A stretch of 64,000 bases of DNA, from positions 62,001 to 126,000 of the forward strand of contig NZ_JAIQZF010000002.1 in the NCBI RefSeq assembly GCF_020164585.1, written 5' to 3'. How positions within the stretch are numbered: the first letter of the stretch is position 1; each line of letters starts with the position of its first letter. The DNA is from Psychroflexus curvus. GTDB lineage: Bacteria > Bacteroidota > Bacteroidia > Flavobacteriales > Flavobacteriaceae. A program made the translations under genes and the position numbers. The notes below the pieces were generated by a model that was given only the letters and a program-made list of their open reading frames with translations, was not told the origin of the DNA and made no database searches. Shown here piece by piece: positions 1 through 64,000 of this stretch.

Positions 1-2
1 TT

Positions 3-818
3 CATTTTACAGCCCAGTATGTTAGTAAAACCTTAAATGGCAAGTTCCCTGATAATTACAAAGACTTAAAAACTCTAAAAGGCGTTGGTGACTATACTGC
101 CGCCGCCGTTGCCTCTTTTGCCTACGACGAACCTGTTGCGGTAGTCGATGGGAACGTTCAGAGGGTTCTCTCTCGTTTTTTGGGAATTCACACCCCAATC
201 AATTCTACTCAAGGCGTAAAAGAATTCAAGCTTAAGGCTCAAGAAATGCTCGATGTTTCCCATCCATCTACCTACAACCAGGCCATCATGGAGTTCGGGG
301 CTTTGCACTGCAGACCCAAATCGCCTAAGTGTATGTTTTGTGTGTTTCAAGAGGATTGCGCAGCATTTCAAAAAGGCATTCAGGAGGAATTACCCATCAA
401 ACAGAAGAAAACTAAAGTTAAAAAACGATATTTCAGTTACCTGGTACTTACAGATTCAGAAGAAAATACCTTAGTTCAAAAAAGAAGTGGAGCAGGAATC
501 TGGAAAGGACTTTATGAATTTCCCCTTATGGAATCTGAACATCCGCCAGAGGTTCCAACATCTGAAGATGTCCTTACAAAGATCCAATTGAAGAAGTCTT
601 CTATCAAAAGCATCAAATTTTATAATGAAAAGCCCGTTGTTCACTTGCTTTCGCATAGAAAAATTATGGCTTCGTTTATAGAAATAAGGCTTAGCTGCAA
701 GCTTGCTGATGTGGAACTCTCAGAAAAAATGGAACTTCAGAAAATAAAAGATTTACACCAACTTGCTGTGCCAGTGTTAATTCAGAATTTTATAGAATCT
801 GAATTAACACTGGCATAA
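3..818 (+). CDS. mutY: A/G-specific adenine glycosylase MutY, 5' end outside window
   Basis: This base-excision repair glycosylase removes adenine mispaired with 8-oxoguanine. The reading frame is open from the first bases, so the N-terminus lies upstream of the window. Visible are the helix-hairpin-helix/GPD motif (LKGVGDYTAAAVASFAY), the catalytic Asp in VVDGNVQRV, and the four cysteines of the 4Fe-4S cluster in C-x6-C-x2-C-x5-C spacing (CRPKSPKC, then C and C). A C-terminal NUDIX-like 8-oxoG recognition domain follows (KRSGAGIWKGLYEFPL). An internal ATG at 180 would lose the catalytic Asp and is not the start. ssb follows after 33 bp in the mutY-ssb-gldE-gldD order common in Flavobacteriia. 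Confidence 0.96.
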   Translation, partial: HFTAQYVSKTLNGKFPDNYKDLKTLKGVGDYTAAAVASFAYDEPVAVVDGNVQRVLSRFLGIHTPINSTQGVKEFKLKAQEMLDVSHPSTYNQAIMEFGALHCRPKSPKCMFCVFQEDCAAFQKGIQEELPIKQKKTKVKKRYFSYLVLTDSEENTLVQKRSGAGIWKGLYEFPLMESEHPPEVPTSEDVLTKIQLKKSSIKSIKFYNEKPVVHLLSHRKIMASFIEIRLSCKLADVELSEKMELQKIKDLHQLAVPVLIQNFIESELTLA

Positions 819-851
819 TTCTTTTTCTTACATTTACATAAATTTATTATT

Positions 852-1310
852 ATGGCAGGAACACTCAACAAAGTCATGCTTATTGGCCACACAGGCGATG
901 AAGTAAAGATGCATTATTTTGAAGGCGGAAATTGCATTGGGCGCTTTCCTTTGGCCACAAATGAAGAATACGTCAATAAAGCGACAAACGAAAAAGTAAG
1001 CAATACTGAATGGCACAACATTGTTGTGAGAAACAAGGCTGCTGAAATTTGCGAAAAATACCTTAAAAAAGGAGATAAAATTTACATAGAAGGACGCATC
1101 AAAACCCGTAAATGGCAAGATGATAAAGGCATGGACAGGTATTCTACAGAAATACAATGTCTGGAATTTACCTTTTTAACTCCAAAAGGTGGAGACGGCA
1201 TGACAAGTACGCCAAATATGGAGGCTTCACAGCCTCAGCCACAATCAAGTTCTAAACCTTCTGCAGCTCCACAAGTGAATGAAGAGGAAGAAGACGATTT
1301 ACCCTTTTAA
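852..1310 (+). CDS. ssb: single-stranded DNA-binding protein
   Basis: This 152-residue protein coats single-stranded DNA during replication and repair. It has an N-terminal OB fold of about 110 residues (opening GTLNKVMLIGHTGDEVKM, with WHNIVVRNKAAEICEKYLKKGD in the middle). A Gln/Ser/Pro-rich linker follows, then an acidic tail ending DDLPF, the conserved tip that recruits partner proteins. Length and layout are typical. It sits 33 bp after mutY and 19 bp before gldE, so the four genes probably share a transcript. Confidence 0.97.
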   Translation: MAGTLNKVMLIGHTGDEVKMHYFEGGNCIGRFPLATNEEYVNKATNEKVSNTEWHNIVVRNKAAEICEKYLKKGDKIYIEGRIKTRKWQDDKGMDRYSTEIQCLEFTFLTPKGGDGMTSTPNMEASQPQPQSSSKPSAAPQVNEEEEDDLPF

Positions 1311-1329
1311 AACAAAAATTCTTTAACTA

Positions 1330-2673
1330 TTGGAACCCGACCCCTCGAGTTACATCTTATTTTCGGTGATAGAATTTACTGAAATCATCAAGATTATATT
1401 TTTCTTTATTTTACTCATTTCTTCTGCACTTATCTCAGGTTCAGAAGTGGCTCTTTTTTCATTAAAACCCTCGGATTTTGATGTGAAAGAAGGCAATGTG
1501 TCCAAGCAGGAACAAATCATTATCAATTTACTAGATAAACCTAAAAAATTACTGGCTACCATATTGATCGCCAATAATTTCATAAACATTGCCATCGTCC
1601 TGCTGTACGCCTCCATTAGCGAAGCGTTTTACGGGGAAAGTTCCACCTTATTTTTTGGCATAAGCCTCAAGTTTATCATCGATGTAGGTTTAGTGACTTT
1701 TCTTATTTTGATGTTTGGCGAGATTTTACCTAAAGTATATGCCAACAGAAACAATGTGGAGTTTGCTCACTTTATGGCAGTACCACTAAATGTTTTGGAT
1801 AGATTACTTACTCCTTTGAGCTTACCCATGCGGTCCATAACCAACCTGATACATACCAGGTTTGGCAAACAGAAAACCAACCTGAGTGTTGACCAGTTGT
1901 CTCAGGCTTTGGAACTCACCAGCGAAGACGATACGTCTAAAGATGAAAAGAAAATCCTGCAGGGTATTGTGTCCTTTGGGAATACAGATACCAAACAGGT
2001 GATGCGTCCAAGACTTGATATCTTTGCGCTTAATGTAGAGCAATCTTTCGATGAAGTCGTTAAGGAAATCATGGAAAATGGTTATTCCAGAATCCCTGTT
2101 TATGAAGAGAATGTGGATAACATTACAGGAATACTATACATCAAAGATTTACTACCACACCTACGAGAGGAAAATTTTGAATGGCAGGCTTTGGTACGCG
2201 AGCCCTATTTTGTCCCGGAAAACAAAAAACTAGATGACCTCTTAGCCGATTTTCAGGACCAAAAAAATCACCTGGCTATTGTGGTCGACGAATACGGCGG
2301 CACGAGTGGCTTGATTTCTTTGGAAGATATAATTGAAGAAATTGTAGGGGACATCAGCGATGAGTTTGATGATGAAGATGTGATTTATTCTAAAATCAAC
2401 AACTCTACTTATGTTTTTGAAGGGAAAACCCCTTTAAAAGACTTCTATAAAATTCTGAAATTGAGTGATGAAAAAATGGAAGAATTTGAGTCCAATAAAG
2501 GAGAAGCCGAAACGCTTGCAGGCTTTGTGCTTGAATCTGCAAAAGGGTTCCCTAAGAAAGGACAACTCATTGCTTTCAATAATTTTGATTTTACTGTTGA
2601 AGCCTTGGATAGTAAACGAATTGTTCAGCTTAAGGTGAAGATTAACAAAGAAAATACCGGTGAGGATGCTTAG
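1330..2673 (+). CDS. gldE: gliding motility-associated protein GldE (CNNM/CBS/CorC family)
   Basis: This 447-residue inner-membrane protein has hemolysin C/CorC architecture. An N-terminal DUF21 (CNNM) membrane domain occupies about residues 10-190 with several hydrophobic segments. Two CBS repeats span about residues 215-340, and a CorC/HlyC C-terminal domain closes the protein. The start is a TTG codon; the next in-frame Met would remove membrane segments, so TTG is the best choice. In Flavobacterium, GldE works with GldD in gliding and type IX secretion. The position between ssb and gldD, and the 14-bp overlap with gldD, support this over a generic magnesium/cobalt efflux role, which the fold alone would also allow. 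Confidence 0.92.
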   Translation: MEPDPSSYILFSVIEFTEIIKIIFFFILLISSALISGSEVALFSLKPSDFDVKEGNVSKQEQIIINLLDKPKKLLATILIANNFINIAIVLLYASISEAFYGESSTLFFGISLKFIIDVGLVTFLILMFGEILPKVYANRNNVEFAHFMAVPLNVLDRLLTPLSLPMRSITNLIHTRFGKQKTNLSVDQLSQALELTSEDDTSKDEKKILQGIVSFGNTDTKQVMRPRLDIFALNVEQSFDEVVKEIMENGYSRIPVYEENVDNITGILYIKDLLPHLREENFEWQALVREPYFVPENKKLDDLLADFQDQKNHLAIVVDEYGGTSGLISLEDIIEEIVGDISDEFDDEDVIYSKINNSTYVFEGKTPLKDFYKILKLSDEKMEEFESNKGEAETLAGFVLESAKGFPKKGQLIAFNNFDFTVEALDSKRIVQLKVKINKENTGEDA

Positions 2674-3229
2674 AATTTGCTTGCTCTTTGTTTTGATCTC
2701 GATTACCTCTTGTAGCGATAATACTCAGCCAAAACCCTCTGGTTTTCTTGCGCTTAATTACCAAGAGGCCAAGTATAGCAAAATCGCTTTGGACTGTCCA
2801 TTTACATTTGAAAAAAATGACTTCTCAAATTTAGAAAAAGACAATCCTGATCAAGCCTGCTGGGTAAATCTAACTTACCCTAAGATGAATGCTAAAATCT
2901 ATCTCACTTATACACCTGTGGAAGACAACTTGAGAGAATTGCTTATCGATGCCCAAAAACTACCTGAAAAGCACACCATAAAAGCAGACCTCATAGAAGC
3001 AAGTGTTTATCAAAATGAAAAAAAACGAACCTTTGGAAATTTTTACGAAGTGGAAGGTGACGCTGCTTCTCAGGCACAATTCTACATGACCGATAGCACC
3101 TCTCACTTTCTGACAGGCTCTATTTATTTTGAAGTACAACCCAATTACGATTCCATTTTACCTGCCGCCAACTACATCAAAAAAGACATGAGGCACTTGG
3201 TAGAGACTCTGGAGTGGAGAGAAAACTGA
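2660..3229 (+). CDS. gldD: gliding motility lipoprotein GldD
   Basis: This 189-residue lipoprotein is required in flavobacteria for gliding and type IX secretion. The N-terminus MRMLRICLLFVLISITSCS is a short signal with a lipobox ending at Cys18, followed by Ser/Asp. The body carries the features of the family, including FYEVEGDAASQAQFYMTDS and a C-terminal hydrophilic helix. It overlaps gldE by 14 bp, which suggests translational coupling. No other gene follows on this strand until the decayed region from about 3.4 kb. Confidence 0.92.
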   Translation: MRMLRICLLFVLISITSCSDNTQPKPSGFLALNYQEAKYSKIALDCPFTFEKNDFSNLEKDNPDQACWVNLTYPKMNAKIYLTYTPVEDNLRELLIDAQKLPEKHTIKADLIEASVYQNEKKRTFGNFYEVEGDAASQAQFYMTDSTSHFLTGSIYFEVQPNYDSILPAANYIKKDMRHLVETLEWREN

Positions 3230-3411
3230 TTTTACCTTTGGAATTATTTCGATTTTACTTTTCGAAATTTTTGGATAATTAAAAAGCTTAACTAAAAGCT
3301 TTCGGGGTCGTAAGCCTTTTTTTTTTACCATGAATCATATGTAAAACAGATGAGTAGCATTTTAATAAAAATGCGTAATTTCATAAAATTGAATCTAAAT
3401 TAATAAAATCT

Positions 3412-3663
3412 CTCACTACCCCTTCGAATCAAATTCATAAAAAAACAGAAGAAGGTATTGAATTCTGGCTAGCTAGAAATTTACAGCATTTATTAGACTA
3501 TTCTAAATGGGATAATTTTTTATGAGTAATTTCTAAAGCTAAAACTGCTTGTGAATTATCTGGAGAAGAGATTTCTAACTATTTTGCCGACGTCGGGAAA
3601 ATGGTCACCATCGGCTCTGAAGCTCAAAAATAAATTTCAGATACAATGCTTACTAGATATGCT
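3412..3663 (+). pseudogene. dinD remnant (DNA damage-inducible protein D), with stop codons and truncated
   Basis: Frame 1 of this apparently empty stretch reads EEGIEFWLARNLQHLLDYSK, then CELSGEEISNYFADVGKMV, then a segment ending TRYA. This follows the N-terminal half of the DinD/BRO-type antirepressor-like family (FWLARDLQxLLxYxxW, then RYACYL). Two in-frame stops interrupt it, at 3523-3525 and 3631-3633. After RYA the similarity ends and the C-terminal half is missing. No start codon is evident. I infer a dead, horizontally acquired gene; family assignment is from memory of the motif. Confidence 0.72.
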
Positions 3664-3869
3664 TTTTTTCCTGACACTAACATATATTTAATTGTTTTAA
3701 AAAAATATTTAAAACATCACTTAGAACTACTAAAGGGCTAAAATAAAAATAGGCTTCAGTTGTACTTAATGATAAAAGTAACAGAAACCCAAGAAAATTA
3801 CCATTGTTCTTATAATCAAGACTTTAACTGCCATTAAGTATGGTGTAGGATTTTATTCAAATTTTCATG

Positions 3870-3877
3870 TATCTTTG
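3870..3877 (+). promoter_or_regulatory. -7 promoter box TATCTTTG
   Basis: This matches the Bacteroidetes -7 consensus TAnnTTTG exactly and lies only 5 bp before the ATG at 3883. A transcript from it would have almost no leader. Confidence 0.5.
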
Positions 3878-3882
3878 AAAGT

Positions 3883-4150
3883 ATGGATGCATTGATTCAA
3901 AATAAGCTTGATGAAATAGTTTCAGCGTGCAAGAACCATCACGTTAGTTCGATTTCCGTTTTTGGATCGGCTGCAAAAGATACAATGCACGAGAGAAGCG
4001 ATATTGATCTACTTGCCTACGGGAGTTTATCCATACCACTACCGCGGACAAGGAGGTTTGTCTGATGTAGAAAAATTTAAATCTTTGATAAATCAGGGTA
4101 ATGAAAATATCCAAGTGAATCTACTGAACTGGCATCCTTCAGCAGACTAG
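3883..4150 (+). pseudogene. MNT-type nucleotidyltransferase remnant joined to an unrecognised tail
   Basis: The first 46 codons read as an MntA/MNT nucleotidyltransferase, with the signature FGSAAKDTMHERSDIDLL (GS-x-A plus the SDIDL aspartates). Such proteins are usually about 95-100 residues and pair with a HEPN protein. Here the frame runs into about 14 non-family residues and stops at 4065. The overlapping +1 frame continues to 4150 (GVYPYHYRGQGGLSDVEKF, ending LLNWHPSAD), which I do not recognise. No HEPN partner follows. It may be a frameshifted fusion of two gene ends, or two unrelated scraps. Confidence 0.6.
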
Positions 4151-4173
4151 AATTTTGGATGATATCGATTAAT

Positions 4174-4207
4174 TTTTCAGGCTTTGATGAGAATCAAAGC
4201 CTGAAAA
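4174..4207. repeat. perfect 15-bp hairpin
   Basis: TTTTCAGGCTTTGAT is followed by the loop GAGA and the exact complement. No long T-run follows on the plus strand. It could stop transcription out of the decayed region before the transporter gene. Confidence 0.5.
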
Positions 4208-4270
4208 GTTTTAACCCGATTTTATTAAAAGTGTTAAAGAATAAAACTCATTTTTGCAAAAATTTTTGGT

Positions 4271-5170
4271 TTGAATGCAAATACGTTAAAGTGGGTTTTA
4301 CTTTTCTCTCTGGCTCTTCTCTGGGGGAGTTCTTTTATCCTTATCAAAAAAAGCTTAGTGGGCTTATCCCCGTTGCAACTCACAGCTTTACGGGTTTTGA
4401 TTACAGGAATCTTTTTAGGGATTATTGGCTTCAAGAAAATTAAGCAAATCCAAAAATGGCAATGGAAATGGATCTTTATATCTGGTTTCATCGGTACCAT
4501 GCTTCCCACCTTATTGTTTTCATATGCTGAAACGGAGATCGATAGTGCTATTGCTTCTATTCTGAATTCAACGGTACCACTGTTGGCGCTTGTCACCGGA
4601 ATTCTATTTTTCAGCAATCAGTTTATCAGAAAGCAATTTATAGGAGTCGTTATTGGTTTGCTGGGTTCTGTACTTCTGATATTGGCTGGTGCTTCGCTCA
4701 ATCCCAATCAGAACTATTGGTTTGCTGTTTTACCGGTGATAGCTTCTTTGATGTATGCCTTCAATGCCAATATTTTAAAATCCTATCTGGAAAAAATATC
4801 GGCGCTGGGTATTGCAACAGGATCCTTTCTGATATTAATTCCGTTTGCTCTTGGCATATTAGCCTTTACAGGATTTTTCAACACTGAATTTTTAGCCCGG
4901 GAAGCCGTTCAAACCTCTTTGCTTTATGTCACTGTTTTAGCCCTTTTTGGAACCGCGCTTGCCAAAATTATATTCAATCGGCTTATTCAGTTATCCAATG
5001 CAGTATTTTCCACATCGGTGACTTATCTGATTCCAGTAGTGGCTTTGTTTTGGGGATTTTTGGACGGAGAGCAATTTAACCTTTTACAGCTAGCAGCAGG
5101 TGGGGTCATTTTGCTGGGGGTTTATATTTCTAATAGGAAGAAAAAGCAGAAAAAAGCTCAAGCGGCTTAG
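4271..5170 (+). CDS. EamA/DMT-family transporter
   Basis: This 299-residue inner-membrane protein has about ten hydrophobic segments arranged as two EamA repeats, starting LLFSLALLWGSSFILIKKSL. It ends in a basic Lys/Arg tail, as usual for drug/metabolite transporters. The substrate cannot be read from sequence; amino acid or metabolite export is the usual guess. The start is a TTG codon preceded closely by the hairpin at 4174-4207; no upstream ATG in this frame gives a better N-terminus. It converges on trhO across the inverted repeat at 5184-5246. Confidence 0.88.
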   Translation: MNANTLKWVLLFSLALLWGSSFILIKKSLVGLSPLQLTALRVLITGIFLGIIGFKKIKQIQKWQWKWIFISGFIGTMLPTLLFSYAETEIDSAIASILNSTVPLLALVTGILFFSNQFIRKQFIGVVIGLLGSVLLILAGASLNPNQNYWFAVLPVIASLMYAFNANILKSYLEKISALGIATGSFLILIPFALGILAFTGFFNTEFLAREAVQTSLLYVTVLALFGTALAKIIFNRLIQLSNAVFSTSVTYLIPVVALFWGFLDGEQFNLLQLAAGGVILLGVYISNRKKKQKKAQAA

Positions 5171-5183
5171 TAGTTTAAAATGT

Positions 5184-5246
5184 ACGAGCGAGACGCTCGC
5201 ACTAGCATGATAAAAAAACACCTGCTGAAGCGAGCGTCTCGCTCGT
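5184..5246. repeat. 17-bp perfect inverted repeat between converging genes
   Basis: ACGAGCGAGACGCTCGC at 5184-5200 is matched by its exact complement at 5230-5246, with 29 bp between. The arms are themselves partly palindromic. It lies 14 bp after the transporter stop and 30 bp from the trhO stop, so it could fold in the mRNA of either gene. The G+C is far above the surroundings, which suggests a REP-like element rather than a plain terminator. Confidence 0.7.
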
Positions 5247-5275
5247 GGGAAATATACTTAATGTTGTGTTCACTA

Positions 5276-6304
5276 CTACTTAAATTTCAACACCGGCGAG
5301 CGTCCTTTTTTGAATTTTTTATTTCCAGCTCGTCTCCCGGATCTTAAGCGTTTTTGTTCTTCGTAGGGCAAGTGCACAATATCCTGGCATTTGTTTGAAC
5401 AGCAGCCATCCATTTTTTTAGCACAGTCCTCACATTGGATGAACAGCAAGTGACAGCCATCGTTGGCGCAGTTCACATGCGTGTCACAGGTTTTTCCGCA
5501 CTGGTGGCATTGTGCAATCACATCTTCAGAAATCTTTTCGCTGCGGCGGTCGTCAAATACGAAATTCTTCCCGAAAAATTTGTTTTCCAGATTCTGGTCT
5601 TTCACCTGCCTGGCGTACTCGATGATGCCGCCTTCCAGCTGATATACTTTTTTGAAACCCTTGTGTTTGTAATAGGCGCTGGCCTTTTCGCAACGAATGC
5701 CGCCGGTGCAATACATCACCAGATTTTTGTCTTCTTTGTGGTCTTTCAAATCTGCTTCGATGATGTCCAGAGATTGTCTAAAGGTATCCACATCTGGAGT
5801 GACGGCGTTTTTGAAATGACCGATCTCGCTTTCGTAATGGTTGCGCATATCGACCAGAACTGTGTTGGGATCTTCGATAAGTTCATTGAATTTCATCGCA
5901 TCCACGTGTACACCTTTGTTGGTCACATCGAAAGTGGAGTCGTTAAGCCCGTCGTGTACGATTTTGGGTCTGACTTTTATCTTGAGTTTCAGGAAGGCTT
6001 TATCGTAATGCTCGATGGCGATATTGAGTCGGACATCTTTCAAAAAGTCAATGCTGTCGAGAAAGCTTTTGAACTTCTCAAATTTCTTCGCCGGCACAGA
6101 AAGCTGTGCGTTGATGCCTTCGTGAGCTACATTTATTCGCCCCAGAACATCGAGTTGGTTCCAATTGATAAACAGATCATCTCTAAAGGTTTTAGGATCC
6201 TTGAGTTGGTGGTATTTGTAAAAAGAAAGGGTCAGGCGTTCCTCGCCAGCTTGTTCTATAAGCTGTTCCCTTTCTTTTGAACTTAGTTTATTGTACAGTT
6301 GCAT
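5276..6304 (-). CDS. trhO: tRNA uridine(34) hydroxylase TrhO (rhodanese family, UPF0176)
   Basis: This 342-residue protein belongs to the family that hydroxylates U34 in tRNA, oxygen-dependently, to give 5-hydroxyuridine. An N-terminal acylphosphatase-like domain spans about residues 25-115. A rhodanese domain follows with its active Cys199 in MYCTGGIRCEKA. A C-terminal zinc-ribbon-like stretch has many Cys/His pairs (CHQCGKTC, then CEDC and CCSNKC). Length matches the family. The long open frame on the opposite strand (5435-6280) is a compositional shadow. It is monocistronic and separated from the methionine operon by about 0.8 kb of decayed sequence. Confidence 0.93.
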   Translation of the reverse strand: MQLYNKLSSKEREQLIEQAGEERLTLSFYKYHQLKDPKTFRDDLFINWNQLDVLGRINVAHEGINAQLSVPAKKFEKFKSFLDSIDFLKDVRLNIAIEHYDKAFLKLKIKVRPKIVHDGLNDSTFDVTNKGVHVDAMKFNELIEDPNTVLVDMRNHYESEIGHFKNAVTPDVDTFRQSLDIIEADLKDHKEDKNLVMYCTGGIRCEKASAYYKHKGFKKVYQLEGGIIEYARQVKDQNLENKFFGKNFVFDDRRSEKISEDVIAQCHQCGKTCDTHVNCANDGCHLLFIQCEDCAKKMDGCCSNKCQDIVHLPYEEQKRLRSGRRAGNKKFKKGRSPVLKFK

Positions 6305-6638
6305 GCTATACTAATATTTAGGTGAAAAGAAATTAATAAAGTGCAAAGGTAGGGATTTTAGGATTTATGATATTCGATTTTTGATTAACGATTTCTGAAT
6401 GATGATTTGAAACTAAGAATCTTGTTATGAGGTAGATTTATGCTGATGGTTAATACCCTTTGCCTATCGGAATTGTGCATTCCTCTCTCCCGATAATAAT
6501 CGATATCGTCGGATGCAAGTAGGGAAAAAGCTACAATTAGACTTAAGGTTTATCATTTTGAGTGTGTTTTTCTTCCCTTAGGGAAGATTAAGGTGGGTGT
6601 TAAACGGAGTGATGAGGATTGAGATATTCGATTTCTGA
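6305..6638. other. gene-free AT-rich interval
   Basis: No coding frame with recognisable content was seen between trhO and the helix-bundle remnant. The text holds short repeated phrases such as GATTTCTGATTAACGATT (near 6389 and 6630) and a segment with CGGATGCAAG that recurs near 53.5 kb, consistent with decayed dispersed repeats. Confidence 0.4.
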
Positions 6639-6795
6639 TTAACGATTGTTGATTTTGAGATTTAGAACGTCCAGTCCTAAGTTGTTCAGCCGGTTTTTGA
6701 TTGTTTTATTGGATGCTACAAAAATAGAGATCAGTTCGTCTGCTTCTTTTTGGAGGAGTTTCAACACACGTATCTATGGCAAAGCGATGTACAGT
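6639..6795 (-). pseudogene. C-terminal remnant of a four-helix-bundle (23S intervening-type) protein
   Basis: The minus strand reads VLKLLQKEADELISIFVASN, then KTIKNRLNN, close to the C-terminal helix of the short four-helix-bundle proteins common in Bacteroidetes. An in-frame TAG lies just upstream of it, and no N-terminal helices or start were found. I infer a decayed fragment; family assignment is from memory. Confidence 0.5.
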
Positions 6796-6902
6796 TATCT
6801 GTTCATTTGTAAAAAAAAATTTCGTTGTTGGCATATCATCTTGAATACATCGTCAAGCTTAGGATTATCTAAAGTCGAGAAGAATGTCCCCTCGTGTTTG
6901 CC

Positions 6903-7010
6903 TGATTTTGCAGAACGCAGGCAGGCTCAGTCGAGAGGTCTTCTCCCAAGTAGGTCTCGATTGCACCTGTCTGCATTACGCTTAAGAAGGCAGGCTCGAC
7001 CTGACAATAA
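6903..7010. repeat. degenerate REP-like palindromes
   Basis: This stretch contains CAGGCAGGCTC, AGTCGAGAGGTC, TAGGTCTCGA, CACCTGTCTGC and AAGGCAGGCTCGACCTGACA. These modules resemble the REPIN at 31557-31707 and the palindrome nested in the dispersed elements at 51.8 and 56.4 kb. It is richer in G+C than its surroundings. Confidence 0.55.
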
Positions 7011-7031
7011 CTTTGATCAGCCAGAAAATCT

Positions 7032-7112
7032 TCATTTTTCAATCCCAAATCCCAAATCTCCAATCTTAAATCCTAAATCCTAAATCTCAAATCTTCAATC
7101 TTCAATCTCCAA
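7032..7112. repeat. imperfect CAAATC-type short tandem repeat
   Basis: About ten imperfect copies of a 7-8 bp word (CCCAAAT, CCTAAAT, CTCAAAT, CTTCAAT) run up to the homoserine dehydrogenase stop codon. It is low-complexity and apparently non-coding; it may mark replication slippage. Confidence 0.6.
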
Positions 7113-7119
7113 TCCAGCA

Positions 7120-8325
7120 TTAGTCTGGAAACACCGCGATAAACACCTCCGCAAAGGATTGTCCCACCTGTTCTTTTAAATCTTCCACTGAGATTTTTCC
7201 AATTTTATACTGAAGTTCTTTCTGGGTTCCTTTAAGAATTTCCGTTTTAAACTGAAAAGGCTCCAAATCTTCTCTAGCGTAAGAAGAGATGTAGACTTTG
7301 ACAAGTTTTTCCGGATCAAACCCGGCTTCGGGGCTTTGGCGGGCAGGTTCAGGAATGTCTTTACTGACTTTCGAATACGGATAAGCATAGCCTTTCAGCA
7401 GAGAAACCAGATCTGAAAGCACGGCGCTGGCCGTTGGTATACTCCCGGCTCCTTTGCCTTGGAGCAGGTGTTGATGTGCAAACTCAGCATCGATTTGTAC
7501 GGCATTGTTTTCAAAGTCAATGCTGGTGATGGCTTCAGTATTTGAGATAAATTGTGGAGCGACGTAAGTTTCAAGTTGTCCCTCTTCCAGCTTGGAATGA
7601 CCGATCAATTTTATACTGAAATTCTTTTCCTTGGCAAATTCAATGTCTTCTGGTTTGATGTGACGAATGCCTAAATTCAAAATATCCTCAGGTCTATGTA
7701 ATACGCCAAACCCGTGGTAATTCTTGAGTATCAGTTTGAATTTAGAATCCCAGCCGTCGATGTCTAAAGTCGGGTCAGATTCTGCAAAGCCATGTTTTTG
7801 AGCATCGGTGATGATGTCATCAAAAGGCTGTGGATTTTGAAACAAACGCGTGAGTACATAATTGCTGGTGCCGTTGCTTATGGCTTTTAAAGACGTTAGT
7901 GGATCATGTCCAAAAGATTCTTCCATGGTTCTTATCACAGGAATACTTCCGCAAACTGCAGCTTCGTAAAGCAGACTCACGCCTTTTTTTTGTGCAAGCG
8001 TGATGAGTTCTTCAAAATGTTCAGCCAGCATTTTTTTATTGGCAGAAACCACGTGTTTTTTACGGTTTAAAGCTTGCTTTACGATGTCAAAAGCGGCATC
8101 AGCATCATCGATTAACTCCAAAACCACATTGATGTCTTCGTCTTCTAAAACCTCTTCAGCTTTATAACTGAAGAGGTTAGAATCTATAGATCTGGGTTTG
8201 TCTGGATTTTTGACAATGATAGTTTTTATTTGAATTTTTGGTATGGCTTTTTTCCTGAGTACATGGTATATCCCAGAACCTACACTCCCAAATCCAAACA
8301 ATCCTATTCTTAAATTTTGTGACAT
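7120..8325 (-). CDS. hom: homoserine dehydrogenase, last gene of the methionine operon
   Basis: The enzyme reduces aspartate semialdehyde to homoserine with NAD(P)H. At 401 residues it is a stand-alone dehydrogenase without a fused aspartokinase. The nucleotide-binding motif is LFGFGSVGSGIY near the N-terminus. The catalytic core carries AAVCGSIPVIRTMEES and SNGTSNYVLTRLF, then FAESDPTLDIDGWDSKFKL. A short ACT-like tail ends the protein. Residues about 326-335 (PARQSPEAGF) are encoded by a sequence resembling the intergenic REP palindrome and may be an insertion. It starts 3 bp after metX and feeds homoserine to MetX. Confidence 0.93.
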   Translation of the reverse strand: MSQNLRIGLFGFGSVGSGIYHVLRKKAIPKIQIKTIIVKNPDKPRSIDSNLFSYKAEEVLEDEDINVVLELIDDADAAFDIVKQALNRKKHVVSANKKMLAEHFEELITLAQKKGVSLLYEAAVCGSIPVIRTMEESFGHDPLTSLKAISNGTSNYVLTRLFQNPQPFDDIITDAQKHGFAESDPTLDIDGWDSKFKLILKNYHGFGVLHRPEDILNLGIRHIKPEDIEFAKEKNFSIKLIGHSKLEEGQLETYVAPQFISNTEAITSIDFENNAVQIDAEFAHQHLLQGKGAGSIPTASAVLSDLVSLLKGYAYPYSKVSKDIPEPARQSPEAGFDPEKLVKVYISSYAREDLEPFQFKTEILKGTQKELQYKIGKISVEDLKEQVGQSFAEVFIAVFPD

Positions 8326-8328
8326 GGG

Positions 8329-9339
8329 TTATAATTTAAAATGTTTTTGTAGTAGTAATTTTATAGTTTCAACTTCTATCAGGAAGCCATCATGGCCATA
8401 GGTAGAATCAATAATTTCCAAGGCTGAATCAGAAATATGTCGGGCTAGAAATTTCTGCTCTTCTATGGGAAATAGCAGATCGCTTTGAATACCAATCACT
8501 AGGGTTTTGGCCTTGATTTGTGCCAGAGCCTTTTCACGACTCCTTCTTTTTCTACCCACATCATGGCTATCCATTGCTTTGGATAGATACCAATAGGCTT
8601 TAGCATCAAATCGTCTCGAGAGCTTTTCCCCCTGGTATTTTTGATAGGAAGACGCCCTAAACTGATCTGTCGTATTTTCCTGATCGATTTGTGTGGTTTG
8701 GTAAGTCCTATAATTTCTGTAACTCACTAAAGCAATTGCTCTGGCTGCTTCAAGCCCTTTCTTTCCGGCCCCTTTTTTGTTTTCAGAAAATGTAGAATCC
8801 GCTTCAATGGCCATGCGCTGGGTTTCATTGAGGGCAATTCCCCAGGAAGAATGTTTGGCACTCGTTGCCAGTAATACCAGATTTTCGATTTTCTCTGGTT
8901 CCTGAATAGCCCATTCCATAGCTTGCATTCCTCCCATTGACCCTCCCAGGAGATATTGAATTTTAGTGATTCCTAAATGATCACTTAAAAGGGCCAGACT
9001 TTTGGAAATATCTCGTATGCTGAACTTTGGAAAATTCAATCCAAAGATTTCTTTGGTTTCAGGATGTATGCTTTGTGGGTTGGTACTTCCGTAGCAGGAA
9101 CCGATTATATTGACGCAAATCACAAAATACTTATCGATATCAATGCCATTTTTCTTATCAAAAATGCCGGGCCACCATTCTTCAGGGTGCGCATTGGCGG
9201 TTAAGGCATGGCATATCCAGATCACGTTAGAACCCTCAGTATTGAGCTGGCCTAAAGTGTTATAAGCCAACTCAAGTTCAGGTAAACTCTGACCGTTTTC
9301 AAGTTCGAAAGGGTTTTGATACTTAAATAGTTTAGGCAT
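8329..9339 (-). CDS. metX: homoserine O-acetyltransferase
   Basis: The enzyme acetylates homoserine from acetyl-CoA to give the MetY substrate. It is an alpha/beta hydrolase with nucleophile Ser in [12 protein letters not shown], the Asp in GIQSDLLFP and His in YGHDGFLIE. The frame stays open upstream to 9393, but [11 protein letters not shown] is the conventional start. It gives 336 residues and an 8-bp overlap with the upstream OsmC-like gene, typical of translational coupling. The operon context (metY upstream, homoserine dehydrogenase downstream) confirms a role in methionine synthesis. Confidence 0.93.
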
Positions 9340-9796
9340 ATGCTTCTTCCTTGTAAGCTGATTTTGAAATGTGATACTGAATTGGGGTGACATTGCTTAA
9401 ATTATCGTTGACAGGGCATCTTTGCTTTACGTTTTTCAAAAGAAAGTCTACGCTTTCCTGAGTGGCATTGGTAACAAAATCAATGGAAACCTCCAAAGAC
9501 TGAAAACCAGCCCGACCTTCTTCACTTAGCCCCAAAAATTTGGCAGCATCTATATTTCCGTTGATATTTATTTTGAAATCGTAGAGTTTTATGCCCAGTT
9601 CTTTGGCCACCAAATTGATGACCACATTAAGACAGCCTGCATAACCTGCGAGTAAATATTCGACTGGATTGGCAGCTAAATCCTCGCCCCCAAGTTCATG
9701 AGGCTCATCTACCAAAAAGTTGAATTGTCTTGAAGTCCCTTTATATAAGGTTGAATTGATACTGGATCCGTTTATTGAAAAATTTGATAAGCTCAT
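9332..9796 (-). CDS. OsmC/Ohr-family protein
   Basis: This 154-residue protein has the two family cysteines, one in [13 protein letters not shown] and one in [12 protein letters not shown], as in OsmC-type thiol peroxidases. Residue pattern and length fit the OsmC branch rather than Ohr. Its place between metY and metX suggests a job linked to sulfur metabolism, perhaps removing peroxides or handling reactive sulfur species. That is inference from context; the reaction has not been read from sequence. It lies 12 bp after metY. Confidence 0.87.
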
Positions 9797-9808
9797 TTTT
9801 TTTAAATT

Positions 9809-11113
<1,305 letters not shown>

Positions 11114-11144
11114 TTAAGGGTATTTAAAGATTATAATATGGGTT

Positions 11145-11204
11145 GGCTCGAAACATCTTCAGAAATGAAGATTAGAGCTATTTAGAAATTTGTGGAAGTG
11201 AGCC
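11145..11204 (-). promoter_or_regulatory. nested stem-loops between leader ORF and metY (candidate attenuator)
   Basis: On the minus strand GGCTC (11204-11200), starting on the last base of the leader stop codon, can pair with GAGCC (11149-11145). Within it lies a hairpin of ATCTTCA, TTTC, TGAAGAT (11172-11155). Ribosome position on the leader ORF would decide whether the outer stem forms. No U-run follows, so control of metY translation or processing is as likely as termination. Confidence 0.5.
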
Positions 11205-11266
11205 TATGCGCACATATAAGAAAAGCACGACATAGGCATGCGCATTCGCATAGATGGCGAGCACAT
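11204..11266 (-). CDS. 20-residue Met/Cys-rich leader peptide upstream of metY
   Basis: ATG at 11266-11264 and TAG at 11206-11204 enclose 20 codons translating to MCSPSMRMRMPMSCFSYMCA. Nine of twenty residues are Met (6) or Cys (3), the amino acids made by, or feeding, the operon. The ORF begins 78 nt after the riboswitch and ends 93 nt before metY. It contains a 7-bp inverted repeat (CTATGCG at 11204-11210 and CGCATAG at 11247-11253), so translation and folding compete. This is the pattern of an attenuation leader sensing charged tRNA-Met or tRNA-Cys. No ribosome-binding site is obvious, as is usual in Bacteroidetes. Confidence 0.6.
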   Translation of the reverse strand: MCSPSMRMRMPMSCFSYMCA

Positions 11267-11344
11267 GAATAAAGTGGAAACTAATTCAAAATTGAATAAA
11301 TTGGAAAAAGCGGTGTTTAAAAAATACAAGTTCATTTTCTTATA

Positions 11345-11443
11345 ATTTATATGTCCCTAGTAGGGCAGGAATTAGCACCTTTCAACACTTTGTTGAGGTT
11401 GCCGAGGGTCGTAGAGCCTGTCTCTTACCTCTTCTTTATAAAT
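11345..11443 (-). promoter_or_regulatory. SAM-I (S-box) riboswitch
   Basis: On the minus strand the transcript reads AAGAAGAGGTAAGAGAC, then GGCTCTACGACCCTCGGCAA, then AAAGGTGCTAATTCCTGCCC. These are the S-box core elements, including the kink-turn region and the GGTGCTAATTCC segment. P1 closes perfectly: ATTTATA (11443-11437) pairs with TATAAAT (11351-11345). It binds S-adenosylmethionine in known members and lies in the leader of the metY operon. No classical terminator follows directly, so its output may be translational or act through the downstream leader ORF. Confidence 0.93.
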
Positions 11444-11472
11444 CATACACCGAAAAGTGGTAGATGATGATG

Positions 11473-11503
11473 CAAACATAAATCAAACTTTATAAATAGC
11501 AAA
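11473..11503 (-). promoter_or_regulatory. promoter of the metY operon
   Basis: Minus strand TTTG (11503-11500), 19 bp, TATGTTTG (11480-11473) matches the Bacteroidetes -33/-7 consensus in both boxes and spacing. Transcription would begin about 20 nt before the riboswitch P1. Confidence 0.75.
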
Positions 11504-11564
11504 CTGATAAAAGCAGATTTATGTTAAATATTCTTAAAAATAAATGATTTACTTTTTGAAAATA

Positions 11565-11591
11565 AAAAAGCCCCGTGTTTAGGGGCTTTTT
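11565..11591 (-). terminator. strong intrinsic terminator, symmetric
   Basis: AAAAAGCCCC, a 7-nt loop and GGGGCTTTTT form a perfect 10-bp stem with T/A-runs on both sides, so it can act in both directions. There is no annotated gene directly before it on either strand. It would end a short minus-strand transcript covering 11592-11740. Confidence 0.85.
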
Positions 11592-11740
11592 CAAAATGTT
11601 GTGAAAAACAACAAGGTTTGGCTAATTCGTTGTTATACATTTTTAATTTTTTCAATCAATCAAAAAGTAAACAACGTCAGCCCCCGTCGATTTTGCAACT
11701 ACATACCGTCATAAACGAAATCGACACCCCGTTCATTCTT
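11592..11740 (-). ncRNA. candidate small RNA or small-ORF transcript upstream of recA
   Basis: On the minus strand this stretch has an inverted repeat GTCGATTT (11725-11718) with AAATCGAC (11693-11686), a second stem AACAAC/GTTGTT near 11609-11634, and the strong terminator at its end. A 19-codon ORF (11736-11677, MNGVSISFMTVCSCKIDGG) spans the first stem. G-rich blocks stand out from the AT-rich surroundings. I do not recognise a known RNA family; tmRNA and 6S did not fit. Confidence 0.4.
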
Positions 11741-11881
11741 GTATATGATATTTTTCTTAAAAACTTCAAATAGTGTTGTTTATTAGTTAAGATGTGTTAT
11801 TACTTAAATGGTTGCGTCACGGAAGTCGAAATAATTAAAAAGAAATACTATTTTTACATAAAATGAATTCAACAAAATAAT

Positions 11882-12904
11882 ATGGCAAAAGAAAACAGCG
11901 AGAAAGATGCAAAATTAAAAGCACTTCAATTAACTTTAGACAAGCTGGATAAGACCTATGGTAAGGGAACGGTAATGAAAATGAGCGACCAGGCTGTGCA
12001 AGATGTGGACGCCATCTCTTCAGGTTCCTTAGGCTTGGATTTGGCGCTTGGGGTTGGAGGTTACCCAAGAGGAAGAGTAATAGAGATATATGGACCAGAA
12101 TCTTCTGGTAAAACCACTTTGACGCTTCATGCTATTGCAGAAGCTCAAAAAGCCGGCGGTATTGCAGCCTTTATAGATGCTGAACATGCCTTTGACAGGA
12201 CGTATGCGAAAAATCTAAATATAGATATAGATAACCTTATCATATCTCAGCCAGATCATGGTGAACAGGCTCTTGAAATTACAGAAAATTTAATTCGCTC
12301 TGGAGCTATTGATATTATTGTGATTGATTCTGTAGCAGCCTTAACCCCCAAAAGTGAGATTGAAGGGGAAATGGGTGATTCCAAAATGGGTCTTCATGCG
12401 AGATTGATGTCTCAGGCTTTAAGAAAAATGACATCTACCATCAGTAAAACCAATTGTACTGTGATTTTCATTAATCAGTTGAGAGAAAAAATTGGGGTGA
12501 TGTTTGGAAATCCTGAAACGACAACAGGTGGTAACGCCTTAAAATTTTATGCTTCTGTAAGACTTGACATCCGACGTTCTACGCAGATTAAAAATGCCAA
12601 CAGCGATGTGATGGGTAATAAAACCCGTGTGAAAGTGGTCAAAAACAAAGTCGCTCCTCCATTTAAAATGGCAGAGTTTGACATCATGTACGGTACAGGA
12701 ATTTCAAAGGTTGGTGAAATCATCGATATTGGAGTAGATTACGAAATCGTGAAAAAAGCAGGCTCCTGGTTTAGTTATGAAGACACAAAACTCGGTCAGG
12801 GTCGTGATGCGGTAAAAACTTTACTACAAGATAATCCAGAACTGATGGAAGAATTGGAAGTAAAAATTGTAGAAGCCATTAAAATAGCGAAATCTGAAAG
12901 TTAA
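11882..12904 (+). CDS. recA: recombinase RecA
   Basis: This is the 340-residue homologous recombination and SOS co-protease protein. The Walker A motif is [14 protein letters not shown] at about residues 71-78. The ATPase core continues with FIDAEHAFD and [10 protein letters not shown]. The L2 DNA-binding loop region includes [22 protein letters not shown]. Length and C-terminal acidic tail are standard. It is a single gene ended by the terminator at 12931-12957. No SOS box was recognised upstream. Confidence 0.98.
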
Positions 12905-12930
12905 ATAGACAACGTTAACCATTTTTACTA

Positions 12931-12957
12931 AACCGATGAAAACTCATCGGTTTTTTT
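12931..12957 (+). terminator. recA terminator
   Basis: ACCGATGA, loop AAAC, TCATCGGT, then a run of T. The stem is perfect and starts 27 bp after the recA stop codon. Confidence 0.85.
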
Positions 12958-13027
12958 ATGCCTGATTTTTTTATAATAACGCAACCTTCTTTCAGTTTCT
13001 TCATCTTCAATTTAAACACAGTTACAA

Positions 13028-13447
13028 ATGAAATTATTAAGCAAACTCTTTATTGCCTGTTTTTTAAGCTCGATTGTTCTGGTAAGTTGTGAAACGGAGG
13101 ATGATAATTTTTATCAGCTTAGTCAAGTATCTCCTGTCTTAGCTGCTAATGTTCCAGATACTATGCTCGTTGGGGAAACCTATACGCTCGAGATCACCTA
13201 TAGAAAAGATTCAGACTGCCATACTTTTTCAGGTTTTGATGCTGTTAAACAGGGAGATAGTTTGTATTATGTAAGAGCAATAACTATATTTACTCAGGCA
13301 GATAACTGCAACCAAGAGGCTGAGGGCATTTTAAGAGAGGCTGATTTTAAAAATAGCTTTGAGTCAAATTTCACATTCAAGTTCTTGAAAGGTAAAGATA
13401 GCTTAGGAGATTTAACTTATATAGATAAGGATGTGATCGTGATGTAA
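13028..13447 (+). CDS. small lipoprotein of unknown function
   Basis: The 139-residue product has a signal ending in the lipobox LVSC, followed by Glu/Asp-rich residues (ETEDDN), so it is probably a surface or outer-membrane lipoprotein. The mature part has two cysteines (near SDCHTF and DNCNQ) and looks beta-rich. I do not recognise a domain. It lies 6 bp before the ECF sigma gene and reads the same way, so the three genes to 15382 probably form one transcript. A role in an envelope signal read by the sigma pair is possible but unproven. Confidence 0.75.
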   Translation: MKLLSKLFIACFLSSIVLVSCETEDDNFYQLSQVSPVLAANVPDTMLVGETYTLEITYRKDSDCHTFSGFDAVKQGDSLYYVRAITIFTQADNCNQEAEGILREADFKNSFESNFTFKFLKGKDSLGDLTYIDKDVIVM

Positions 13448-13453
13448 TACTAA

Positions 13454-14008
13454 ATGGAATTAAAGAATCTTATAAAGCGCTGTAAACAGAATGACTTATC
13501 GTCACAAAAGCTCCTATACGAGATGTTTGCCAACGTGCTTTTTAGTATTTCCTTAAAATATTCTAGAAATTATGCAGAAGCAGAGGATAATCTGCAGGAT
13601 GCTTTTATTAAAATTTTTGAAAACATTCATCAGTTTCAAAATAAAGGGTCTTTTGAAGGATGGTTAAAGCGAATTACAGTTAACATTTGTCTACAAAGGT
13701 ATAGAAATCAAAAAGTTTTTGAGTTAATCAATGAAAACGCCCTTAAAGCCGAAGAGATTTATGTAGAAGATCAGACCTATTCCTTACAATTTCTATTGAA
13801 TTGCATACAAAATCTTCCAGACAGATACAGAATGGTATTTAACCTGTACACGCTAGATGGGTTTTCCCACAGGGAAATTGCAGCAAAACTTCAGATTTCA
13901 GAAGGAACGTCAAAATCTAACCTATCCAGAGCAAAAGAAATTTTACGACGAAACATTACAGAGGCTACTAATGAAGGGAGATATCCTTATAAAATGGATC
14001 AGAATTAA
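13454..14008 (+). CDS. ECF-type RNA polymerase sigma factor
   Basis: This is a 184-residue sigma-70 family protein with region 2 in YSRNYAEAEDNLQDAFIKIFENIHQF plus GSFEGWLKRITVN. Region 4 has a helix-turn-helix (LDGFSHREIAAKLQISEGTS, then KSNLSRAKEILRR). There is no region 1 or 3, as in extracytoplasmic function sigmas. Its stop codon is directly followed by the ATG of the next gene, so that membrane protein is the likely cognate regulator. The promoters it recognises cannot be told from this window. Confidence 0.92.
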   Translation: MELKNLIKRCKQNDLSSQKLLYEMFANVLFSISLKYSRNYAEAEDNLQDAFIKIFENIHQFQNKGSFEGWLKRITVNICLQRYRNQKVFELINENALKAEEIYVEDQTYSLQFLLNCIQNLPDRYRMVFNLYTLDGFSHREIAAKLQISEGTSKSNLSRAKEILRRNITEATNEGRYPYKMDQN

Positions 14009-15382
14009 ATGAAGACTTCTAAATCTATAGAGCGTTTATTTCAAGAAGGTCTTAAAGACTTTGAGGCATCGCCATCTCCAAAAGTCTGGAGTGGTATTGA
14101 GGATAAATTAGCAGGGAGAAAGCAACCTAAAAGGATCTTACCTTTCTGGTGGCAGGTGGCATCAGTTGCAGCGATTCTAGTGATTTTTAGTTCTATTGGA
14201 GCGTTTTATTACAATTCTCCAAAATCTGGAGCTTCTGTTTCATCTCAGGGCAATTTAAGAATCAAATCCACCTCAAATTCCTTTGTGGTTATCCCTGCTC
14301 AATATAGATTCGCGTCGGTTTATGAAAATTTATCAATACACCAAAATTCTATTGAAAGCGGTTTAGCTTTCAATTTTGAGGCATCCGCATCATCTTTGAA
14401 CTTTGAACAGACAAGCACTCCTCTCCAAGACCGGGAGGCAGATTCAGCAGAGGAAACAAGAATTGCTGATAGATCCTTTGCAACAGTCAACCGATTAATG
14501 GGATCTTCCATAAATTTATTTTCAAACTCACCGGTGGTTTCCACCCCTTTTGAAATCAATAAGGATATCCAAAACAAGAAAAAATCTCTATTTGATGCGA
14601 TAAAAGAAGTCGACCTACTGGCGATGGAAGAGGATAAGACGATAGATAAGCCCTGGGCAATTCAACCCAATCTAGCCCCGGTTTTTATGAATTCTTTCAA
14701 TGGTGGAAACCCAATTGAACCTAGTCTTAAAGGGAAAACATCAAGCAATCCTAATGTGTCTTATGGTGTAAATGTAGCTTATGCTATCAATAAGAGAATA
14801 AAAATCAGAACGGGAGTCAGCCAGGTTGCCATGGGGTACAACACTCAGGATGTTATGTTATCTGTCACCTCTTCTTCCTTCAGAGCGGGAAATTCAGGCA
14901 ACCTCAATCTCGAAGGAAATCTTGTAGGCGATTTTTCTTTAGTTTCTGCAAGTAACAACAGCAATACCAGCGCAAGAACGCAAACAAGTTCTTTCGTGAT
15001 GACGTCCTCTAAGTTAAATCCTGTTGGAGTTATAAATCATGAATTGGGATTTGTAGAAGTGCCTTTAGAAGTAGAATATGCTCTTATAGATAAAAAAATA
15101 GGGGTTCATATTTTAGGTGGGGCGAGTACTTTTTTATTAAATAATAATGAAGTCTTTTTTGATGTAAATGGACGATCATCAAGTATAGGTGAAGCGGGAA
15201 ATCTCAACACCTTTAGTTTTAGTGCCAATCTTGGGGTGGGTATGGATTATAACTTTTCTGAGCGGGTGTCTTTCAATTTAGAGCCTAAGTTCATGTACCA
15301 AATCAACACCTTTAAAAGTAACACAACTAACTTTCAGCCTTATTTCTTCGGAATTTATTCTGGCATAAAATTCAAGTTTTAG
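14009..15382 (+). CDS. membrane-spanning protein with C-terminal outer-membrane-type beta-barrel domain
   Basis: The 457-residue protein starts with a soluble segment containing PSPKVWSGIEDKL, typical of Bacteroidetes sigma-adjacent proteins. A single hydrophobic helix (about residues 47-70, WWQVASVAAILVIFSSIGAF) follows, then a low-complexity Ser-rich stretch. The C-terminal 220 residues are rich in alternating strands and end GIYSGIKFKF, like a porin-family barrel (PorT-like). Abutting the sigma gene with no gap suggests an anti-sigma-like role for the N-terminus. How a barrel domain follows an inner-membrane helix is unclear. Confidence 0.75.
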   Translation: MKTSKSIERLFQEGLKDFEASPSPKVWSGIEDKLAGRKQPKRILPFWWQVASVAAILVIFSSIGAFYYNSPKSGASVSSQGNLRIKSTSNSFVVIPAQYRFASVYENLSIHQNSIESGLAFNFEASASSLNFEQTSTPLQDREADSAEETRIADRSFATVNRLMGSSINLFSNSPVVSTPFEINKDIQNKKKSLFDAIKEVDLLAMEEDKTIDKPWAIQPNLAPVFMNSFNGGNPIEPSLKGKTSSNPNVSYGVNVAYAINKRIKIRTGVSQVAMGYNTQDVMLSVTSSSFRAGNSGNLNLEGNLVGDFSLVSASNNSNTSARTQTSSFVMTSSKLNPVGVINHELGFVEVPLEVEYALIDKKIGVHILGGASTFLLNNNEVFFDVNGRSSSIGEAGNLNTFSFSANLGVGMDYNFSERVSFNLEPKFMYQINTFKSNTTNFQPYFFGIYSGIKFKF

Positions 15383-15434
15383 AGATTTAGCTTTCAAAAT
15401 TCAGTTAGCTTGTTGCTTATGTAAGTAAAAAAAT

Positions 15435-15442
15435 TAACTTTG
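15435..15442 (+). promoter_or_regulatory. -7 box TAACTTTG of the HU-SPOR gene
   Basis: An exact TAnnTTTG match ends 5 bp before the ATG at 15448, so the transcript would be nearly leaderless. Confidence 0.55.
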
Positions 15443-15447
15443 TTAGT

Positions 15448-16407
15448 ATGAGAGTAGAAGAGTACATTCAAGACCTATTATATCGATACGAATGTGTTAT
15501 CGTACCTGGATTTGGAGCTTTTGTGACTCAGAAAAACAGCTCCGCCTATCATTCTGATTTTCACAAATTCACGCCTCCATCCAAAAAAATCACCTTTAAT
15601 AAGGCCATTCAAAATCACGATGGACTTTTGGCAGAAACCATCGCCAAAGGGGATTCTATGGATTTTGAAAGCGCTAAACACAAAATCCAACTTTTCGTCG
15701 ATGATTTTCAAACGGCTTTAAGTCTTGAAAAAGTTATAGAAATCCCTCAATTAGGAAGGTTTAACCTTGACGAAGAAGGTAAATTGTCTTTTGAGCCTAA
15801 CGAGTACATCAATTATTTTATCGACTCTTTTGGCTTGGGTGAAATTAGACTTGATGAAGTTTCCCAATCTGTTGTTAATAAAAACGACCAAGTTGAGGAT
15901 GTCAAAGTTAGAACCCTTGAAACTTCAAGCCTGGAAGAAAAAAGGTCAGAAGAAAAGAAAAGTAAACCTTATCTAAAATATGCTGCAGTAGGTGTAATTG
16001 CCTTAGGAATCGCTAGTTTTGCAGGTTTATATCAATACAACAATTACGTGATTTCGCATAATGATGCGGAAGCTCAAAAAGCTGAATCCCTCTTACAAGA
16101 TAAAATTCAAAGCGCAGAATTTAGCTATACATTTTCAGGGCTTCCTTTGAGCACAACAAAGCTTGAAACACTCCAGCCGAAATACCACGTTATAGCTGGT
16201 GCTTTTCGTGTAAAAAGCAATGCTACCAAAAAGGTTGAACTCTTGAAAGCGAAAGGCTATAAAGCTTCTATGATTGGTGAAAATGCTTACGGATTACACC
16301 AAGTGGCTTTTGAAAGTTATTTAGAAAAGGAGGAGGCTTTGTCTCAGCTTAAAAAAATAAAAAGAATTGAAAATCCAGAAGCCTGGTTGTTTGTGAAGCA
16401 ACTTTAA
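15448..16407 (+). CDS. HU-CCDC81-SPOR family protein
   Basis: This 319-residue protein starts with two HU-like (CCDC81-type) domains (about residues 1-140; VEEYIQDLLYRYECVIVPGF is typical). A Glu/Lys-rich linker and one membrane helix follow (about residues 173-192, YAAVGVIALGIASFAGLY). A SPOR domain lies at about residues 245-319, ending EAWLFVKQL. SPOR domains bind denuded septal peptidoglycan. HU-like domains may bind DNA or protein in the cytoplasm, so the protein could link the cytoplasm to the division site. That role is inference. The next gene is 44 bp downstream and has its own promoter box. Confidence 0.9.
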   Translation: MRVEEYIQDLLYRYECVIVPGFGAFVTQKNSSAYHSDFHKFTPPSKKITFNKAIQNHDGLLAETIAKGDSMDFESAKHKIQLFVDDFQTALSLEKVIEIPQLGRFNLDEEGKLSFEPNEYINYFIDSFGLGEIRLDEVSQSVVNKNDQVEDVKVRTLETSSLEEKRSEEKKSKPYLKYAAVGVIALGIASFAGLYQYNNYVISHNDAEAQKAESLLQDKIQSAEFSYTFSGLPLSTTKLETLQPKYHVIAGAFRVKSNATKKVELLKAKGYKASMIGENAYGLHQVAFESYLEKEEALSQLKKIKRIENPEAWLFVKQL

Positions 16408-16430
16408 GCTTGGTTTAACAAGACAAAACC

Positions 16431-16438
16431 TATCTTTG
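16431..16438 (+). promoter_or_regulatory. -7 box TATCTTTG of the thioesterase gene
   Basis: An exact TAnnTTTG match lies 13 bp before the ATG at 16452. Confidence 0.55.
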
Positions 16439-16451
16439 CAGAAAAATATAC

Positions 16452-16970
16452 ATGGAAGTAAAACATCCTGAAGATTCTAAAACCACCCTTACAGATTTAG
16501 TTTTGCCTAGTGAAACCAACCCGCTCAACAATTTATTTGGTGGAGAACTCCTGGCTAGGATGGACCGAGCGGCAAGTATAGCTGCAAGAAGGCATTCCAG
16601 ACGGATTGTAGTCACAGCATCTGTTAATCATGTTGCTTTCAACAAAGCTATTCCTCTGGGAAGTGTGGTGACCGTAGAAGCTAAGGTTTCCAGAAATTTC
16701 AAGACGTCGATGGAAATATTTATTGATGTCTGGATAGAAGACCGTGAAAGCGGAAAACGATCTAAAGCCAATGAAGCGATTTATACGTTTGTTGCTGTAG
16801 ATGACACTGGAAATCCTGTAGAGGTCCCAAAATTAGAACCGCAAACCAAACTTGAAAAAGAAAGGTTTGCTGCTGCTTTACGACGTAAGCAGTTGAGCTT
16901 GGTTCTGGCAGGTAAAATGAAACCAGAAAATGCGACAGAGCTTAAAGCTCTTTTTGAAAATAATAAATAA
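16452..16970 (+). CDS. acyl-CoA thioesterase (hotdog fold)
   Basis: This 172-residue hotdog enzyme likely hydrolyses acyl-CoA to free acid and CoA. The opening PSETNPLNNLFGGELLARMD and the following SVNHVAFNKAIPLG fit the YciA/BFIT family active region, with Asn and Asp of the nucleophile helix visible. The strand segment SMEIFIDVWIEDRESG completes the fold. Chain-length preference cannot be inferred. It is followed after 5 bp by a small membrane protein, probably co-transcribed. Confidence 0.88.
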   Translation: MEVKHPEDSKTTLTDLVLPSETNPLNNLFGGELLARMDRAASIAARRHSRRIVVTASVNHVAFNKAIPLGSVVTVEAKVSRNFKTSMEIFIDVWIEDRESGKRSKANEAIYTFVAVDDTGNPVEVPKLEPQTKLEKERFAAALRRKQLSLVLAGKMKPENATELKALFENNK

Positions 16971-16975
16971 ATACT

Positions 16976-17413
16976 ATGTACGAAGTTATTCAGATTGTTC
17001 ACTCCTATTGGGCTTATTTAGTCCTTTTAGTACTTGCATTAGCCACCTTTAACGCGATTATAAAAACACTGGGCAAAAAATCATTTGGGCCACAGGATTT
17101 TAGGATTTCACTATTCACACTTATTGTTTCACATTTACAATTGCTGATCGGCCTTGTTTTATACTTCGTGAGTCCAAAGTTTGATGCCTTTTCTGAAGTA
17201 GGAATGAAAGGCGTCATGCAGGACAGCACCTTGAGGTTATACCTTGTGGAGCATCCACTTACCATGATCATCACAATTGTGCTTATCACAGTGGGTTACA
17301 GCAAACACAAAAAGAAACTGGCTTCCAATAAAAAGTTTAGAACCATCGCTATTTTCTACGCTTTAGCTTTACTGCTTATGCTTTCCAGAATACCCTGGAA
17401 CGATTGGTTTTAA
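16976..17413 (+). CDS. four-helix membrane protein of unknown function
   Basis: The 145-residue product has about four hydrophobic segments, starting IVHSYWAYLVLLVLALATFNAII, with histidines in the first and third segments (VHSYW, SHLQLL) and one in VEHPLTM. These are reminiscent of small cytochrome-b-like proteins in Bacteroidetes, but heme binding is not shown. It is 5 bp after the thioesterase gene and ends before a bidirectional terminator shared with rpmA. Confidence 0.75.
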   Translation: MYEVIQIVHSYWAYLVLLVLALATFNAIIKTLGKKSFGPQDFRISLFTLIVSHLQLLIGLVLYFVSPKFDAFSEVGMKGVMQDSTLRLYLVEHPLTMIITIVLITVGYSKHKKKLASNKKFRTIAIFYALALLLMLSRIPWNDWF

Positions 17414-17472
17414 CGATGACTCAACTTTTTTGTTGAAGACTTGAGCGTTTTATTCTAAAACATATGGATATT

Positions 17473-17506
17473 AAAAAGCCCTTTAAACTAAATTAAAGGG
17501 CTTTTT
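17473..17506. terminator. bidirectional terminator between the membrane protein gene and rpmA
   Basis: AAAAAGCCCTTTAA, a 6-nt loop and TTAAAGGGCTTTTT make a perfect 14-bp stem between converging genes. Confidence 0.9.
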
Positions 17507-17529
17507 TTTATATACTAGAAGTTTAATGC

Positions 17530-17790
17530 TTAAGCTTCAAATGGAGTGACATAGACAAAAGACTTGTCATCTTTTGTTTTCTTAAAATGTACAGTTCCAT
17601 CTACTTTAGCATGTAAAGTATGGTCTTTTCCGGCATATACGTTGTCGCCTGGTTTGTGAGCAGTTCCTCTTTGTCTCACGATGATATTACCAGCAACAGC
17701 AGCCTGTCCACCAAAAATCTTCACGCCTAAGCGTTTTGATTCTGATTCTCTTCCGTTTTTTGAACTTCCAACACCTTTCTTATGTGCCAT
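17530..17790 (-). CDS. rpmA: 50S ribosomal protein L27
   Basis: This 86-residue protein has the family N-terminus [20 protein letters not shown], the glycine-rich segment [16 protein letters not shown], and KVDGTVHF near the C-terminus. There is no N-terminal propeptide of the Firmicutes type. It lies 23 bp after rplU, the standard L21-L27 pair. Confidence 0.97.
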
Positions 17791-17813
17791 GATGTTTAGT
17801 TTTTGTAATTATG

Positions 17814-18323
17814 TTACTTACTTAATAATTCGATTAATTCAGCTTTTTTCAAAGCAGAATATCCTTCCAAGCCTCTTTCTTTGGCCATTTCTTTAAGCTC
17901 AGCAACAGTGTGCTTGCTCAAGTCAGTCGTTTCTTCTTTAGGTTCTGCTTTTTTAACTTCTTTAGTCTCTTCTTTTTTCTTTGAAGATGAAGCAGATTTT
18001 GAAGAACCTCCCGAAACAGAGATGTCTCCAATTTGGATTTCAGTAAGGTACTGGCGGTGGCCATTTTTCTTACGGTATCCTTTTCTTCTTTTCTTTTTAA
18101 AGACAATAACCTTGTCTCCTTTCAGGTGCTTAACGACTTTTGCGCTAATGGAAGCACCATCTATAGCCGGGGCGCCTAGAGTAATGTTGTCTCCGTCTGC
18201 ATGTAAAAGAACTTTGTCAAAAGATACATCCGCACCTTCTTCTTCTTTTAAACGGTGAACAAACACTTTCTGGTCTTTTGCAACTTTAAATTGCTGCCCT
18301 GCTATCTCTACAATTGCATACAT
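17814..18323 (-). CDS. rplU: 50S ribosomal protein L21 with C-terminal extension
   Basis: The first 100 residues are canonical L21 (MYAIVEIAGQQFKVAKDQK, and KKRRKGYRKKNGHRQYLTEI near the end of the domain). Most bacterial L21 proteins stop near residue 103. This one continues through a Lys/Glu/Ser-rich linker to residue 169, ending in a SAP/HeH-like motif (HTVAELKEMAKERGLEGYSA followed by LKKAELIELLSK). Such motifs bind nucleic acid in other proteins. Similar tails occur in Bacteroidetes L21 as far as I recall. Confidence 0.95.
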   Translation of the reverse strand: MYAIVEIAGQQFKVAKDQKVFVHRLKEEEGADVSFDKVLLHADGDNITLGAPAIDGASISAKVVKHLKGDKVIVFKKKRRKGYRKKNGHRQYLTEIQIGDISVSGGSSKSASSSKKKEETKEVKKAEPKEETTDLSKHTVAELKEMAKERGLEGYSALKKAELIELLSK

Positions 18324-18358
18324 AGTGTTTAGTTATTTAATTTTTACTAAATAGTTTG

Positions 18359-18388
18359 CAAATATAGTACTTTAAAAATAACTGTCAA
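18359..18388 (-). promoter_or_regulatory. promoter of rplU-rpmA
   Basis: Minus strand TTG (18388-18386), 19 bp, TATATTTG (18366-18359). The spacing and -7 box match the Bacteroidetes consensus, about 36 bp before the rplU ATG. Confidence 0.65.
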
Positions 18389-18410
18389 CAAAATATTACA
18401 TTGAAAAATA

Positions 18411-18851
18411 CTACCCCTTCAATTTGTGCTTAAAGAGTTGCATAAAGGAGAGCGTTAGAACTACAGTAGTGGCAAATCCAGATAATAATACAGTAAAACT
18501 AAATACACCAACCCCAATATTATAGGACTTAGAAAAAGTTTCAGCGATATTACCTATGAAATTTGGATCTACTTCTGTGACATATACAGCCATAAAAATA
18601 GTAAAAAGAACAGTAGCCAGAAATCCTGTCACTATTCCAGCTTGAAATCCCTCTGTATAGCTATAATCGGATTTTAATTCTATTCTTTTATATCTTATAG
18701 CTTCATATATAGCAAAACCAGTAATCACTCCATTAAATAAACTAAAAAATGGATTGGTGTGTAAGCCAAATAAGGACAAAACCATAAAATAGGCTATTAA
18801 AGAGGATGCCAAGGCTATTCCAAATCTTACAGAAAGTACAAATCGATTCAT
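18411..18851 (-). CDS. DUF4199-type four-helix membrane protein
   Basis: The 146-residue product has four hydrophobic helices and the pattern of the Bacteroidetes DUF4199 family: first helix FGIALASSLIAYFMVLSLFG, then AIRYKR, then YTEGFQAGIVTGFLATVLF. Function is unknown. It is transcribed away from the M16 protease operon and separated from rplU by that gene's promoter, so it is likely monocistronic. Confidence 0.75.
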   Translation of the reverse strand: MNRFVLSVRFGIALASSLIAYFMVLSLFGLHTNPFFSLFNGVITGFAIYEAIRYKRIELKSDYSYTEGFQAGIVTGFLATVLFTIFMAVYVTEVDPNFIGNIAETFSKSYNIGVGVFSFTVLLSGFATTVVLTLSFMQLFKHKLKG

Positions 18852-19015
18852 TTTTTATGTTTTAAACGCTAATATATTAAATTTTCGAACGGAAAGTAAT
18901 TATCTACAAGAATTAATAAAGTCTTAAGTCTTAACAAAAAAGGAATTAAATAATAAATTTCTGTAACAAATAGTTTATTTTTAGACCTATTAATCATAAT
19001 CTAAATAAAAGAAAA

Positions 19016-20335
19016 ATGACTAAGACTATTATGTTATCTGTTTTTGTATTTTTCATCACTCTGGCTCAGGCTCAGCAGGTGGAATTTACAGAATACGACT
19101 TGGACAACGGTTTGCATGTGATCTTGCATCAAGATAACACAGCGCCAGTTGTTACAGTTGGTGTGATGTACCACGTTGGTGCAAAAGACGAAGCTCCTGG
19201 AAGAACGGGTTTTGCCCATTTCTTCGAACATCTTCTTTTTGAAGGGACCGAAAACATTGAAAGAGGAGAGTGGTTCAATATTGTTTCTGCCAACGGTGGA
19301 AGTAATAACGCGAACACGACTCAAGACAGAACTTACTATTACGAGACTTTTCCTTCCAATGCTTTAGAGCTGGGATTATGGATGGAGTCTGAACGTATGT
19401 TACATCCTGTTATCAATGACATAGGAGTTGAAACTCAAAATGAGGTGGTAAAAGAGGAAAAAAGATCCAGAATTGACAATGCCCCTTATGGTAAAGTGAT
19501 CTATTCTACAGGAATTAACCCTTATATGTTCGATAAGCATCCATACAAAAACTCCGTCATAGGCACTATGGCAGACCTTGATGCTGCAGAACTAGATGAA
19601 TTCAAGGATTTCTTTGACAAATATTATAATCCGAATAATGCAACTCTCGTTGTAGCCGGAGATATCAACATTTCCGAAACCAAAAAGATGGTGAAAGATT
19701 ACTTTGGACCTATTGCATCAGGGCCAAAAGTGGAAAGAGTTGATATCACAGAAGACCCAATTGAAGAAAAAATAATAGCTACAGATTATGATAGCAATAT
19801 TCAATTGCCACTTACAGCATTAGTTTACAGAACACCTTCCATGAAGGATAGAGACGCTTATATATTGGATATGATTTCTTCAGTATTAACTGATGGAAAG
19901 AGTTCAAGAATGTATAAGAGAATGGTAGACGATGAAAAAATTGCTCTACAGGTATTAGCTTTTGCAAGAAGTCAGGAAGATTACGGAACTTACTTAATCG
20001 GAGCTTTGCCTCTTGGAGATGTAGAGCTTTCAAAATTAAGAGATGTTATGGATGAGGAAATCGTAAAACTTCAAACGGATTTAATTTCAGAAAGAGAGTA
20101 TCAAAAACTTCAGAATAAATTTGAGAATAGATTTGTAAACTCAAATGCCAGCATCCAAGGCATAGCTTCTTCTTTAGCAACCTATCAAATGCTTTATGGA
20201 AACACCGATTTAATCAACGAAGAAATCGATATCTACAGAAGCATTACCAGAGAGGAAATAAGAGAGGTAGCAAACAAATATTTGCAAGAGAACAAAAGAC
20301 TGGAGTTAGATTATTTACCTGAACCAAACGAATAA
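19016..20335 (+). CDS. secreted M16 zinc metalloprotease, catalytic subunit
   Basis: This 439-residue pitrilysin-family protein has a signal peptide (MTKTIMLSVFVFFITLAQAQ). The inverted zinc motif HFFEHLLFEG (HxxEH) is present, with the downstream glutamate in ETQNEVVKEEKRSR. It is a single half-barrel pair of about 430 residues and needs a partner to form the closed chamber. That partner is probably the next gene, 10 bp downstream. It likely degrades peptides in the periplasm; the substrate is not evident. Confidence 0.93.
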   Translation: MTKTIMLSVFVFFITLAQAQQVEFTEYDLDNGLHVILHQDNTAPVVTVGVMYHVGAKDEAPGRTGFAHFFEHLLFEGTENIERGEWFNIVSANGGSNNANTTQDRTYYYETFPSNALELGLWMESERMLHPVINDIGVETQNEVVKEEKRSRIDNAPYGKVIYSTGINPYMFDKHPYKNSVIGTMADLDAAELDEFKDFFDKYYNPNNATLVVAGDINISETKKMVKDYFGPIASGPKVERVDITEDPIEEKIIATDYDSNIQLPLTALVYRTPSMKDRDAYILDMISSVLTDGKSSRMYKRMVDDEKIALQVLAFARSQEDYGTYLIGALPLGDVELSKLRDVMDEEIVKLQTDLISEREYQKLQNKFENRFVNSNASIQGIASSLATYQMLYGNTDLINEEIDIYRSITREEIREVANKYLQENKRLELDYLPEPNE

Positions 20336-20345
20336 ACATATCACA

Positions 20346-22406
20346 ATGAAAAAGATAATTGCACTATTATTAGTATGCCTGGTTGGCACGAGTCTGTCTG
20401 CTCAAATCGACAGATCTCAAATGCCAAAACCAGGCCCTGCTCCAACTGTAAATATTGGAGAGCCAGATACATTTACTTTAAAAAACGGCTTAAAAGTTCT
20501 TGTTGTAGAAAACGATAAGCTTCCCAGAGTTTCTGCAAGCCTTATTATAGACAACAAACCTTACACAGAGAAAAAACCTGGCACACAGGCTATGGTGTCT
20601 AGCCTTCTAGGTACAGGGACAGAAAAAACATCAAAAGATGAATTTAACGAAGAAATCGATTTTTTAGGAGCAAGTATCAGTTTTGGGGCTGAAAGTGCTT
20701 ATGCAAGTTCACTATCTAAATTTTTCCCTAGAATTATGGAGTTAATGGCAGAAGGTGCTCTTATGCCAAAGTTTGTACAAGAGGAATTTGAAAGTGAAAA
20801 AGATAAGCTTATTGAAGGCTTGAAATCCAGCCAAAAAGATGTAGGAACTATTGCTAACAGACTAAGTAGTAGTTTGGCTTACGGGCCTAATCATCCTTAC
20901 GGACAATATGTCTCTGTAGAAACAGTAGAAGATATTACGCTAGATGACGTTGAGAATGCTTACAGAAATTACTTTGTTCCAGAGGATGCCTATTTAGTTA
21001 TCGTTGGTGACATCACTACAAAAGAAGCCAAGAAGATTGTGAAAAAGACATTTGGGAAATGGAAAAAGGCAACACCGCCTAGTACTACAATACCAGAAGT
21101 ATCTCCTGCTCAATACACGCAGATTGACTTTGTAGATATGCCAAATGCTGTACAAAGTGAAATTATTGTTCAAAATACAGTGGATTTACAAATGGCGGAC
21201 GAAGACTACTTCCCTGTGATAGTCATGAATCAAATCTTAGGGGGAAGTTTTGGTAGTTACCTCAACATGAATTTAAGAGAAGATAAGGGCTATACTTACG
21301 GTGCTCGTTCCAGTGTTGGAGACAGTCGTTATGCTTCAAGATTTAGAGCTTCTGCAAGTGTAAGAAACGCTGTAACTGATAGTGCTGTTGTGGAATTTAT
21401 GAAAGAAATTGATAGAATCCGTAACGAAAAAGTGGATGCTGATAAATTAGAAGATACCAAAAAGAAATTTGCGGGCTCATTTGTAATGAGACTAGAACAA
21501 CCTTCTACAGTTGCTAACTATGCTTTAAATATAGAGACTGAAGGACTAGACAAGGATTTCTACGAGACTTATCTTGAGAAAATCAATGCGGTGACTCAGG
21601 ATGATGTTCAAAGAGTTGCTCAAAAGTATTTGAAGGATGATCAAATGCAAATCGTTATAGCAGGAAAAGGGTCTGAAGTGATTGAAAATCTTGAAAAAGT
21701 AGAATTTAAAGGAAAGGAAATTCCTGTGTTATACTTTAATAAAGAGACCGAGAATGTAGAAAAACCTGAGTACAAAAAAGAACTCCCAGAAGGTGTATCA
21801 GTTGAGACTGTTTACAACGACTACATCAGCGCTATTGGTGGTGAAGAAGCCGTGTCCAATGTTAATTCTATGATGATGAAAGGCAATGCTAGCGTTCAAG
21901 GCATGACCTTATCTTTTACAAGTAAATCGGCTAAAGGAGGAAAATCTCTTACACTTGTAGAAATGAATGGAATGACGTTGAGCAAGCAAGTTTTTGACGG
22001 AGAAAAAGGTTATGCAGCTGCTCAGGGTCAAAAAATGGATATGACTGAACAACAAATCAGAGACACCAAAGTAACTTCTGGCCTCTTTCCTGAATTAAGT
22101 GTTTCAGAAGGAGCAGAACTTGTTGGTATTGAGTCAGTAAATGGCGAAGATGCTTATGTTGTAAAGCTTACAGATAATGTTAGAGAATTCTATAGTGTAA
22201 ACTCTGGTTTGAAACTTGCTACTGAAACCACTGCAGAACAAATGGGTCAAAAAATGACCTCTACAGTTTCATATTTGGATTATTCTGAAAAGAATGGAGT
22301 AATGGTTCCAATGATGTTAAATCAAAATTTTGGACCACAAACCATTGAAATTAAAATAGAAGAAGTGAAATTAAACGAAGGCGTAACTGATGCCGATTTC
22401 GAATAA
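20346..22406 (+). CDS. secreted M16 family protein, non-catalytic partner with C-terminal extension
   Basis: The 686-residue protein has a signal peptide (MKKIIALLLVCLVGTSLSAQ) and an M16 fold over about residues 40-460. The position of HxxEH is filled by SSLLGTGTEKTS, so zinc is not bound. The C-terminal-domain substrate motif LREDKGYTYGARSS is kept. About 190 extra residues follow (from about 490), reading like a LolA/outer-membrane lipoprotein-sorting beta domain (GVSVETVYNDYISAIGGEEA). It pairs with the preceding catalytic gene. The operon ends in the terminator at 22427-22452. Confidence 0.9.
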   Translation: MKKIIALLLVCLVGTSLSAQIDRSQMPKPGPAPTVNIGEPDTFTLKNGLKVLVVENDKLPRVSASLIIDNKPYTEKKPGTQAMVSSLLGTGTEKTSKDEFNEEIDFLGASISFGAESAYASSLSKFFPRIMELMAEGALMPKFVQEEFESEKDKLIEGLKSSQKDVGTIANRLSSSLAYGPNHPYGQYVSVETVEDITLDDVENAYRNYFVPEDAYLVIVGDITTKEAKKIVKKTFGKWKKATPPSTTIPEVSPAQYTQIDFVDMPNAVQSEIIVQNTVDLQMADEDYFPVIVMNQILGGSFGSYLNMNLREDKGYTYGARSSVGDSRYASRFRASASVRNAVTDSAVVEFMKEIDRIRNEKVDADKLEDTKKKFAGSFVMRLEQPSTVANYALNIETEGLDKDFYETYLEKINAVTQDDVQRVAQKYLKDDQMQIVIAGKGSEVIENLEKVEFKGKEIPVLYFNKETENVEKPEYKKELPEGVSVETVYNDYISAIGGEEAVSNVNSMMMKGNASVQGMTLSFTSKSAKGGKSLTLVEMNGMTLSKQVFDGEKGYAAAQGQKMDMTEQQIRDTKVTSGLFPELSVSEGAELVGIESVNGEDAYVVKLTDNVREFYSVNSGLKLATETTAEQMGQKMTSTVSYLDYSEKNGVMVPMMLNQNFGPQTIEIKIEEVKLNEGVTDADFE

Positions 22407-22426
22407 ATTATATCTCCTTTGAATCT

Positions 22427-22452
22427 AAAATCCCGCTCATCAGCGGGATTTT
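22427..22452 (+). terminator. terminator of the M16 operon
   Basis: AAAATCCCGCT, loop CATC, AGCGGGATTTT is a perfect 11-bp stem, 20 bp after the stop codon. Confidence 0.88.
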
Positions 22453-22492
22453 TCGATTATTGCTATAACCCTTAGCCCTTATTAAAATACCT

Positions 22493-22520
22493 ATAGCCTC
22501 CAATTTAAATTGGGGGCTAT
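22493..22520. repeat. 28-bp near-perfect palindrome
   Basis: ATAGCCTCCAATTT is followed directly by AAATTGGGGGCTAT, with one mismatch and no loop. It lies about 40 bp before the start of the phosphatase gene, so it could be an operator or cruciform site; a REP-like origin is also possible. Confidence 0.5.
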
Positions 22521-22560
22521 GTATTTATATTGTAAAATTGCAGTCTTAAGTTATGTTGCT

Positions 22561-23751
22561 ATGTCTTATATAAATAGGTTGTCTTTAGTGGTCGTATTCC
22601 TGCTTTTGGTTCAGTGTAAGGAGGCAACTTCTGAAGATGAGCCCATTCAAATCACCTTTGCGACGTTCAACGTAAGTATGGAATCCGAGAACTATCTGGG
22701 CAGGTATGCTGATGGGGTTTCTTCACAGGTATTAATAGATGAGCTAGCGAGTGGAAAAAGTCAACATATAAAAAATATTGCCAACATCATACAGACCAAA
22801 AGACCGGATGTGATCTTGCTCAATGAATTTGACTATATCGAAAACCCCAAGCAGGGCGTTGAGCAATTTATTGATGCTTATTTAAAAGTACCTCAGGGAG
22901 AAGCCAAAGCTATTGACTATCCTTACTATTACTATTCTACCTCCAACACAGGACTAGAAACTCCATTTGACTTTAACGGAGATGGCAAGTTTGAAGGTAC
23001 TGCAAACGATGCTTATGGTTATGGCAGATACCCCGGCCATTATGGTATGGTATTGCTATCAAAATACCCCATCGACAAAACGAACATCCGCACCTTTCAG
23101 CAGTTCAAGTGGAAGGATATGCCCAATTATCTGGAAACCAAAACGGCAGACGGGGATAATTTTTACAGTGATGAAGCCTGGGATGCCTTTAGACTGTCTT
23201 CCAAATCGCACTGGGATGTGCCTATAAAAATTGGTGATAAAACGGTACATGTCCTTGCCAGTCATCCTACTCCGCCTGGTTTTGATGGGGAGGAAGATAG
23301 AAATGGCAAAAGGAACCACGATGAAATTAGATTTTGGAAACACTATATCGATGAAAACCGAGGCGCTTATATTTATGATGATAAGGGCAAAACCGCTCCA
23401 CTGGGGCCAGAGGCCTTCGTAATCATGGGAGATTTAAACGCTTCTCCAGATGAAGGTAGCGCCATTACACAAGGCATAAGCGATCTGTTAAATCATCCCA
23501 GAGTGAATAATGGGTTTACACCCTCCAGCAAAGGGGGTAAGCTACTAAGTCCCGATAACACCAACGGGAAATACCACACCGCTTCTTGGAAATTAAGAGC
23601 AGATTATGTCCTTCCTTCCACAGATTTAAATGTCGTTGATTATGGTGTGTTCTGGCCAGTGGAAGGTGAAGCTTTGCATGAATTAATGCTGGACAGAGAA
23701 GCAAGCTCAGACCACAGACTAGTTTGGGTTGAGGTAAAGCTAGAAGACTAG
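22561..23751 (+). CDS. lipoprotein of the endonuclease/exonuclease/phosphatase superfamily
   Basis: From the ATG at 22561 (MSYINRLSLVVVFLLLVQC) the product is a lipoprotein with Cys19 as the lipid anchor; the frame is also open from 22510, but that start would bury the signal. The body has the superfamily metal and catalytic motifs: TFATFNVSME, DVILLNEFD, the GDLNASPDEG segment and the C-terminal SSDHRLVWVE. It also has LASHPTPPGFDG. The family includes DNases, sphingomyelinases and phosphatases; a secreted phosphodiesterase for phosphorus scavenging is plausible. No partner genes are adjacent. Confidence 0.88.
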   Translation: MSYINRLSLVVVFLLLVQCKEATSEDEPIQITFATFNVSMESENYLGRYADGVSSQVLIDELASGKSQHIKNIANIIQTKRPDVILLNEFDYIENPKQGVEQFIDAYLKVPQGEAKAIDYPYYYYSTSNTGLETPFDFNGDGKFEGTANDAYGYGRYPGHYGMVLLSKYPIDKTNIRTFQQFKWKDMPNYLETKTADGDNFYSDEAWDAFRLSSKSHWDVPIKIGDKTVHVLASHPTPPGFDGEEDRNGKRNHDEIRFWKHYIDENRGAYIYDDKGKTAPLGPEAFVIMGDLNASPDEGSAITQGISDLLNHPRVNNGFTPSSKGGKLLSPDNTNGKYHTASWKLRADYVLPSTDLNVVDYGVFWPVEGEALHELMLDREASSDHRLVWVEVKLED

Positions 23752-23755
23752 TTCT

Positions 23756-23812
23756 TTATTTCAGGACTTTCATTGCTTTTGGTGGATATAAATAAAGCTG
23801 TGCTTGTTCAGC
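23756..23812 (-). pseudogene. duplicated fragment of the hemD 3' end
   Basis: This segment repeats the hemD stop region found at 24878-24966: TTTCAGGACTTTCA-TGCTTTT, then GGTGGATATAAA, then GTGCTTG. It has an internal deletion of roughly 30 bp and several substitutions. It borders the left edge of the tandem array, while the real hemD end borders the right. Confidence 0.65.
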
Positions 23813-23831
23813 TAGGGAGAAGCTACGGTTA

Positions 23832-24876
23832 AACTTAAGACATAACAAGGTCAGCTTACTGCTAGTCTGTAGTATGATTTGGTGGTGTTGCTTATTGGGT
23901 TTTCATATTTTGTACCTAAAGGCACAAGATGCTGCCGTTGGCCTTCTCTAGTACCTATATAAAGTCTCTAACGAGACAATGTAATCAAAGCGCTGGCTTA
24001 AAGTTGAGTCTGATATGCCAAGCCTATGTTAAGTTCATGAACCCCATATAATAAATAACTACTCAGCCTGTCCCGTTAGGGACTAAAGTTTGGTAAAATC
24101 TAAAACGAAATAGGGTTAGCGTGCCGTTAGGTACGCTATATGGTTTGGGATAAAGCCAATGAAAAAAGGTTTACTTCAAAACTTAAGACATAATGAGGTC
24201 AGCTTACTGCTAGCTCTGTAGTATGATCTGGGGTGTTGCTTATTGGGTATTTATATTTTGTACCTAAAGGCACAAGGTGGTGCTGGTGGCTTTCTCTATT
24301 ACCTATATACAGTCTCTAACGAGACAATGTAATCAAAGCGCTGGCTTAAAGTTGAGTCTGATATGCCAAGCCTATGTTAAGTTCATGAACCCCATATAAT
24401 AAATAACTACTCAGCCTGTCCCGTTAGGGACTAAAGTTTGGTAAAACCTAAAACGAAACAGGGTCAGCGTGCCGTTAGGTACGCTATATGGTTTGGGATA
24501 AAGCCAATGAAAAAGGGTTTACTTCAAAACTTAAGACATAATGAGGTCAGCTTACTGCTAGGTTTGAAGTATGATCTGGGGTGTTGCTTATTGGGTATTT
24601 ATATTTTGTACCTAAAGGCACAAGATGCTGCCGGTGGCTTTCTCTATTACCTATATATAGTTACTATCGAGACAAGTCAATCAAAGCGCTTCTCATAGTT
24701 ATGGCTTGAAATTGAGTCTGATATGCCACGTATACGTTAAGTCACCAACACCATAAAACCAGTAACTACTCAGCCTGTCCCGTTAGGGACTATATTTTGG
24801 TAAAACCTAAAACGAAACAGGGTCAGCGTGCCGTTAGGTACGCCATATGGTCCGGGATAAAGCTAAAAGAAAAAAG
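23832..24876. repeat. three-unit tandem repeat of 348 bp with conserved mini-hairpins
   Basis: AACTTAAGACATAA recurs at 23832, 24180 and 24528, a period of exactly 348 bp; the third unit runs about 11 bp longer. Units 1 and 2 are almost identical over their second half; unit 3 is more diverged. Each unit carries four short stems: GTACCTAAAGGCAC (23912), GTCTCTAACGAGAC (23964), GTCCCGTTAGGGAC (24070) and GCGTGCCGTTAGGTACGC (24119), repeated at +348. The second is degraded in unit 3. Three of the loops are GTTA or its complement. Unit junctions carry TTTACTTCA, the last bases of hemD. No credible coding frame was found. Confidence 0.92.
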
Positions 24877-24878
24877 GT

Positions 24879-25526
24879 TTACTTCAGGACTTTCACCGCT
24901 TTTACAATCACACTCTCTACACTGGTTCTGGTGGATATAAAAACAGATTTAGAATAGAGTTGTGCCTGTCTGGCTGTGGTTTCTCCGATGCATATTAGTT
25001 TGGAGGTTGAAGCCGGGTTTCCTTTAAAAAAACTATCCACGCCAGAAGGGCTAAAACACAGCACAGCATCGAAGGTTCGTTTGAAAGATTTAGGTGTCTT
25101 GAGGGTGTCGTAAACAAAAATCTCTCTTAGGCTGACTTCAGCTTTTTTGAGCGTTTCAGAAAGTTCAGGCCTTCGTTGCAGGCTTCCAAAAAAAGTAAAC
25201 GAATGTTCTGAATAACTTTCGATGATGTTTTGAGCCAAGTCTTCTCCATTTTCTGTGATGATTTCGACGTGAAACCCACAGGATTTCAATTTTAAAGCTG
25301 TTTTTTCACCCACACAAAAGCAGGTTTTGATTTTGAAATTTTGGATTAACTCAACCGTCGTTTGACTGGTAATTATGGCATTTGGGTAAGGTTCTTCGGA
25401 AATGGATTTTGGTAGTTCCAATGCTCTCGTTTGTATCGCATTGTATTCAGTAAGACCTAAGTCTGCATTCAAAAGCAGGTTTTTCTGAGAAGGCGATAGT
25501 AATTTTGTAGAAAGGACAGAAGGCAT
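24879..25526 (-). CDS. hemD: uroporphyrinogen-III synthase
   Basis: This 215-residue enzyme cyclises hydroxymethylbilane to uroporphyrinogen III with inversion of ring D. The family is poorly conserved; support comes from length, the pattern FCVGEKTALKLKSCGF and FSPSGVDSFFKGN near the C-terminal domain, followed by ICIGETTARQAQ. It lies downstream of hemC on the same strand, but about 490 bp of repeats separate the two. Its stop codon touches the tandem array. Confidence 0.9.
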   Translation of the reverse strand: MPSVLSTKLLSPSQKNLLLNADLGLTEYNAIQTRALELPKSISEEPYPNAIITSQTTVELIQNFKIKTCFCVGEKTALKLKSCGFHVEIITENGEDLAQNIIESYSEHSFTFFGSLQRRPELSETLKKAEVSLREIFVYDTLKTPKSFKRTFDAVLCFSPSGVDSFFKGNPASTSKLICIGETTARQAQLYSKSVFISTRTSVESVIVKAVKVLK

Positions 25527-25625
25527 TTTATATTAATTTGAATAGTTGGAATTTAGTAGTCTGAATTCGATTTAGAGTTGATTTATTTTCAAAATTTTAA
25601 AAAAGTAAGTTTTAGAGTTTAAAAA

Positions 25626-25722
25626 AATACACCCCAATAATCCCCTCTAAGGGGGATAACCGCAACTAATATTTCCTCCGTAGAGGGAGTCCCGAAGCTT
25701 CGAGAAAGGAGGGTGTGATAAT
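25626..25722. repeat. CCCCTC/GAGGGG-type dispersed repeat
   Basis: The block reads ACACCCCAATAATCCCCTC, then TAAGGGGGATAAC, CCTCCGTAGAGGGAGTCCC, and GAGAAAGGAGGGTGTGA. Its ends (ACACCCC and GGGTGTG) are complementary and the middle holds shorter complementary blocks. It resembles dispersed repeats I know from flavobacterial intergenic DNA. Confidence 0.6.
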
Positions 25723-25769
25723 TCATAATCAATTATTTAGCTTAAACTTTATTTATCTAACTCAGGCTA

Positions 25770-25992
25770 CTAGTCTGTTTTAAACATGAACATTCAAGGT
25801 TTTATTTCGCGCATACCTGCCTGTGTGTCACTTCGGCTGACAGGGTTCACCAAGAAATAAACGCAAAGAAGCGGAAATTATAGATTATCATCACCATATA
25901 AATTCGCGCTCTTTGCGAATAACTTAACGGTCTTCACGTGAAAATTTACACAAAATACGTATTGGATAATCATTTTGATACAGATGAGTTAT
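25770..25992 (-). repeat. dispersed TIR element, copy A (minus orientation)
   Basis: Read on the minus strand it follows the family at 51665-51945: an ATAACTCATCTGTATC start, TTTTCACGTGAAGACCGTTA, then CTCTTTGCGT-like core words, CCCTGTCAGCCGAAGTGACA, CACAGGCAGG, and the AAATAAAACCTTGA end. The termini have decayed. It sits between hemC and hemD. Confidence 0.75.
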
Positions 25993-26017
25993 AAATCATT
26001 AGTGTAGTTTGCCGTTA

Positions 26018-26926
26018 CTACAATATGCTCCTAAGTTCCTGCATGAGTTGATCTCCGCCTTGACTCAAAACCAGTTCAGCACAGCGTCTGCCAAAGCCAT
26101 CGACTTTGTCTAATGCGGTAGATTCTTCGATAAGGTAACTTTCCTTTCCATCCAGACTAAACAATCCAGCTTTCAGGCTTAGAACATCACCGTCAATTGT
26201 TGCTAAAGCTCCAATAGGAGCCGTGCAGCCGCCTTCTAAAGTTTTCAGAAACTCTCTTTCTACTTTGACGGCCAAAGCGGTTTCAGTGTGGTTTATAGGG
26301 CTTAAAGCCGTTTTGCAAACTGAATTTGACTCCATGGTGACGACCAGCATCGCGCCCTGAGCAGGTGCAGGAATCATCCAGTCGAGTTCGATGTGGTTTT
26401 CTGGCTTTAAATCGATACGCTCAAGTCCCGCTGCTGCAAATATAGCTCCCGCCCAGTCGCTGTCCTCAAGCTTTTTCATACGCGTATTTACATTTCCTCT
26501 TAAGTTGACAACTTCATGATTAGGGTATTTGCTAAGCCACTGCGCTTTTCTTCTCAAGCTTCCTGTTGCAATCGTTTTGGCTGCAGAAAAATCCTCCAAT
26601 CCTTTATGAATAAGGATATCACTTGTGTTGGCTCTTGGTAAGACAGCCGCTTCCAGAACGCCTTTCGGTAAGGCCGTGGGTACATCTTTCATAGAATGCA
26701 CGGCAATATCAATCTCGCCTTTGATGAGGGCGACATCCAGGGTTTTAGTGAAGATTCCCGTAATTCCCATTTCGTAAAGCGGTTGCTCCAGATTGAGGTC
26801 TCCAGTAGATTTGACAGGTTTAAGAATGGGGGTATAGCCTTCACGTTCCAGGAGTGATTTTACTTTGTGAGCCTGCCACAAGGCCAGCTCACTATCACGA
26901 GTTCCTATCCGTATAGTTTTTGACAT
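26018..26926 (-). CDS. hemC: hydroxymethylbilane synthase (porphobilinogen deaminase)
   Basis: The enzyme polymerises four porphobilinogens into hydroxymethylbilane. The 302-residue protein has IRIGTRDSELALWQAH at the N-terminus, HSMKDVPTALPKG, and RANTSDIL, ATGSLRRKAQ and NLRGNVNTRM in the catalytic domain. The dipyrromethane cofactor cysteine is in GGCTAPIGALA. It starts 23 bp after hemA and is probably co-transcribed with it. Confidence 0.97.
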   Translation of the reverse strand: MSKTIRIGTRDSELALWQAHKVKSLLEREGYTPILKPVKSTGDLNLEQPLYEMGITGIFTKTLDVALIKGEIDIAVHSMKDVPTALPKGVLEAAVLPRANTSDILIHKGLEDFSAAKTIATGSLRRKAQWLSKYPNHEVVNLRGNVNTRMKKLEDSDWAGAIFAAAGLERIDLKPENHIELDWMIPAPAQGAMLVVTMESNSVCKTALSPINHTETALAVKVEREFLKTLEGGCTAPIGALATIDGDVLSLKAGLFSLDGKESYLIEESTALDKVDGFGRRCAELVLSQGGDQLMQELRSIL

Positions 26927-26949
26927 AAATTGAGTTATTGGAGAGTAAT

Positions 26950-28212
26950 TTAAGACTTATCAGAGTCAGTTTCCAGTTCGAAGACCTTTTTGAGTAAAGC
27001 GATGCTGTCTTCGGTAGAACCATTGGCGCTTCTCAAGTGGCTTGCAAAACTTCTAGTAATCTTGTGGATTACGCGATCGCTGATGAGTTCAGCTTGTTCT
27101 TTATCAAATTGATCATTTTTTTTGCCCTGGTAATCCAGTTCTTCTTCTTGAAAAATTTTAAATTTTTCTTTCAAAGCTTTTATGGTAGGCGCAAATTTTC
27201 TGGTGTCCAGCCACTCGTCAAATTCAGCTTTTACATCTTCAATAATAGCTTCCGCATCGGGGATAAAAGCTTTTCTTTTAGACAAATTTTCATCGGTAAG
27301 TTGAGAGAGATGATCCAGGTGAAGCAGCTTCACATTGGTCATGCCTTCCACATCTTCAGCAACATTTTTGGGAATGGAAAGATCTAAAACCAAAAGGTCT
27401 TTTTTCGGATAAATCAATTCTTTGGTGATAGTTGGAGTTTGTGCACCAGTGGCTACAATCAAAATATCTGTAGAACGTATTTCTGATTGCAATTCAGAAA
27501 AATCTCTAACAATCAAATTGAATTTACCAGCGATTTCTTCAGCTTTATCCTTAGTTCTGTTGATTAAGGTAATGTTTTTATTACTGGTGTGTTTCACTAA
27601 ATTTTCGCAGGTATTCCGACCTATTTTGCCAGTTCCAAACAATAAGATCTTTTTATCAGAAACGTGATTGATGTGATCTAAAATATATTGAACCGAAGCA
27701 AAAGAAACCGAAGTTGCTCCTGAGGATAGTTTAGTTTCATTTTTGATTCTACGGCTTGCCTGAATAACTGAATTGACAAGACGTTCCATAAAATGATTGA
27801 TCATTGCCTCTTTCTTGGATAACGTGAAAGCTGATTTAATCTGACTTATAATCTCAAAATCTCCAAGGATTTGACTGTCTAGCCCACCTCCAACGCGAAA
27901 CATATGATTGATTGCAGTTCTATTTTCTAAAATATATCCACTTTTGGTAAAAGTAGTCTGATCTCCAATACTAAATTCACAAAGCAGGTCGATAAGCACT
28001 TCTTCCTGGTCTGCAAATCCGTAAACTTCTGTCCTGTTACAAGTAGAAGAAACCATAATAGAATTAAGGCCAATAGATTTAGCCTTGCCCAGCAAAGCTT
28101 TTCTTTGGTCTATGTTTAAATTAAATTTACCTCTAGTTTCCGCATCTGCTTTTTGATAGCTGATACCTATGACGTAAAAGTTTTTATGTTTAGAGACGTT
28201 GTATTTTTGCAT
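26950..28212 (-). CDS. hemA: glutamyl-tRNA reductase
   Basis: This is the first enzyme of C5 heme synthesis: it reduces glutamyl-tRNA to glutamate-1-semialdehyde. The active cysteine is in MVSSTCNRTEVYGF at about residue 58. The NADPH domain contains LLFGTGKIGRNTCENL. The C-terminal dimerisation helix region ends ALLKKVFELETDSDKS. At 420 residues it is complete. It diverges from an AraC-type regulator across about 200 bp holding both promoters. Confidence 0.97.
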   Translation of the reverse strand: MQKYNVSKHKNFYVIGISYQKADAETRGKFNLNIDQRKALLGKAKSIGLNSIMVSSTCNRTEVYGFADQEEVLIDLLCEFSIGDQTTFTKSGYILENRTAINHMFRVGGGLDSQILGDFEIISQIKSAFTLSKKEAMINHFMERLVNSVIQASRRIKNETKLSSGATSVSFASVQYILDHINHVSDKKILLFGTGKIGRNTCENLVKHTSNKNITLINRTKDKAEEIAGKFNLIVRDFSELQSEIRSTDILIVATGAQTPTITKELIYPKKDLLVLDLSIPKNVAEDVEGMTNVKLLHLDHLSQLTDENLSKRKAFIPDAEAIIEDVKAEFDEWLDTRKFAPTIKALKEKFKIFQEEELDYQGKKNDQFDKEQAELISDRVIHKITRSFASHLRSANGSTEDSIALLKKVFELETDSDKS

Positions 28213-28238
28213 TCTTTGATTCCAGAAAATATGGTGTA

Positions 28239-28246
28239 CAAAACTA
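28239..28246 (-). promoter_or_regulatory. -7 box TAGTTTTG of hemA
   Basis: On the minus strand TAGTTTTG fits TAnnTTTG and lies 26 bp before the hemA ATG. Confidence 0.55.
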
Positions 28247-28340
28247 GAATATAAGCATAGTTAAAAATAACGCTAAAAGTTCCTTTTTTGTCGTTTGACG
28301 TATTTTTAATTGAAATATGACAAATATCAGTACAATTAAG

Positions 28341-28348
28341 TATTTTTG
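28341..28348 (+). promoter_or_regulatory. -7 box TATTTTTG of the AraC-type gene
   Basis: An exact TAnnTTTG match about 65-75 bp before the start of the divergent regulator gene. Confidence 0.5.
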
Positions 28349-28411
28349 TAGTAATGATAACGAGTTAGACCTGGTTTAATTAGAACCGTTCTAAATAATA
28401 AACGATCACAA

Positions 28412-29299
28412 ATGGCCTTAATGTCAGAGAAAAATAACGCTAGAGGTTCAGAACAATTTATCGAGATTGAAGAAGGCATATCTATCTTGTCCATTAAAAA
28501 CGATTCTGAGCGTGAAGAATGCATAACACATCATATAAGCGCAGACTTTATTCAGTTTCACTTTTGTGCTAAAGGTGAAATTAAATTCAATTTTAATGAA
28601 GGTCGTTATGCTCTGAATATAAAGGAAGACAGTTCGTTATTGCTTTATAACCCGGAGAGAGATTTACCCGTTAATCTGGAAGCTATGTCAGAATCTTGGT
28701 CGGTTTCCATTTTGATTTCTATTAAAAAACTCCACACTCTATTTTCAGCAGAAGCTAATTATATCGATTTCTTAACCGAAGACAATCGCGATAAAAAATT
28801 CTATAAAGAAGTTATGGTTTCACCAGCCATGGCGGTGATTTTAAGTCAGATACTGAACTTCAATTTGCATCCTTCCGTCAGAAAAATATACCTGAAAGGG
28901 AAAGCTTATGAATTGATAGGGCTTTATTTCAATCGACCTGCTGAAGCAGATATTGAACAATGTCCATTTTTGGATGATGAAGTCAATGTGAAGAAAATTA
29001 AATTGGCCAAAAGTATTATTTTACAACGTATGACTGAGCCACCTACTTTGCAGCAACTGGCCGATGAGGTTGGCTTAAGTTTAAAAAAGCTGAAGGAAGG
29101 ATTTAAAGAAATTTACGGCGATACGGTGTTTTCTTTTCTTTTTGATTATAAAATGGATTATGCCAGGAAGTTACTGGAAAAAGGGCAGCATAATGTTAAT
29201 GAAGTGGGATTAAGTATTGGTTATTCTACTGCCAGTCATTTTATTTCGGCCTTCAAAAAGAAATTCGGAACTACGCCTAAAAAATATATTCAAGGCTAA
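28412..29299 (+). CDS. AraC-family transcriptional regulator divergent from hemA
   Basis: This 295-residue protein has an N-terminal cupin-like sensing half and a C-terminal double helix-turn-helix domain (about residues 200-295). LQQLADEVGLSLKKLKEGFK is the first HTH, and NEVGLSIGYSTASHFISAFK then KKFGTTPKKY the second. The start could also be the ATG at 28421. Its divergence from hemA suggests that it controls heme synthesis or iron-linked genes; this is inference from position. No binding site was identified. Confidence 0.9.
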   Translation: MALMSEKNNARGSEQFIEIEEGISILSIKNDSEREECITHHISADFIQFHFCAKGEIKFNFNEGRYALNIKEDSSLLLYNPERDLPVNLEAMSESWSVSILISIKKLHTLFSAEANYIDFLTEDNRDKKFYKEVMVSPAMAVILSQILNFNLHPSVRKIYLKGKAYELIGLYFNRPAEADIEQCPFLDDEVNVKKIKLAKSIILQRMTEPPTLQQLADEVGLSLKKLKEGFKEIYGDTVFSFLFDYKMDYARKLLEKGQHNVNEVGLSIGYSTASHFISAFKKKFGTTPKKYIQG

Positions 29300-29401
29300 C
29301 CGAATACCTGTAAAAATCAGTTTACAGAACTTACAGTTCGGAAAGCGGCTTGAGTTGATAATCAAAAAAACACCTCCGATGCCTCTGCCTTGGAGTAATT
29401 A

Positions 29402-30064
29402 TCACTTCACAATCACCCGCTTGTTAATTACTTCAAATCCAGCCAGAACATCGCGGCAAAACCAATAGCCCTGTAAGTCGATAAAATAAGTTTCTATTAC
29501 TGTTCCTTTTAAATCCTTAAGACTTCCTTTTAAAAGGAAATAAATTTCTGGTGAAGTATAAAGAGGGATTTCAGTTTCAGTATCCTTATTTATCAAAATG
29601 TTATACGACTCAAAGCGATGAACTAAGGTATCTTTTGGTTCAATACGAATGTGCTTTAGTGTTTTATCATTTATGATAGTGTCTTTCACCTTGTCCAGTC
29701 TAAATTGTTTTCTTGCATCTTTGATGGATTCAGAAATATTTGGAACGTCTTGCCTGTATCCTATGGATACTGTATTTGCTGATAAAAACGCAGTTTTTAA
29801 AAATCGGTCGAATGCGGTATACTTTCCATAATTGACCAAGTCGACGTAAGCGATATCACTTTCAGAATTATTGAAATTTAAAAAAGAAGAATTGTCTGCA
29901 TTGTTAGCAAAAAAGACTTTGTCTTTCATAACCGTTCCTATAGGATGCTGACATTCCTGGTGTTCAAAATAATGAATTCTGTTATAAAATAATTTGTCCT
30001 GGCTATATAGATTCTCGCTTAGCGTAACCAGGAGAAAAAGGAAAAGGATGAATTTAAATTTCAT
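29402..30064 (-). CDS. secreted protein of unknown function
   Basis: The 220-residue product has a signal peptide (MKFKFILFLFLLVTLSENLYSQ). The rest is beta-rich with no domain that I recognise. It has two cysteine sites (HQECQHP and WFCRD). It resembles the many flavobacterial periplasmic proteins related to GLPGLI-type families only in general character. It starts 6 bp after the mpg stop codon and reads in the same direction, so the two may be co-transcribed. Confidence 0.7.
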   Translation of the reverse strand: MKFKFILFLFLLVTLSENLYSQDKLFYNRIHYFEHQECQHPIGTVMKDKVFFANNADNSSFLNFNNSESDIAYVDLVNYGKYTAFDRFLKTAFLSANTVSIGYRQDVPNISESIKDARKQFRLDKVKDTIINDKTLKHIRIEPKDTLVHRFESYNILINKDTETEIPLYTSPEIYFLLKGSLKDLKGTVIETYFIDLQGYWFCRDVLAGFEVINKRVIVK

Positions 30065-30070
30065 AAGCTT

Positions 30071-30667
30071 TTATTTAACTGAAACGAATTTAGACTCTTT
30101 ATCGTAAAACCTCCAAGGCAACTCTGCATCTTCTTTGGCATAACCTATACCAATTCTTGTGGTTTTTACAATAGTAGAAATCTTTTGCTCAACATTTTCT
30201 ATCCAGATGTCATTACCAGTCAGACTATGCTGGTTATGCGACTTGGTGATGCCTAAAGCTTTGGTCACATTTCCAGGCCCGGAGGTTAGGCTTTTGTCAA
30301 ATTCAGCTTTCCCCCGTCGTTCCTGCATGATGTCGATACCCTGAGTGGGTTCAATAGCTCTTATCAATATCGCATCTGCATTTCCCTGAGTATTTGTGAC
30401 TATATTGAAGAGGTTATGAATCCCGTAGCATAAATACACATAGGCAATTCCGCCAGATTCGTACATGACTTTGGTGCGCTCTGTAAACCTTCCAAGATGC
30501 GCGTGACAAGCTTTATCTCCCTGACCTGCATAAGCTTCAGTTTCTGTGATGATTCCAGAAGTGACAACGCCATCAATATGTGTGATTAAGTGTTTTCCAA
30601 TCAAATCTCTGGCGAGAAAAACAACATCTGGATTTTCAAAATATGTTTTTGAAAGTACTTGAGTCAT
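30071..30667 (-). CDS. mpg: DNA-3-methyladenine glycosylase (AAG/Mpg type)
   Basis: This base-excision repair enzyme removes 3-methyladenine and other alkylated purines. The 198-residue protein contains LARDLIGKHLITH, the catalytic glutamate region GIITETEAYAGQGDKACHAH, and YVYLCYGIHNLFNIVT, and ends in the GPGNVTKALGI segment. Length matches the family. It is divergent from the CIA30-like gene. Confidence 0.95.
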   Translation of the reverse strand: MTQVLSKTYFENPDVVFLARDLIGKHLITHIDGVVTSGIITETEAYAGQGDKACHAHLGRFTERTKVMYESGGIAYVYLCYGIHNLFNIVTNTQGNADAILIRAIEPTQGIDIMQERRGKAEFDKSLTSGPGNVTKALGITKSHNQHSLTGNDIWIENVEQKISTIVKTTRIGIGYAKEDAELPWRFYDKESKFVSVK

Positions 30668-30723
30668 AAATTCGAATTTTAGATTTAAAATAACTAAATT
30701 TAAAGTTCTTACATTGACTTCCT

Positions 30724-31263
30724 ATGAAAACTTTAATCTTCTGTTTTATAATTACAGCAACTATGGCACAACAACATATTATTTATGATTTCGAACCCAA
30801 AGAAAACATAACAGACTGGCAAATCGTGAATGATGGGGTGATGGGCGGTTTATCCCAAAGTTCAATGCGACTTAGCGATGCTGGAAATGCGATTTTTTCT
30901 GGTCAGATTTCTCTTAAAAATAATGGAGGCTTTGCTTCAGTTAGACATGAGACCATCATTAGGGATGTTCAGGATTTTACCTATGTAAATCTTAGAGTAA
31001 AGGGAACCCCATCTATTTATCAGTTCAGAATCAAGAAAAGTGGTGAAGAAGAAGCCCATTCTTATGTCCATGAATTTAAGGTGACTTCGGAATGGAATAC
31101 TGTTCAACTAAAACTATCCTCTTTTTCTCCGAGATATAGAGGAAGAAACTTAAATTTGCCCGACTTTAATGCTGATGTGATTCGGGAAGTTGCTTTCCTT
31201 ATAGGGAACAAAAAAGAAGAAGAATTTCACTTAGAAGTTGATAAGATTTACTTAACCAAATAA
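30724..31263 (+). CDS. CIA30-family secreted protein
   Basis: The 179-residue product has a short signal (MKTLIFCFIITATMAQQ) and a CIA30-like jelly-roll domain (WQIVNDGVMGGLSQSSMRLS, then FSGQISLKNNGGFASVRH, and YQFRIKKS). The family is named for a mitochondrial complex I assembly factor, but bacterial members are probably carbohydrate-binding-like. Export to the periplasm is inferred. It is followed after 5 bp by a small membrane gene. Confidence 0.85.
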   Translation: MKTLIFCFIITATMAQQHIIYDFEPKENITDWQIVNDGVMGGLSQSSMRLSDAGNAIFSGQISLKNNGGFASVRHETIIRDVQDFTYVNLRVKGTPSIYQFRIKKSGEEEAHSYVHEFKVTSEWNTVQLKLSSFSPRYRGRNLNLPDFNADVIREVAFLIGNKKEEEFHLEVDKIYLTK

Positions 31264-31268
31264 AATTT

Positions 31269-31544
31269 ATGAAAGAAGCAGATAAAAAATTTGTTGACAA
31301 CTGGGAGAAAATTAAAAGTCAGGGCAAAGCAAAATACATCATCAAACACGGGGTTGGTTTTGGAATTTTGATTTTCGCAGTCAATTTAGTGATCAATTAC
31401 TGGGACAAATGGGGACAGTTGAGCAATGCTGATTTTTTCGTTCAACTCGCCATATCCATTTTTGTAGGAGGAGGGATTTACGGTATCTTTTCCTGGACCT
31501 TAAATGACTTTATTTACCGTAAAAAACTGAAGGATAATAGATAG
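31269..31544 (+). CDS. small two-helix membrane protein
   Basis: The 91-residue protein has two hydrophobic stretches (HGVGFGILIFAVNLVINYW and FVQLAISIFVGGGIYGIFSW) with charged ends. No function is recognisable. It is probably in a transcript with the CIA30-like gene. A REPIN-like repeat begins 12 bp after its stop codon. Confidence 0.65.
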   Translation: MKEADKKFVDNWEKIKSQGKAKYIIKHGVGFGILIFAVNLVINYWDKWGQLSNADFFVQLAISIFVGGGIYGIFSWTLNDFIYRKKLKDNR

Positions 31545-31556
31545 TTTTTTATAGGG

Positions 31557-31707
31557 CTGACCTCTCGACTGCGCTCGAGGAGACATAGTAATCGCCTACT
31601 CCTTGTCATTGCTAATGACAAGTTTCTCGAATAGTCATGACAAATGCATTTGATGTAAGGGCGAGACAGGCTTCAGCGCTTGTCAGGTCGAGCGCAGTCG
31701 AGACCTA
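31557..31707. repeat. REPIN-like element with 15-bp inverted repeats
   Basis: CTCGACTGCGCTCGA at 31564-31578 is exactly complementary to TCGAGCGCAGTCGAG at 31688-31702. Each arm is itself a mini-hairpin (TCGA...TCGA). In between lies a 9-bp perfect hairpin, CTTGTCATT, GCT, AATGACAAG (31602-31622). The GIY-YIG stop codon is 4 bp beyond the right end. Two inverted REPs about 110 bp apart match the REPIN layout. Confidence 0.8.
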
Positions 31708-31710
31708 TTC

Positions 31711-32022
31711 TTAATTCTTATACTTAGAATGCGTAGCATTTCTACATTCAGAAAGGATCTGCAACAAGTCAAAATCTCCATTAGCTAAGGCATGTTTTTT
31801 ACTTGCACTACATTTTTTAATTCTCTTTTCAAAATATATAGCTTGTTCTACATCGTTAAATTCTTGGTGGAAAATGAGCTTGAGAGGTCTCCTTTTATAG
31901 GTGAAGCATGTTTTATTTAATCCGTTTTGATGTTCCTCTAGGCGTCTGCTTAAATTATTGGTTATGCCAGTATAGGTCTTCAGGTCTGAGCATTGTAATA
32001 TGTAGACGTAGTATGTTTTCAT
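31711..32022 (-). CDS. single-domain GIY-YIG nuclease-like protein
   Basis: From the ATG at 32022 the product is about 103 residues, starting MKTYYVYILQCSDLKTYTGI. It has the GIY-YIG core (YVYIL, then TYTGITNNLSRRLEEHQNG), the arginine pair and the C-terminal glutamate in YFEKRIKKCS. An upstream ATG at 32043 would add seven non-family residues. Members of this UPF0213/YhbQ-like group have unclear roles. Its 3' end touches the REPIN-like element, an arrangement worth noting. Confidence 0.9.
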   Translation of the reverse strand: MKTYYVYILQCSDLKTYTGITNNLSRRLEEHQNGLNKTCFTYKRRPLKLIFHQEFNDVEQAIYFEKRIKKCSASKKHALANGDFDLLQILSECRNATHSKYKN

Positions 32023-32106
32023 GCTTGAGGATATCAAAAACAAAAACTAATTCGAAAATCGTTCTTTTCTATAAAAGTAAAGCAAATTAATTTGCTTTTA
32101 CGTCAT

Positions 32107-33702
32107 TCACTCAGGAATCATGGCTTTCAAATCTTCCAGGGTATTCGCATCTCCAATTTTTTTGTCCTGTCTCCAGCGCAAAATTCTAGGGAAGCGAGTG
32201 GCGATGCCACTTTTGTGCCGTTTGGATTCGGCGATGCCCTCAAAAGCTATTTCGAAAACATGCACATGTTCCACACTTCTCACTGGTCCAAAACGTTCGA
32301 TGGTATTTTTTTTAATCCAGGCATCTACTTTTTTAAACTCCTTATCGGTAAGCCCAGAATAGGCTTTGGCAAATGTAACCAGCTCGGTTTTATCGTTATT
32401 CCACAGCGCAAAAGTGTAATCTGTAAATAGATTACTTCTTCTACCATGTCCGCGCATGGCATAGGTCAGCACCGCATCAATACTAAAGGGATCTGATTTC
32501 CATTTCCACCAGTCTCCTTTTTTACGACCCACACCATAGCTGGAATCGGCTCGTTTTATCATGAGCCCTTCAGACTTGATGTCTCTTGCTTTCTCTCGCT
32601 CCTTTGCCATGTCCTCCCAGGACGAAAACCGCATCGTCTCAGAAAGATGAAAGGGTTTTATTTTTGATGAATACTCAGCGAAAAGTTCATCCAGGAGTTC
32701 TCGACGTTTTTCAAAAGGGGTAGAGCGGATGTCTTTTCCCTGGTATTCAAGTATGTCGTAAGCCTCCAGGATAACCGGTAACTTTTTCAGAAGGGCTTTG
32801 CTGACAGTTTTACGGCCAATTCTGGTTTGTAAGTCTTTAAAGTCCCCAATACTGTCTTCGGGATAAGGCAGTATCTCGCCATCCAGAACGGTTCCATCGG
32901 GGAGAACATCTGTAAAAGCTTCAAACTCCGGGTATTTATCGGTGACCAATTCTTCGCCACGACTCCACACAAATAGCTGTCCTTTTCTCACAATGAGCTG
33001 CGAGCGGATACCGTCCCATTTGTGTTCTGCAATCCACTCGGCAGGATTGCCGAGTTCCGATGCCTCCTCTTCGATGGCATAAGCGAGATAAAAGGGATAC
33101 GGCTTGGACAGGTAATCGGCTTCATTTTCTTCCAGTATTAATTCAGCATAGGAGATTTTGCTGGGATCCCAATTTCCCATCAGTTTGAACGCCAGAATAT
33201 CTTCATCGATTCCTGTGGCTTTGGAAAGTGCGCGGGTCATCAATTTCTGACTCACACCTATTCGAAACCCTCCGGTAATCAATTTGGTGAACACAAAGCG
33301 TTCGTAATAATTGAGCTGACTCCAATTCTCGATGAGGTATTGTTTTTTTTCTTCTTCTGATTTTGGTTTGAGCTGAAGTATTTCTTGTAGGTATTGGCTT
33401 AAACTTTTCTCGGTGGTTTTGACTTTTTCAGGAACGACCAAAGCTATGGTTTCTGCTAGGTCGCCTACGATGTGATAGGATTCTTCAAAAAGCCATAAGG
33501 GTATATCCGCTAATTCTGAAGCATAATTACGTATCAATGTGCTATTTACCGGTCTTGGTGGACGTCTGTGAGACAAAATGGCGATGGTCCAGACTTTATC
33601 AGCCTCTGAAGCTTTTAGGAAATATGCGCTCAAGGCTTCCACCTTTCTATTGGTTTTATTAGTGCTGTCTATTGCCTTTACCAATTGAGCAAAATCCCTC
33701 AT
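32107..33702 (-). CDS. ATP-dependent DNA ligase
   Basis: This 531-residue ligase joins nicks using ATP. The adenylated lysine is in EHKWDGIR, followed by the other nucleotidyltransferase motifs (LPDGTVLDGEILPY, then SEGLMIKRADSSYGVG and DWWKWKSDP). An N-terminal DNA-binding domain spans about residues 1-190 (HRRPPRPVNSTLIR, GGFRIGVSQKLM). In Bacteroidetes this type is often next to a ligase-associated exonuclease and helicase; those partners are absent here. It lies 6 bp after the S41 protease gene. Confidence 0.93.
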   Translation of the reverse strand: MRDFAQLVKAIDSTNKTNRKVEALSAYFLKASEADKVWTIAILSHRRPPRPVNSTLIRNYASELADIPLWLFEESYHIVGDLAETIALVVPEKVKTTEKSLSQYLQEILQLKPKSEEEKKQYLIENWSQLNYYERFVFTKLITGGFRIGVSQKLMTRALSKATGIDEDILAFKLMGNWDPSKISYAELILEENEADYLSKPYPFYLAYAIEEEASELGNPAEWIAEHKWDGIRSQLIVRKGQLFVWSRGEELVTDKYPEFEAFTDVLPDGTVLDGEILPYPEDSIGDFKDLQTRIGRKTVSKALLKKLPVILEAYDILEYQGKDIRSTPFEKRRELLDELFAEYSSKIKPFHLSETMRFSSWEDMAKEREKARDIKSEGLMIKRADSSYGVGRKKGDWWKWKSDPFSIDAVLTYAMRGHGRRSNLFTDYTFALWNNDKTELVTFAKAYSGLTDKEFKKVDAWIKKNTIERFGPVRSVEHVHVFEIAFEGIAESKRHKSGIATRFPRILRWRQDKKIGDANTLEDLKAMIPE

Positions 33703-33708
33703 ACTCCT

Positions 33709-35364
33709 TTAGTCTGTTGTAAGCTTTTCTTCTGATTCTGCTTGCCCGTTTAAGACACCTAGGCGGGCCTGTCCAGGATTTTCAGGAGAGTTAATTTTCA
33801 GGACTCTTTTTATATAAGGGTCATTTTCGTTGGAAATCTTTTCAGCAAGATCACTTCCGAACAATTGTCTTGCCATGGTCGCTTTTAGGTGTTTTTTTAA
33901 AAAGTAGCTACTATCATCAAAATTGTAATTCATGTCATAATTGCCGAGGTAACGCGTAAACCTGTCTAAAACTTCTTCAGTAATCAGATTTCTTTCCAAA
34001 AAGTCGTTTTTAGAAAGCGAATTGTAATATTTCCTATTTTCATCCAGCAAGTCAAAAATAAATCGATCCATCACTCCGCCTTCGTACATGAACTTAATGT
34101 CTTGAATATCCTGCGATGAGTTCCTTGGTACAAAAATATCGGGTATAATTCCTCCGCCACCATAAACAATGTTTCCCTCTGGCGTTTCATACCTCAAGGA
34201 ATCATCAGTAGAGATACTGTCTTTACTCAAGAGCTCACCGTTGGAATAGCGTTCCATGTATTCGGAATAATAAGCTTCACTATTCCCATTTTCATAAGGC
34301 CGTTGTATAGAGCGCCCAGTTGGCGTATAATATCTTGCAACAGTTAGTCTTACTGCACTTCCATCTCCAAGGTTCATTTCTCTTTGTACAAGTCCTTTGC
34401 CAAAAGATCGCCGACCTATAATGATTCCTCTATCATTATCCTGAATCGCTCCTGCTACAATTTCACTGGCTGAAGCTGATTTTTCGTCTATAAATACAAA
34501 GAGATTTTGATCTCCGTAATCCCCTAGTTTGCTTGCAAAAGTTTCTTTGAGGTCACCATTTTTGTTTTTGGTAAACAGCAGCAATTTTCCATCTTCAATA
34601 AACTCATCCAAAATAAGGGTAGCTTGTCTCAGGAAGCCACCTCCATTATTTCTTAAATCGAGTATGACACTTTTCATTTCTGAAGTGGCAAATTGATTCA
34701 TTTTGGCTTTAAATTCGGAGTAAGTGGATTCAGCAAACCGATTGATTTTAATGTATCCCAAAGTGTCATTTATCATATAGCCTGCGTCTACGCTTTTTAA
34801 AGGAACAACACCTCTATTGATTTCAAAATCTAATAAATTGTTTTCACCTAATCGTTTTACTTTGAGATTGACTTTAGAATTTGCAGGTCCTTTCAGGAGT
34901 CCTGTAATAGAATCATTAGTCATGTTATTCCCAAATAAAGGAACAGCATCTGCATATAAGATTCGGTCTCCAGCTTCAAGCCCTGCTTTTTCGCCAGGTC
35001 CTTTTTCCAAAGTTCTTATGACGACAATGGTATCTTTTATCGTGTAAAAACTTATGCCGATGCCAACAAAATCACCCCGCATATTGTCTTGAACAAAATC
35101 GTATTCCTGTTTAGAAATATAAGCAGAGTGAGGATCTAAATTTTCCAGAATAGAAGCGACGGTAATGTCAACAATACTATCTGTATTGACTTCATCTACA
35201 TATTCTTTGTCGATAAAATTGATGAGTCTGTTTAGTTTTTGTCTCTTGGAAGAAGAATTGGATAGGGAATTGTCCTGAAAACTCAAAATATCCCCAAGCA
35301 GTATTCCAGCTACAAACACCACTGCCATAAGCAGCGGGAGTACTATTTTCATTCTCCTATTCAT
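33709..35364 (-). CDS. S41 C-terminal processing peptidase
   Basis: This 551-residue serine peptidase is anchored by an N-terminal membrane segment (IVLPLLMAVVFVAGILLGD). A PDZ domain lies at about residues 85-170 (LEKGPGEKAGLEAGDRILYA). The catalytic Ser is in DEKSASASEIVAGAIQD and Lys in RRSFGKGLVQ. It acts in the periplasm on protein C-termini. The last 25 residues include GQARLGVLNGQ, encoded by a REP-like sequence near 33745-33773. The gene overlaps the dCMP deaminase by 4 bp. Confidence 0.94.
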   Translation of the reverse strand: MNRRMKIVLPLLMAVVFVAGILLGDILSFQDNSLSNSSSKRQKLNRLINFIDKEYVDEVNTDSIVDITVASILENLDPHSAYISKQEYDFVQDNMRGDFVGIGISFYTIKDTIVVIRTLEKGPGEKAGLEAGDRILYADAVPLFGNNMTNDSITGLLKGPANSKVNLKVKRLGENNLLDFEINRGVVPLKSVDAGYMINDTLGYIKINRFAESTYSEFKAKMNQFATSEMKSVILDLRNNGGGFLRQATLILDEFIEDGKLLLFTKNKNGDLKETFASKLGDYGDQNLFVFIDEKSASASEIVAGAIQDNDRGIIIGRRSFGKGLVQREMNLGDGSAVRLTVARYYTPTGRSIQRPYENGNSEAYYSEYMERYSNGELLSKDSISTDDSLRYETPEGNIVYGGGGIIPDIFVPRNSSQDIQDIKFMYEGGVMDRFIFDLLDENRKYYNSLSKNDFLERNLITEEVLDRFTRYLGNYDMNYNFDDSSYFLKKHLKATMARQLFGSDLAEKISNENDPYIKRVLKINSPENPGQARLGVLNGQAESEEKLTTD

Positions 35365-35792
35365 TCCTCAAGATCTTCAATATGTTCTAGTTGTACCCCG
35401 GCCTTTTTTAAAAAATCTAAACCCGAGTTGTCTTTATATGCCCGCTGATAAACTACACGAATGATACCTGCCTGATGAATGAGCTTACTACACTCTTTAC
35501 AAGGAGACAATGCGATGTAAAGTGTGGCGTTTTTGGACGACTGTGTGGAAGCCGCTACTTTAAGGATAGCATTTGCTTCAGCATGAAGAACATACCATTT
35601 AGTCAGTTCTTCTTCATCCTCGCAGGCATTGTCAAAACCACTTGGTGTTCCGTTATAACCATCGGAAATGATCATACGGTCTTTAACGATGATAGCACCT
35701 ACTTGTTTGCGTTTGCAATGAGATAACTTACCCCACTCCCGCGCAATACGCAAGTAAGCTTTATCAAATTTGAGTTGTTTTTCTGTAGTCAT
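35361..35792 (-). CDS. dCMP deaminase (ComEB-like)
   Basis: The 143-residue zinc deaminase converts dCMP to dUMP for thymidylate synthesis. Motifs are LHAEANAIL with the zinc His and proton-shuttling Glu, and LSPCKECSKLIHQAG with the two zinc cysteines. An N-terminal YNGTPSGFDNACEDEEE segment with a Cys fits deoxycytidylate deaminases rather than tRNA or cytidine deaminases. Its stop overlaps the protease start by 4 bp, suggesting coupled translation. Confidence 0.93.
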   Translation of the reverse strand: MTTEKQLKFDKAYLRIAREWGKLSHCKRKQVGAIIVKDRMIISDGYNGTPSGFDNACEDEEELTKWYVLHAEANAILKVAASTQSSKNATLYIALSPCKECSKLIHQAGIIRVVYQRAYKDNSGLDFLKKAGVQLEHIEDLEE

Positions 35793-35887
35793 TCGAAAAT
35801 AAATTCGAATATAAAACTTATGCTTTTACACAAGCGTTAAGAACCTGCTTAAATTTACTTAAACTCTAATTTGTTGGATTTTTAAAA

Positions 35888-36472
35888 TTAAAAAATCCAG
35901 TTATCTATAAGAATGGGCACCGTCATACCTGTCACAATAGAAGAAATCACTAAAACCCAATCTCTCTTGGAAAACCTGAACACTCTTTGAGCAATGAAAC
36001 CTAAAAGCAGAACTACAAAAACTATCAAAATTTGAGCTAGCTCTATTCCAAGTGCAAATTCTATCAGCATGAAGAAAATATTATCAGCCCCTTTGGCAAG
36101 CATATTGAAATGTGTAGAAAACCCAAAGCCGTGGACCAGACCAAAAAAGAAAGTAACAAAATAAAAAAGATTGGTTTTGCCTTTTCCATTGACTCTTCCA
36201 GCGGTGAAAATGCTATAGACTGCTGTAAAAATAATACTTACAGGAATTAAAAACTCAATCATATCTCTGTCAACGTTCAAGATATTATAGGCTGAAAGGA
36301 CCAGAGATAAAACATGACCAACGGTGAAGAGCGTAACCAGCCATATCACTTTTCTGCTTTGTTGAAAAGAATAAGACGCCACTAAAGCAGTTAGAAAAAG
36401 CACGTGATCGTAAGCATTCCAATCCAAAACGTGTTCAAATCCCAATTTGAGGTATAGCCAAAATTCTTCCAT
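35888..36472 (-). CDS. HupE/UreJ-family membrane protein
   Basis: The 194-residue protein has about six hydrophobic segments and the family pattern: GFEHVLDWNAYDHVLFLTAL with a conserved His, VTLFTVGHVLSLVLSAYNIL, and FGLVHGFGFSTHF. HupE/UreJ proteins are implicated in nickel or cobalt uptake, but many Bacteroidetes members stand alone. No hydrogenase or urease genes are near. It is about 95 bp from the dCMP deaminase start and monocistronic. Confidence 0.85.
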   Translation of the reverse strand: MEEFWLYLKLGFEHVLDWNAYDHVLFLTALVASYSFQQSRKVIWLVTLFTVGHVLSLVLSAYNILNVDRDMIEFLIPVSIIFTAVYSIFTAGRVNGKGKTNLFYFVTFFFGLVHGFGFSTHFNMLAKGADNIFFMLIEFALGIELAQILIVFVVLLLGFIAQRVFRFSKRDWVLVISSIVTGMTVPILIDNWIF

Positions 36473-36588
36473 TTAGTAAATTTTAAGTTTAGTTGATAAA
36501 ATTAAATAAAAATTGCTTCGAAATTAGTTTCAGATTATCTAATCCTAAAATTAATTGAGGTAAAATTCTCACACGTTTTAAATTTGTT

Positions 36589-36596
36589 TATTTTTG
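36589..36596 (+). promoter_or_regulatory. -7 box TATTTTTG of tRNA-Ala
   Basis: An exact TAnnTTTG match 8 bp before the mature tRNA 5' end. Transcription would begin at or close to the first tRNA base. Confidence 0.6.
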
Positions 36597-36604
36597 TTGC
36601 CAAT

Positions 36605-36678
36605 GGGGGATTAGCTCAGTTGGCTAGAGCGCCACGCTGGCAGCGTGGAGGCCATCGGTTCGAATCCGATATTCTCCA
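36605..36678 (+). tRNA. tRNA-Ala (GGC)
   Basis: The 74-base cloverleaf has acceptor GGGGGAT pairing with ATTCTCC, a D-arm GCTCAGTTGGCTAGAGC, and an anticodon stem CCACG/CGTGG with loop CTGGCAG giving anticodon GGC. The T-arm is ATCGG-TTCGAAT-CCGAT. The 3' CCA is not encoded. Confidence 0.96.
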
Positions 36679-36687
36679 CTTTATTTC

Positions 36688-36714
36688 AAAACCACTTCTT
36701 TTTGAAGTGGTTTT
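36688..36714 (+). terminator. terminator of tRNA-Ala
   Basis: AAAACCACTTC, loop TTTTT, GAAGTGGTTTT, then further T. The 11-bp stem is perfect and begins 10 bp after the tRNA. Confidence 0.9.
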
Positions 36715-36832
36715 TTTATTGCGAGTGCCCCGTTATATGTGTTAGAACGAGAGGTCCGCTCTAGATGAAAAATCAATAAAATCTTTAAGTACAGAGACTT
36801 ATTAATATAGGCAATCAACCAGGAACAAAAAC

Positions 36833-36916
36833 GCCTATCTTATTAAGAAATAGGCATGAATAGGTTTAGTTTTGAAGTGTCGAGTGTCCCGGAGCCTCGG
36901 GAGAACCGCTGTAGAT
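36833..36916 (-). pseudogene. tRNA-Cys 3' remnant with its own stem-loop
   Basis: GTGTCGAG (36877-36884) and GAACCGCTGTAGAT (36903-36916) repeat the 3' part of the intact tRNA-Cys at 36961-37030. Between them the T-loop bases are replaced by a small palindrome, TCCCGGAGCCTCGGGA. Downstream on the minus strand is a stem-loop around 36833-36855, matching the position of the tRNA-Cys terminator. The 5' half of the tRNA is missing, so it cannot give a functional tRNA. Confidence 0.7.
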
Positions 36917-36924
36917 AAAATAAT

Positions 36925-36955
36925 AAAAGCCTAACTCTTTGAAAGTAAGGCTTTT
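36925..36955 (-). terminator. terminator of tRNA-Cys
   Basis: AAAAGCCTTACT, a short loop and AGTTAGGCTTTT pair on the minus strand with one mismatch, 6 bp after the tRNA 3' end. Confidence 0.8.
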
Positions 36956-36960
36956 GTTGA

Positions 36961-37030
36961 GGTGTCGAGCGGATTCGAACCGCTGTAGATGGTTTTGCAG
37001 ACCACTGCCTAGCCACTCGGCCACGACACC
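36961..37030 (-). tRNA. tRNA-Cys (GCA)
   Basis: The minus strand reads GGTGTCG at the 5' end and CGACACC at the 3' end as a perfect acceptor stem. The anticodon loop CTGCAAA gives GCA, and the T-arm is AGCGG-TTCGAAT-CCGCT. The length is 70 bases. CCA is not encoded. Confidence 0.95.
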
Positions 37031-37094
37031 GTTTTAAGGGATTGCAAATTTAAGAAATTATTTCTATCCCCCAACACGATTATAAAGATAAGAT

Positions 37095-37454
37095 TTAATC
37101 TCGTGTCCTAGATAAAGTGATGCTGACATCTTCTACGTCTCCACCCAATGGGGGGTTGATCTTAGCTACTTTTACACGTGAAGCTTTTACGAGATCTAAT
37201 TCAGAAAAAATCCTGTCCAAAATTCGTTTAGCTGCATGTTCTAAAAGTTTGGAAGGCTGTGACATTTCTTCTTTTACAATTTTATTGAGGTGGACATAAT
37301 CTACAGTATCTTTTAACGCATCAGACTCTGCAGATAAGTCTAAGTTGGCCTCCACACTTAGGTCCACTCTGTAATCGCTACCTATTTTAGTTTCTTCCGG
37401 CAAGCAGCCATGGTAAGCATAAACACGAATATTAGTTAACGTAATTGTATCCAA
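37095..37454 (-). CDS. folB: dihydroneopterin aldolase
   Basis: The enzyme cleaves 7,8-dihydroneopterin in folate synthesis. This 119-residue protein has VYAYHGCLPEETKIGSDYRV at the N-terminus with the conserved Glu and the YHG motif, VDYVHLNKIVKEEM in the centre, LLEHAAKRILDRIF, and KINPPLGGDVEDVSI at the end. Length fits the family. It is monocistronic and diverges from the efflux operon. Confidence 0.93.
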   Translation of the reverse strand: MDTITLTNIRVYAYHGCLPEETKIGSDYRVDLSVEANLDLSAESDALKDTVDYVHLNKIVKEEMSQPSKLLEHAAKRILDRIFSELDLVKASRVKVAKINPPLGGDVEDVSITLSRTRD

Positions 37455-37606
37455 AGTTTTTTTTACAAAGATAAGCCAGACTTAGGTCTATAACTATAAG
37501 CTACAATTTTGATTATTAATCATTAGTAAACGTTTAACATAATTTAACGCAATGCGGTGTAACATAATTAAAATTAGAAGGTCTTATGTAAAGCAATATA
37601 ATTCTT

Positions 37607-38308
37607 ATGATAGAAATAAAAGACCTGCACAAATCCTATAAAATGGGGAAAAATTCACTTCATGTTCTGAAGGGAATAAACTTTAGTGTTGAAGAAGGCG
37701 AATTGGTTTCTATTATGGGGTCCTCTGGTTCTGGTAAATCCACTCTCCTTAATATTCTGGGGATGCTGGATGAAGCTGATGAAGGTTCATATACCCTGGA
37801 TGGTGTACCCATCAAAAATCTTAATGAAAAGCTGGCTGCTCAGTATCGAAATAAATTTTTGGGATTTATTTTTCAGTCCTTCAACCTGATCAATTATAAA
37901 TCTGCATTAGACAACGTAGCTCTTCCTCTTTTTTATCAAGGTGTAAAACGGTCTGAACGTATAGAAAGATCGATGGCTTATCTGGAAAAAGTGGGTCTTG
38001 CAGCCTGGGCAGATCATAAGCCCAACGAGCTTTCCGGTGGTCAAAAACAGAGAGTTGCTATCGCCAGAGCATTGGCAAGTGATCCTAAAGTTCTGCTCGC
38101 CGATGAGTTAACAGGGGCTTTGGACTCAAAAACATCTTATGAAATTATGGATCTTATTCAACAAATAAATGATGAAGGCAGAACCATTTTAGTAGTTACT
38201 CACGAAGAAGATATTGCCCAAATGTGCAAGCGCATTGTTAACCTGAAAGATGGAGTCATTATAGACGATAAGAAAATTACTCAAGTAAGAGCCCAACAGA
38301 ATGTTTAG
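37607..38308 (+). CDS. MacB-type ABC transporter ATP-binding protein
   Basis: This 233-residue ATPase of the LolD/MacB subfamily has Walker A GSSGSGKSTLLN, a Q-loop in FIFQSFNLI, signature LSGGQKQRVAIARAL, Walker B KVLLADELTGALD and the switch His in VVTHEED. It drives the two permeases downstream and overlaps the first of them by 8 bp. The five genes 37607-43407 form a complete pump, in the order ATPase, permease, permease, adaptor, outer-membrane channel. Confidence 0.95.
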   Translation: MIEIKDLHKSYKMGKNSLHVLKGINFSVEEGELVSIMGSSGSGKSTLLNILGMLDEADEGSYTLDGVPIKNLNEKLAAQYRNKFLGFIFQSFNLINYKSALDNVALPLFYQGVKRSERIERSMAYLEKVGLAAWADHKPNELSGGQKQRVAIARALASDPKVLLADELTGALDSKTSYEIMDLIQQINDEGRTILVVTHEEDIAQMCKRIVNLKDGVIIDDKKITQVRAQQNV

Positions 38309-39545
38309 TTTAGAACGCTGGCAAGAAGTTTTTGAAACGATTTCTAAGAATAAACTTAGAACGTTTCTTACGGGTGTTTCTGTAGCCTCTGGAATATTTA
38401 TTCTTGTTATTTTACTAGGCGTAAGTGTGGGATTTCAAAATGGAATTGAAAGTCAATTTCAAAACGATGCAGAGAATATAATAAACATCTATCCAGGAGA
38501 AACAGCGATTAGTTTTGAAGGCTTCAACAAAGGGCGAAGAATTCAGTTACGAAATGAAGACTATGAAATCGTTACTGAAAATTCAAAGCAGGAAATCGAA
38601 TATAAGTCTCCATTGTATCAAATTTTCGCAGGCCTTATTTCCCACGGAAATAATTCCGGGAATTATCGGGTGGAGGGTGTTCTTCCAGATTACCAATACC
38701 TGGAAAAAGCAGATATCATTGAAGGACGGTTTATAAATGCTAACGATAATAAAGCAAAAGAAAAGTACGCGGTCATTGGGAATCGCGTCAAAAAAGATCT
38801 TTTTGAAGACGAATCTCCTGTAGGTAAATATATTCAGGTTTCGGGACTGAATTTTAAAGTCGTAGGGGTATTCACAGATCCCGGAGGTGACAGGGAAGAA
38901 ACCAGAATATATGTACCTATTGCTACATCACAAATTGTTTTTGGAGCTGGAACGGATATAAGATCCATGGGTTTCACGCTTCCCAAAGAAGAAAATTACG
39001 ATCTTGCCCTTAAACAGTCCAATGCTTTTGCTGCCCAAGCAGAAAGGATGTTGAAAACCAAACTTCAAATAGACCCTAAAGACGAAAGTGCTCTTTTCAT
39101 AAGTAACAATATCGAAAACACTAAAGAAATTTACGTGCTGATAAGCGCTATGCGGGTGTTTTTCTGGGGAGTAGGCCTGGCTACATTGTTAGCGGGGATT
39201 ATAGGGGTGAGCAACATCATGCTCATCATCGTAAAAGAAAGAACCAAAGAAATCGGCATAAGGAAAGCATTGGGTGCAGAACCCTTATCTATTGTAGGTA
39301 TGATTCTTCACGAATCGATTTTTGTCACCTCCATATCCGGTCTTTTCGGGCTGATCTTCGGGCTGGTCTTATTGGAAATAGTAGGTCCCATGGTGGAACT
39401 GGACTTTATAAAAAATCCGAGTGTAAATTTTAGCATTGCTGTTTCCACCTTATTATTATTAATCGCAGCTGGCGCAATTGCTGGTTTTTTTCCTGCATGG
39501 AGAGGAGCTAGAATTAAACCTATAGATGCCTTAAGAGACGAGTAA
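38301..39545 (+). CDS. MacB-type ABC transporter permease 1
   Basis: The 414-residue protein has an N-terminal membrane helix (NKLRTFLTGVSVASGIFILVI), a large periplasmic MacB_PCD domain (about residues 45-270), and three C-terminal helices with the FtsX domain (VGLATLLAGIIGVSNIMLII, VKERTKEIGIRKALGA). The motif KERTKEIGIRKALGA is the cytoplasmic coupling helix that contacts the ATPase. It probably forms a heterodimer with the next permease, 1 bp away. The substrate is unknown. Confidence 0.93.
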   Translation: MFSLERWQEVFETISKNKLRTFLTGVSVASGIFILVILLGVSVGFQNGIESQFQNDAENIINIYPGETAISFEGFNKGRRIQLRNEDYEIVTENSKQEIEYKSPLYQIFAGLISHGNNSGNYRVEGVLPDYQYLEKADIIEGRFINANDNKAKEKYAVIGNRVKKDLFEDESPVGKYIQVSGLNFKVVGVFTDPGGDREETRIYVPIATSQIVFGAGTDIRSMGFTLPKEENYDLALKQSNAFAAQAERMLKTKLQIDPKDESALFISNNIENTKEIYVLISAMRVFFWGVGLATLLAGIIGVSNIMLIIVKERTKEIGIRKALGAEPLSIVGMILHESIFVTSISGLFGLIFGLVLLEIVGPMVELDFIKNPSVNFSIAVSTLLLLIAAGAIAGFFPAWRGARIKPIDALRDE

Positions 39546-39546
39546 T

Positions 39547-40806
39547 ATGTTCAGTAGAGACAAATGGAATGAGGTTATTGAGTCATTGACTTCTAATTTA
39601 TTTAGAACCATATTGACAGCTTTTGGTGTGTTTTGGGGAATATTTATTCTTGTTATTCTATTAGCTGCTGGAAATGGTTTTGAAAGCGGCGTCAAGCAAT
39701 TGTTTGATGGTATTTCTTCCAATTCCATGTTTATGTGGTCGCAACCCATTTCAAAATCTTATAACGGTTTACCAAAGGGACGTCGATACAATTTTGACCT
39801 GAGTGATGTCGCAGAAATAAAAAGAGATGTTGATGGATTAAAATACGTCTCTCCAAGAAATCAGTTAGGAGGCTTTGGTGGCAACAATAATGTTGTAAGA
39901 GGACTTAAAAGTGGTGCTTTTAATGTGTACGGAGATTATCCTGACATTCAGTTTCAGGAACCTATGAAGATACTTAAAGGCCGGTTTTTGAATCAAAATG
40001 ACATCGAGGCAAAAAGAAAAGTAGCAGTCATAGGTGAAGGGGTTGTAAAAGGGCTATATGACTTTGATGAAGACCCTATCGGAACCTATGTCAAAGTTCA
40101 AGGAGTTAACTTTATGGTTATTGGCATCTATAAAAAGAAAGGCTTTGGCGGGGGAAATGCTGAGGAAGATCAAAAGCAAATTTATGTTCCATTCACTGCC
40201 TATTCTCAAGCCTTCAATATGGGGCAAAAGGTCGGTTGGATGGCGATTACTGCCAATGATAACAACTCTATTACTCGGTTAAAACCTCAGATTTTTGATA
40301 TTATAAAAGAAAACCATGATATAGCTCCGGAAGACGATAGGGCAATAGGTAATTTTGATTTATATGAACAGTTTTCAAAAATATCAGGACTCTTTATAGC
40401 TTTAAATGCTGTAGCTTATTTTGTAGGTATATTGATATTATTATCAGGAGTCATAGGCATCAGCAATATCATGCTGATTGTAGTAAAAGAACGAACCAAC
40501 GAGATAGGCGTAAGACGGGCACTAGGTGCAACCCCTTGGCAGATAAGAGGTCAGATCCTTTTTGAATCTGTTTTTCTTACTATTATAGCTGGAATGACAG
40601 GAATCGTATTTGCTACTGGAGTTTTGGCTGTCGTCAATGCGCTGTTACCTAAAGATTCTGATATGCCTTTCGCAAACCCAAGTGTTGATCTTATTACAGT
40701 TATCATCGCTTTATTAATATTAATAGTTTCCGGACTTTTGGCTGGATTCATTCCTGCACAAAACGCTATACGAGTAAAACCAGTCGATGCCTTAAGAACC
40801 GAATAA
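39547..40806 (+). CDS. MacB-type ABC transporter permease 2
   Basis: This 419-residue paralogue of the preceding permease has the same layout: N-terminal helix (NLFRTILTAFGVFWGIFILVI), periplasmic MacB_PCD domain, and C-terminal FtsX segment (ISNIMLIVVKERTNEIGVRR, then ALGATP). A Gly-rich periplasmic stretch (KKKGFGGGNAEED) is specific to this copy. Two different permeases beside one ATPase suggest a heterodimeric MacB-like transporter. Confidence 0.93.
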   Translation: MFSRDKWNEVIESLTSNLFRTILTAFGVFWGIFILVILLAAGNGFESGVKQLFDGISSNSMFMWSQPISKSYNGLPKGRRYNFDLSDVAEIKRDVDGLKYVSPRNQLGGFGGNNNVVRGLKSGAFNVYGDYPDIQFQEPMKILKGRFLNQNDIEAKRKVAVIGEGVVKGLYDFDEDPIGTYVKVQGVNFMVIGIYKKKGFGGGNAEEDQKQIYVPFTAYSQAFNMGQKVGWMAITANDNNSITRLKPQIFDIIKENHDIAPEDDRAIGNFDLYEQFSKISGLFIALNAVAYFVGILILLSGVIGISNIMLIVVKERTNEIGVRRALGATPWQIRGQILFESVFLTIIAGMTGIVFATGVLAVVNALLPKDSDMPFANPSVDLITVIIALLILIVSGLLAGFIPAQNAIRVKPVDALRTE

Positions 40807-40836
40807 AAACAACCCTTACCTAATATAAATTTAAAT

Positions 40837-41961
40837 ATGAAAAAAGTAATCACCATCATTATTCTGCTTGTTATTGTAGTCTTATTTGGGGGATCTTTAT
40901 TTTATCTCTACCAAAAAAATCAAGAAAGCCCTGAAGTTTTTAAAACTGAAGAGCCTACAAGAGAAACTATCGTGAAGAAAACAATGGCGACAGGAACGCT
41001 TATTCCAAGGGAAGAAGTGGACGTGAAACCCAATATTTCCGGAGTTATTGACAAACTCTTTGTCAAGCCAGGAGAGACTGTTGAAATTGGCGATATGATT
41101 GCTCAGCTTAAAGTGGTACCTAATATCACCAGTTTAAACTCAGCCAAAAACCAAGTAAGACAGGCTAAAATCAACCTGGCTAACGAAAAAAAAATATTTG
41201 AAAGACAGAAAGAGCTTTTTGCAAAAGGAGTGATTTCTGAAAATGACTTTGATCTGGCTAAAAACGCTTACGATAATGCTTTACAAAACCTAAAAGCTGC
41301 CGAAGAAAATTTGGAAATCATAGAGACAGGTACAACTCAGGATGCTGGAAATGCAGCAACAACGCAGATAAAAGCCAGAATATCGGGAATGATTTTAGAT
41401 GTTCCTGTTGAAGTTGGGAACCAGGTCATTGAAGCCAACAACTTCAACGAGGGAACCACAATTGCGCTTATTGCAAAAACGGATGATATGATTTTTGAAG
41501 GGAAAGTTGATGAGTCTGAAGTTGGAAAAATAAAAGAAGGCCTTCCCTTAGAAATAACTGTAGGTGCCATAGAAGACAAAACCTTTAATGCTACCTTAGA
41601 TTATATTTCTCCAAAAGGTACCGAAGAAAATGGAGCCGTTCAATTTGATATTGAAGGAAGCTTGAAACTCAACGACAGTGTGTTCATAAGAGCCGGGCTA
41701 AGCGCCAATGCGTCTATAATATTAGAAAGGTCTGAAGATGTCCTTGCCATAAGTGAATCTTTGGTTCAGTTTGAAAAAGAAACCAATAAACCCTTCGTGG
41801 AAGTGGAAATCGGCGAGCAGCAGTTTGAGAAAAGGATGGTAGAACTTGGTCTAAGCGATGGAATTAATGTAGAGGTTATTTCTGGAGTTAGCAAAGGAGA
41901 TAAAATAAAAGTTTGGAATAGAGTTGAAGCACCTGTTGCTGGTAATCTTAGAAGAAGATAA
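40837..41961 (+). CDS. periplasmic adaptor (membrane fusion) protein
   Basis: The 374-residue RND/MacA-like adaptor begins with a membrane anchor (VITIIILLVIVVLFGGSLFYL). Two lipoyl half-motifs flank an alpha-hairpin (VDVKPNISGVIDKLFVKPG; the coiled coil at about residues 105-155 starts LNSAKNQVRQAKINLANEKK). Beta-barrel and membrane-proximal domains follow. It bridges the permeases to the TolC-like protein encoded 3 bp downstream. Confidence 0.93.
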   Translation: MKKVITIIILLVIVVLFGGSLFYLYQKNQESPEVFKTEEPTRETIVKKTMATGTLIPREEVDVKPNISGVIDKLFVKPGETVEIGDMIAQLKVVPNITSLNSAKNQVRQAKINLANEKKIFERQKELFAKGVISENDFDLAKNAYDNALQNLKAAEENLEIIETGTTQDAGNAATTQIKARISGMILDVPVEVGNQVIEANNFNEGTTIALIAKTDDMIFEGKVDESEVGKIKEGLPLEITVGAIEDKTFNATLDYISPKGTEENGAVQFDIEGSLKLNDSVFIRAGLSANASIILERSEDVLAISESLVQFEKETNKPFVEVEIGEQQFEKRMVELGLSDGINVEVISGVSKGDKIKVWNRVEAPVAGNLRRR

Positions 41962-41964
41962 TTT

Positions 41965-43407
41965 ATGAAAGCAATTGTTTTAGTTATAAGTATATTCTTT
42001 TTGAGTCTTCAAGCAACAGCTCAAGATAATAATGTTCCTACAAAATGGACTTTGGAGGCCTGTGTGGAGCATGCTATGGATAATAACATTTCCATAAAGC
42101 AATCCCAACTCGATCAGGAAAATGCGGACATAAGTAGAAGCGAAGCTATTGGAAATTACCTGCCAAGTTTAAATGGAAGTTTAAGCAACTCCTGGAACTC
42201 AGGTTTGACTCAAAATGTCACTACAGGAATTTTAGAAAATCAAACCGTAAGGAATCTTTCTGCCAATGCTACCGTAGGATTGACCTTATTTGACGGATTA
42301 AGAAATCTAAGAACTTTTCAAAGAGCTAAATTAGAAAAACTTGCAAGTCAATATTCTTTACAGTTGATGAAAGATGATATTGCACTATTTGTCGCCAATT
42401 CGTATTTGCAAATCCTGGTCAACAAACAGCAGCTTGAAGTCCTTAATGAGCAAAACAAGACCACCAAAGAGCAAATAGAGTTGACTAGAAAAACTGTGGA
42501 AGTGGGAACAGCCCCGGAGGGTGACCTTCTTGAAATTCAAGCTACCGATGCAGACGAAGAACAGCAGATTGTAGTTGCTCAAAACAATTTAAGAATATCA
42601 AAAATAAGTTTGTCTCAAACGCTCTTGATTGAAGATTATCAAAATTTTGATATTGCTGACGAGGAGTACGACATTCCTCTCACAGACATTTTATCTAAAA
42701 CTCCAGAAGAGATAGTTGAAAAGGCTAAACAGGAACGCTACGAAGTTAAAGTTGCTGAGCAGGATTTGGAAATAGCTGAAAAAGACATTGAAATTTCAAG
42801 AAGTCAGTTATACCCAACTTTGAATGGTTTTGTCAACTATAACACCAGAGAGTCAGACAGAGGAAGAACTGTAGGTGGTGGTATAGATCCGAACGATCCC
42901 ACTCGAGAAATTGGTATAGTGGAAGCCACTGGTCAAGCCGTAATTGCGCCGAATTTTAGAATAGAAACGGCAGGTCCAAGTAGTTTCTTTGACCAATTAG
43001 CTAGAAATGATGGTTACACCTATGGACTGCAAGTCAACATCCCTGTTTTCAACGGCTTTGCGACGCGTAATCAAATAAAAAGAAGAGAAGTTGTTGCAAA
43101 AAGAGCTGAATTCCAACTGGAGCAAACCGAATTGGATCTTGAAGCCAACGTATACCAGGCTTATGTGGATGCCCAGGGAGCAGCCAAAGCTTATGAAGCT
43201 GCTCAGAAGGCTGTGGAGTCACAAAAACTGGCTTTTGAATATGCTCAACAGCGTTTTGAAGTTGGCGTCTCCAATGCCTTTGAATTGAGCCAGTCGAAAT
43301 TTAGACTGACCAATGCACAAAACCGATTAATCAATGCAAAATACGATTACATATTCAATATAAAAGTTTTAGAATTGTACTTCGGAATTAGAGTTGTTGA
43401 GTATTAA
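41965..43407 (+). CDS. TolC-family outer membrane channel
   Basis: This 480-residue protein has a signal peptide (MKAIVLVISIFFLSLQATAQ) and two OEP repeats. The first starts WTLEACVEHAMDNNISIKQS and the second ISRSQLYPTLNGFVNYNTRE. Long helical stretches (KQQLEVLNEQNKTTKEQIEL) form the tunnel, and the end AKYDYIFNIKVLELYFG is typical. It completes the efflux operon. tsaB follows after 12 bp, perhaps partly read through. Confidence 0.94.
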   Translation: MKAIVLVISIFFLSLQATAQDNNVPTKWTLEACVEHAMDNNISIKQSQLDQENADISRSEAIGNYLPSLNGSLSNSWNSGLTQNVTTGILENQTVRNLSANATVGLTLFDGLRNLRTFQRAKLEKLASQYSLQLMKDDIALFVANSYLQILVNKQQLEVLNEQNKTTKEQIELTRKTVEVGTAPEGDLLEIQATDADEEQQIVVAQNNLRISKISLSQTLLIEDYQNFDIADEEYDIPLTDILSKTPEEIVEKAKQERYEVKVAEQDLEIAEKDIEISRSQLYPTLNGFVNYNTRESDRGRTVGGGIDPNDPTREIGIVEATGQAVIAPNFRIETAGPSSFFDQLARNDGYTYGLQVNIPVFNGFATRNQIKRREVVAKRAEFQLEQTELDLEANVYQAYVDAQGAAKAYEAAQKAVESQKLAFEYAQQRFEVGVSNAFELSQSKFRLTNAQNRLINAKYDYIFNIKVLELYFGIRVVEY

Positions 43408-43419
43408 AAATAAAAACCT

Positions 43420-44082
43420 TTGAGTAATATAATCCTTTGTTTAGAAACCTCCACGACCAATTGCTCAGTATGCATAGGTCGTGGAAGTTCTATTTTAACT
43501 TCAAAAGAAATCAACAGCGAGAATTTTTCACATTCTGAGCAGTTGCACGGTTTTATCATCGAATTATTAACTCAGAAAAAATTAACACCTAAAGATGTAG
43601 ATGCCGTTTCTATTAGCAAAGGTCCTGGATCCTATACAGGTTTAAGAATAGGCGTTTCGGCAGCAAAAGGTCTGGCCTTCGCTTTAGATATCCCATTGAT
43701 TTCAGTGTCTACTTTACTCTGTCTAGCTAAACAAATAAATATAAAGGAGGGCTTAATTGTCCCCATGTTGGATGCAAGGCGAATGGAAGTGTATTCTGAA
43801 GTTTTAGATGCTGACTTTACTTCTAAAAGAGAAATCAAAGCTGAAATTTTGGATGAGCATTCTTTTCAAAAGGAATTGAAATTGGGCAAAGTCCATTTTA
43901 TAGGAAGTGGTGTTGAAAAGTTTGAGGGCATTTGCAATCATCCCAATGCTGTATTTCATCATAAAAAACTTCCGTCTGCCCAAGAACAATTTTTTATAGC
44001 AAAACGGAAGTATGATGAAAAAATCTTTGAGGATGTGGCCTACTTTGAACCATTTTACCTCAAAGATTTTGTGAGTAAGTAA
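43420..44082 (+). CDS. tsaB: tRNA threonylcarbamoyladenosine biosynthesis protein TsaB
   Basis: TsaB scaffolds the TsaD/TsaE complex that makes t6A37 in ANN-decoding tRNAs. The 220-residue protein starts at a TTG codon (MSNIILCLETSTTNCSVCIG) and has the family motif SKGPGSYTGLRIGVSAAKGL followed by IPLISVSTLLCLA. The C-terminal part is shorter than in Escherichia coli. It is the last gene in the run from 37607 and is 12 bp after the TolC-like gene. Confidence 0.93.
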   Translation: MSNIILCLETSTTNCSVCIGRGSSILTSKEINSENFSHSEQLHGFIIELLTQKKLTPKDVDAVSISKGPGSYTGLRIGVSAAKGLAFALDIPLISVSTLLCLAKQINIKEGLIVPMLDARRMEVYSEVLDADFTSKREIKAEILDEHSFQKELKLGKVHFIGSGVEKFEGICNHPNAVFHHKKLPSAQEQFFIAKRKYDEKIFEDVAYFEPFYLKDFVSK

Positions 44083-44820
44083 TTACTTATTTAATAATGA
44101 GTTGTAATGAGATATAATTTCAATCATTTGATTTTCTATTTCAGCATCATCACCTCTTAACTTATAGTTTTTTGATTTCATAAAATCTTTCATTTCAGAT
44201 TTTAGATTTGAATCAAATGAATCAAGGATTCTTCTTCTGTGATCATCTAATTCGATAAAATCCTTAGTGATGTTTTTAGAAATAAAATAGTGTATATCAG
44301 TATCTAACCTTGCAGGCTTATCAGTGTCATAAGAAGTTTTAGCTTCTTTTGGTGGAGTAAAATTTTGAGTGTATCGCTTATAAAGATTGTAACCATCATT
44401 TTCGCTTTCTAATAACAAAAACACATAGCCGTTATCCTTTTCTTGAAAAAGTTTATTGTTTAATACAAGATTTACTTTTATTCCATCATAGATAAACTCA
44501 TAATTAGAAGATCTTTTTAGTGCCAAAGTTTTATCCTCATTTAAGTTGGGTCTAATTTCAAATTTATCCTGGAAAATACTATACCTTAAATGAGTATTTA
44601 CAATCTGATTATTAACTGTTTCGATAATTTTACCATTTTTAAAATTATCATCCAAATATGGAGATCCAATAATATCATCAATGTCTATAAAACCAGACTT
44701 TGTATTAAGTGAATTGTAAGTGTTCACACTCTGAAGATCTGATGGATTAAATTCAATACCTATTTGTGCATTAAGTGATACACAAAATAAAATCAACGAT
44801 AGTCTTATTATTTTTTTCAT
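44083..44820 (-). CDS. secreted protein of unknown function
   Basis: The 245-residue product has a signal peptide (MKKIIRLSLILFCVSLNAQ) and a mixed mature part with many Asp/Asn/Lys residues. I do not recognise a domain. Its stop codon directly abuts that of tsaB on the other strand, so the two transcripts converge with no space for a terminator. It is read in the same direction as mscS and lies 28 bp after it, so it may be in the mscS transcript. Confidence 0.65.
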   Translation of the reverse strand: MKKIIRLSLILFCVSLNAQIGIEFNPSDLQSVNTYNSLNTKSGFIDIDDIIGSPYLDDNFKNGKIIETVNNQIVNTHLRYSIFQDKFEIRPNLNEDKTLALKRSSNYEFIYDGIKVNLVLNNKLFQEKDNGYVFLLLESENDGYNLYKRYTQNFTPPKEAKTSYDTDKPARLDTDIHYFISKNITKDFIELDDHRRRILDSFDSNLKSEMKDFMKSKNYKLRGDDAEIENQMIEIISHYNSLLNK

Positions 44821-44848
44821 AATTATTTTTTATAAGTCAGTTCAAATA

Positions 44849-45694
44849 TTATGCCTTTTCTTTACTCATATCGAATAAGTGGACATCTCTCTGTGGGAAA
44901 GGGAAGGATACCCCTGCATCTTCAAGTTCAATTTTAAGTTTTTCCATCGTCTCAAAATGCAACCCCCAGTAATCTTCTCTTTTTGCCCAAAACCTCAAGG
45001 ATAAGTTTACCGAATTATCACCCAAACCAGCTACAAAAACAACGGGCTCAGGATCTTTTAGGGTTCGCTCATCAGAATTGACAATATTTAATAAAACCTC
45101 TCTGGCTTTTTTGATATCACTGTCATAAGAAATACCAACAGTCATTGAGTTTTTTCGTAAAGGCTCAAAAGAGTAATTGGTTACTTTATTATTAGAGAGC
45201 TGTCCGTTAGGAATCACCACTCTTTGATTATTAAACGTGGTTAAGTAGGTGTAAAATATAGTGATTTCTTCTACTGTACCAGATTCACCTTGCGCATCTA
45301 TAAAGTCTCCAACTCGGAAAGGTTTCAATAAAATAATTAAAACTCCTCCTGCAAAGTTGGATAAAGAGCCCTGTAATGCCAAACCAATGGCTAAACCCGC
45401 GGCAGCTAAAATCGCTGCAAAAGAGGTGGTTTCGACTCCCAGTTTTGTAATCACAATAATGAAAAGTAAAATCTTAAGAATGATTCCAAGAATGCTTAAT
45501 GTAAACCCCCTTACTCCTGGATCCACTTCACGCTTCTCCATTACTTTTCTGATGCGGCCAATGATTAATTTAATGATCCAAAACCCAAGAACAAGTATAA
45601 CCAGCGCAGCAATGACGCTTGGCAAATAAGAAATTATTTTGTCTAAAAAAGAGTTGGCCAATTCACCAACACTATCAATTGAAATGTCTTCCAC
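44849..45694 (-). CDS. small-conductance mechanosensitive channel, MscS family
   Basis: The 281-residue channel has three membrane helices in the first 105 residues. The pore-lining helix is rich in Gly/Ala (FAAILAAAGLAIGLALQGSL, then SNFAGGVLIILLKPFRVGDF). The beta and alpha/beta cytoplasmic domains follow (VVIPNGQLSNNKVTNYS is typical). It releases solutes on osmotic downshock. Length fits the minimal MscS type. Confidence 0.94.
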   Translation of the reverse strand: MEDISIDSVGELANSFLDKIISYLPSVIAALVILVLGFWIIKLIIGRIRKVMEKREVDPGVRGFTLSILGIILKILLFIIVITKLGVETTSFAAILAAAGLAIGLALQGSLSNFAGGVLIILLKPFRVGDFIDAQGESGTVEEITIFYTYLTTFNNQRVVIPNGQLSNNKVTNYSFEPLRKNSMTVGISYDSDIKKAREVLLNIVNSDERTLKDPEPVVFVAGLGDNSVNLSLRFWAKREDYWGLHFETMEKLKIELEDAGVSFPFPQRDVHLFDMSKEKA

Positions 45695-45730
45695 AGCTAA
45701 AAATTTATATTTTGAACCATAAATATATAA

Positions 45731-47800
45731 TTAATTTATGATTGTACCATTTGAGACTGATTCATCAGAATCAGGATTTAAAAAAGTCAATTTTCCTGAA
45801 GCATCCTGCGTCATCAAAATCATACCTTCACTCAAAGTCCCTTTCAGCTTGATAGGCTTTAGATTGATCACCACACTCACTCTTTGACCGATCAATTCTT
45901 CAGGCTTATAGTGTTCTGCAATTCCGGAAACAATAGTTCTTTCGTCCAGTCCGGTATCCACTTTAAGCACCATCAATTTTTTAGTTTTTGGTTTTTTCTC
46001 TGCAGAAATGATAGTTCCCACCCTCAAATCCAGTTTTGAAAAGTCTTCAAAAGTAGCTTCTTCTTTTTGAGGTTCTATTTTGGTTTCCTCTTCCAGACTT
46101 GATGCTTTGGACGCTTCAAGCTTATCGATTTGCTTTTGAATCTCTTCATCTTCAATTTTACTGAATAAAAATTCAGCTAAACTGATGTGATGCCCTGTAG
46201 GAATTAATTCATCTAATTTAGAAATGTCTCCCCACAACAACGGATGTGAAAATGACTCAAAATTCAACATGGTTTTAAGCTTCTGAGCTGTAAACGGCAC
46301 AAAAGGCTCACTGATGACTGCCAAAGCTCCAGCGACCTGCAGGGCCACATACATGATGGTGGCTGTGCGTTCCGGATCGGTTTTCTGAAGCTTCCACGGC
46401 TCTTCGTCAGCTAAATATTTGTTGCCCAATCGCGCTAAATTCATCATCACGCTCTGAGCTTCACGGAAACGGTACTTTTCAATAGAATTGGCGATGCTTT
46501 GCGGAAAGGTTTTAATCTCGCTTAGGACTTTTAAATCGGTCTCGGTAAACTCGGAAGCTTTGGGCACCATGCCTTCGTAATACTTATTGGTCAACACCAC
46601 TACTCTGTTGATGAAGTTGCCGTAAATAGCCACCAACTCGCTGTTGTTTCGAGTTTGAAAATCCTTCCAGGTGAAATCGTTGTCTTTGGTTTCAGGTGCG
46701 TTAGCGGTGAGCACATACCTCAGCACATCTTCTTTACCTGAAAAGTCTTCCAGGTATTCATGCAGCCAAACCGCCCAGTTTCTGGAAGTTGATAATTTTC
46801 TGCCTTCCAGATTCAAAAATTCATTGGCGGGTACGTTGTCCGGCAAGATGTAACTGCCTTCCGCTTTGAGCATGACCGGGAAAATGATGCAGTGAAAGAC
46901 GATATTGTCTTTCCCAATAAAATGTACCAGTTTGGTGTCTTCGTCTTTCCAGTAGGGCTCCCAGTCTTTGCCTTCTCGCTCTGCCCATTCTTTGGTTGAA
47001 GAAATATAACCGATGGGTGCATCAAACCAGACGTAAAGCACTTTGCCTTCGCCGCCTTCCACGGGAACAGGAATACCCCAGTCCAAATCTCTGGTCACCG
47101 CTCTGGCGCGTAAGCCTTCATCAATCCAGGATTTACACTGACCGTAAACATTGGATTTCCAGTCTTTTTTGTGGCCTTTTATGATCCAATCTTTTAAAAA
47201 TTCATCGTATTGGTCTAAAGGTAAAAACCAGTGTTTTGTTGATTTCAAGGTTGGCACATCACCTGTAATCGCTGACTTGGGATTGATTAAATCTGTTGCG
47301 TTAAGCGACGAACCGCACTTTTCACACTGGTCACCGTAGGCTTCTTCATTGCCACATTTTGGACAAGTTCCCGTGACAAAACGATCGGCCAAAAACTGAT
47401 CGGCTTTAGCATCATACAATTGCTCAGTGGTTTCTTCAATGAATTTGTCATTGTCATACATATTCTGAAAAAACTCCGTGGCGGTGTCGTGATGCACTTT
47501 AGCTGAAGTTCTGGAATAATTATCAAATTGAATTCCAAAGTCCTGAAAGGATTGCTTAATAATGGCATCATACTTATCGACCACATCCTGTGGGCTCACG
47601 CCTTCTTTCTTCGCTTTGATGGTAATGGGAACGCCGTGCTCATCACTACCACAAACGAAGATCACATCTTCGCCCTTTAATTTTAGGTAACGCGTGTAAA
47701 TATCTGCAGGTACATAAACGCCCGCCAAATGACCAATGTGAATAGGGCCATTGGTATATGGCAAAGCAGCCGTAATCGTATATCTTTTTGGATTTTTCAT
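45731..47800 (-). CDS. metG: methionyl-tRNA synthetase
   Basis: This 689-residue class I synthetase has the HIGH motif as HIGH at residues 21-24, a zinc knuckle ([18 protein letters not shown]) and a KMSKS equivalent [10 protein letters not shown]. The anticodon-binding domain follows ([20 protein letters not shown]). A C-terminal EMAPII-type tRNA-binding domain ([20 protein letters not shown]) closes the protein. It is one of two related sequences here: a degenerate copy of its 5' end and promoter lies at 48558-48760. Confidence 0.97.
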
Positions 47801-47814
47801 AAACTAAATTATTG

Positions 47815-47850
47815 ACCACAAATGTAATAAACGCTGTTACATTAAAAGAC
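47815..47850 (-). promoter_or_regulatory. metG promoter region, 36 bp identical to 48705-48740
   Basis: The minus strand contains TACATTTG (47826-47819), an exact -7 box 18 bp before the metG ATG. The segment also holds the inverted repeat AATGTAA with TTACATT (47821-47843). The identical 36 bp recurs at 48705-48740 before the metG fragment. Confidence 0.65.
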
Positions 47851-47888
47851 CTAAGGATTGAGCATAATATCAGTTTATAGAAAAATAG

Positions 47889-47896
47889 TATATTTG
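47889..47896 (+). promoter_or_regulatory. -7 box TATATTTG of the antitoxin gene
   Basis: An exact TAnnTTTG match ending 9 bp before the ATG at 47906, implying a very short leader. Confidence 0.55.
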
Positions 47897-47905
47897 AAAT
47901 AAAAG

Positions 47906-48145
47906 ATGACTTTAACAGAACGACATATAATTGATACCTATTCAAAACTTTTTGAAGGTTTAAATCCATTGACTAAAATTGAACTCATTGAAAAGCTTAC
48001 CAAGTCATTAAAGAAAGAAAAAAAATCTAAAGAGAATGATTTTTATAAGTCTTTTGGAGCATTCGAATCTGATAAATCTGCTGAAGAAATGATTAAGGAC
48101 ATACGTGAAAGCAGAAAATTCAGAACAAAAGATTTGAGTTTTTAA
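47906..48145 (+). CDS. antitoxin of a VapBC-like module
   Basis: This 79-residue acidic/basic helical protein (MTLTERHIIDTYSKLFEGLN, then LTKIELIEKLTKSLKKEKK) lies 2 bp before a PIN toxin gene. Its content and length fit short Bacteroidetes antitoxins that bind the toxin with a C-terminal tail (ESRKFRTKDLSF). No ribbon-helix-helix signature could be confirmed. Since the toxin has an internal stop codon, this gene may be a surviving orphan. Confidence 0.78.
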   Translation: MTLTERHIIDTYSKLFEGLNPLTKIELIEKLTKSLKKEKKSKENDFYKSFGAFESDKSAEEMIKDIRESRKFRTKDLSF

Positions 48146-48147
48146 AT

Positions 48148-48549
48148 ATGCAGTATTTACTTGATACAAGCATTTGTGTTTTCTACTTGCGTGGTTTATT
48201 AAATCTTGACCAGGTTATTAAAGAAAAAGAACTTGAAAACTGCTACATATCAGAGATTACAGTTTTCGAATTGAGATTTGGTGCTGAGAATAGTATAGAC
48301 CAGAAAAAATCTCACAAAGCTGTTGACAAATTTATTCAAGGCCTGTCTATAATTCCGATTTATGGTTGTGCCAAAAAATATGCAGAATATAAAGTAAAAT
48401 TAAGTTAAAACGGAACACCAATGCATAATGAATTTGATTTGTTGATTGGGGTTACGGCTTTAGAAAATGAGTTGACTTTAGTGACAGATAACACAAAAGA
48501 TTTTAAATATTTCGATGGTTTAAATCTTGAAAATTGGCATTTGAGATAA
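48148..48549 (+). pseudogene. VapC-like PIN toxin with an in-frame stop
   Basis: The frame starts MQYLLDTSICVFYLRGLLNL with the first PIN aspartate, and ISEITVFELRFGAENS supplies the conserved Glu. A TAA at 48406-48408 stops it after 86 residues. The same frame then continues NGTPMHNEFDLLIGVTALEN and [20 protein letters not shown] with the remaining acidic residues, to a stop at 48549. The full-length protein would be about 133 residues, normal for VapC. One nonsense change therefore explains the whole defect. Confidence 0.85.
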
Positions 48550-48557
48550 AAACACTT

Positions 48558-48760
48558 CCACAAAAAGCACATCTTCACCTTTCAACTTAAGGTAACGTGT
48601 GTAAATATCTGCTGGCACATAAACGCCCGTCAAATAACCTATATGTATAGGACAAGGCGGCGTAATGGTATAAGGTTTTGGGTTTTTAATAGTATCAATT
48701 CTTAACCACAAATGTAATAAACGCTGTTACATTAAAAGACAAAGGATATTGTATAATATC
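48558..48760 (-). pseudogene. diverged second copy of the metG 5' end and promoter
   Basis: The minus strand reads NPKPYTIT, then [20 protein letters not shown] and [12 protein letters not shown], matching MetG residues 3-46. The ATG has become ATT and about 15 bp are lost before PIHIG. In the stretch coding YLKLKGEDV the differences from intact metG are all synonymous, so this copy appears to have evolved under selection as a real metG before it broke. Upstream, 36 bp of promoter are identical to the real gene. Confidence 0.82.
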
Positions 48761-48785
48761 ATTGCAAAAAACTTTCAAGTATATA

Positions 48786-48793
48786 TATATTTG
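48786..48793 (+). promoter_or_regulatory. -7 box TATATTTG of the lipoprotein gene
   Basis: An exact TAnnTTTG match 21 bp before the ATG at 48815. Confidence 0.5.
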
Positions 48794-48814
48794 AGCTTAA
48801 CTAAAATATCTTTT

Positions 48815-49354
48815 ATGAAAATTACTCACAAAACACTGCTCATAACAATTGTTTCGACCTTGATTTTGTCATGTAGCAGCGATGATGACCAGCCAACACC
48901 AGAAGAAACTCAGAACGTACTTAAAATAAATAATCAAGAATTCGAGCTCAAAACAGGATTCTATCAAATTTCGCAGGTTCAAGAAGATCTTTATGCATTT
49001 GGTGTCATTTTATACGATACCGAGGTGATAGTTTCAAACGGTGAAGCTATGCCAGAAAATAACACATTCAATGGTATCGCATTTGAAATAAACATCGATA
49101 ATAGTGACAAGCCAGAACCTGGTGAATATCTTTTTACGGGAACGGAAAACCCAGGAGTAAATGCAATTACAGACGCTTTTACAATATCTGGAAATGCTGA
49201 AACTACTTCAGGTGAACTTATTGAAATAGAAGTTGCAAGACTTCAAGTCATTGAAAGTAGCGAAGAATACCAATTTGAAATGACTGCCATAGATGAAGAA
49301 GATAGTGAAATTGAAGTTCGTTTCCGTGGAGAATTAGAGCTTATAACAAATTAA
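48815..49354 (+). CDS. lipoprotein of unknown function
   Basis: From the ATG at 48815 the product starts MKITHKTLLITIVSTLILSC, a signal with lipobox Cys20 followed by SSDDDQPTPEE, typical of surface-exposed flavobacterial lipoproteins. The frame is open further up to 48749, but that start would place 22 residues ahead of the signal. The mature part of about 160 residues is beta-rich and acidic, with a predicted repeat-free single domain. It lies 7 bp before an outer-membrane-like gene, so the two may act together. Confidence 0.78.
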   Translation: MKITHKTLLITIVSTLILSCSSDDDQPTPEETQNVLKINNQEFELKTGFYQISQVQEDLYAFGVILYDTEVIVSNGEAMPENNTFNGIAFEINIDNSDKPEPGEYLFTGTENPGVNAITDAFTISGNAETTSGELIEIEVARLQVIESSEEYQFEMTAIDEEDSEIEVRFRGELELITN

Positions 49355-49361
49355 ACCTCCT

Positions 49362-49976
49362 ATGATGAAAGTTACTTTGACCTCCATTCTTTTGCTATTC
49401 TTAATCTTCAAAATTTCAGCACAAGATCAAAATACGACTTCTCAAGTAAGCGTTGAAAAATCTATATATGGCATTCAAGCTGGGTTTTTGGGTTCTTGGT
49501 TGTATAATGAAAGTCGGCTTTCAGATGAATTTGCTTTGCGTAGCCAAGTCGGTTTTGATTTTAGAATTGAAGGAGTAAGAGAATTTGAATCTTTTGGGCC
49601 TAATGAAGATTTTTATGGTATTCTTCACTTGAGTTTAGAGCCTAGATGGTATTACAACTTGGTGAAAAGAGCAAAGAAAGGAAAGACTATAGATAGGAAT
49701 AGCGGGAATTTTATTGCTCTCTTAGCATCAACAAATTTAGAAAGTGTCTCTTTTACAACTAATGATAGGATACAAAGTTTGGATCAAATAAGATTCGTTC
49801 CTAAATGGGGAATTCGCAGAAGCCTAGGTAAACATTTTAATTATGAAGCTGGTTTTGGTTTTGGCTACGCATTCTTTTTAAATAACACGGAAAGAACTGG
49901 CTTTTTTCCATTTAGAGATGAAAGAAATAGTGATTTCACAGTCGACATTCACTTAAGAATCGGCTTGGATTTATAG
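49362..49976 (+). CDS. outer-membrane beta-barrel-type protein
   Basis: The 204-residue product has a signal peptide (MMKVTLTSILLLFLIFKISAQ). The mature part has alternating strands with aromatic girdle residues (LEPRWYYNLVKRAKKG, then FGFGYAFFLN) and ends in FTVDIHLRIGLDL, which suits a barrel C-terminus. It is probably co-transcribed with the lipoprotein gene just upstream. Substrate and role are unknown. Confidence 0.72.
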   Translation: MMKVTLTSILLLFLIFKISAQDQNTTSQVSVEKSIYGIQAGFLGSWLYNESRLSDEFALRSQVGFDFRIEGVREFESFGPNEDFYGILHLSLEPRWYYNLVKRAKKGKTIDRNSGNFIALLASTNLESVSFTTNDRIQSLDQIRFVPKWGIRRSLGKHFNYEAGFGFGYAFFLNNTERTGFFPFRDERNSDFTVDIHLRIGLDL

Positions 49977-49990
49977 GAATTGATTATTTT

Positions 49991-50212
49991 GTAATTAATC
50001 AATACCGAAAAGGTTTTCATTTACTAGATATAAATAATTTTTTATCAGCATCCTGCTTTTGTTTTTCACGCCAAGACCGCTAAGATTTTCGCAAAGCACG
50101 CGAATTTATATATTTCTGGTTATCAATTATTTATGCAGCTTTGCGTTTTCTCTTTGCGAACTTCGCGTGAAGTAAAACTTTTTTTAATATTTAAAATAGA
50201 CTGATTAATTAT
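49991..50212 (+). repeat. dispersed TIR element, copy B
   Basis: The left end GTAATTAATCAAT and right end ACTGATTAATTAT are inverted repeats with two mismatches in 13. The core holds TTTTTCACGCCAAGACCGCT and GCAGCTTTGCGTTTTCTCTT. The nested GC palindrome present in copies C and D is missing; TTTGCGAACTTCGCGTGAAG runs straight through, showing the empty-site form. Confidence 0.8.
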
Positions 50213-50239
50213 ATTATTTTTAATCTTACAAATTCAACC

Positions 50240-51136
50240 ATGATCCAACCTCCTCCACTTCAAACAGGTGACAAAGTCGCTATCATAGCCTCTGCTAGAA
50301 GCATTACAGAAAAAGACCTGCAACCTGCGATTGACTTATTAAAAACCTGGGGATTGACACCTGTTTTGGGGTCAAGCATTGGTTTACAGGAGCATCAGTT
50401 TGCGGGCAGCGATAAAGAGCGGGCTGAAGATTTTCAAAATCAGATCAACGATCCCGACATCAAAGCGGTCTGGTTTGCCAAAGGTGGTTATGGTTCGATC
50501 CGCCTTTTAGATCTGGTTGATTTTTCAAAGCTTAAAACGCAACCTAAATGGATCATCGGCTATTCAGATGTCACTGCGATTCACCTTCACTTGCAAAGCA
50601 TGGGTATTGCCAGTCTTCATGCACAAATGGCTTCTGCTATCGAGACCCGATCTGCTTCCACTTCAGGTGAACTTAAGAAGGTACTGTTTGGCGAAAAGCT
50701 TCAGATCGACTATGCCTCCAGACATCCGAATCAGGTGAACGGCGAAGTTAAGGCTGAAGTCATAGGTGGAAACTTATCGGTAGTATATTCAGCAATAGGA
50801 AGTAAAAGCATGCCGAGTTTTAAAAACAAAATTTTATTTCTCGAAGACCTTGATGAATACCTTTACCACATTGATAGGATGATGCAAAACCTGAAACGAA
50901 GTGGGCTGCTGAGTCAGATTTCCGGACTGATTGTGGGTGGAATGACCGACATGAATGATAATACTGTTCCCTTTGGCAAAACGGCAGAAGACATCATTTT
51001 TGAAGCGGTGAAAAACCTCAATATTCCTGTGGCTTTTAACTTTCCCGCAGGCCATGTGGAGACGAATTTGCCTGTCATGTTTGGCAAAACGGCTCAGCTT
51101 AGTGTTACTTCTGACAAGGTAAGCTTAGTGTTCTGA
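50240..51136 (+). CDS. ldcA: LD-carboxypeptidase (peptidase S66)
   Basis: This 298-residue serine peptidase removes the terminal D-Ala from tetrapeptide stems in peptidoglycan recycling. The nucleophile region is VWFAKGGYGSIRLLDLVDF. The second site is FLEDLDEYLYHIDRMMQNLK with the Glu, and the His is in FPAGHVETNLPVMFG. The protein has no signal peptide, as expected for the cytoplasmic enzyme. It is monocistronic. Confidence 0.93.
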   Translation: MIQPPPLQTGDKVAIIASARSITEKDLQPAIDLLKTWGLTPVLGSSIGLQEHQFAGSDKERAEDFQNQINDPDIKAVWFAKGGYGSIRLLDLVDFSKLKTQPKWIIGYSDVTAIHLHLQSMGIASLHAQMASAIETRSASTSGELKKVLFGEKLQIDYASRHPNQVNGEVKAEVIGGNLSVVYSAIGSKSMPSFKNKILFLEDLDEYLYHIDRMMQNLKRSGLLSQISGLIVGGMTDMNDNTVPFGKTAEDIIFEAVKNLNIPVAFNFPAGHVETNLPVMFGKTAQLSVTSDKVSLVF

Positions 51137-51301
51137 ACTAAATTGACTGCGAATGAAGGCTTTGGCACATCATCAATGCTGAATAAGCTGATGGGGGTGA
51201 AGCTTTAATACACCATCCTAACCTATTGAATAATAAAACTTTAAAGCTCACTGTTAATTGAAAATTAGCAATACCTTTCGGCCTGTAAACTCTTAAACAC
51301 T

Positions 51302-51511
51302 ATGATGAAAAATTTAATGTTAGTACTGGTTCTTCTGTTTTCAACAAGTATAATGTTGACCTCCTGTCGGGACACTAAAACTGAAACCAAAGAAGTAAAG
51401 GTTGAAACTGCAGAATCCAAAGGTGCTGTAGAACGTGCTGGAGAAAAAGTGGATTCTAAAGTCAATGACGAAATCGACAAAGCCATTGATAAAATCGATA
51501 ACGAGGAGTAA
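51302..51511 (+). CDS. small lipoprotein with helical tail
   Basis: The 69-residue product has a signal with lipobox LTSC (Cys24), then a highly charged stretch (RDTKTETKEVKVETAESKG) and VDSKVNDEIDKAIDKIDNEE, which looks helical. It is reminiscent of entericidin or YtxH-like envelope-stress proteins, but no family match is certain. A strong terminator follows 7 bp after the stop codon. Confidence 0.7.
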   Translation: MMKNLMLVLVLLFSTSIMLTSCRDTKTETKEVKVETAESKGAVERAGEKVDSKVNDEIDKAIDKIDNEE

Positions 51512-51518
51512 TCTTCAT

Positions 51519-51543
51519 AAGCTCGAACAGTTTGTTCGAGCTT
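51519..51543 (+). terminator. terminator of the small lipoprotein gene
   Basis: AAGCTCGAACA, loop GTT, TGTTCGAGCTT, then a T-run. The 11-bp stem is perfect. Confidence 0.9.
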
Positions 51544-51664
51544 TTTTTTATTAAACAGTTCACTACAACACTATTTTTCAAAAAAACACTCCTTAGAATT
51601 ATGTTGATATCTCTAAACCTCCTGAGATTAATTCCCTCTACAATTTCTCAAGATTTCATTTTTC

Positions 51665-51945
51665 GTAACTAATCAGTATCAAAAAGCTTCTCATTTACCA
51701 GATATAAATAAACTATTATCAACATCTTGCATATGTTTTTCACGCCAAGACCACAAAGCTTTTCGCAAAGGACGCAAATTTATATAGTGATGGTATTCAA
51801 CAATTTGCGTAGCTAGGCGTTTTATTTTTGCGAACTCTGTCTGCAGAAGTTACACACAGGCAGGCCTGCCTGCCAATGGCACGAAGGCAGGTTGTCGTGA
51901 AGTAAAGCTTTGATTTTCAATGTTTAAAATTGACTGATTAGTTAC
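51665..51945 (+). repeat. dispersed TIR element, copy C, with perfect 13-bp ends
   Basis: GTAACTAATCAGT at 51665-51677 is the exact complement of ACTGATTAGTTAC at 51933-51945. The core has TTTTTCACGCCAAGACCACA, ATTTGCGTAGCTAGGCGT and TCGTGAAGTAAAGCTTTGAT. A GC-rich insert of about 57 bp (CTGTCTGCAGAAGTTACACA, then the 12-bp palindrome GGCAGGCCTGCC) interrupts it near 51838-51895. No transposase frame is present. No clear target duplication was seen. Confidence 0.88.
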
Positions 51946-52042
51946 CATTTATTTAAGTCTGAAGTGAAGCCAACCTACAAACTACTAGAATACTAATTTA
52001 TCTTTAAGTATCTTAGAGTTAAATTTAAGTGTTGTAATAGCC

Positions 52043-52405
52043 ATGGCACAGCATAACGAATTAGGTAAAAGCGGCGAAAAAGACGCGGTCAATTTCCTTC
52101 GAAACAAGGGTTATGCCATCCTGGAAACCAATTATGTTTACGATAAAGCTGAAGTCGATATCATTGCCAGATCCGGTGAGTATCTGGTGGTCGTGGAAGT
52201 GAAAACCAGGAGTACCACAGAATTTGGAGATCCACAGGATTTTTTAAAGCCCGCACAAATCAAACGCCTGGTTAAGGCTGTGGATTATTACATCAATGAA
52301 AAGCATCTGGACCTGGAGGTGCGCTTTGATATTGTGGCCATAATTAAAAATAATTTAGGAAAACGTATAGAACATCTTGAAGATGCTTTTTATTACTTTG
52401 AATAA
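52043..52405 (+). CDS. YraN/UPF0102 family endonuclease-like protein
   Basis: This 120-residue protein has the Holliday-junction-resolvase-like fold of the UPF0102 family: NELGKSGEKDAVNFLRNKGY, then ILETNYVYDKAEVDIIA with the Glu and Asp, and LVVVEVKTRSTTEFG. The pattern E...D...ExK marks a PD-(D/E)XK-like site. Function in vivo is unclear. It is 11 bp before the pirin gene. Confidence 0.92.
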   Translation: MAQHNELGKSGEKDAVNFLRNKGYAILETNYVYDKAEVDIIARSGEYLVVVEVKTRSTTEFGDPQDFLKPAQIKRLVKAVDYYINEKHLDLEVRFDIVAIIKNNLGKRIEHLEDAFYYFE

Positions 52406-52416
52406 AATTTGACGCT

Positions 52417-53430
52417 ATGAGTAAGCCCATTTTAAAAATAAAAGAACTCGGCTTCCATTGGGAAACCAAAGACCCCTTTATGTTTTGCGCCTTTCACCAG
52501 GACCAGTTTCCTAAAGGCGAAGCCAACAAAGGACCGTCTAAAGAAGCTTTGAAAGGTCGATTTCTTGGCAACGATTTTCAGAAAAAAGACGGCTGGAGAA
52601 TGTATCACGGGCAGGAAGTACCGGGATTCCCTTACCATCCACACGCCGGTTTTGAAACCATCACTCTGGTAGAACAGGGCTATGCCGATCACTCTGATTC
52701 TATGGGTGCCAAAGGACGTTTTGGCGAAGGCGATGCGCAGTGGATGACCGCCGGCAAAGGCGTTTTGCATTCTGAAATGTTTCCGCTGGTGCATCAGGAC
52801 AAAGAAAATCCATTGTTGTTGTTTCAGATTTGGCTGAACTTACCCAGGCGATCCAAAAAAGCAGAGCCGCATTACAAGATGCTTTGGCATGAGGATATTC
52901 CCATCGTTGAAGAACAAGATGAGAACGGAAAAGCTATCAAAGTCAAGGTAATCGCCGGAAATTATAAGTCAAATAAAGCCTTGAACCCAACTCCAGATTC
53001 GCTGGCGGCAGATGATAAAAACGACATACAGGTGTGGAGAATCACATTAGAAGCTGGAGCTGAGTTTACACTCCCTGCCGGGGATGCCGAGAGTAACCGC
53101 GTTTTGTTTTTTTATGAAGGTGAAGAATTAAAAACAGAAGGCTTTGAAATCCCTAAAGGACATTCGTTAGACCTGGATGCATCACAAGAATTGAGATTAG
53201 TCAACGGCACTAAAAAAGCTGAACTGCTTTTGCTACAGGGCAAACCCATCAACGAACCTGTAGTTCAACAAGGACCGTTTGTAGCCAATACCCGAGAAGA
53301 AATGAATGGCATCATCGGTGAATACCAGCGTACCCATTTTGGCGGATGGCCCTGGCCAAAAGCAGAATTTACTCATGGTGATAAAGGCCGGTTTGCTTTG
53401 TTTGCGGATGGGACTTTGGTGGAGAAGTAG
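52417..53430 (+). CDS. pirin family protein (bicupin)
   Basis: The 337-residue protein has two cupin domains. The first contains the metal-binding HPHAGFETITLVEQGYADH and GDAQWMTAGKGVLHSEMF, with His and Glu ligands. The second is more diverged (LPAGDAESNRVLFFYEGEEL). Pirins are iron proteins, some with quercetinase activity; the physiological substrate is unknown. It follows the YraN gene closely and is likely co-transcribed. Confidence 0.9.
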   Translation: MSKPILKIKELGFHWETKDPFMFCAFHQDQFPKGEANKGPSKEALKGRFLGNDFQKKDGWRMYHGQEVPGFPYHPHAGFETITLVEQGYADHSDSMGAKGRFGEGDAQWMTAGKGVLHSEMFPLVHQDKENPLLLFQIWLNLPRRSKKAEPHYKMLWHEDIPIVEEQDENGKAIKVKVIAGNYKSNKALNPTPDSLAADDKNDIQVWRITLEAGAEFTLPAGDAESNRVLFFYEGEELKTEGFEIPKGHSLDLDASQELRLVNGTKKAELLLLQGKPINEPVVQQGPFVANTREEMNGIIGEYQRTHFGGWPWPKAEFTHGDKGRFALFADGTLVEK

Positions 53431-53610
53431 GCCTCACCCGAAACTGCCTTTTTAAGGTAGTTCTGGTCTTATGCATTTCTCTCGCTCCGCTCGTCGGATG
53501 CAAGAGGAGAGGTATTACAAATACTCCGAAGCAAAGCCATCGGAATATCTCTCAAATTTGAATTATATTTCTTTTACAGCACAAAAGCTCCATGAATTAA
53601 ACCATTTATT
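53431..53610. repeat. intergenic hairpin and repeat remnants
   Basis: AACTGCCTTTTTAAGGTAGTT (about 53441-53461) folds with one G-T pair. Downstream is GTCGGATGCAAGAGGAGAGG, similar to a phrase near 6512. No gene is visible here. Confidence 0.45.
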
Positions 53611-54006
53611 ATGAAAAAAATATTTCTTCTGCTTATTTGCTTTAGTTTACTATCCTGTGTAGATTTATTTCTGGACGATGATATCAATTATCCGGATACT
53701 GGAGAACCCGTCACTTCTTTTCAAATCAATGTTGGTAATAACTCAGCAGGAGGTAACAATAGCGTTGAATCAAGCTTAGGAACCTATCGCGAGGACCAAA
53801 GCGCAAGCTTTAAGTTACAGGCGCAGCATTACCAAATCAGTAAACTAGAACGAAATCAGGACACCGGAGAAATTATTTACATATACCAGCCTCAACAAGC
53901 TTATGTTGGAGAAGACTATGTCGAAATACTTGCTCCAACCGATAGCAATGGAAATCGAGTGTTTGAAAGTAAGGTGTTTGAATTTCAAATCAACGTGGGT
54001 AATTGA
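53611..54006 (+). CDS. lipoprotein of unknown function
   Basis: The 131-residue product has a short signal with lipobox LLSC (MKKIFLLLICFSLLSC). A mature beta-rich part follows with repeated phrases FQINVGN at both ends (SFQINVGNNSAGG and FEFQINVGN). The second of these closes the protein. No domain was recognised. It is monocistronic and converges on glnS across a terminator. Confidence 0.68.
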   Translation: MKKIFLLLICFSLLSCVDLFLDDDINYPDTGEPVTSFQINVGNNSAGGNNSVESSLGTYREDQSASFKLQAQHYQISKLERNQDTGEIIYIYQPQQAYVGEDYVEILAPTDSNGNRVFESKVFEFQINVGN

Positions 54007-54082
54007 AGAGTTAAATGGGTTAACGTGATTTAATCGGCCTATCAAAAAAAATATTTAAAATCAAGGAAGCAGGAAGGCTAAA

Positions 54083-54282
54083 AGATGAAAATCTGTTTAA
54101 GACCGCCATCAGGCGGTTGAGTTATTTTTCATCTGTGGAAGGGGATTCCGTACGATTTTTTTATATTTTTTTTGTAAGCCTAGACTTTTTTGTTTCTTTT
54201 TTGGGCGATGCAAAAAAGAAAAAGAGCATTAAAAAAATGCAATAAATTACAAAATGACAAAGCGAGATGAGAGTCTCGCTTT
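54083..54282. terminator. run of three stem-loops between converging genes
   Basis: First, AGATGAAAA (54083-54091) and the near-complement TTTTCATCT (54126-54134) enclose ACCGCC, ATCA, GGCGGT. Second, TTTCTTTTTTG (54193-54203) pairs with CAAAAAAGAAA (54211-54221). Third, AAAGCGAGA (54259-54267) pairs with TCTCGCTTT (54274-54282), followed by T. The third is a plausible terminator. Confidence 0.7.
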
Positions 54283-54326
54283 TTTTTTACCAATTTAACT
54301 TCAAAACGAAGCTTAATTAAATTGAA

Positions 54327-56000
54327 TTACTTATTCTTCCAGTTATCTCTCAGCGTCACGGTCCTGTTAAAAACCAGGTTGTCCTCCGTTGAATCCCTGT
54401 CCACACAGAAATACCCAATACGTTGAAACTGGAATTTATCTTCAGTCTTCGCCGATTTTAAATAGGGCTCTACATAAGCTTTACTGACTTCCAAAGACTG
54501 AGGATTAACAAAATCTAAAAAGTCTTTCTCCTTATCGGCAGTAGGATCTTCGACGCTAAACAACCTGTCGTAAAGTCTCACCTCAGCTTCCACAGCATGT
54601 GGAATCGATACCCAGTGCAGCGTCCCTTTCACTTTACGCTGAGAGGCTTCGGTGCCGCTTCCACTTTTACTTTCAGTATCATACGTACAGTGTACTTCCA
54701 GAACTTTTCCGTTTTCGTCTTTTACAACGTCTTCGGCTTTAATGATGTAAGCGTTTTTCAATCGAACTTCCTTGCCCAGTTTCAAACGGAAAAACTTTCG
54801 GTTGGCTTCTTCTCTAAAATCTTCTTGCTCGATGTACAATTCTCTGGAAAAAGGAACCTCGTGTTCACCTGCAGATTCGTCTTCAGGATTGTTTTCGGCT
54901 ACTAGCCACTCCTCTTGTCCTTCAGGATAATTGGTAATCACCACTTTCAAAGGATCCATCACCCCCATCACTCGAGGAGCTTTTTTATTGAGATCATCTC
55001 TCACACAAAACTCCAGGTGAGCGACATCTATCATATTCTCTCGTTTGCCAATGCCGATGCTGTCTGCAAAGGTTCTAATCGACTCTGGCGTATACCCCCG
55101 TCTTCTCAATCCGGAAATGGTTGGCATCCGGGGATCATCCCAGGAACTCACGATCTTTTGTTCTACAAGCTCGGCCAGCTTTCGTTTACTTACCACGGTA
55201 TGGCTCAAGTTTCTTCTGGCAAATTCACGTTGTTTTGGGACCAATTCACCGGGCTTGCTCACGCGCTCTACAAACCAGTTGTAAAGTTCGCGGTGTGGCA
55301 AAAATTCCAGCGTACAAAACGAATGCGACACCGATTCGATAAAGTCAGATTCTCCATGCGCCCAGTCGTACATCGGGTAAATCATCCAGTCGTTTCCTGT
55401 GCGGTGGTGGGCTTTGTGCAGACACCTGTACATCACAGGATCCCGCATAATCATATTGGGCGAAGCCATATCAATTTTAGCACGGAGAACATGGGCTTTT
55501 TCACCCGTCTCTCCATTTTTCATGGCTTCAAAAAGTTCTAAGTTTTCTTCAACTGAGCGATTTTGATAAGGACTCGCTGTTCCAGGTTGCGTTGGAGTTC
55601 CTTTTTGAGAAGCGATGTCTTCAGAAGACTGACTGTCCACATAAGCATCTCCAGCCTTAATCAACTCCACCGCCCAGTCATATAACTGCTGAAAATAGTC
55701 TGATGCATAGCATTCCTGCGCCCATTCAAAGCCAAGCCACTTTACATCGCTTTTGATGGAATCCACATACACCGTCTCTTCTTTTAGCGGGTTGGTATCA
55801 TCAAATCTTAAATTGACGGGAGCATTGTACTTCAGGCCCAAACCAAAGTTCAGGCAAATAGACGAGGCGTGTCCAATATGCAAAAACCCATTAGGTTCCG
55901 GCGGGAAGCGAAATTTCAAATCGCTTACGGTATAGTTGGTTTTCAAATCCTCTTCAATGATTTGCTCAATGAAATTCAAAGATTTTTTCTCTTCAGACAT
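54327..56000 (-). CDS. glnS: glutaminyl-tRNA synthetase
   Basis: This 557-residue class I synthetase has the HIGH motif in FPPEPNGFLHIGHASSI and the KMSKS equivalent in HTVVSKRKLAEL. The GlnRS-specific region EFLPHRELYNWFVERVS is present. The two C-terminal beta-barrel domains end KTEDKFQFQRIGYFCVDRDS. It charges tRNA-Gln directly, so this organism does not depend on the GatCAB route for Gln. It is monocistronic. Confidence 0.97.
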   Translation of the reverse strand: MSEEKKSLNFIEQIIEEDLKTNYTVSDLKFRFPPEPNGFLHIGHASSICLNFGLGLKYNAPVNLRFDDTNPLKEETVYVDSIKSDVKWLGFEWAQECYASDYFQQLYDWAVELIKAGDAYVDSQSSEDIASQKGTPTQPGTASPYQNRSVEENLELFEAMKNGETGEKAHVLRAKIDMASPNMIMRDPVMYRCLHKAHHRTGNDWMIYPMYDWAHGESDFIESVSHSFCTLEFLPHRELYNWFVERVSKPGELVPKQREFARRNLSHTVVSKRKLAELVEQKIVSSWDDPRMPTISGLRRRGYTPESIRTFADSIGIGKRENMIDVAHLEFCVRDDLNKKAPRVMGVMDPLKVVITNYPEGQEEWLVAENNPEDESAGEHEVPFSRELYIEQEDFREEANRKFFRLKLGKEVRLKNAYIIKAEDVVKDENGKVLEVHCTYDTESKSGSGTEASQRKVKGTLHWVSIPHAVEAEVRLYDRLFSVEDPTADKEKDFLDFVNPQSLEVSKAYVEPYLKSAKTEDKFQFQRIGYFCVDRDSTEDNLVFNRTVTLRDNWKNK

Positions 56001-56236
56001 AATTCAAATTTAAGATACAAATTTACTCAAATTCACGATGCCATAAAGAATAGGCGGAATAAGATTTTTATGGATTTCTTTTGATTTTGGGTTTCGATAG
56101 ATTAAAGGAGCAGAATAGGTTAGCTTAAAAGAAAGAAATTACCTCAACCACTCCCTTGGGCTTTAGTTTCTACTGAAGGTTTTAAGATAGAATTTAAAGG
56201 TTTTTGACTGAGTTGAACTCAGACTTTAGATATAAA

Positions 56237-56489
56237 GTAACTCATCTGTATCAAAAACATAATTAGCATTTTGCATATATTTTTCACGCAAAGACCGCTA
56301 AGCTTTTCGCGAAGGACGTGAATTTATAGAGTTATGACTATCAACAATTTGCGTGGCTTTGCGTTTTTTCTTTGCGAATCCTGTCTGCAGAAGTTAGACA
56401 CAGGCAGGCCTGCCTGCCAATGGCACGAAGGCAGGTTCGCGTGAAGTAAAACTTTGATTTTCTGTGTTTAAAACAAACGGATTGGTTAC
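56237..56489 (+). repeat. dispersed TIR element, copy D
   Basis: The copy starts GTAACTCATCTGT and ends ACGGATTGGTTAC, imperfect inverted ends. The core TTTTTCACGCAAAGACCGCT and GTGGCTTTGCGTTTTTTCTT match the other copies. The nested GC insert with GGCAGGCCTGCC is present near 56389-56440. The preceding 155 bp are also shared with the region before copy E. Confidence 0.82.
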
Positions 56490-56546
56490 GAAAACCAATT
56501 AAGCTTTTGTTAGCAAAAGTCATTGAAATAAATAATTTAATCCCTA

Positions 56547-56584
56547 GACCTCACAGTCCCCAAAGCTTTGTGGACTGTGAGGTC
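56547..56584. repeat. 13-bp perfect hairpin with T-run
   Basis: GACCTCACAGTCC (56547-56559) pairs with GGACTGTGAGGTC (56572-56584), followed by TTTTT. It looks like a terminator, but no plus-strand gene ends before it. I treat it as a REP-type palindrome of a class that I recall as frequent in Bacteroidetes. Confidence 0.6.
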
Positions 56585-56674
56585 TTTTTAAGTTCCCTAG
56601 CTAAGCGAAAGATTGAAAGCCAGGACTTATTAAATTTTGTTACTATCAAAGCTTTTAACTTAGGTAGTTAAGTA

Positions 56675-57391
56675 CTAAAAAATTAAGGCCAATCCTGAAA
56701 GGGATAAAATAAACAACAATATTCTCTTGAACTGGACTTCATTGATTTTTGGGAAGAATTTTATGCCCAGAAATTGAGCTAAAAAGAAGACAGGAAGAAC
56801 AATCAAGCTCATTTGCAGGTGCTGCAGGTTAAGAGCACCACTGATGCTCAAAGCAGGAATCCGTATGAGCGTGATTAAAGCTAGCACGCCTATCATAGTT
56901 GCTCTAAAGGTTTTTGCTTCCTTCACTGTGTTTTTCACACTGATCACATAAAGCGGACCGCCAGTAGAAAAAACACCCGAGAAAAATCCGCCCATCACCC
57001 CAAAGGTCCAGTTGGTTTTTTTACCCAGAGCCAACTCTTTCCTTCCAAAAAGTACATACCCAACATACAAAAGGATAAAAACACCCAGTCCTGTTTGCAA
57101 AATGGAAGGTTTTGAATAGGTGAGCACTACAATTCCCAGGACAACCCCTATCAGGGAAGCAAGCGTAAGTCTTACAATGGTATCTTTATCGATGTTGCGC
57201 CATTCCCTGTAAACCATATAAGAGCTTGAGAATAAATAAAAGATGGAGACAAAGGCGATAGCATCCGGTAATTTTACAGCAAAAAGAAGAATAGGCAAGG
57301 CTACCAAAGACCCGGCAAAACCGACTAAAGACTGAATAAAAAACCCGCAAAATATCGCAATGGCGAGGATAATCAAGACGTATAATTCCAA
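56675..57391 (-). CDS. TauE/SafE-family sulfite/anion exporter-like protein
   Basis: This 238-residue membrane protein has about seven hydrophobic helices and the TauE/SafE signature in IQSLVGFAGSLVALPILLF and GGFFSGVFSTGGPLYVISVK. The family moves sulfonates, sulfite or small carboxylates; the substrate is not readable. It is divergent from an Lrp-type regulator across about 125 bp, a layout that suggests regulation by that protein. The pair is flanked by related direct repeats. Confidence 0.88.
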   Translation of the reverse strand: MELYVLIILAIAIFCGFFIQSLVGFAGSLVALPILLFAVKLPDAIAFVSIFYLFSSSYMVYREWRNIDKDTIVRLTLASLIGVVLGIVVLTYSKPSILQTGLGVFILLYVGYVLFGRKELALGKKTNWTFGVMGGFFSGVFSTGGPLYVISVKNTVKEAKTFRATMIGVLALITLIRIPALSISGALNLQHLQMSLIVLPVFFLAQFLGIKFFPKINEVQFKRILLFILSLSGLALIF

Positions 57392-57518
57392 GGTTCCTTT
57401 CTTTTTTATGAAGGTGCAAACTTAACTTATCGTCATAATTTTTTAAAAACGAATCAATGGTTAAGCAAATCAATTATCACATAAAAAATGTATTTTTGGA
57501 TAAATAAGACACTTTTTA

Positions 57519-57944
57519 ATGGCAGATGACATAGATTTCAAAATAATCGATATCTTAAAAGTAAATTCCAGGCTTTCTTACGCAGAAATCGGTAAGCAAA
57601 TATTCCTCTCCCCGTCATCCGTCAGAGAACGAGTCAAAAAGATGGAAGATTCAGGATTGATCAAAGGCTACACGCTTCGGCTTGATCAACGTCTCATGGG
57701 CAATAATCTGGAAGCTTTTATCATGCTAAAAATCTTTAGCGGCAAGCTCAAAGCAGCTTTGGTAGAGATTGAATCTTACCCCGAAGTCAAGGAAGCTTTT
57801 AGAATAACGGGGCAACATAATTTATATATCAGGATAGCACTAAAAGACCAGCTCCACCTTCAACAGTTTATAGATAAGCTGGTAAATTTTGGCGAACCCA
57901 CCACCCATTTGATTCTCTCCAGGATTGGAAAAGAAAACTTCTGA
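57519..57944 (+). CDS. Lrp/AsnC-family transcriptional regulator
   Basis: The 141-residue protein has an N-terminal helix-turn-helix (FKIIDILKVNSRLSYAEIGK, then QIFLSPSSVRERVKKMEDSG) and a C-terminal RAM/AsnC ligand domain (MLKIFSGKLKAALVEIESYP, FRITGQHNLYIRIALK). Such proteins form octamers and sense amino acids. Its divergent partner, the TauE-like gene, is the most likely target. The box TGTATTTTTG lies before its start at about 57488-57497. Confidence 0.9.
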   Translation: MADDIDFKIIDILKVNSRLSYAEIGKQIFLSPSSVRERVKKMEDSGLIKGYTLRLDQRLMGNNLEAFIMLKIFSGKLKAALVEIESYPEVKEAFRITGQHNLYIRIALKDQLHLQQFIDKLVNFGEPTTHLILSRIGKENF

Positions 57945-58053
57945 TTTTGGGTTTCGATAAATTAATGAGTAGAACAAGGTAGTTTAAAAAAAATTATCTT
58001 AACCTCTAGCTTGGACTTGAGTTCCTACTGAAGTTTTTACGATAAAATTTAAA

Positions 58054-58200
58054 GTAACTCATCTGTATCAAAAACATGATCAGCAGTTTGCACATATTTT
58101 TCACGCAAAGACCGCTAAGCTTTTCGCGAAGAACGCGAATTTATATAGTTATGACTATCAATAATTTGCATGGCTTTGTGTTTTTTCTATGCTTTTCTAG
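58054..58200 (+). repeat. dispersed TIR element, copy E, 3' truncated
   Basis: It begins GTAACTCATCTGTATC like copy D and follows it through TTTTTCACGCAAAGACCGCT and ATGGCTTTGTGTTTTTTCTA, then stops. The right terminal repeat and the nested palindrome are missing. The 110 bp upstream also match the bases before copy D. Confidence 0.75.
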
Positions 58201-58335
58201 TTTTAAAAAGGGCCTAAAAAAGGAATACGTAAAATTGAAGTGAAATCTTTAGAGTCACGAATACCTGAATAAAATAGAAATGAAAGTGAGTAAAGCCTCG
58301 TAAAATTTAGGCTGAGTTGAATTCAAATTTTATAA

Positions 58336-58367
58336 CACAAAAGCCCTTTCACTTTGAAAGGGCTTTG
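58336..58367 (-). terminator. terminator of pyc
   Basis: On the minus strand AAAGCCCTTTCA, a short loop and TGAAAGGGCTTT pair perfectly, about 20 bp after the pyc stop codon, followed by TT and GT. Confidence 0.85.
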
Positions 58368-58385
58368 TATATACTATTCGATTTT

Positions 58386-61300
58386 CTACTTCAGTTCAAC
58401 CACTAAATCATCGGCATACACCATAATGCCGGGCTTAAGAGCAATCTTACTCACTTCCCCTTCAGCATTTGCAGTAACGGTGGTTTCCATTTTCATAGCT
58501 TCAATGATAAACAAAGGTTGATTTTTCTTCACTTTATCTCCTTTCTTCACGAGTATGTCGGTTAACGAACCTTGAAGCGGCGCCCCTATTTGCTTCTCAT
58601 CCGATTTATCTGCTTTTTCATGAGCTACATTGACAACTTTTACGTCCTCATTCCTTACCTGAATATTTCGGGTTTGTCCGTTCACTTTGAAGAATACAGT
58701 GGCCATGCCGTCATCATCGGTTCTGCCCACTGAAACCAGGGTAATCAGCAAGGTTTTTCCGCGATCGAGTTCAACCACGATCTCCTCACCAGGCTCCATT
58801 CCGTAAAAGAAATTCTTGGTGGGGATGTTGAAAACACTGCCATATTTCAGGTGATGGTTATAAGCGTCTGTGAATACTTTGGGATACAATTTATAGGATA
58901 AAAAGTCGGTGAATTCTAAAACTCTATCCATATCATCCGAAAACATTTTTTGAAATTCTTTGAATTCTTTTTCAAAATCAACAGGCTCCAAATGAGCATT
59001 GGGTCTGTCGGTATAAGGTTTTTCGCCTTTTAAAACAATCTTCTGAATTTTTTCCGGGAAACCTCCAACGGGCTGACCCAGGTCACCTTTAAAGAAACTT
59101 ACCACCGATTGGGGGAAGGATAAATTTTCGCCGTCTTCCAAAACATCCTCAATGCTTAAATTATTGCTCACTAAATACTGGGCCATATCCCCAACAACTT
59201 TTGAGCTTGGGGTGACCTTGATGATATCTCCAAAAAGTTTGTTCACCTGAGCGTACATATCTGTGATTTCATGAAATCGGTCTGCAAGTCCCAAAGACTC
59301 TGCCTGAGGCCTTAAATTGGAATACTGACCGCCAGGAATTTCATGCGTATAGACTTCGCCTGTACCAGATTTTAGTCCGGATTCAAAAGGATAGTAGTAG
59401 GTTCTTACCTGCTCCCAGTAAATGGAGTATTCGTTAAGTTTTTCGGTATCCAATTTGTTTTCTCTAGGATGGTATTTCAAGACCTCAACCAAGGAGTTGA
59501 AGTTGGGTTGTGAAGTCAGACCCGACAAACCGCCAAGGGCAACATCCACCACATCTACTCCAGCTTCTATGGCATTAAGGTAAGTGGAGGCCTGCATCGA
59601 CGAAGTGTCGTGCGTATGCAGATGGATAGGAATTTTAACTTCAGATTTTAAGGCCGATACCAGTTCCTTGGCTGCATTAGGCTTGAGCAAACCAGCCATA
59701 TCTTTGATTGCCAGAATATGAGCACCAGCATTTTCGAGGTCTTTGGCCAATTGGATATAGTAATTTAGGGTGTATTTGGTACGTTTAGGGTCCATAATAT
59801 CTCCTGTGTAGCACATCGAAGCTTCCGCTAATCCACCGGTATTTTTTCTCACGTATTCTAAACAGGGTGCTATGGATTTCATCCAGTTTTGTGAATCGAA
59901 AATCCTGAAAATATCGATACCGCTATTCCAGGATTCGGTCACAAAACGCTCAATCAGATTGTCCGGATAAGCGGTATAACCCACCCCATTGGAGCCTCTC
60001 AAAAGCATTTGCAGCAAAATGTTGGGCATTGCTTTTCTCAAAATTTTAAGTCGCTCCCATGGATTTTCCTTCAGAAATCGCATACACACGTCGAAGGTGG
60101 CTCCGCCCCATACCTCCATACTAAAGACTTCAGGATGAGATTTAGCAAAATTTTCTGCGACTTTCTGCATATCATAGGTTCGCATACGCGTTGCCAGTAA
60201 ACTCTGGTGCCCATCACGCATGGTGGTGTCTGTAAAATGAATTTTCTTTTCATTGGATAACCATTTAGAGAATTCATCCGGACCGAGCTCTGTCAGTAAA
60301 TCTTTAGTTCCTTTTTGGTAAGGCGTAGTCTTGGATATTTTCGGAACTTCAGGTTTTAAGAATTTCGGGTTATCGATGGTGTGCTTTACATCGGGATTCC
60401 CGTTGACGGTTATATCCCCTAGAAAATGAACCATTTTGGTAGCTCGGTTTCTCGGCTCTTTGATATTGAATAGTTCTGGTGTGTTTTTGATGTAATTCAC
60501 TGTTACTTTTCCTTCGCGGAAAGTGGCGTCTTTCAAAATATTATCGAGAAAGGCCATGTTGGTTTTTACCCCACGCACCCTGAATTCTGCCAGAGCACGA
60601 CGCATTTTTCGACAGGCATCATCCAAAGTTCTGCTGCTCGCCGAGACCTTAACCAGCATCGAATCAAAAAATGGGGAAATCTTAACCCCCTGATAAACAC
60701 TACCGGCATCCAGTCGGATTCCAAATCCTGAGGCACTTCTGTAAGTCGTAATCGTTCCGTAATCTGGCTTGAAGTCATTTTTAGGATCTTCGGTTGTAAT
60801 TCTGCATTGAACAGCGTATCCGTTTATAGAAACGGAATCCTGGTTGGGGAGTTTTATTTCTTCGTCAGATAGTTTGTAATTATCGGCAATGTAAAGCTGT
60901 GTTTTAATCAGATCTATACCCGTCACCACTTCAGTCACCGTATGCTCAACTTGCACTCGAGGATTAACTTCAATGAAATAAATACTGCCGTCATCATCCA
61001 CAAGGAATTCTACAGTACCAATATTATTATAGTTTACCGCTTTACAGATTTTGACGGCATACTTATAAAGATTGTTTTTAACTGTTTCATCCAAATCTTT
61101 AGAAGGCGCAAATTCTATTACTTTTTGATAGCGGCGTTGCACTGAGCAATCCCTTTCGAAAAGATGAAGAATGTTACCATGATTGTCGGCAACAATTTGA
61201 ATTTCGATATGCTTTGGATTTTCTATAAATTTTTCAAGGAAAACCGTTTCATCGCCAAAGGCATTTTTGGCTTCTCGCCTGGATTCTCCGTAAGCATTTT

Positions 61301-61838
61301 CGAGTTCATCCATGCTTCTCAGGACTCGCATTCCACGACCTCCACCACCAGAAGCGGCTTTTAACATTAAGGGAAAGCCTATGCGTTCAGCTTCTTCGGT
61401 TGCAATTTCTAAGGAGGTTAAGTCTTTTTTGTTGCTTTCTATAATGGGAACCTCACTGTCGATTGCTACTTTTTTGGCAGTTACTTTATCACCCAAAGAT
61501 TTCAGAACATCGACTTTTGGACCTACAAAAACAATATCATTGTCTTCACAGGCTTGAGCAAATTTTGAATTTTCTGAAAGAAAACCATACCCTGGATGTA
61601 TGGCATCAACACCGTTTTCTTTAGCGACACGAATGATTTCGTCTATGTCTAAATAAGGTTTAAGTGGCTCCTTATCATCTCCGACTTGATAAGATTCATC
61701 GGCTTTGTATCTATGTAAAGAATATCTATCTTCATAAGTGTAAATTCCAACAGTTCTTATACCAATTTCGGTACAAGCTCTAAAAATTCTAATAGCGATT
61801 TCTCCTCTGTTGGCAGCTAAAACTTTTTTGATGTTCAT
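58386..61838 (-). CDS. pyc: pyruvate carboxylase
   Basis: This 1150-residue biotin enzyme makes oxaloacetate from pyruvate and bicarbonate. It has the biotin carboxylase domain (about residues 1-455; KAASGGGGRGMRVL is the ATP grasp glycine loop, and EVNPRVQVEHTVTE). The carboxyltransferase domain (about 530-800) starts FTDTTMRDGHQSLLATRMRT. An allosteric/PC tetramerisation region follows. The C-terminal biotin carrier has the lysine in IEAMKMETTV. All four parts in one chain mark the alpha4 type. It is divergent from a thioredoxin-like gene. Confidence 0.97.
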   Translation of the reverse strand: MNIKKVLAANRGEIAIRIFRACTEIGIRTVGIYTYEDRYSLHRYKADESYQVGDDKEPLKPYLDIDEIIRVAKENGVDAIHPGYGFLSENSKFAQACEDNDIVFVGPKVDVLKSLGDKVTAKKVAIDSEVPIIESNKKDLTSLEIATEEAERIGFPLMLKAASGGGGRGMRVLRSMDELENAYGESRREAKNAFGDETVFLEKFIENPKHIEIQIVADNHGNILHLFERDCSVQRRYQKVIEFAPSKDLDETVKNNLYKYAVKICKAVNYNNIGTVEFLVDDDGSIYFIEVNPRVQVEHTVTEVVTGIDLIKTQLYIADNYKLSDEEIKLPNQDSVSINGYAVQCRITTEDPKNDFKPDYGTITTYRSASGFGIRLDAGSVYQGVKISPFFDSMLVKVSASSRTLDDACRKMRRALAEFRVRGVKTNMAFLDNILKDATFREGKVTVNYIKNTPELFNIKEPRNRATKMVHFLGDITVNGNPDVKHTIDNPKFLKPEVPKISKTTPYQKGTKDLLTELGPDEFSKWLSNEKKIHFTDTTMRDGHQSLLATRMRTYDMQKVAENFAKSHPEVFSMEVWGGATFDVCMRFLKENPWERLKILRKAMPNILLQMLLRGSNGVGYTAYPDNLIERFVTESWNSGIDIFRIFDSQNWMKSIAPCLEYVRKNTGGLAEASMCYTGDIMDPKRTKYTLNYYIQLAKDLENAGAHILAIKDMAGLLKPNAAKELVSALKSEVKIPIHLHTHDTSSMQASTYLNAIEAGVDVVDVALGGLSGLTSQPNFNSLVEVLKYHPRENKLDTEKLNEYSIYWEQVRTYYYPFESGLKSGTGEVYTHEIPGGQYSNLRPQAESLGLADRFHEITDMYAQVNKLFGDIIKVTPSSKVVGDMAQYLVSNNLSIEDVLEDGENLSFPQSVVSFFKGDLGQPVGGFPEKIQKIVLKGEKPYTDRPNAHLEPVDFEKEFKEFQKMFSDDMDRVLEFTDFLSYKLYPKVFTDAYNHHLKYGSVFNIPTKNFFYGMEPGEEIVVELDRGKTLLITLVSVGRTDDDGMATVFFKVNGQTRNIQVRNEDVKVVNVAHEKADKSDEKQIGAPLQGSLTDILVKKGDKVKKNQPLFIIEAMKMETTVTANAEGEVSKIALKPGIMVYADDLVVELK

Positions 61839-61956
61839 TCTGATTAGGTTTATTTTGAAATTAATATAGGTAAAATCTAAATTTATAAAATAAATTAATT
61901 AACGTCGTAGATTTGAGGTTTTTTTAGAACAAACAAATTTAATAAGGCTTAAATAA

Positions 61957-62379
61957 ATGGAAATTCAACTCAAATCCTTAGATGGCGATACACTTTCAGT
62001 AAATAGTCTACTGAATGAAGGTAAGGTGAACCTCATTCTTTTTTACAACACATATTGCTTGGGCTGCACAGGAAGAGCCATTCCATTTGCATATGAATTA
62101 TCTCAAGATTTTCCTGGATTGAATTTAATTGTCATTCATAGCAATTTCGGAAATCAGTCGTTTTCTAAAAAAGAAATTTTAGACGTTTTTACCACCAAAA
62201 CCTCTCCTTTCGACATTTATATCGACCCAAAGGCAAAGGCTTATCATTACTTTGAGTGTGAAGGCACACCGCATTGGATAGTGTTGGATCAAAAACTAAC
62301 TAATTACAGGAGTATTTTTGGCTCTCAGGATCAAGCCCAGCAAAGGCTCTGGTATGCTATAGAGTCGCTAAAAGAATAA
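61957..62379 (+). CDS. thioredoxin-fold (redoxin/TlpA-like) protein
   Basis: The 140-residue protein has a thioredoxin fold with a CLGC active motif in FYNTYCLGCTGRAIPFAYEL and the cis-proline region ECEGTPHWIVLDQ. There is no signal peptide or lipobox, so it is probably cytoplasmic, unlike typical TlpA/ResA proteins. The active site CxxC with Leu-Gly suggests disulfide exchange. It is divergent from pyc, with both starts 118 bp apart. Confidence 0.85.
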   Translation: MEIQLKSLDGDTLSVNSLLNEGKVNLILFYNTYCLGCTGRAIPFAYELSQDFPGLNLIVIHSNFGNQSFSKKEILDVFTTKTSPFDIYIDPKAKAYHYFECEGTPHWIVLDQKLTNYRSIFGSQDQAQQRLWYAIESLKE

Positions 62380-62468
62380 AAACACTTTTAAGATAGGTGA
62401 TGATCCTAATTCAAACAACACGTGCTGAGTGATTAATCACTAACACGTGTTTTTGTTAAAAACTTATT

Positions 62469-62689
62469 ATGAATGCCAAGCTGACACTCACTATAGAAAA
62501 AAGGTTATTGTAACTGCGAAAGCATATGCTATAGACAAAGGGCAAAGTCTTCCTGAAATGGTTGAAAATCACTTCAAATTCGTTATTGTAAGCCGGAAAA
62601 AAATTAAAGAAAAGCAACTTTCTCACAAAGTCAGAAAATTAAGAGAAATAGTCAAAACTGATTTAGACATGGACTACAAAAAATTTTAA
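62469..62689 (+). pseudogene. antitoxin with a one-base frameshift in an A6 run
   Basis: The ATG at 62469 opens MNAKLTLTIEKRLL and stops at 62511-62513. One base back in register the frame reads KKVIVTAKAYAIDKGQSLPE and MVENHFKFV to 62689, which is the rest of a DUF6364-type antitoxin. The break falls in GAAAAAAGG, where one A has been lost or where ribosomes or polymerase could slip by -1. Without slippage only 14 residues are made. Confidence 0.78.
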
Positions 62690-62710
62690 CCGAGGAATTA
62701 TCCAAAAAAT

Positions 62711-63090
62711 ATGGTGTTTAAACTGTTTATAAATCCAGGTGTAGTCATTGACTTTTTTACGCATAGAGCCTCATCCAAATACGGCAAGTCAACTTTTTGA
62801 ATTGAATGAAAGGGCCAGTGTCGTCTTGCATTTATCTGCGGTAAGCATCAATAATATTTACTACCTAGTCAGGAAGGTTTTAAGGCACAAGACAACAAAA
62901 GAAGGAATCGTCCAAGCTTTGAGCAATGAATTTAAAGATTTCGAGGACTCTATACAATATTCATCAGCCTTGAGCATTCAAGATTTAAATTTCCTGAACT
63001 TAATAGAAATACCAGGGATAATAAGCAAGTATTCGGTGGGCAAACTGCGTGTCGATTTTATAGTGGTATAGTTGGTTAATGAATGTACTT
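62711..63090 (+). pseudogene. PIN-domain toxin with frameshifts and internal deletion
   Basis: The ATG at 62711 opens MVFKLFINPGVVIDFFTHR with the second Asp of the family in place, though the first is changed to Asn (INPG). It shifts frame near 62770 into EPHPNTASQLFELNERASVV, then AVSINNIYYLVRKVL. Roughly 20-25 residues that PIN proteins usually have are missing after RKVLRHK. A third break near 63004 separates the final NRNTRDNKQVFG. Three lesions make it certainly non-functional. Confidence 0.8.
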
Positions 63091-63099
63091 TATACTGAA

Positions 63100-63798
63100 C
63101 TATTCCTCATCCTCAAAATTCATTGCTGTCGTATCAAAATTATCTTCAATTTCATGCATTTGTTCAGGGATGATCCCTCTCAAAATCAAAATGATTCCAA
63201 AAATGATTAGTAAAAAACTGATGCCTTTTTTAAAGAGGGTAATGCGTTTGGGGGTGAGTTTCTTATTCAGTTTTTTAGCCAGAAGTATTTTAAAGATATC
63301 GACGACCAGGTAAGTCACGATAATGCTTGTAAAAAAGATAATGAGTCTGGAGCCTTCCATTTCCAGAGAAGGACCAAAAATAATCAGCAAGCCAAGCCAA
63401 AACCCAAGCACGCCAATGTTGATAAAGTTGAGTAAAAAACCTTTAACGATAATCCCAAAAATATCTTTTCGCTTTAGCTTTTGAACTTCAAAATCTGCTT
63501 TGGTATAAGTAGCTCTTTTGGTTTTAATGTAAGCAATAAGACCGTAAATCGTAAGAATACTTCCACCAAAAATAAAAAGAGCAGGATCGTCTTTGATGCT
63601 TCTCAGCAATTGACTGGTACTGAAATAAGCTATAAAAATAAAGACAACATCAGCAACAATAACCCCTAAGTCAAACGCAAGTGCCGCTCTAAACCCCCGC
63701 ATAGCAGCGGTTTCAAGCAAAACAAAAAAGGCAGGCCCCACCATAAAGGCCAAAAAAAAACCCAATGGAATTCCTGAAAGTATATCTTGTAGCATCAA
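63100..63798 (-). CDS. LysE/RhtB-family exporter
   Basis: The 232-residue membrane protein has about six helices and the family pattern: GIPLGFFLAFMVGPAFFVLL at the N-terminus, LAFDLGVIVADVVFIFIAYF, and KGFLLNFINIGVLGFWLGLL. LysE-type proteins export amino acids or homoserine lactones. The C-terminus has an extra charged tail (IIPEQMHEIEDNFDTTAMNF). It is about 48 bp after recJ on the same strand, so it may be co-transcribed with it. Confidence 0.88.
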   Translation of the reverse strand: MMLQDILSGIPLGFFLAFMVGPAFFVLLETAAMRGFRAALAFDLGVIVADVVFIFIAYFSTSQLLRSIKDDPALFIFGGSILTIYGLIAYIKTKRATYTKADFEVQKLKRKDIFGIIVKGFLLNFINIGVLGFWLGLLIIFGPSLEMEGSRLIIFFTSIIVTYLVVDIFKILLAKKLNKKLTPKRITLFKKGISFLLIIFGIILILRGIIPEQMHEIEDNFDTTAMNFEDEE

Positions 63799-63846
63799 GT
63801 CTTGTTCTGTTTTTAAGCCAAAGTTAAGGAATTGTAACCAATCAGA

Positions 63847-64000
63847 TTATTTGATGTCCTTTAGATTAAGCTGAAGGCTTATATCTCCATTCCATTCGTT
63901 TTCTTCTATGGTGAAAACAACATCAAAACTTTTGTTCCCTTCTATAAGTTTCTTTTTATCACCTAAGCCAAATCCAATAGCTGTGATGACGATGTCATTC
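63847..64000 (-). CDS. recJ: single-stranded-DNA exonuclease RecJ, C-terminal end only
   Basis: The last 51 codons read TAIGFGLGDKKKLIEGNKSF, then DVVFTIEENEWNGDISLQLN and LKDIK, the closing OB-domain segment of RecJ. The family ends in a similar EENEWNG...LQLxxKDI pattern. The rest of the gene lies outside the window. It is a 5'-to-3' single-strand nuclease of recombinational and base-excision repair. Assignment is from the C-terminal motif alone. Confidence 0.8.
   Translation of the reverse strand, partial: NDIVITAIGFGLGDKKKLIEGNKSFDVVFTIEENEWNGDISLQLNLKDIK

Follow-up and report, generated by a model that had tools for sequence, protein, structure and literature searches.

How might a single mRNA leader weigh the level of SAM together with the supply of Met and Cys? 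The question is raised by the metY locus of Psychroflexus curvus, which lies in the window analysed here, a stretch of 64,000 nucleotides (positions 62,001 to 126,000 of contig NZ_JAIQZF010000002.1). The original prediction, made from the sequence of this DNA, had described a SAM-I riboswitch, then a short open reading frame (ORF) rich in Met and Cys, then metY, and this observation was confirmed, with RF00162 matched at 74.3 bits, the ORF present and metY identified by TIGR01326. The elements of the leader and the genes behind it are as follows:

11473-11502, minus strand: promoter-like element TTG-N19-TATGTTTG, read from the sequence
11344-11444, minus strand: SAM-I riboswitch aptamer (RF00162, 74.3 bits, model positions 1-108 of 108)
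11336-11351, minus strand: 3′ strand of P1 (UAUAAAUU) with an 8-nt spacer, the region in which translation of the leader ORF is presumed to start
11204-11335, minus strand: leader ORF of 43 codons, MNLYFLNTAFSNLFNFELVSTLFMCSPSMRMRMPMSCFSYMCA, from the ORF list; in the same place in 18 of 18 Psychroflexus metY loci
11207-11266, minus strand: final 20 codons of the leader, rich in Met/Cys (6 Met and 3 Cys)
11202-11237, minus strand: hairpin spanning the 3′ end of the leader ORF together with the stop codon, GCCTATG (11237-11231) with CATAGGC (11208-11202)
11146-11178, minus strand: hairpin 3′ of the leader stop, CTC..CTTC..GAAG..GAG, lacking a strong U-tract
9809-11110, minus strand: metY, O-acetylhomoserine sulfhydrylase family (TIGR01326, 665 bits, cut-off 495; PF01053)
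9332-9796, minus strand: gene of an OsmC-family protein in the same gene run (PF02566)
8329-9393, minus strand: metX-like homoserine O-acetyltransferase gene (NF001209, 332.2 bits, cut-off 331)
7120-8325, minus strand: homoserine dehydrogenase gene, hom (PF00742, NF004976)

The aptamer, read at 11444-11344 on the minus strand, scores above the curated gathering threshold of RF00162 (44.4 bits) and is the one SAM-I match in the genome; the S-box had been called complete, and the full model was indeed matched, P1 reading off the Rfam alignment as 8 standard pairs, one of them a G-U. In the Rfam scan of the window leader RF00162 alone rose above threshold, with no T-box and no other catalogued leader RNA, and weak sub-threshold matches to leader families were seen in two further loci (L011 and L014, E 0.4-0.8). 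A promoter had also been proposed, and the promoter-like element at 11502-11473 on the minus strand agrees with it; its consensus we take to be that of the Bacteroidetes promoter. A TAnnTTTG box lies 32-37 nt upstream of the aptamer in 16 of the 18 Psychroflexus loci, with the TTG correctly spaced in 10 of the 18. The 7-bp inverted repeat over the ORF (GCCTATG/CATAGGC) and the stems ahead of metY, the second hairpin being found at 11178-11146, are likewise where they had been placed. Among the genes of the run, the metX-like ORF scores 352.6 bits against TIGR01392, below the cut-off of 500, and counted from its first ATG it shares 62 nt (9332-9393) with the 3′ end of the OsmC-family ORF; its true start may lie further inside the ORF.

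One part of the original prediction had to be redrawn. The 20-codon ORF MCSPSMRMRMPMSCFSYMCA is present, with its 6 Met and 3 Cys, 77 nt 3′ of the aptamer, but it forms the 3′ portion of a longer ORF of 43 codons, entered at an internal ATG (11266), the actual start lying 69 nt upstream; the shorter ORF was ruled out as the leader, since the upstream start is the one that relatives keep. These relatives were drawn from a genus set of 27 genomes, with SAM-I in 19 of them (20 matches) and metY at E ≤ 1e-100 in 17, which together with a metY fragment in a further genome (G017) give 18 Psychroflexus metY loci. SAM-I stands upstream of metY in all 18, and in all 18 an ORF starts 1-13 nt after P1 and carries at least four Met/Cys in its last 12 residues, i.e., the conservation of frame and of Met/Cys content that had been proposed as a check is found throughout. 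The remaining two SAM-I matches of the genus are without such an ORF; by inspection, one (L005) precedes a metH-like gene and the other (L020) a gene resembling a PLP enzyme. Within the window, the leader ORF is the sole ORF with at least five Met/Cys in its last 12 residues (848 overlapping 450-nt segments, both strands).

Only 4 of 299 sampled Flavobacteriaceae genomes had metY at E ≤ 1e-160, which suggests acquisition or patchy loss of the gene in the family, and for this reason the phylum rather than the family was sampled. The upstream regions of metY were taken from the best 80 named loci, the genus loci and a phylum sample, in which metY was found at E ≤ 1e-170 in 213 of 395 genomes and which contributed its best 30 loci plus another 57 regions, in most cases a single one from each genus; two more regions came from the family-wide search. 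The 234 loci were reduced to 207 matching metY, 204 with a start, 177 distinct and, after removal of four paralogues (L022, L024, L029 and L037), 173; the loci are related by descent, and counts made on them are not counts of independent events. With SAM-I assigned by Rfam matches and a leader defined as at least five Met/Cys in ten residues, the 173 regions fall into five classes: 41 have the riboswitch followed by the leader, 10 the leader followed by the riboswitch, 15 the leader only, 81 the riboswitch only (including the window-clade loci L004, L008, L009 and L011, just under the leader threshold) and 26 neither (meaning that no aptamer lies entirely inside the 700 nt examined). Among these 26, nine have a same-strand aptamer about 580-1600 nt upstream (L133, L139, L149, L151, L167, L180, L181, L186 and L212), another (L097) ends at a contig edge and in another (L218) the match is under the cut-off.

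Our preferred reading, to which we give a probability of about 0.68, is that of a two-input nested leader of the metY-osmC-metX-hom operon, which would respond to SAM and to the charging of tRNA-Met and tRNA-Cys. The first input would be SAM, read by the SAM-I aptamer, and the second the charging of the two tRNAs, read through translation of the 43-codon leader ORF, in which the Met/Cys codons adjoin the stop. The two sensors are likely to be nested, the 3′ strand of P1 doubling as the A/U-rich start region of the leader, so that P1 stabilised by SAM would shut off leader translation. At high SAM, no ribosome would be held on the Met/Cys codons and the downstream RNA would be repressive; at low SAM with charged tRNA plentiful, again no ribosome would be held and the downstream RNA would be repressive; at low SAM with Met and Cys scarce, a ribosome would stall near the end of the ORF and the operon would be kept on. 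An AND gate of this kind, in which the riboswitch decides whether the leader is translated and the operon is on only if SAM is low and Met/Cys-tRNA scarce, is reasonably probable. Sensing and stalling by the window leader, like SAM binding, translation and the direction of each effect, are what we infer from the sequence. Among the points that count against the two-input reading are the 81 of 173 regions in which the riboswitch is present but no ORF reaches the Met/Cys threshold set for a leader, and the fact that a shortage of Met would lower initiation on the leader too, besides elongation.

The argument for nesting begins at the start codon of the leader. It had been remarked in passing that the riboswitch could act by hiding the start of the leader ORF, and this suggestion fits the data best: in 38 of the 41 riboswitch-then-leader loci the distance from P1 to the ATG is 1-13 nt (8 nt in the window locus). 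In the three exceptions it is 43 nt (L090), 146 nt (L142) and 62 nt (L120, whose Rfam match probably stops short). Among the riboswitch-only loci, 55 of 81 have their first ATG within 14 nt, compared with 20% for random points. The positions ahead of the ATG are rich in A: of 78 loci, 66 have it at -12, 66 at -13, 46 at -3 and 37 at -6. Bacteroidetes mRNAs have been described as being without Shine-Dalgarno sequences, and in F. johnsoniae, according to the same source, A at those positions promotes initiation, as does low structure from -20 to +20 (PMC6847099). The A-rich stretch before the leader ATG is the 3′ strand of P1 itself, and a P1 stabilised by SAM should therefore block leader initiation. 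A pairing alternative to P1 was also considered, together with a 10-bp repeat (TATAAGAAAA/TTTTCTTATA), and was dropped because neither was retained in the relatives inspected.

How a stalled ribosome would be felt by metY was approached through terminators, which have been surveyed before (PMC2965389). A terminator with a U-tract follows the leader in 6 of 10 leader-then-riboswitch loci, 9 of 15 leader-only loci and 5 of 41 riboswitch-then-leader loci, against rates in shuffles of 7.5%, 3.1% and 2.4%, respectively (L090 being counted under leader only in the shuffle rates). In 13 of these 20 terminator-bearing loci, among 66 leader loci, the end of the ORF pairs with the 5′ arm of the terminator at p ≤ 0.05 relative to shuffles (4 of 6, 7 of 9 and 2 of 5 in the three classes), a first, stricter antiterminator test having given 10 of 20. 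Two Psychroflexus loci (L010 and L013) are textbook cases of a terminator with an antiterminator; in L016 and L019 the terminator is present and the pairing is not significant.

In the window clade the scan found no intrinsic terminator in any of the 10 loci, and a looser scan gave weak candidates in two (L002 and L003). A candidate at the window locus was discarded, as it lies within the leader ORF. Nor was an antiterminator switch found at the window locus, where the inner stem of the downstream hairpin, in which four pairs are changed on both sides among the ten aligned loci, forms at seven of seven modelled ribosome positions; only its outer stem swaps partner, by a pairing not seen in relatives. 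Pairing of the ORF end with the downstream hairpin amounts to 4-5 bp in the window clade and was rejected on inspection as not conserved. Because the terminator was looked for and is not found there, the window locus was not filed as an intrinsic-terminator attenuator. The idea of two sensors, one for SAM and one for Met/Cys codons, is upheld in so far as relatives preserve the frame and the Met/Cys content against a background of drift at most other codons, but no RNA switch leading from stalling to metY was found in the window clade.

Candidates for the output step in this clade are Rho, mRNA decay or a translational block. A proposal along these lines, in effect a version of the two-input explanation for the window clade, is that the output is Rho-dependent termination, mRNA decay or translation coupling, depending on ribosome occupancy at the 3′ end of the leader; its chances are a little short of even. 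It is consistent with the 36 of 41 riboswitch-then-leader loci that are without an intrinsic terminator, and Rho has been proposed for the Cys-run leaders of Mycobacterium (PMC1262725, as far as the available part of that paper goes). C also exceeds G downstream of the ORF in 39 of 40 riboswitch-then-leader loci, but this bias is also common ahead of metY without a leader (68 of 81 SAM-only loci, 22 of 26 with neither element; 16 of 28 for other genes of the window) and for that reason says little, the C-rich, G-poor stretch being a weak candidate for a Rho signal when the controls show it too.

A different explanation would keep both sensors and deny the nesting, i.e., two independent controls would stand in series, the leader peptide attenuating by itself and the riboswitch acting elsewhere, by its own terminator or by RNA decay, and not through the leader start. 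Such a layout has real counterparts in the phylum: the leader precedes SAM-I in 10 loci, 6 of them with a terminator between leader and aptamer, and in 4 of these 6 a second terminator follows the aptamer, so that those four loci would hold two attenuators in series. In L142 (G578), a terminator-like stem with a T run lies between SAM-I and a leader with six consecutive Cys. For the riboswitch-then-leader loci, however, the spacing of the leader ATG just after P1 in 38 of 41 leaves no space for a separate expression platform, and the best-scoring 30 SAM-I loci of the family search, mostly ahead of metH, have no ATG within 14 nt (the nearest at 19 nt). As an account of the window locus, controls in series are unlikely.

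The nested two-input leader can also be set within the range of arrangements in the phylum, which suggests that the same two modules are wired differently from clade to clade: nested, in series, or as the leader alone. Genera with the riboswitch before the leader include Psychroflexus, Pararhodonellum, Indibacter, Mongoliibacter, Arthrospiribacter, Belliella and Pontibacter; the reverse order was seen in sample families f24 and f17, which we infer to be Bacteroidales; and the leader-only loci include Thermophagus and Breznakibacter. The AND gate extended in this way, with the leader start covered by the riboswitch in loci of Psychroflexus and of the Cyclobacteriaceae type and with series or leader-alone wiring elsewhere, seems to us more plausible than otherwise. 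In two loci (L121 and L130), two consecutive short Cys/Met-rich ORFs, possibly two leader peptides, were observed ahead of metY.

All of this presumes that the ORF is translated and is read for its codons. Among the 173 regions, the best ATG-started ORF within 450 nt had at least five Met/Cys in its last 12 residues in 57, compared with 1 of 3460 dinucleotide shuffles and no antisense strand out of 173; at a threshold of at least six, the counts were 41 regions, no antisense strands and no shuffles. A test free of such selection fixed the frame by the first ATG 0-14 nt after P1, which gave 84 ORFs of at least 12 codons and 13-55 codons in length. In their last 12 codons, Met and Cys together numbered 325 of 1008 in frame 0, 117 in frame +1 and 31 in frame +2, and at least four Met/Cys were found in 45, 1 and 0 of the 84 ORFs, respectively; upstream of this tail the three frames are similar, with 60, 72 and 52 of about 1984. 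From the body to the tail of these ORFs, Cys rises from 1.2% to 20.7% and Met from 1.8% to 11.5%, and the ratio exceeds 2 for no other residue except Trp, itself rare. Both TGT and TGC are used in 35 of the 47 tails with at least two Cys. As a correction to the original prediction, it is Cys that outnumbers Met in the riboswitch-then-leader loci, by 188 to 83 (best windows). Fewer than four Met/Cys in the last 12 codons were counted in 39 of the 84 ORFs, one of which (L018) was read from an out-of-frame first ATG, and 22 of the 39 are titled Algoriphagus. In Algoriphagus and its kin (L062-L128), many ORFs start about 9 nt after P1 without a Met/Cys tail, and it is possible that the codon sensor has been lost there and the riboswitch-controlled ORF retained.

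Within Psychroflexus the same constraint can be followed codon by codon. Across the ten closest aligned loci, gaps inside the ORF are multiples of three and gaps in its flanks are of other lengths, and the N-terminal codons drift; pairwise codon differences number 228 nonsynonymous and 20 synonymous in the last 15 codons, and 747 and 140 before them. In the tails, all ten loci share CGA-ATG, CCT, the last ATG and GCA, other Met/Cys columns being kept in nine of ten, and alignment codons 36-37 and 42-44 are variable, with Met/Cys lost or gained at several columns. The tail of the window species reads CFSYMCA and those of relatives up to CCCCMCA, i.e., it has fewer Cys than some sisters, and the genus as a whole has three dissimilar kinds of tail (e.g., MRM..PM.C...MCA, CCMRMCC and MMMSMRMQ). 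The tail is thus better conserved than the rest of the ORF, yet not frozen. The hairpin over the ORF end is nearly invariant in the ten loci, which gives it no covariation support, and part of the conservation of the tail may therefore be structural. That the ORF is a functional small Met/Cys-rich protein, for example one binding metals or thiols, and not cis-acting, is very improbable: the frame is kept and runs of Cys resemble metal-binding tails, but the window ORF has no Pfam match, on which ground a metal-binding protein was set aside, the N-terminal codons drift, the 84 ORFs after P1 vary in length from 13 to 55 codons, and 13 of the 66 leader loci show better pairing than shuffles between the ORF end and an arm of a terminator. 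Equally hard to credit is that the ORF is untranslated and owes its Met/Cys codons to RNA structure or to chance, for although the tail coincides with the nearly invariant hairpin in the window clade, the enrichment is specific to one frame, draws on both Cys codons, recurs in relatives with different tails and is absent from shuffles and antisense strands.

Among known systems, the window leader would work like a ribosome-mediated leader-peptide attenuator, of the trp/his type, joined to a SAM-I riboswitch. With such attenuators it shares a short ORF ahead of a biosynthetic operon, with codons for amino acids of the pathway at its end, and in some relatives the antiterminator/terminator pairs as well; it differs in having Met and Cys codons together, under a riboswitch, and in that no intrinsic terminator was found in the window clade. 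As a SAM-I riboswitch it has an aptamer that matches the whole model, but P1 sits next to the beginning of a leader ORF and not next to a terminator or the start of metY. Both parts are of known kinds, and what may be new is the nesting, in which an RNA sensor would gate the translation of a codon-based one. We know of no earlier leader-peptide sensor built on Met codons, and a search of the open-access literature (titles and abstract openings) found no description of a SAM riboswitch ahead of a Met/Cys leader peptide; an earlier report may exist elsewhere.

Several partial parallels can be named, each as far as the available part of its source goes. Cys codons in a short upstream ORF are found in the Cys-run leaders of mycobacterial cys operons, in the Actinobacteria (PMC1262725), and in uORFC-8-2 ahead of cysS in Rhodobacterales (PMC8632094); these belong to other phyla and genes, and neither Met codons nor a riboswitch is mentioned in those parts of the two papers. 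The Xanthomonas SAM-I riboswitch also binds uncharged initiator tRNA-Met, and there, too, one met leader reads both SAM and the charging of Met-tRNA, but by direct binding of the tRNA to the RNA, which frees a Shine-Dalgarno sequence (PMC7270179), whereas the presumed sensor here is a translated ORF. The tandem attenuators mgtM and mgtP of Salmonella mgtCBR are likewise stacked leader elements for two signals, one of them sensed through the translation of particular codons, but they are two ORFs acting independently and additively, and the part available describes no aptamer over an ORF start (PMC3641672). In Sinorhizobium meliloti metA, which has a SAM-II riboswitch with a terminator and a second AUG, a riboswitch again controls translation upstream of further control, but AUG1 and AUG2 are in frame for metA and no codon-specific leader peptide is described in the accessible portion (PMC9373788). 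Nearer to Psychroflexus, 'strong clues' of leader-peptide attenuation ahead of amino-acid operons have been noted in F. psychrophilum (PMC9723704), and small ORFs reminiscent of leader peptides in B. thetaiotaomicron (PMC7366714).

If the nested two-input reading is true, the leader would be a two-input logic gate that can be tested with simple reporter swaps, a model for riboswitch-gated initiation in bacteria without Shine-Dalgarno sequences, and, through the different orders of its modules, a natural series for studying how leaders are rewired. The paired sensors before metY suggest two-input control of sulfur amino acid synthesis, and short Met/Cys-rich ORFs ahead of metY in Bacteroidota would merit annotation.

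Two further observations concern other RNA elements near metY. A paper of 2009 placed a SAM-V riboswitch ahead of metY in Psychroflexus torquis (PMC2704228, in the part available); scanning five Psychroflexus loci gave no SAM-V match, and one of the five, the metY locus L011 (G025), has SAM-I and a leader. Lastly, two Belliella contigs carry the DUF805 RNA motif (RF03081) on the upstream side of their metY locus, at 201-268 in L089 and 211-280 in L110.
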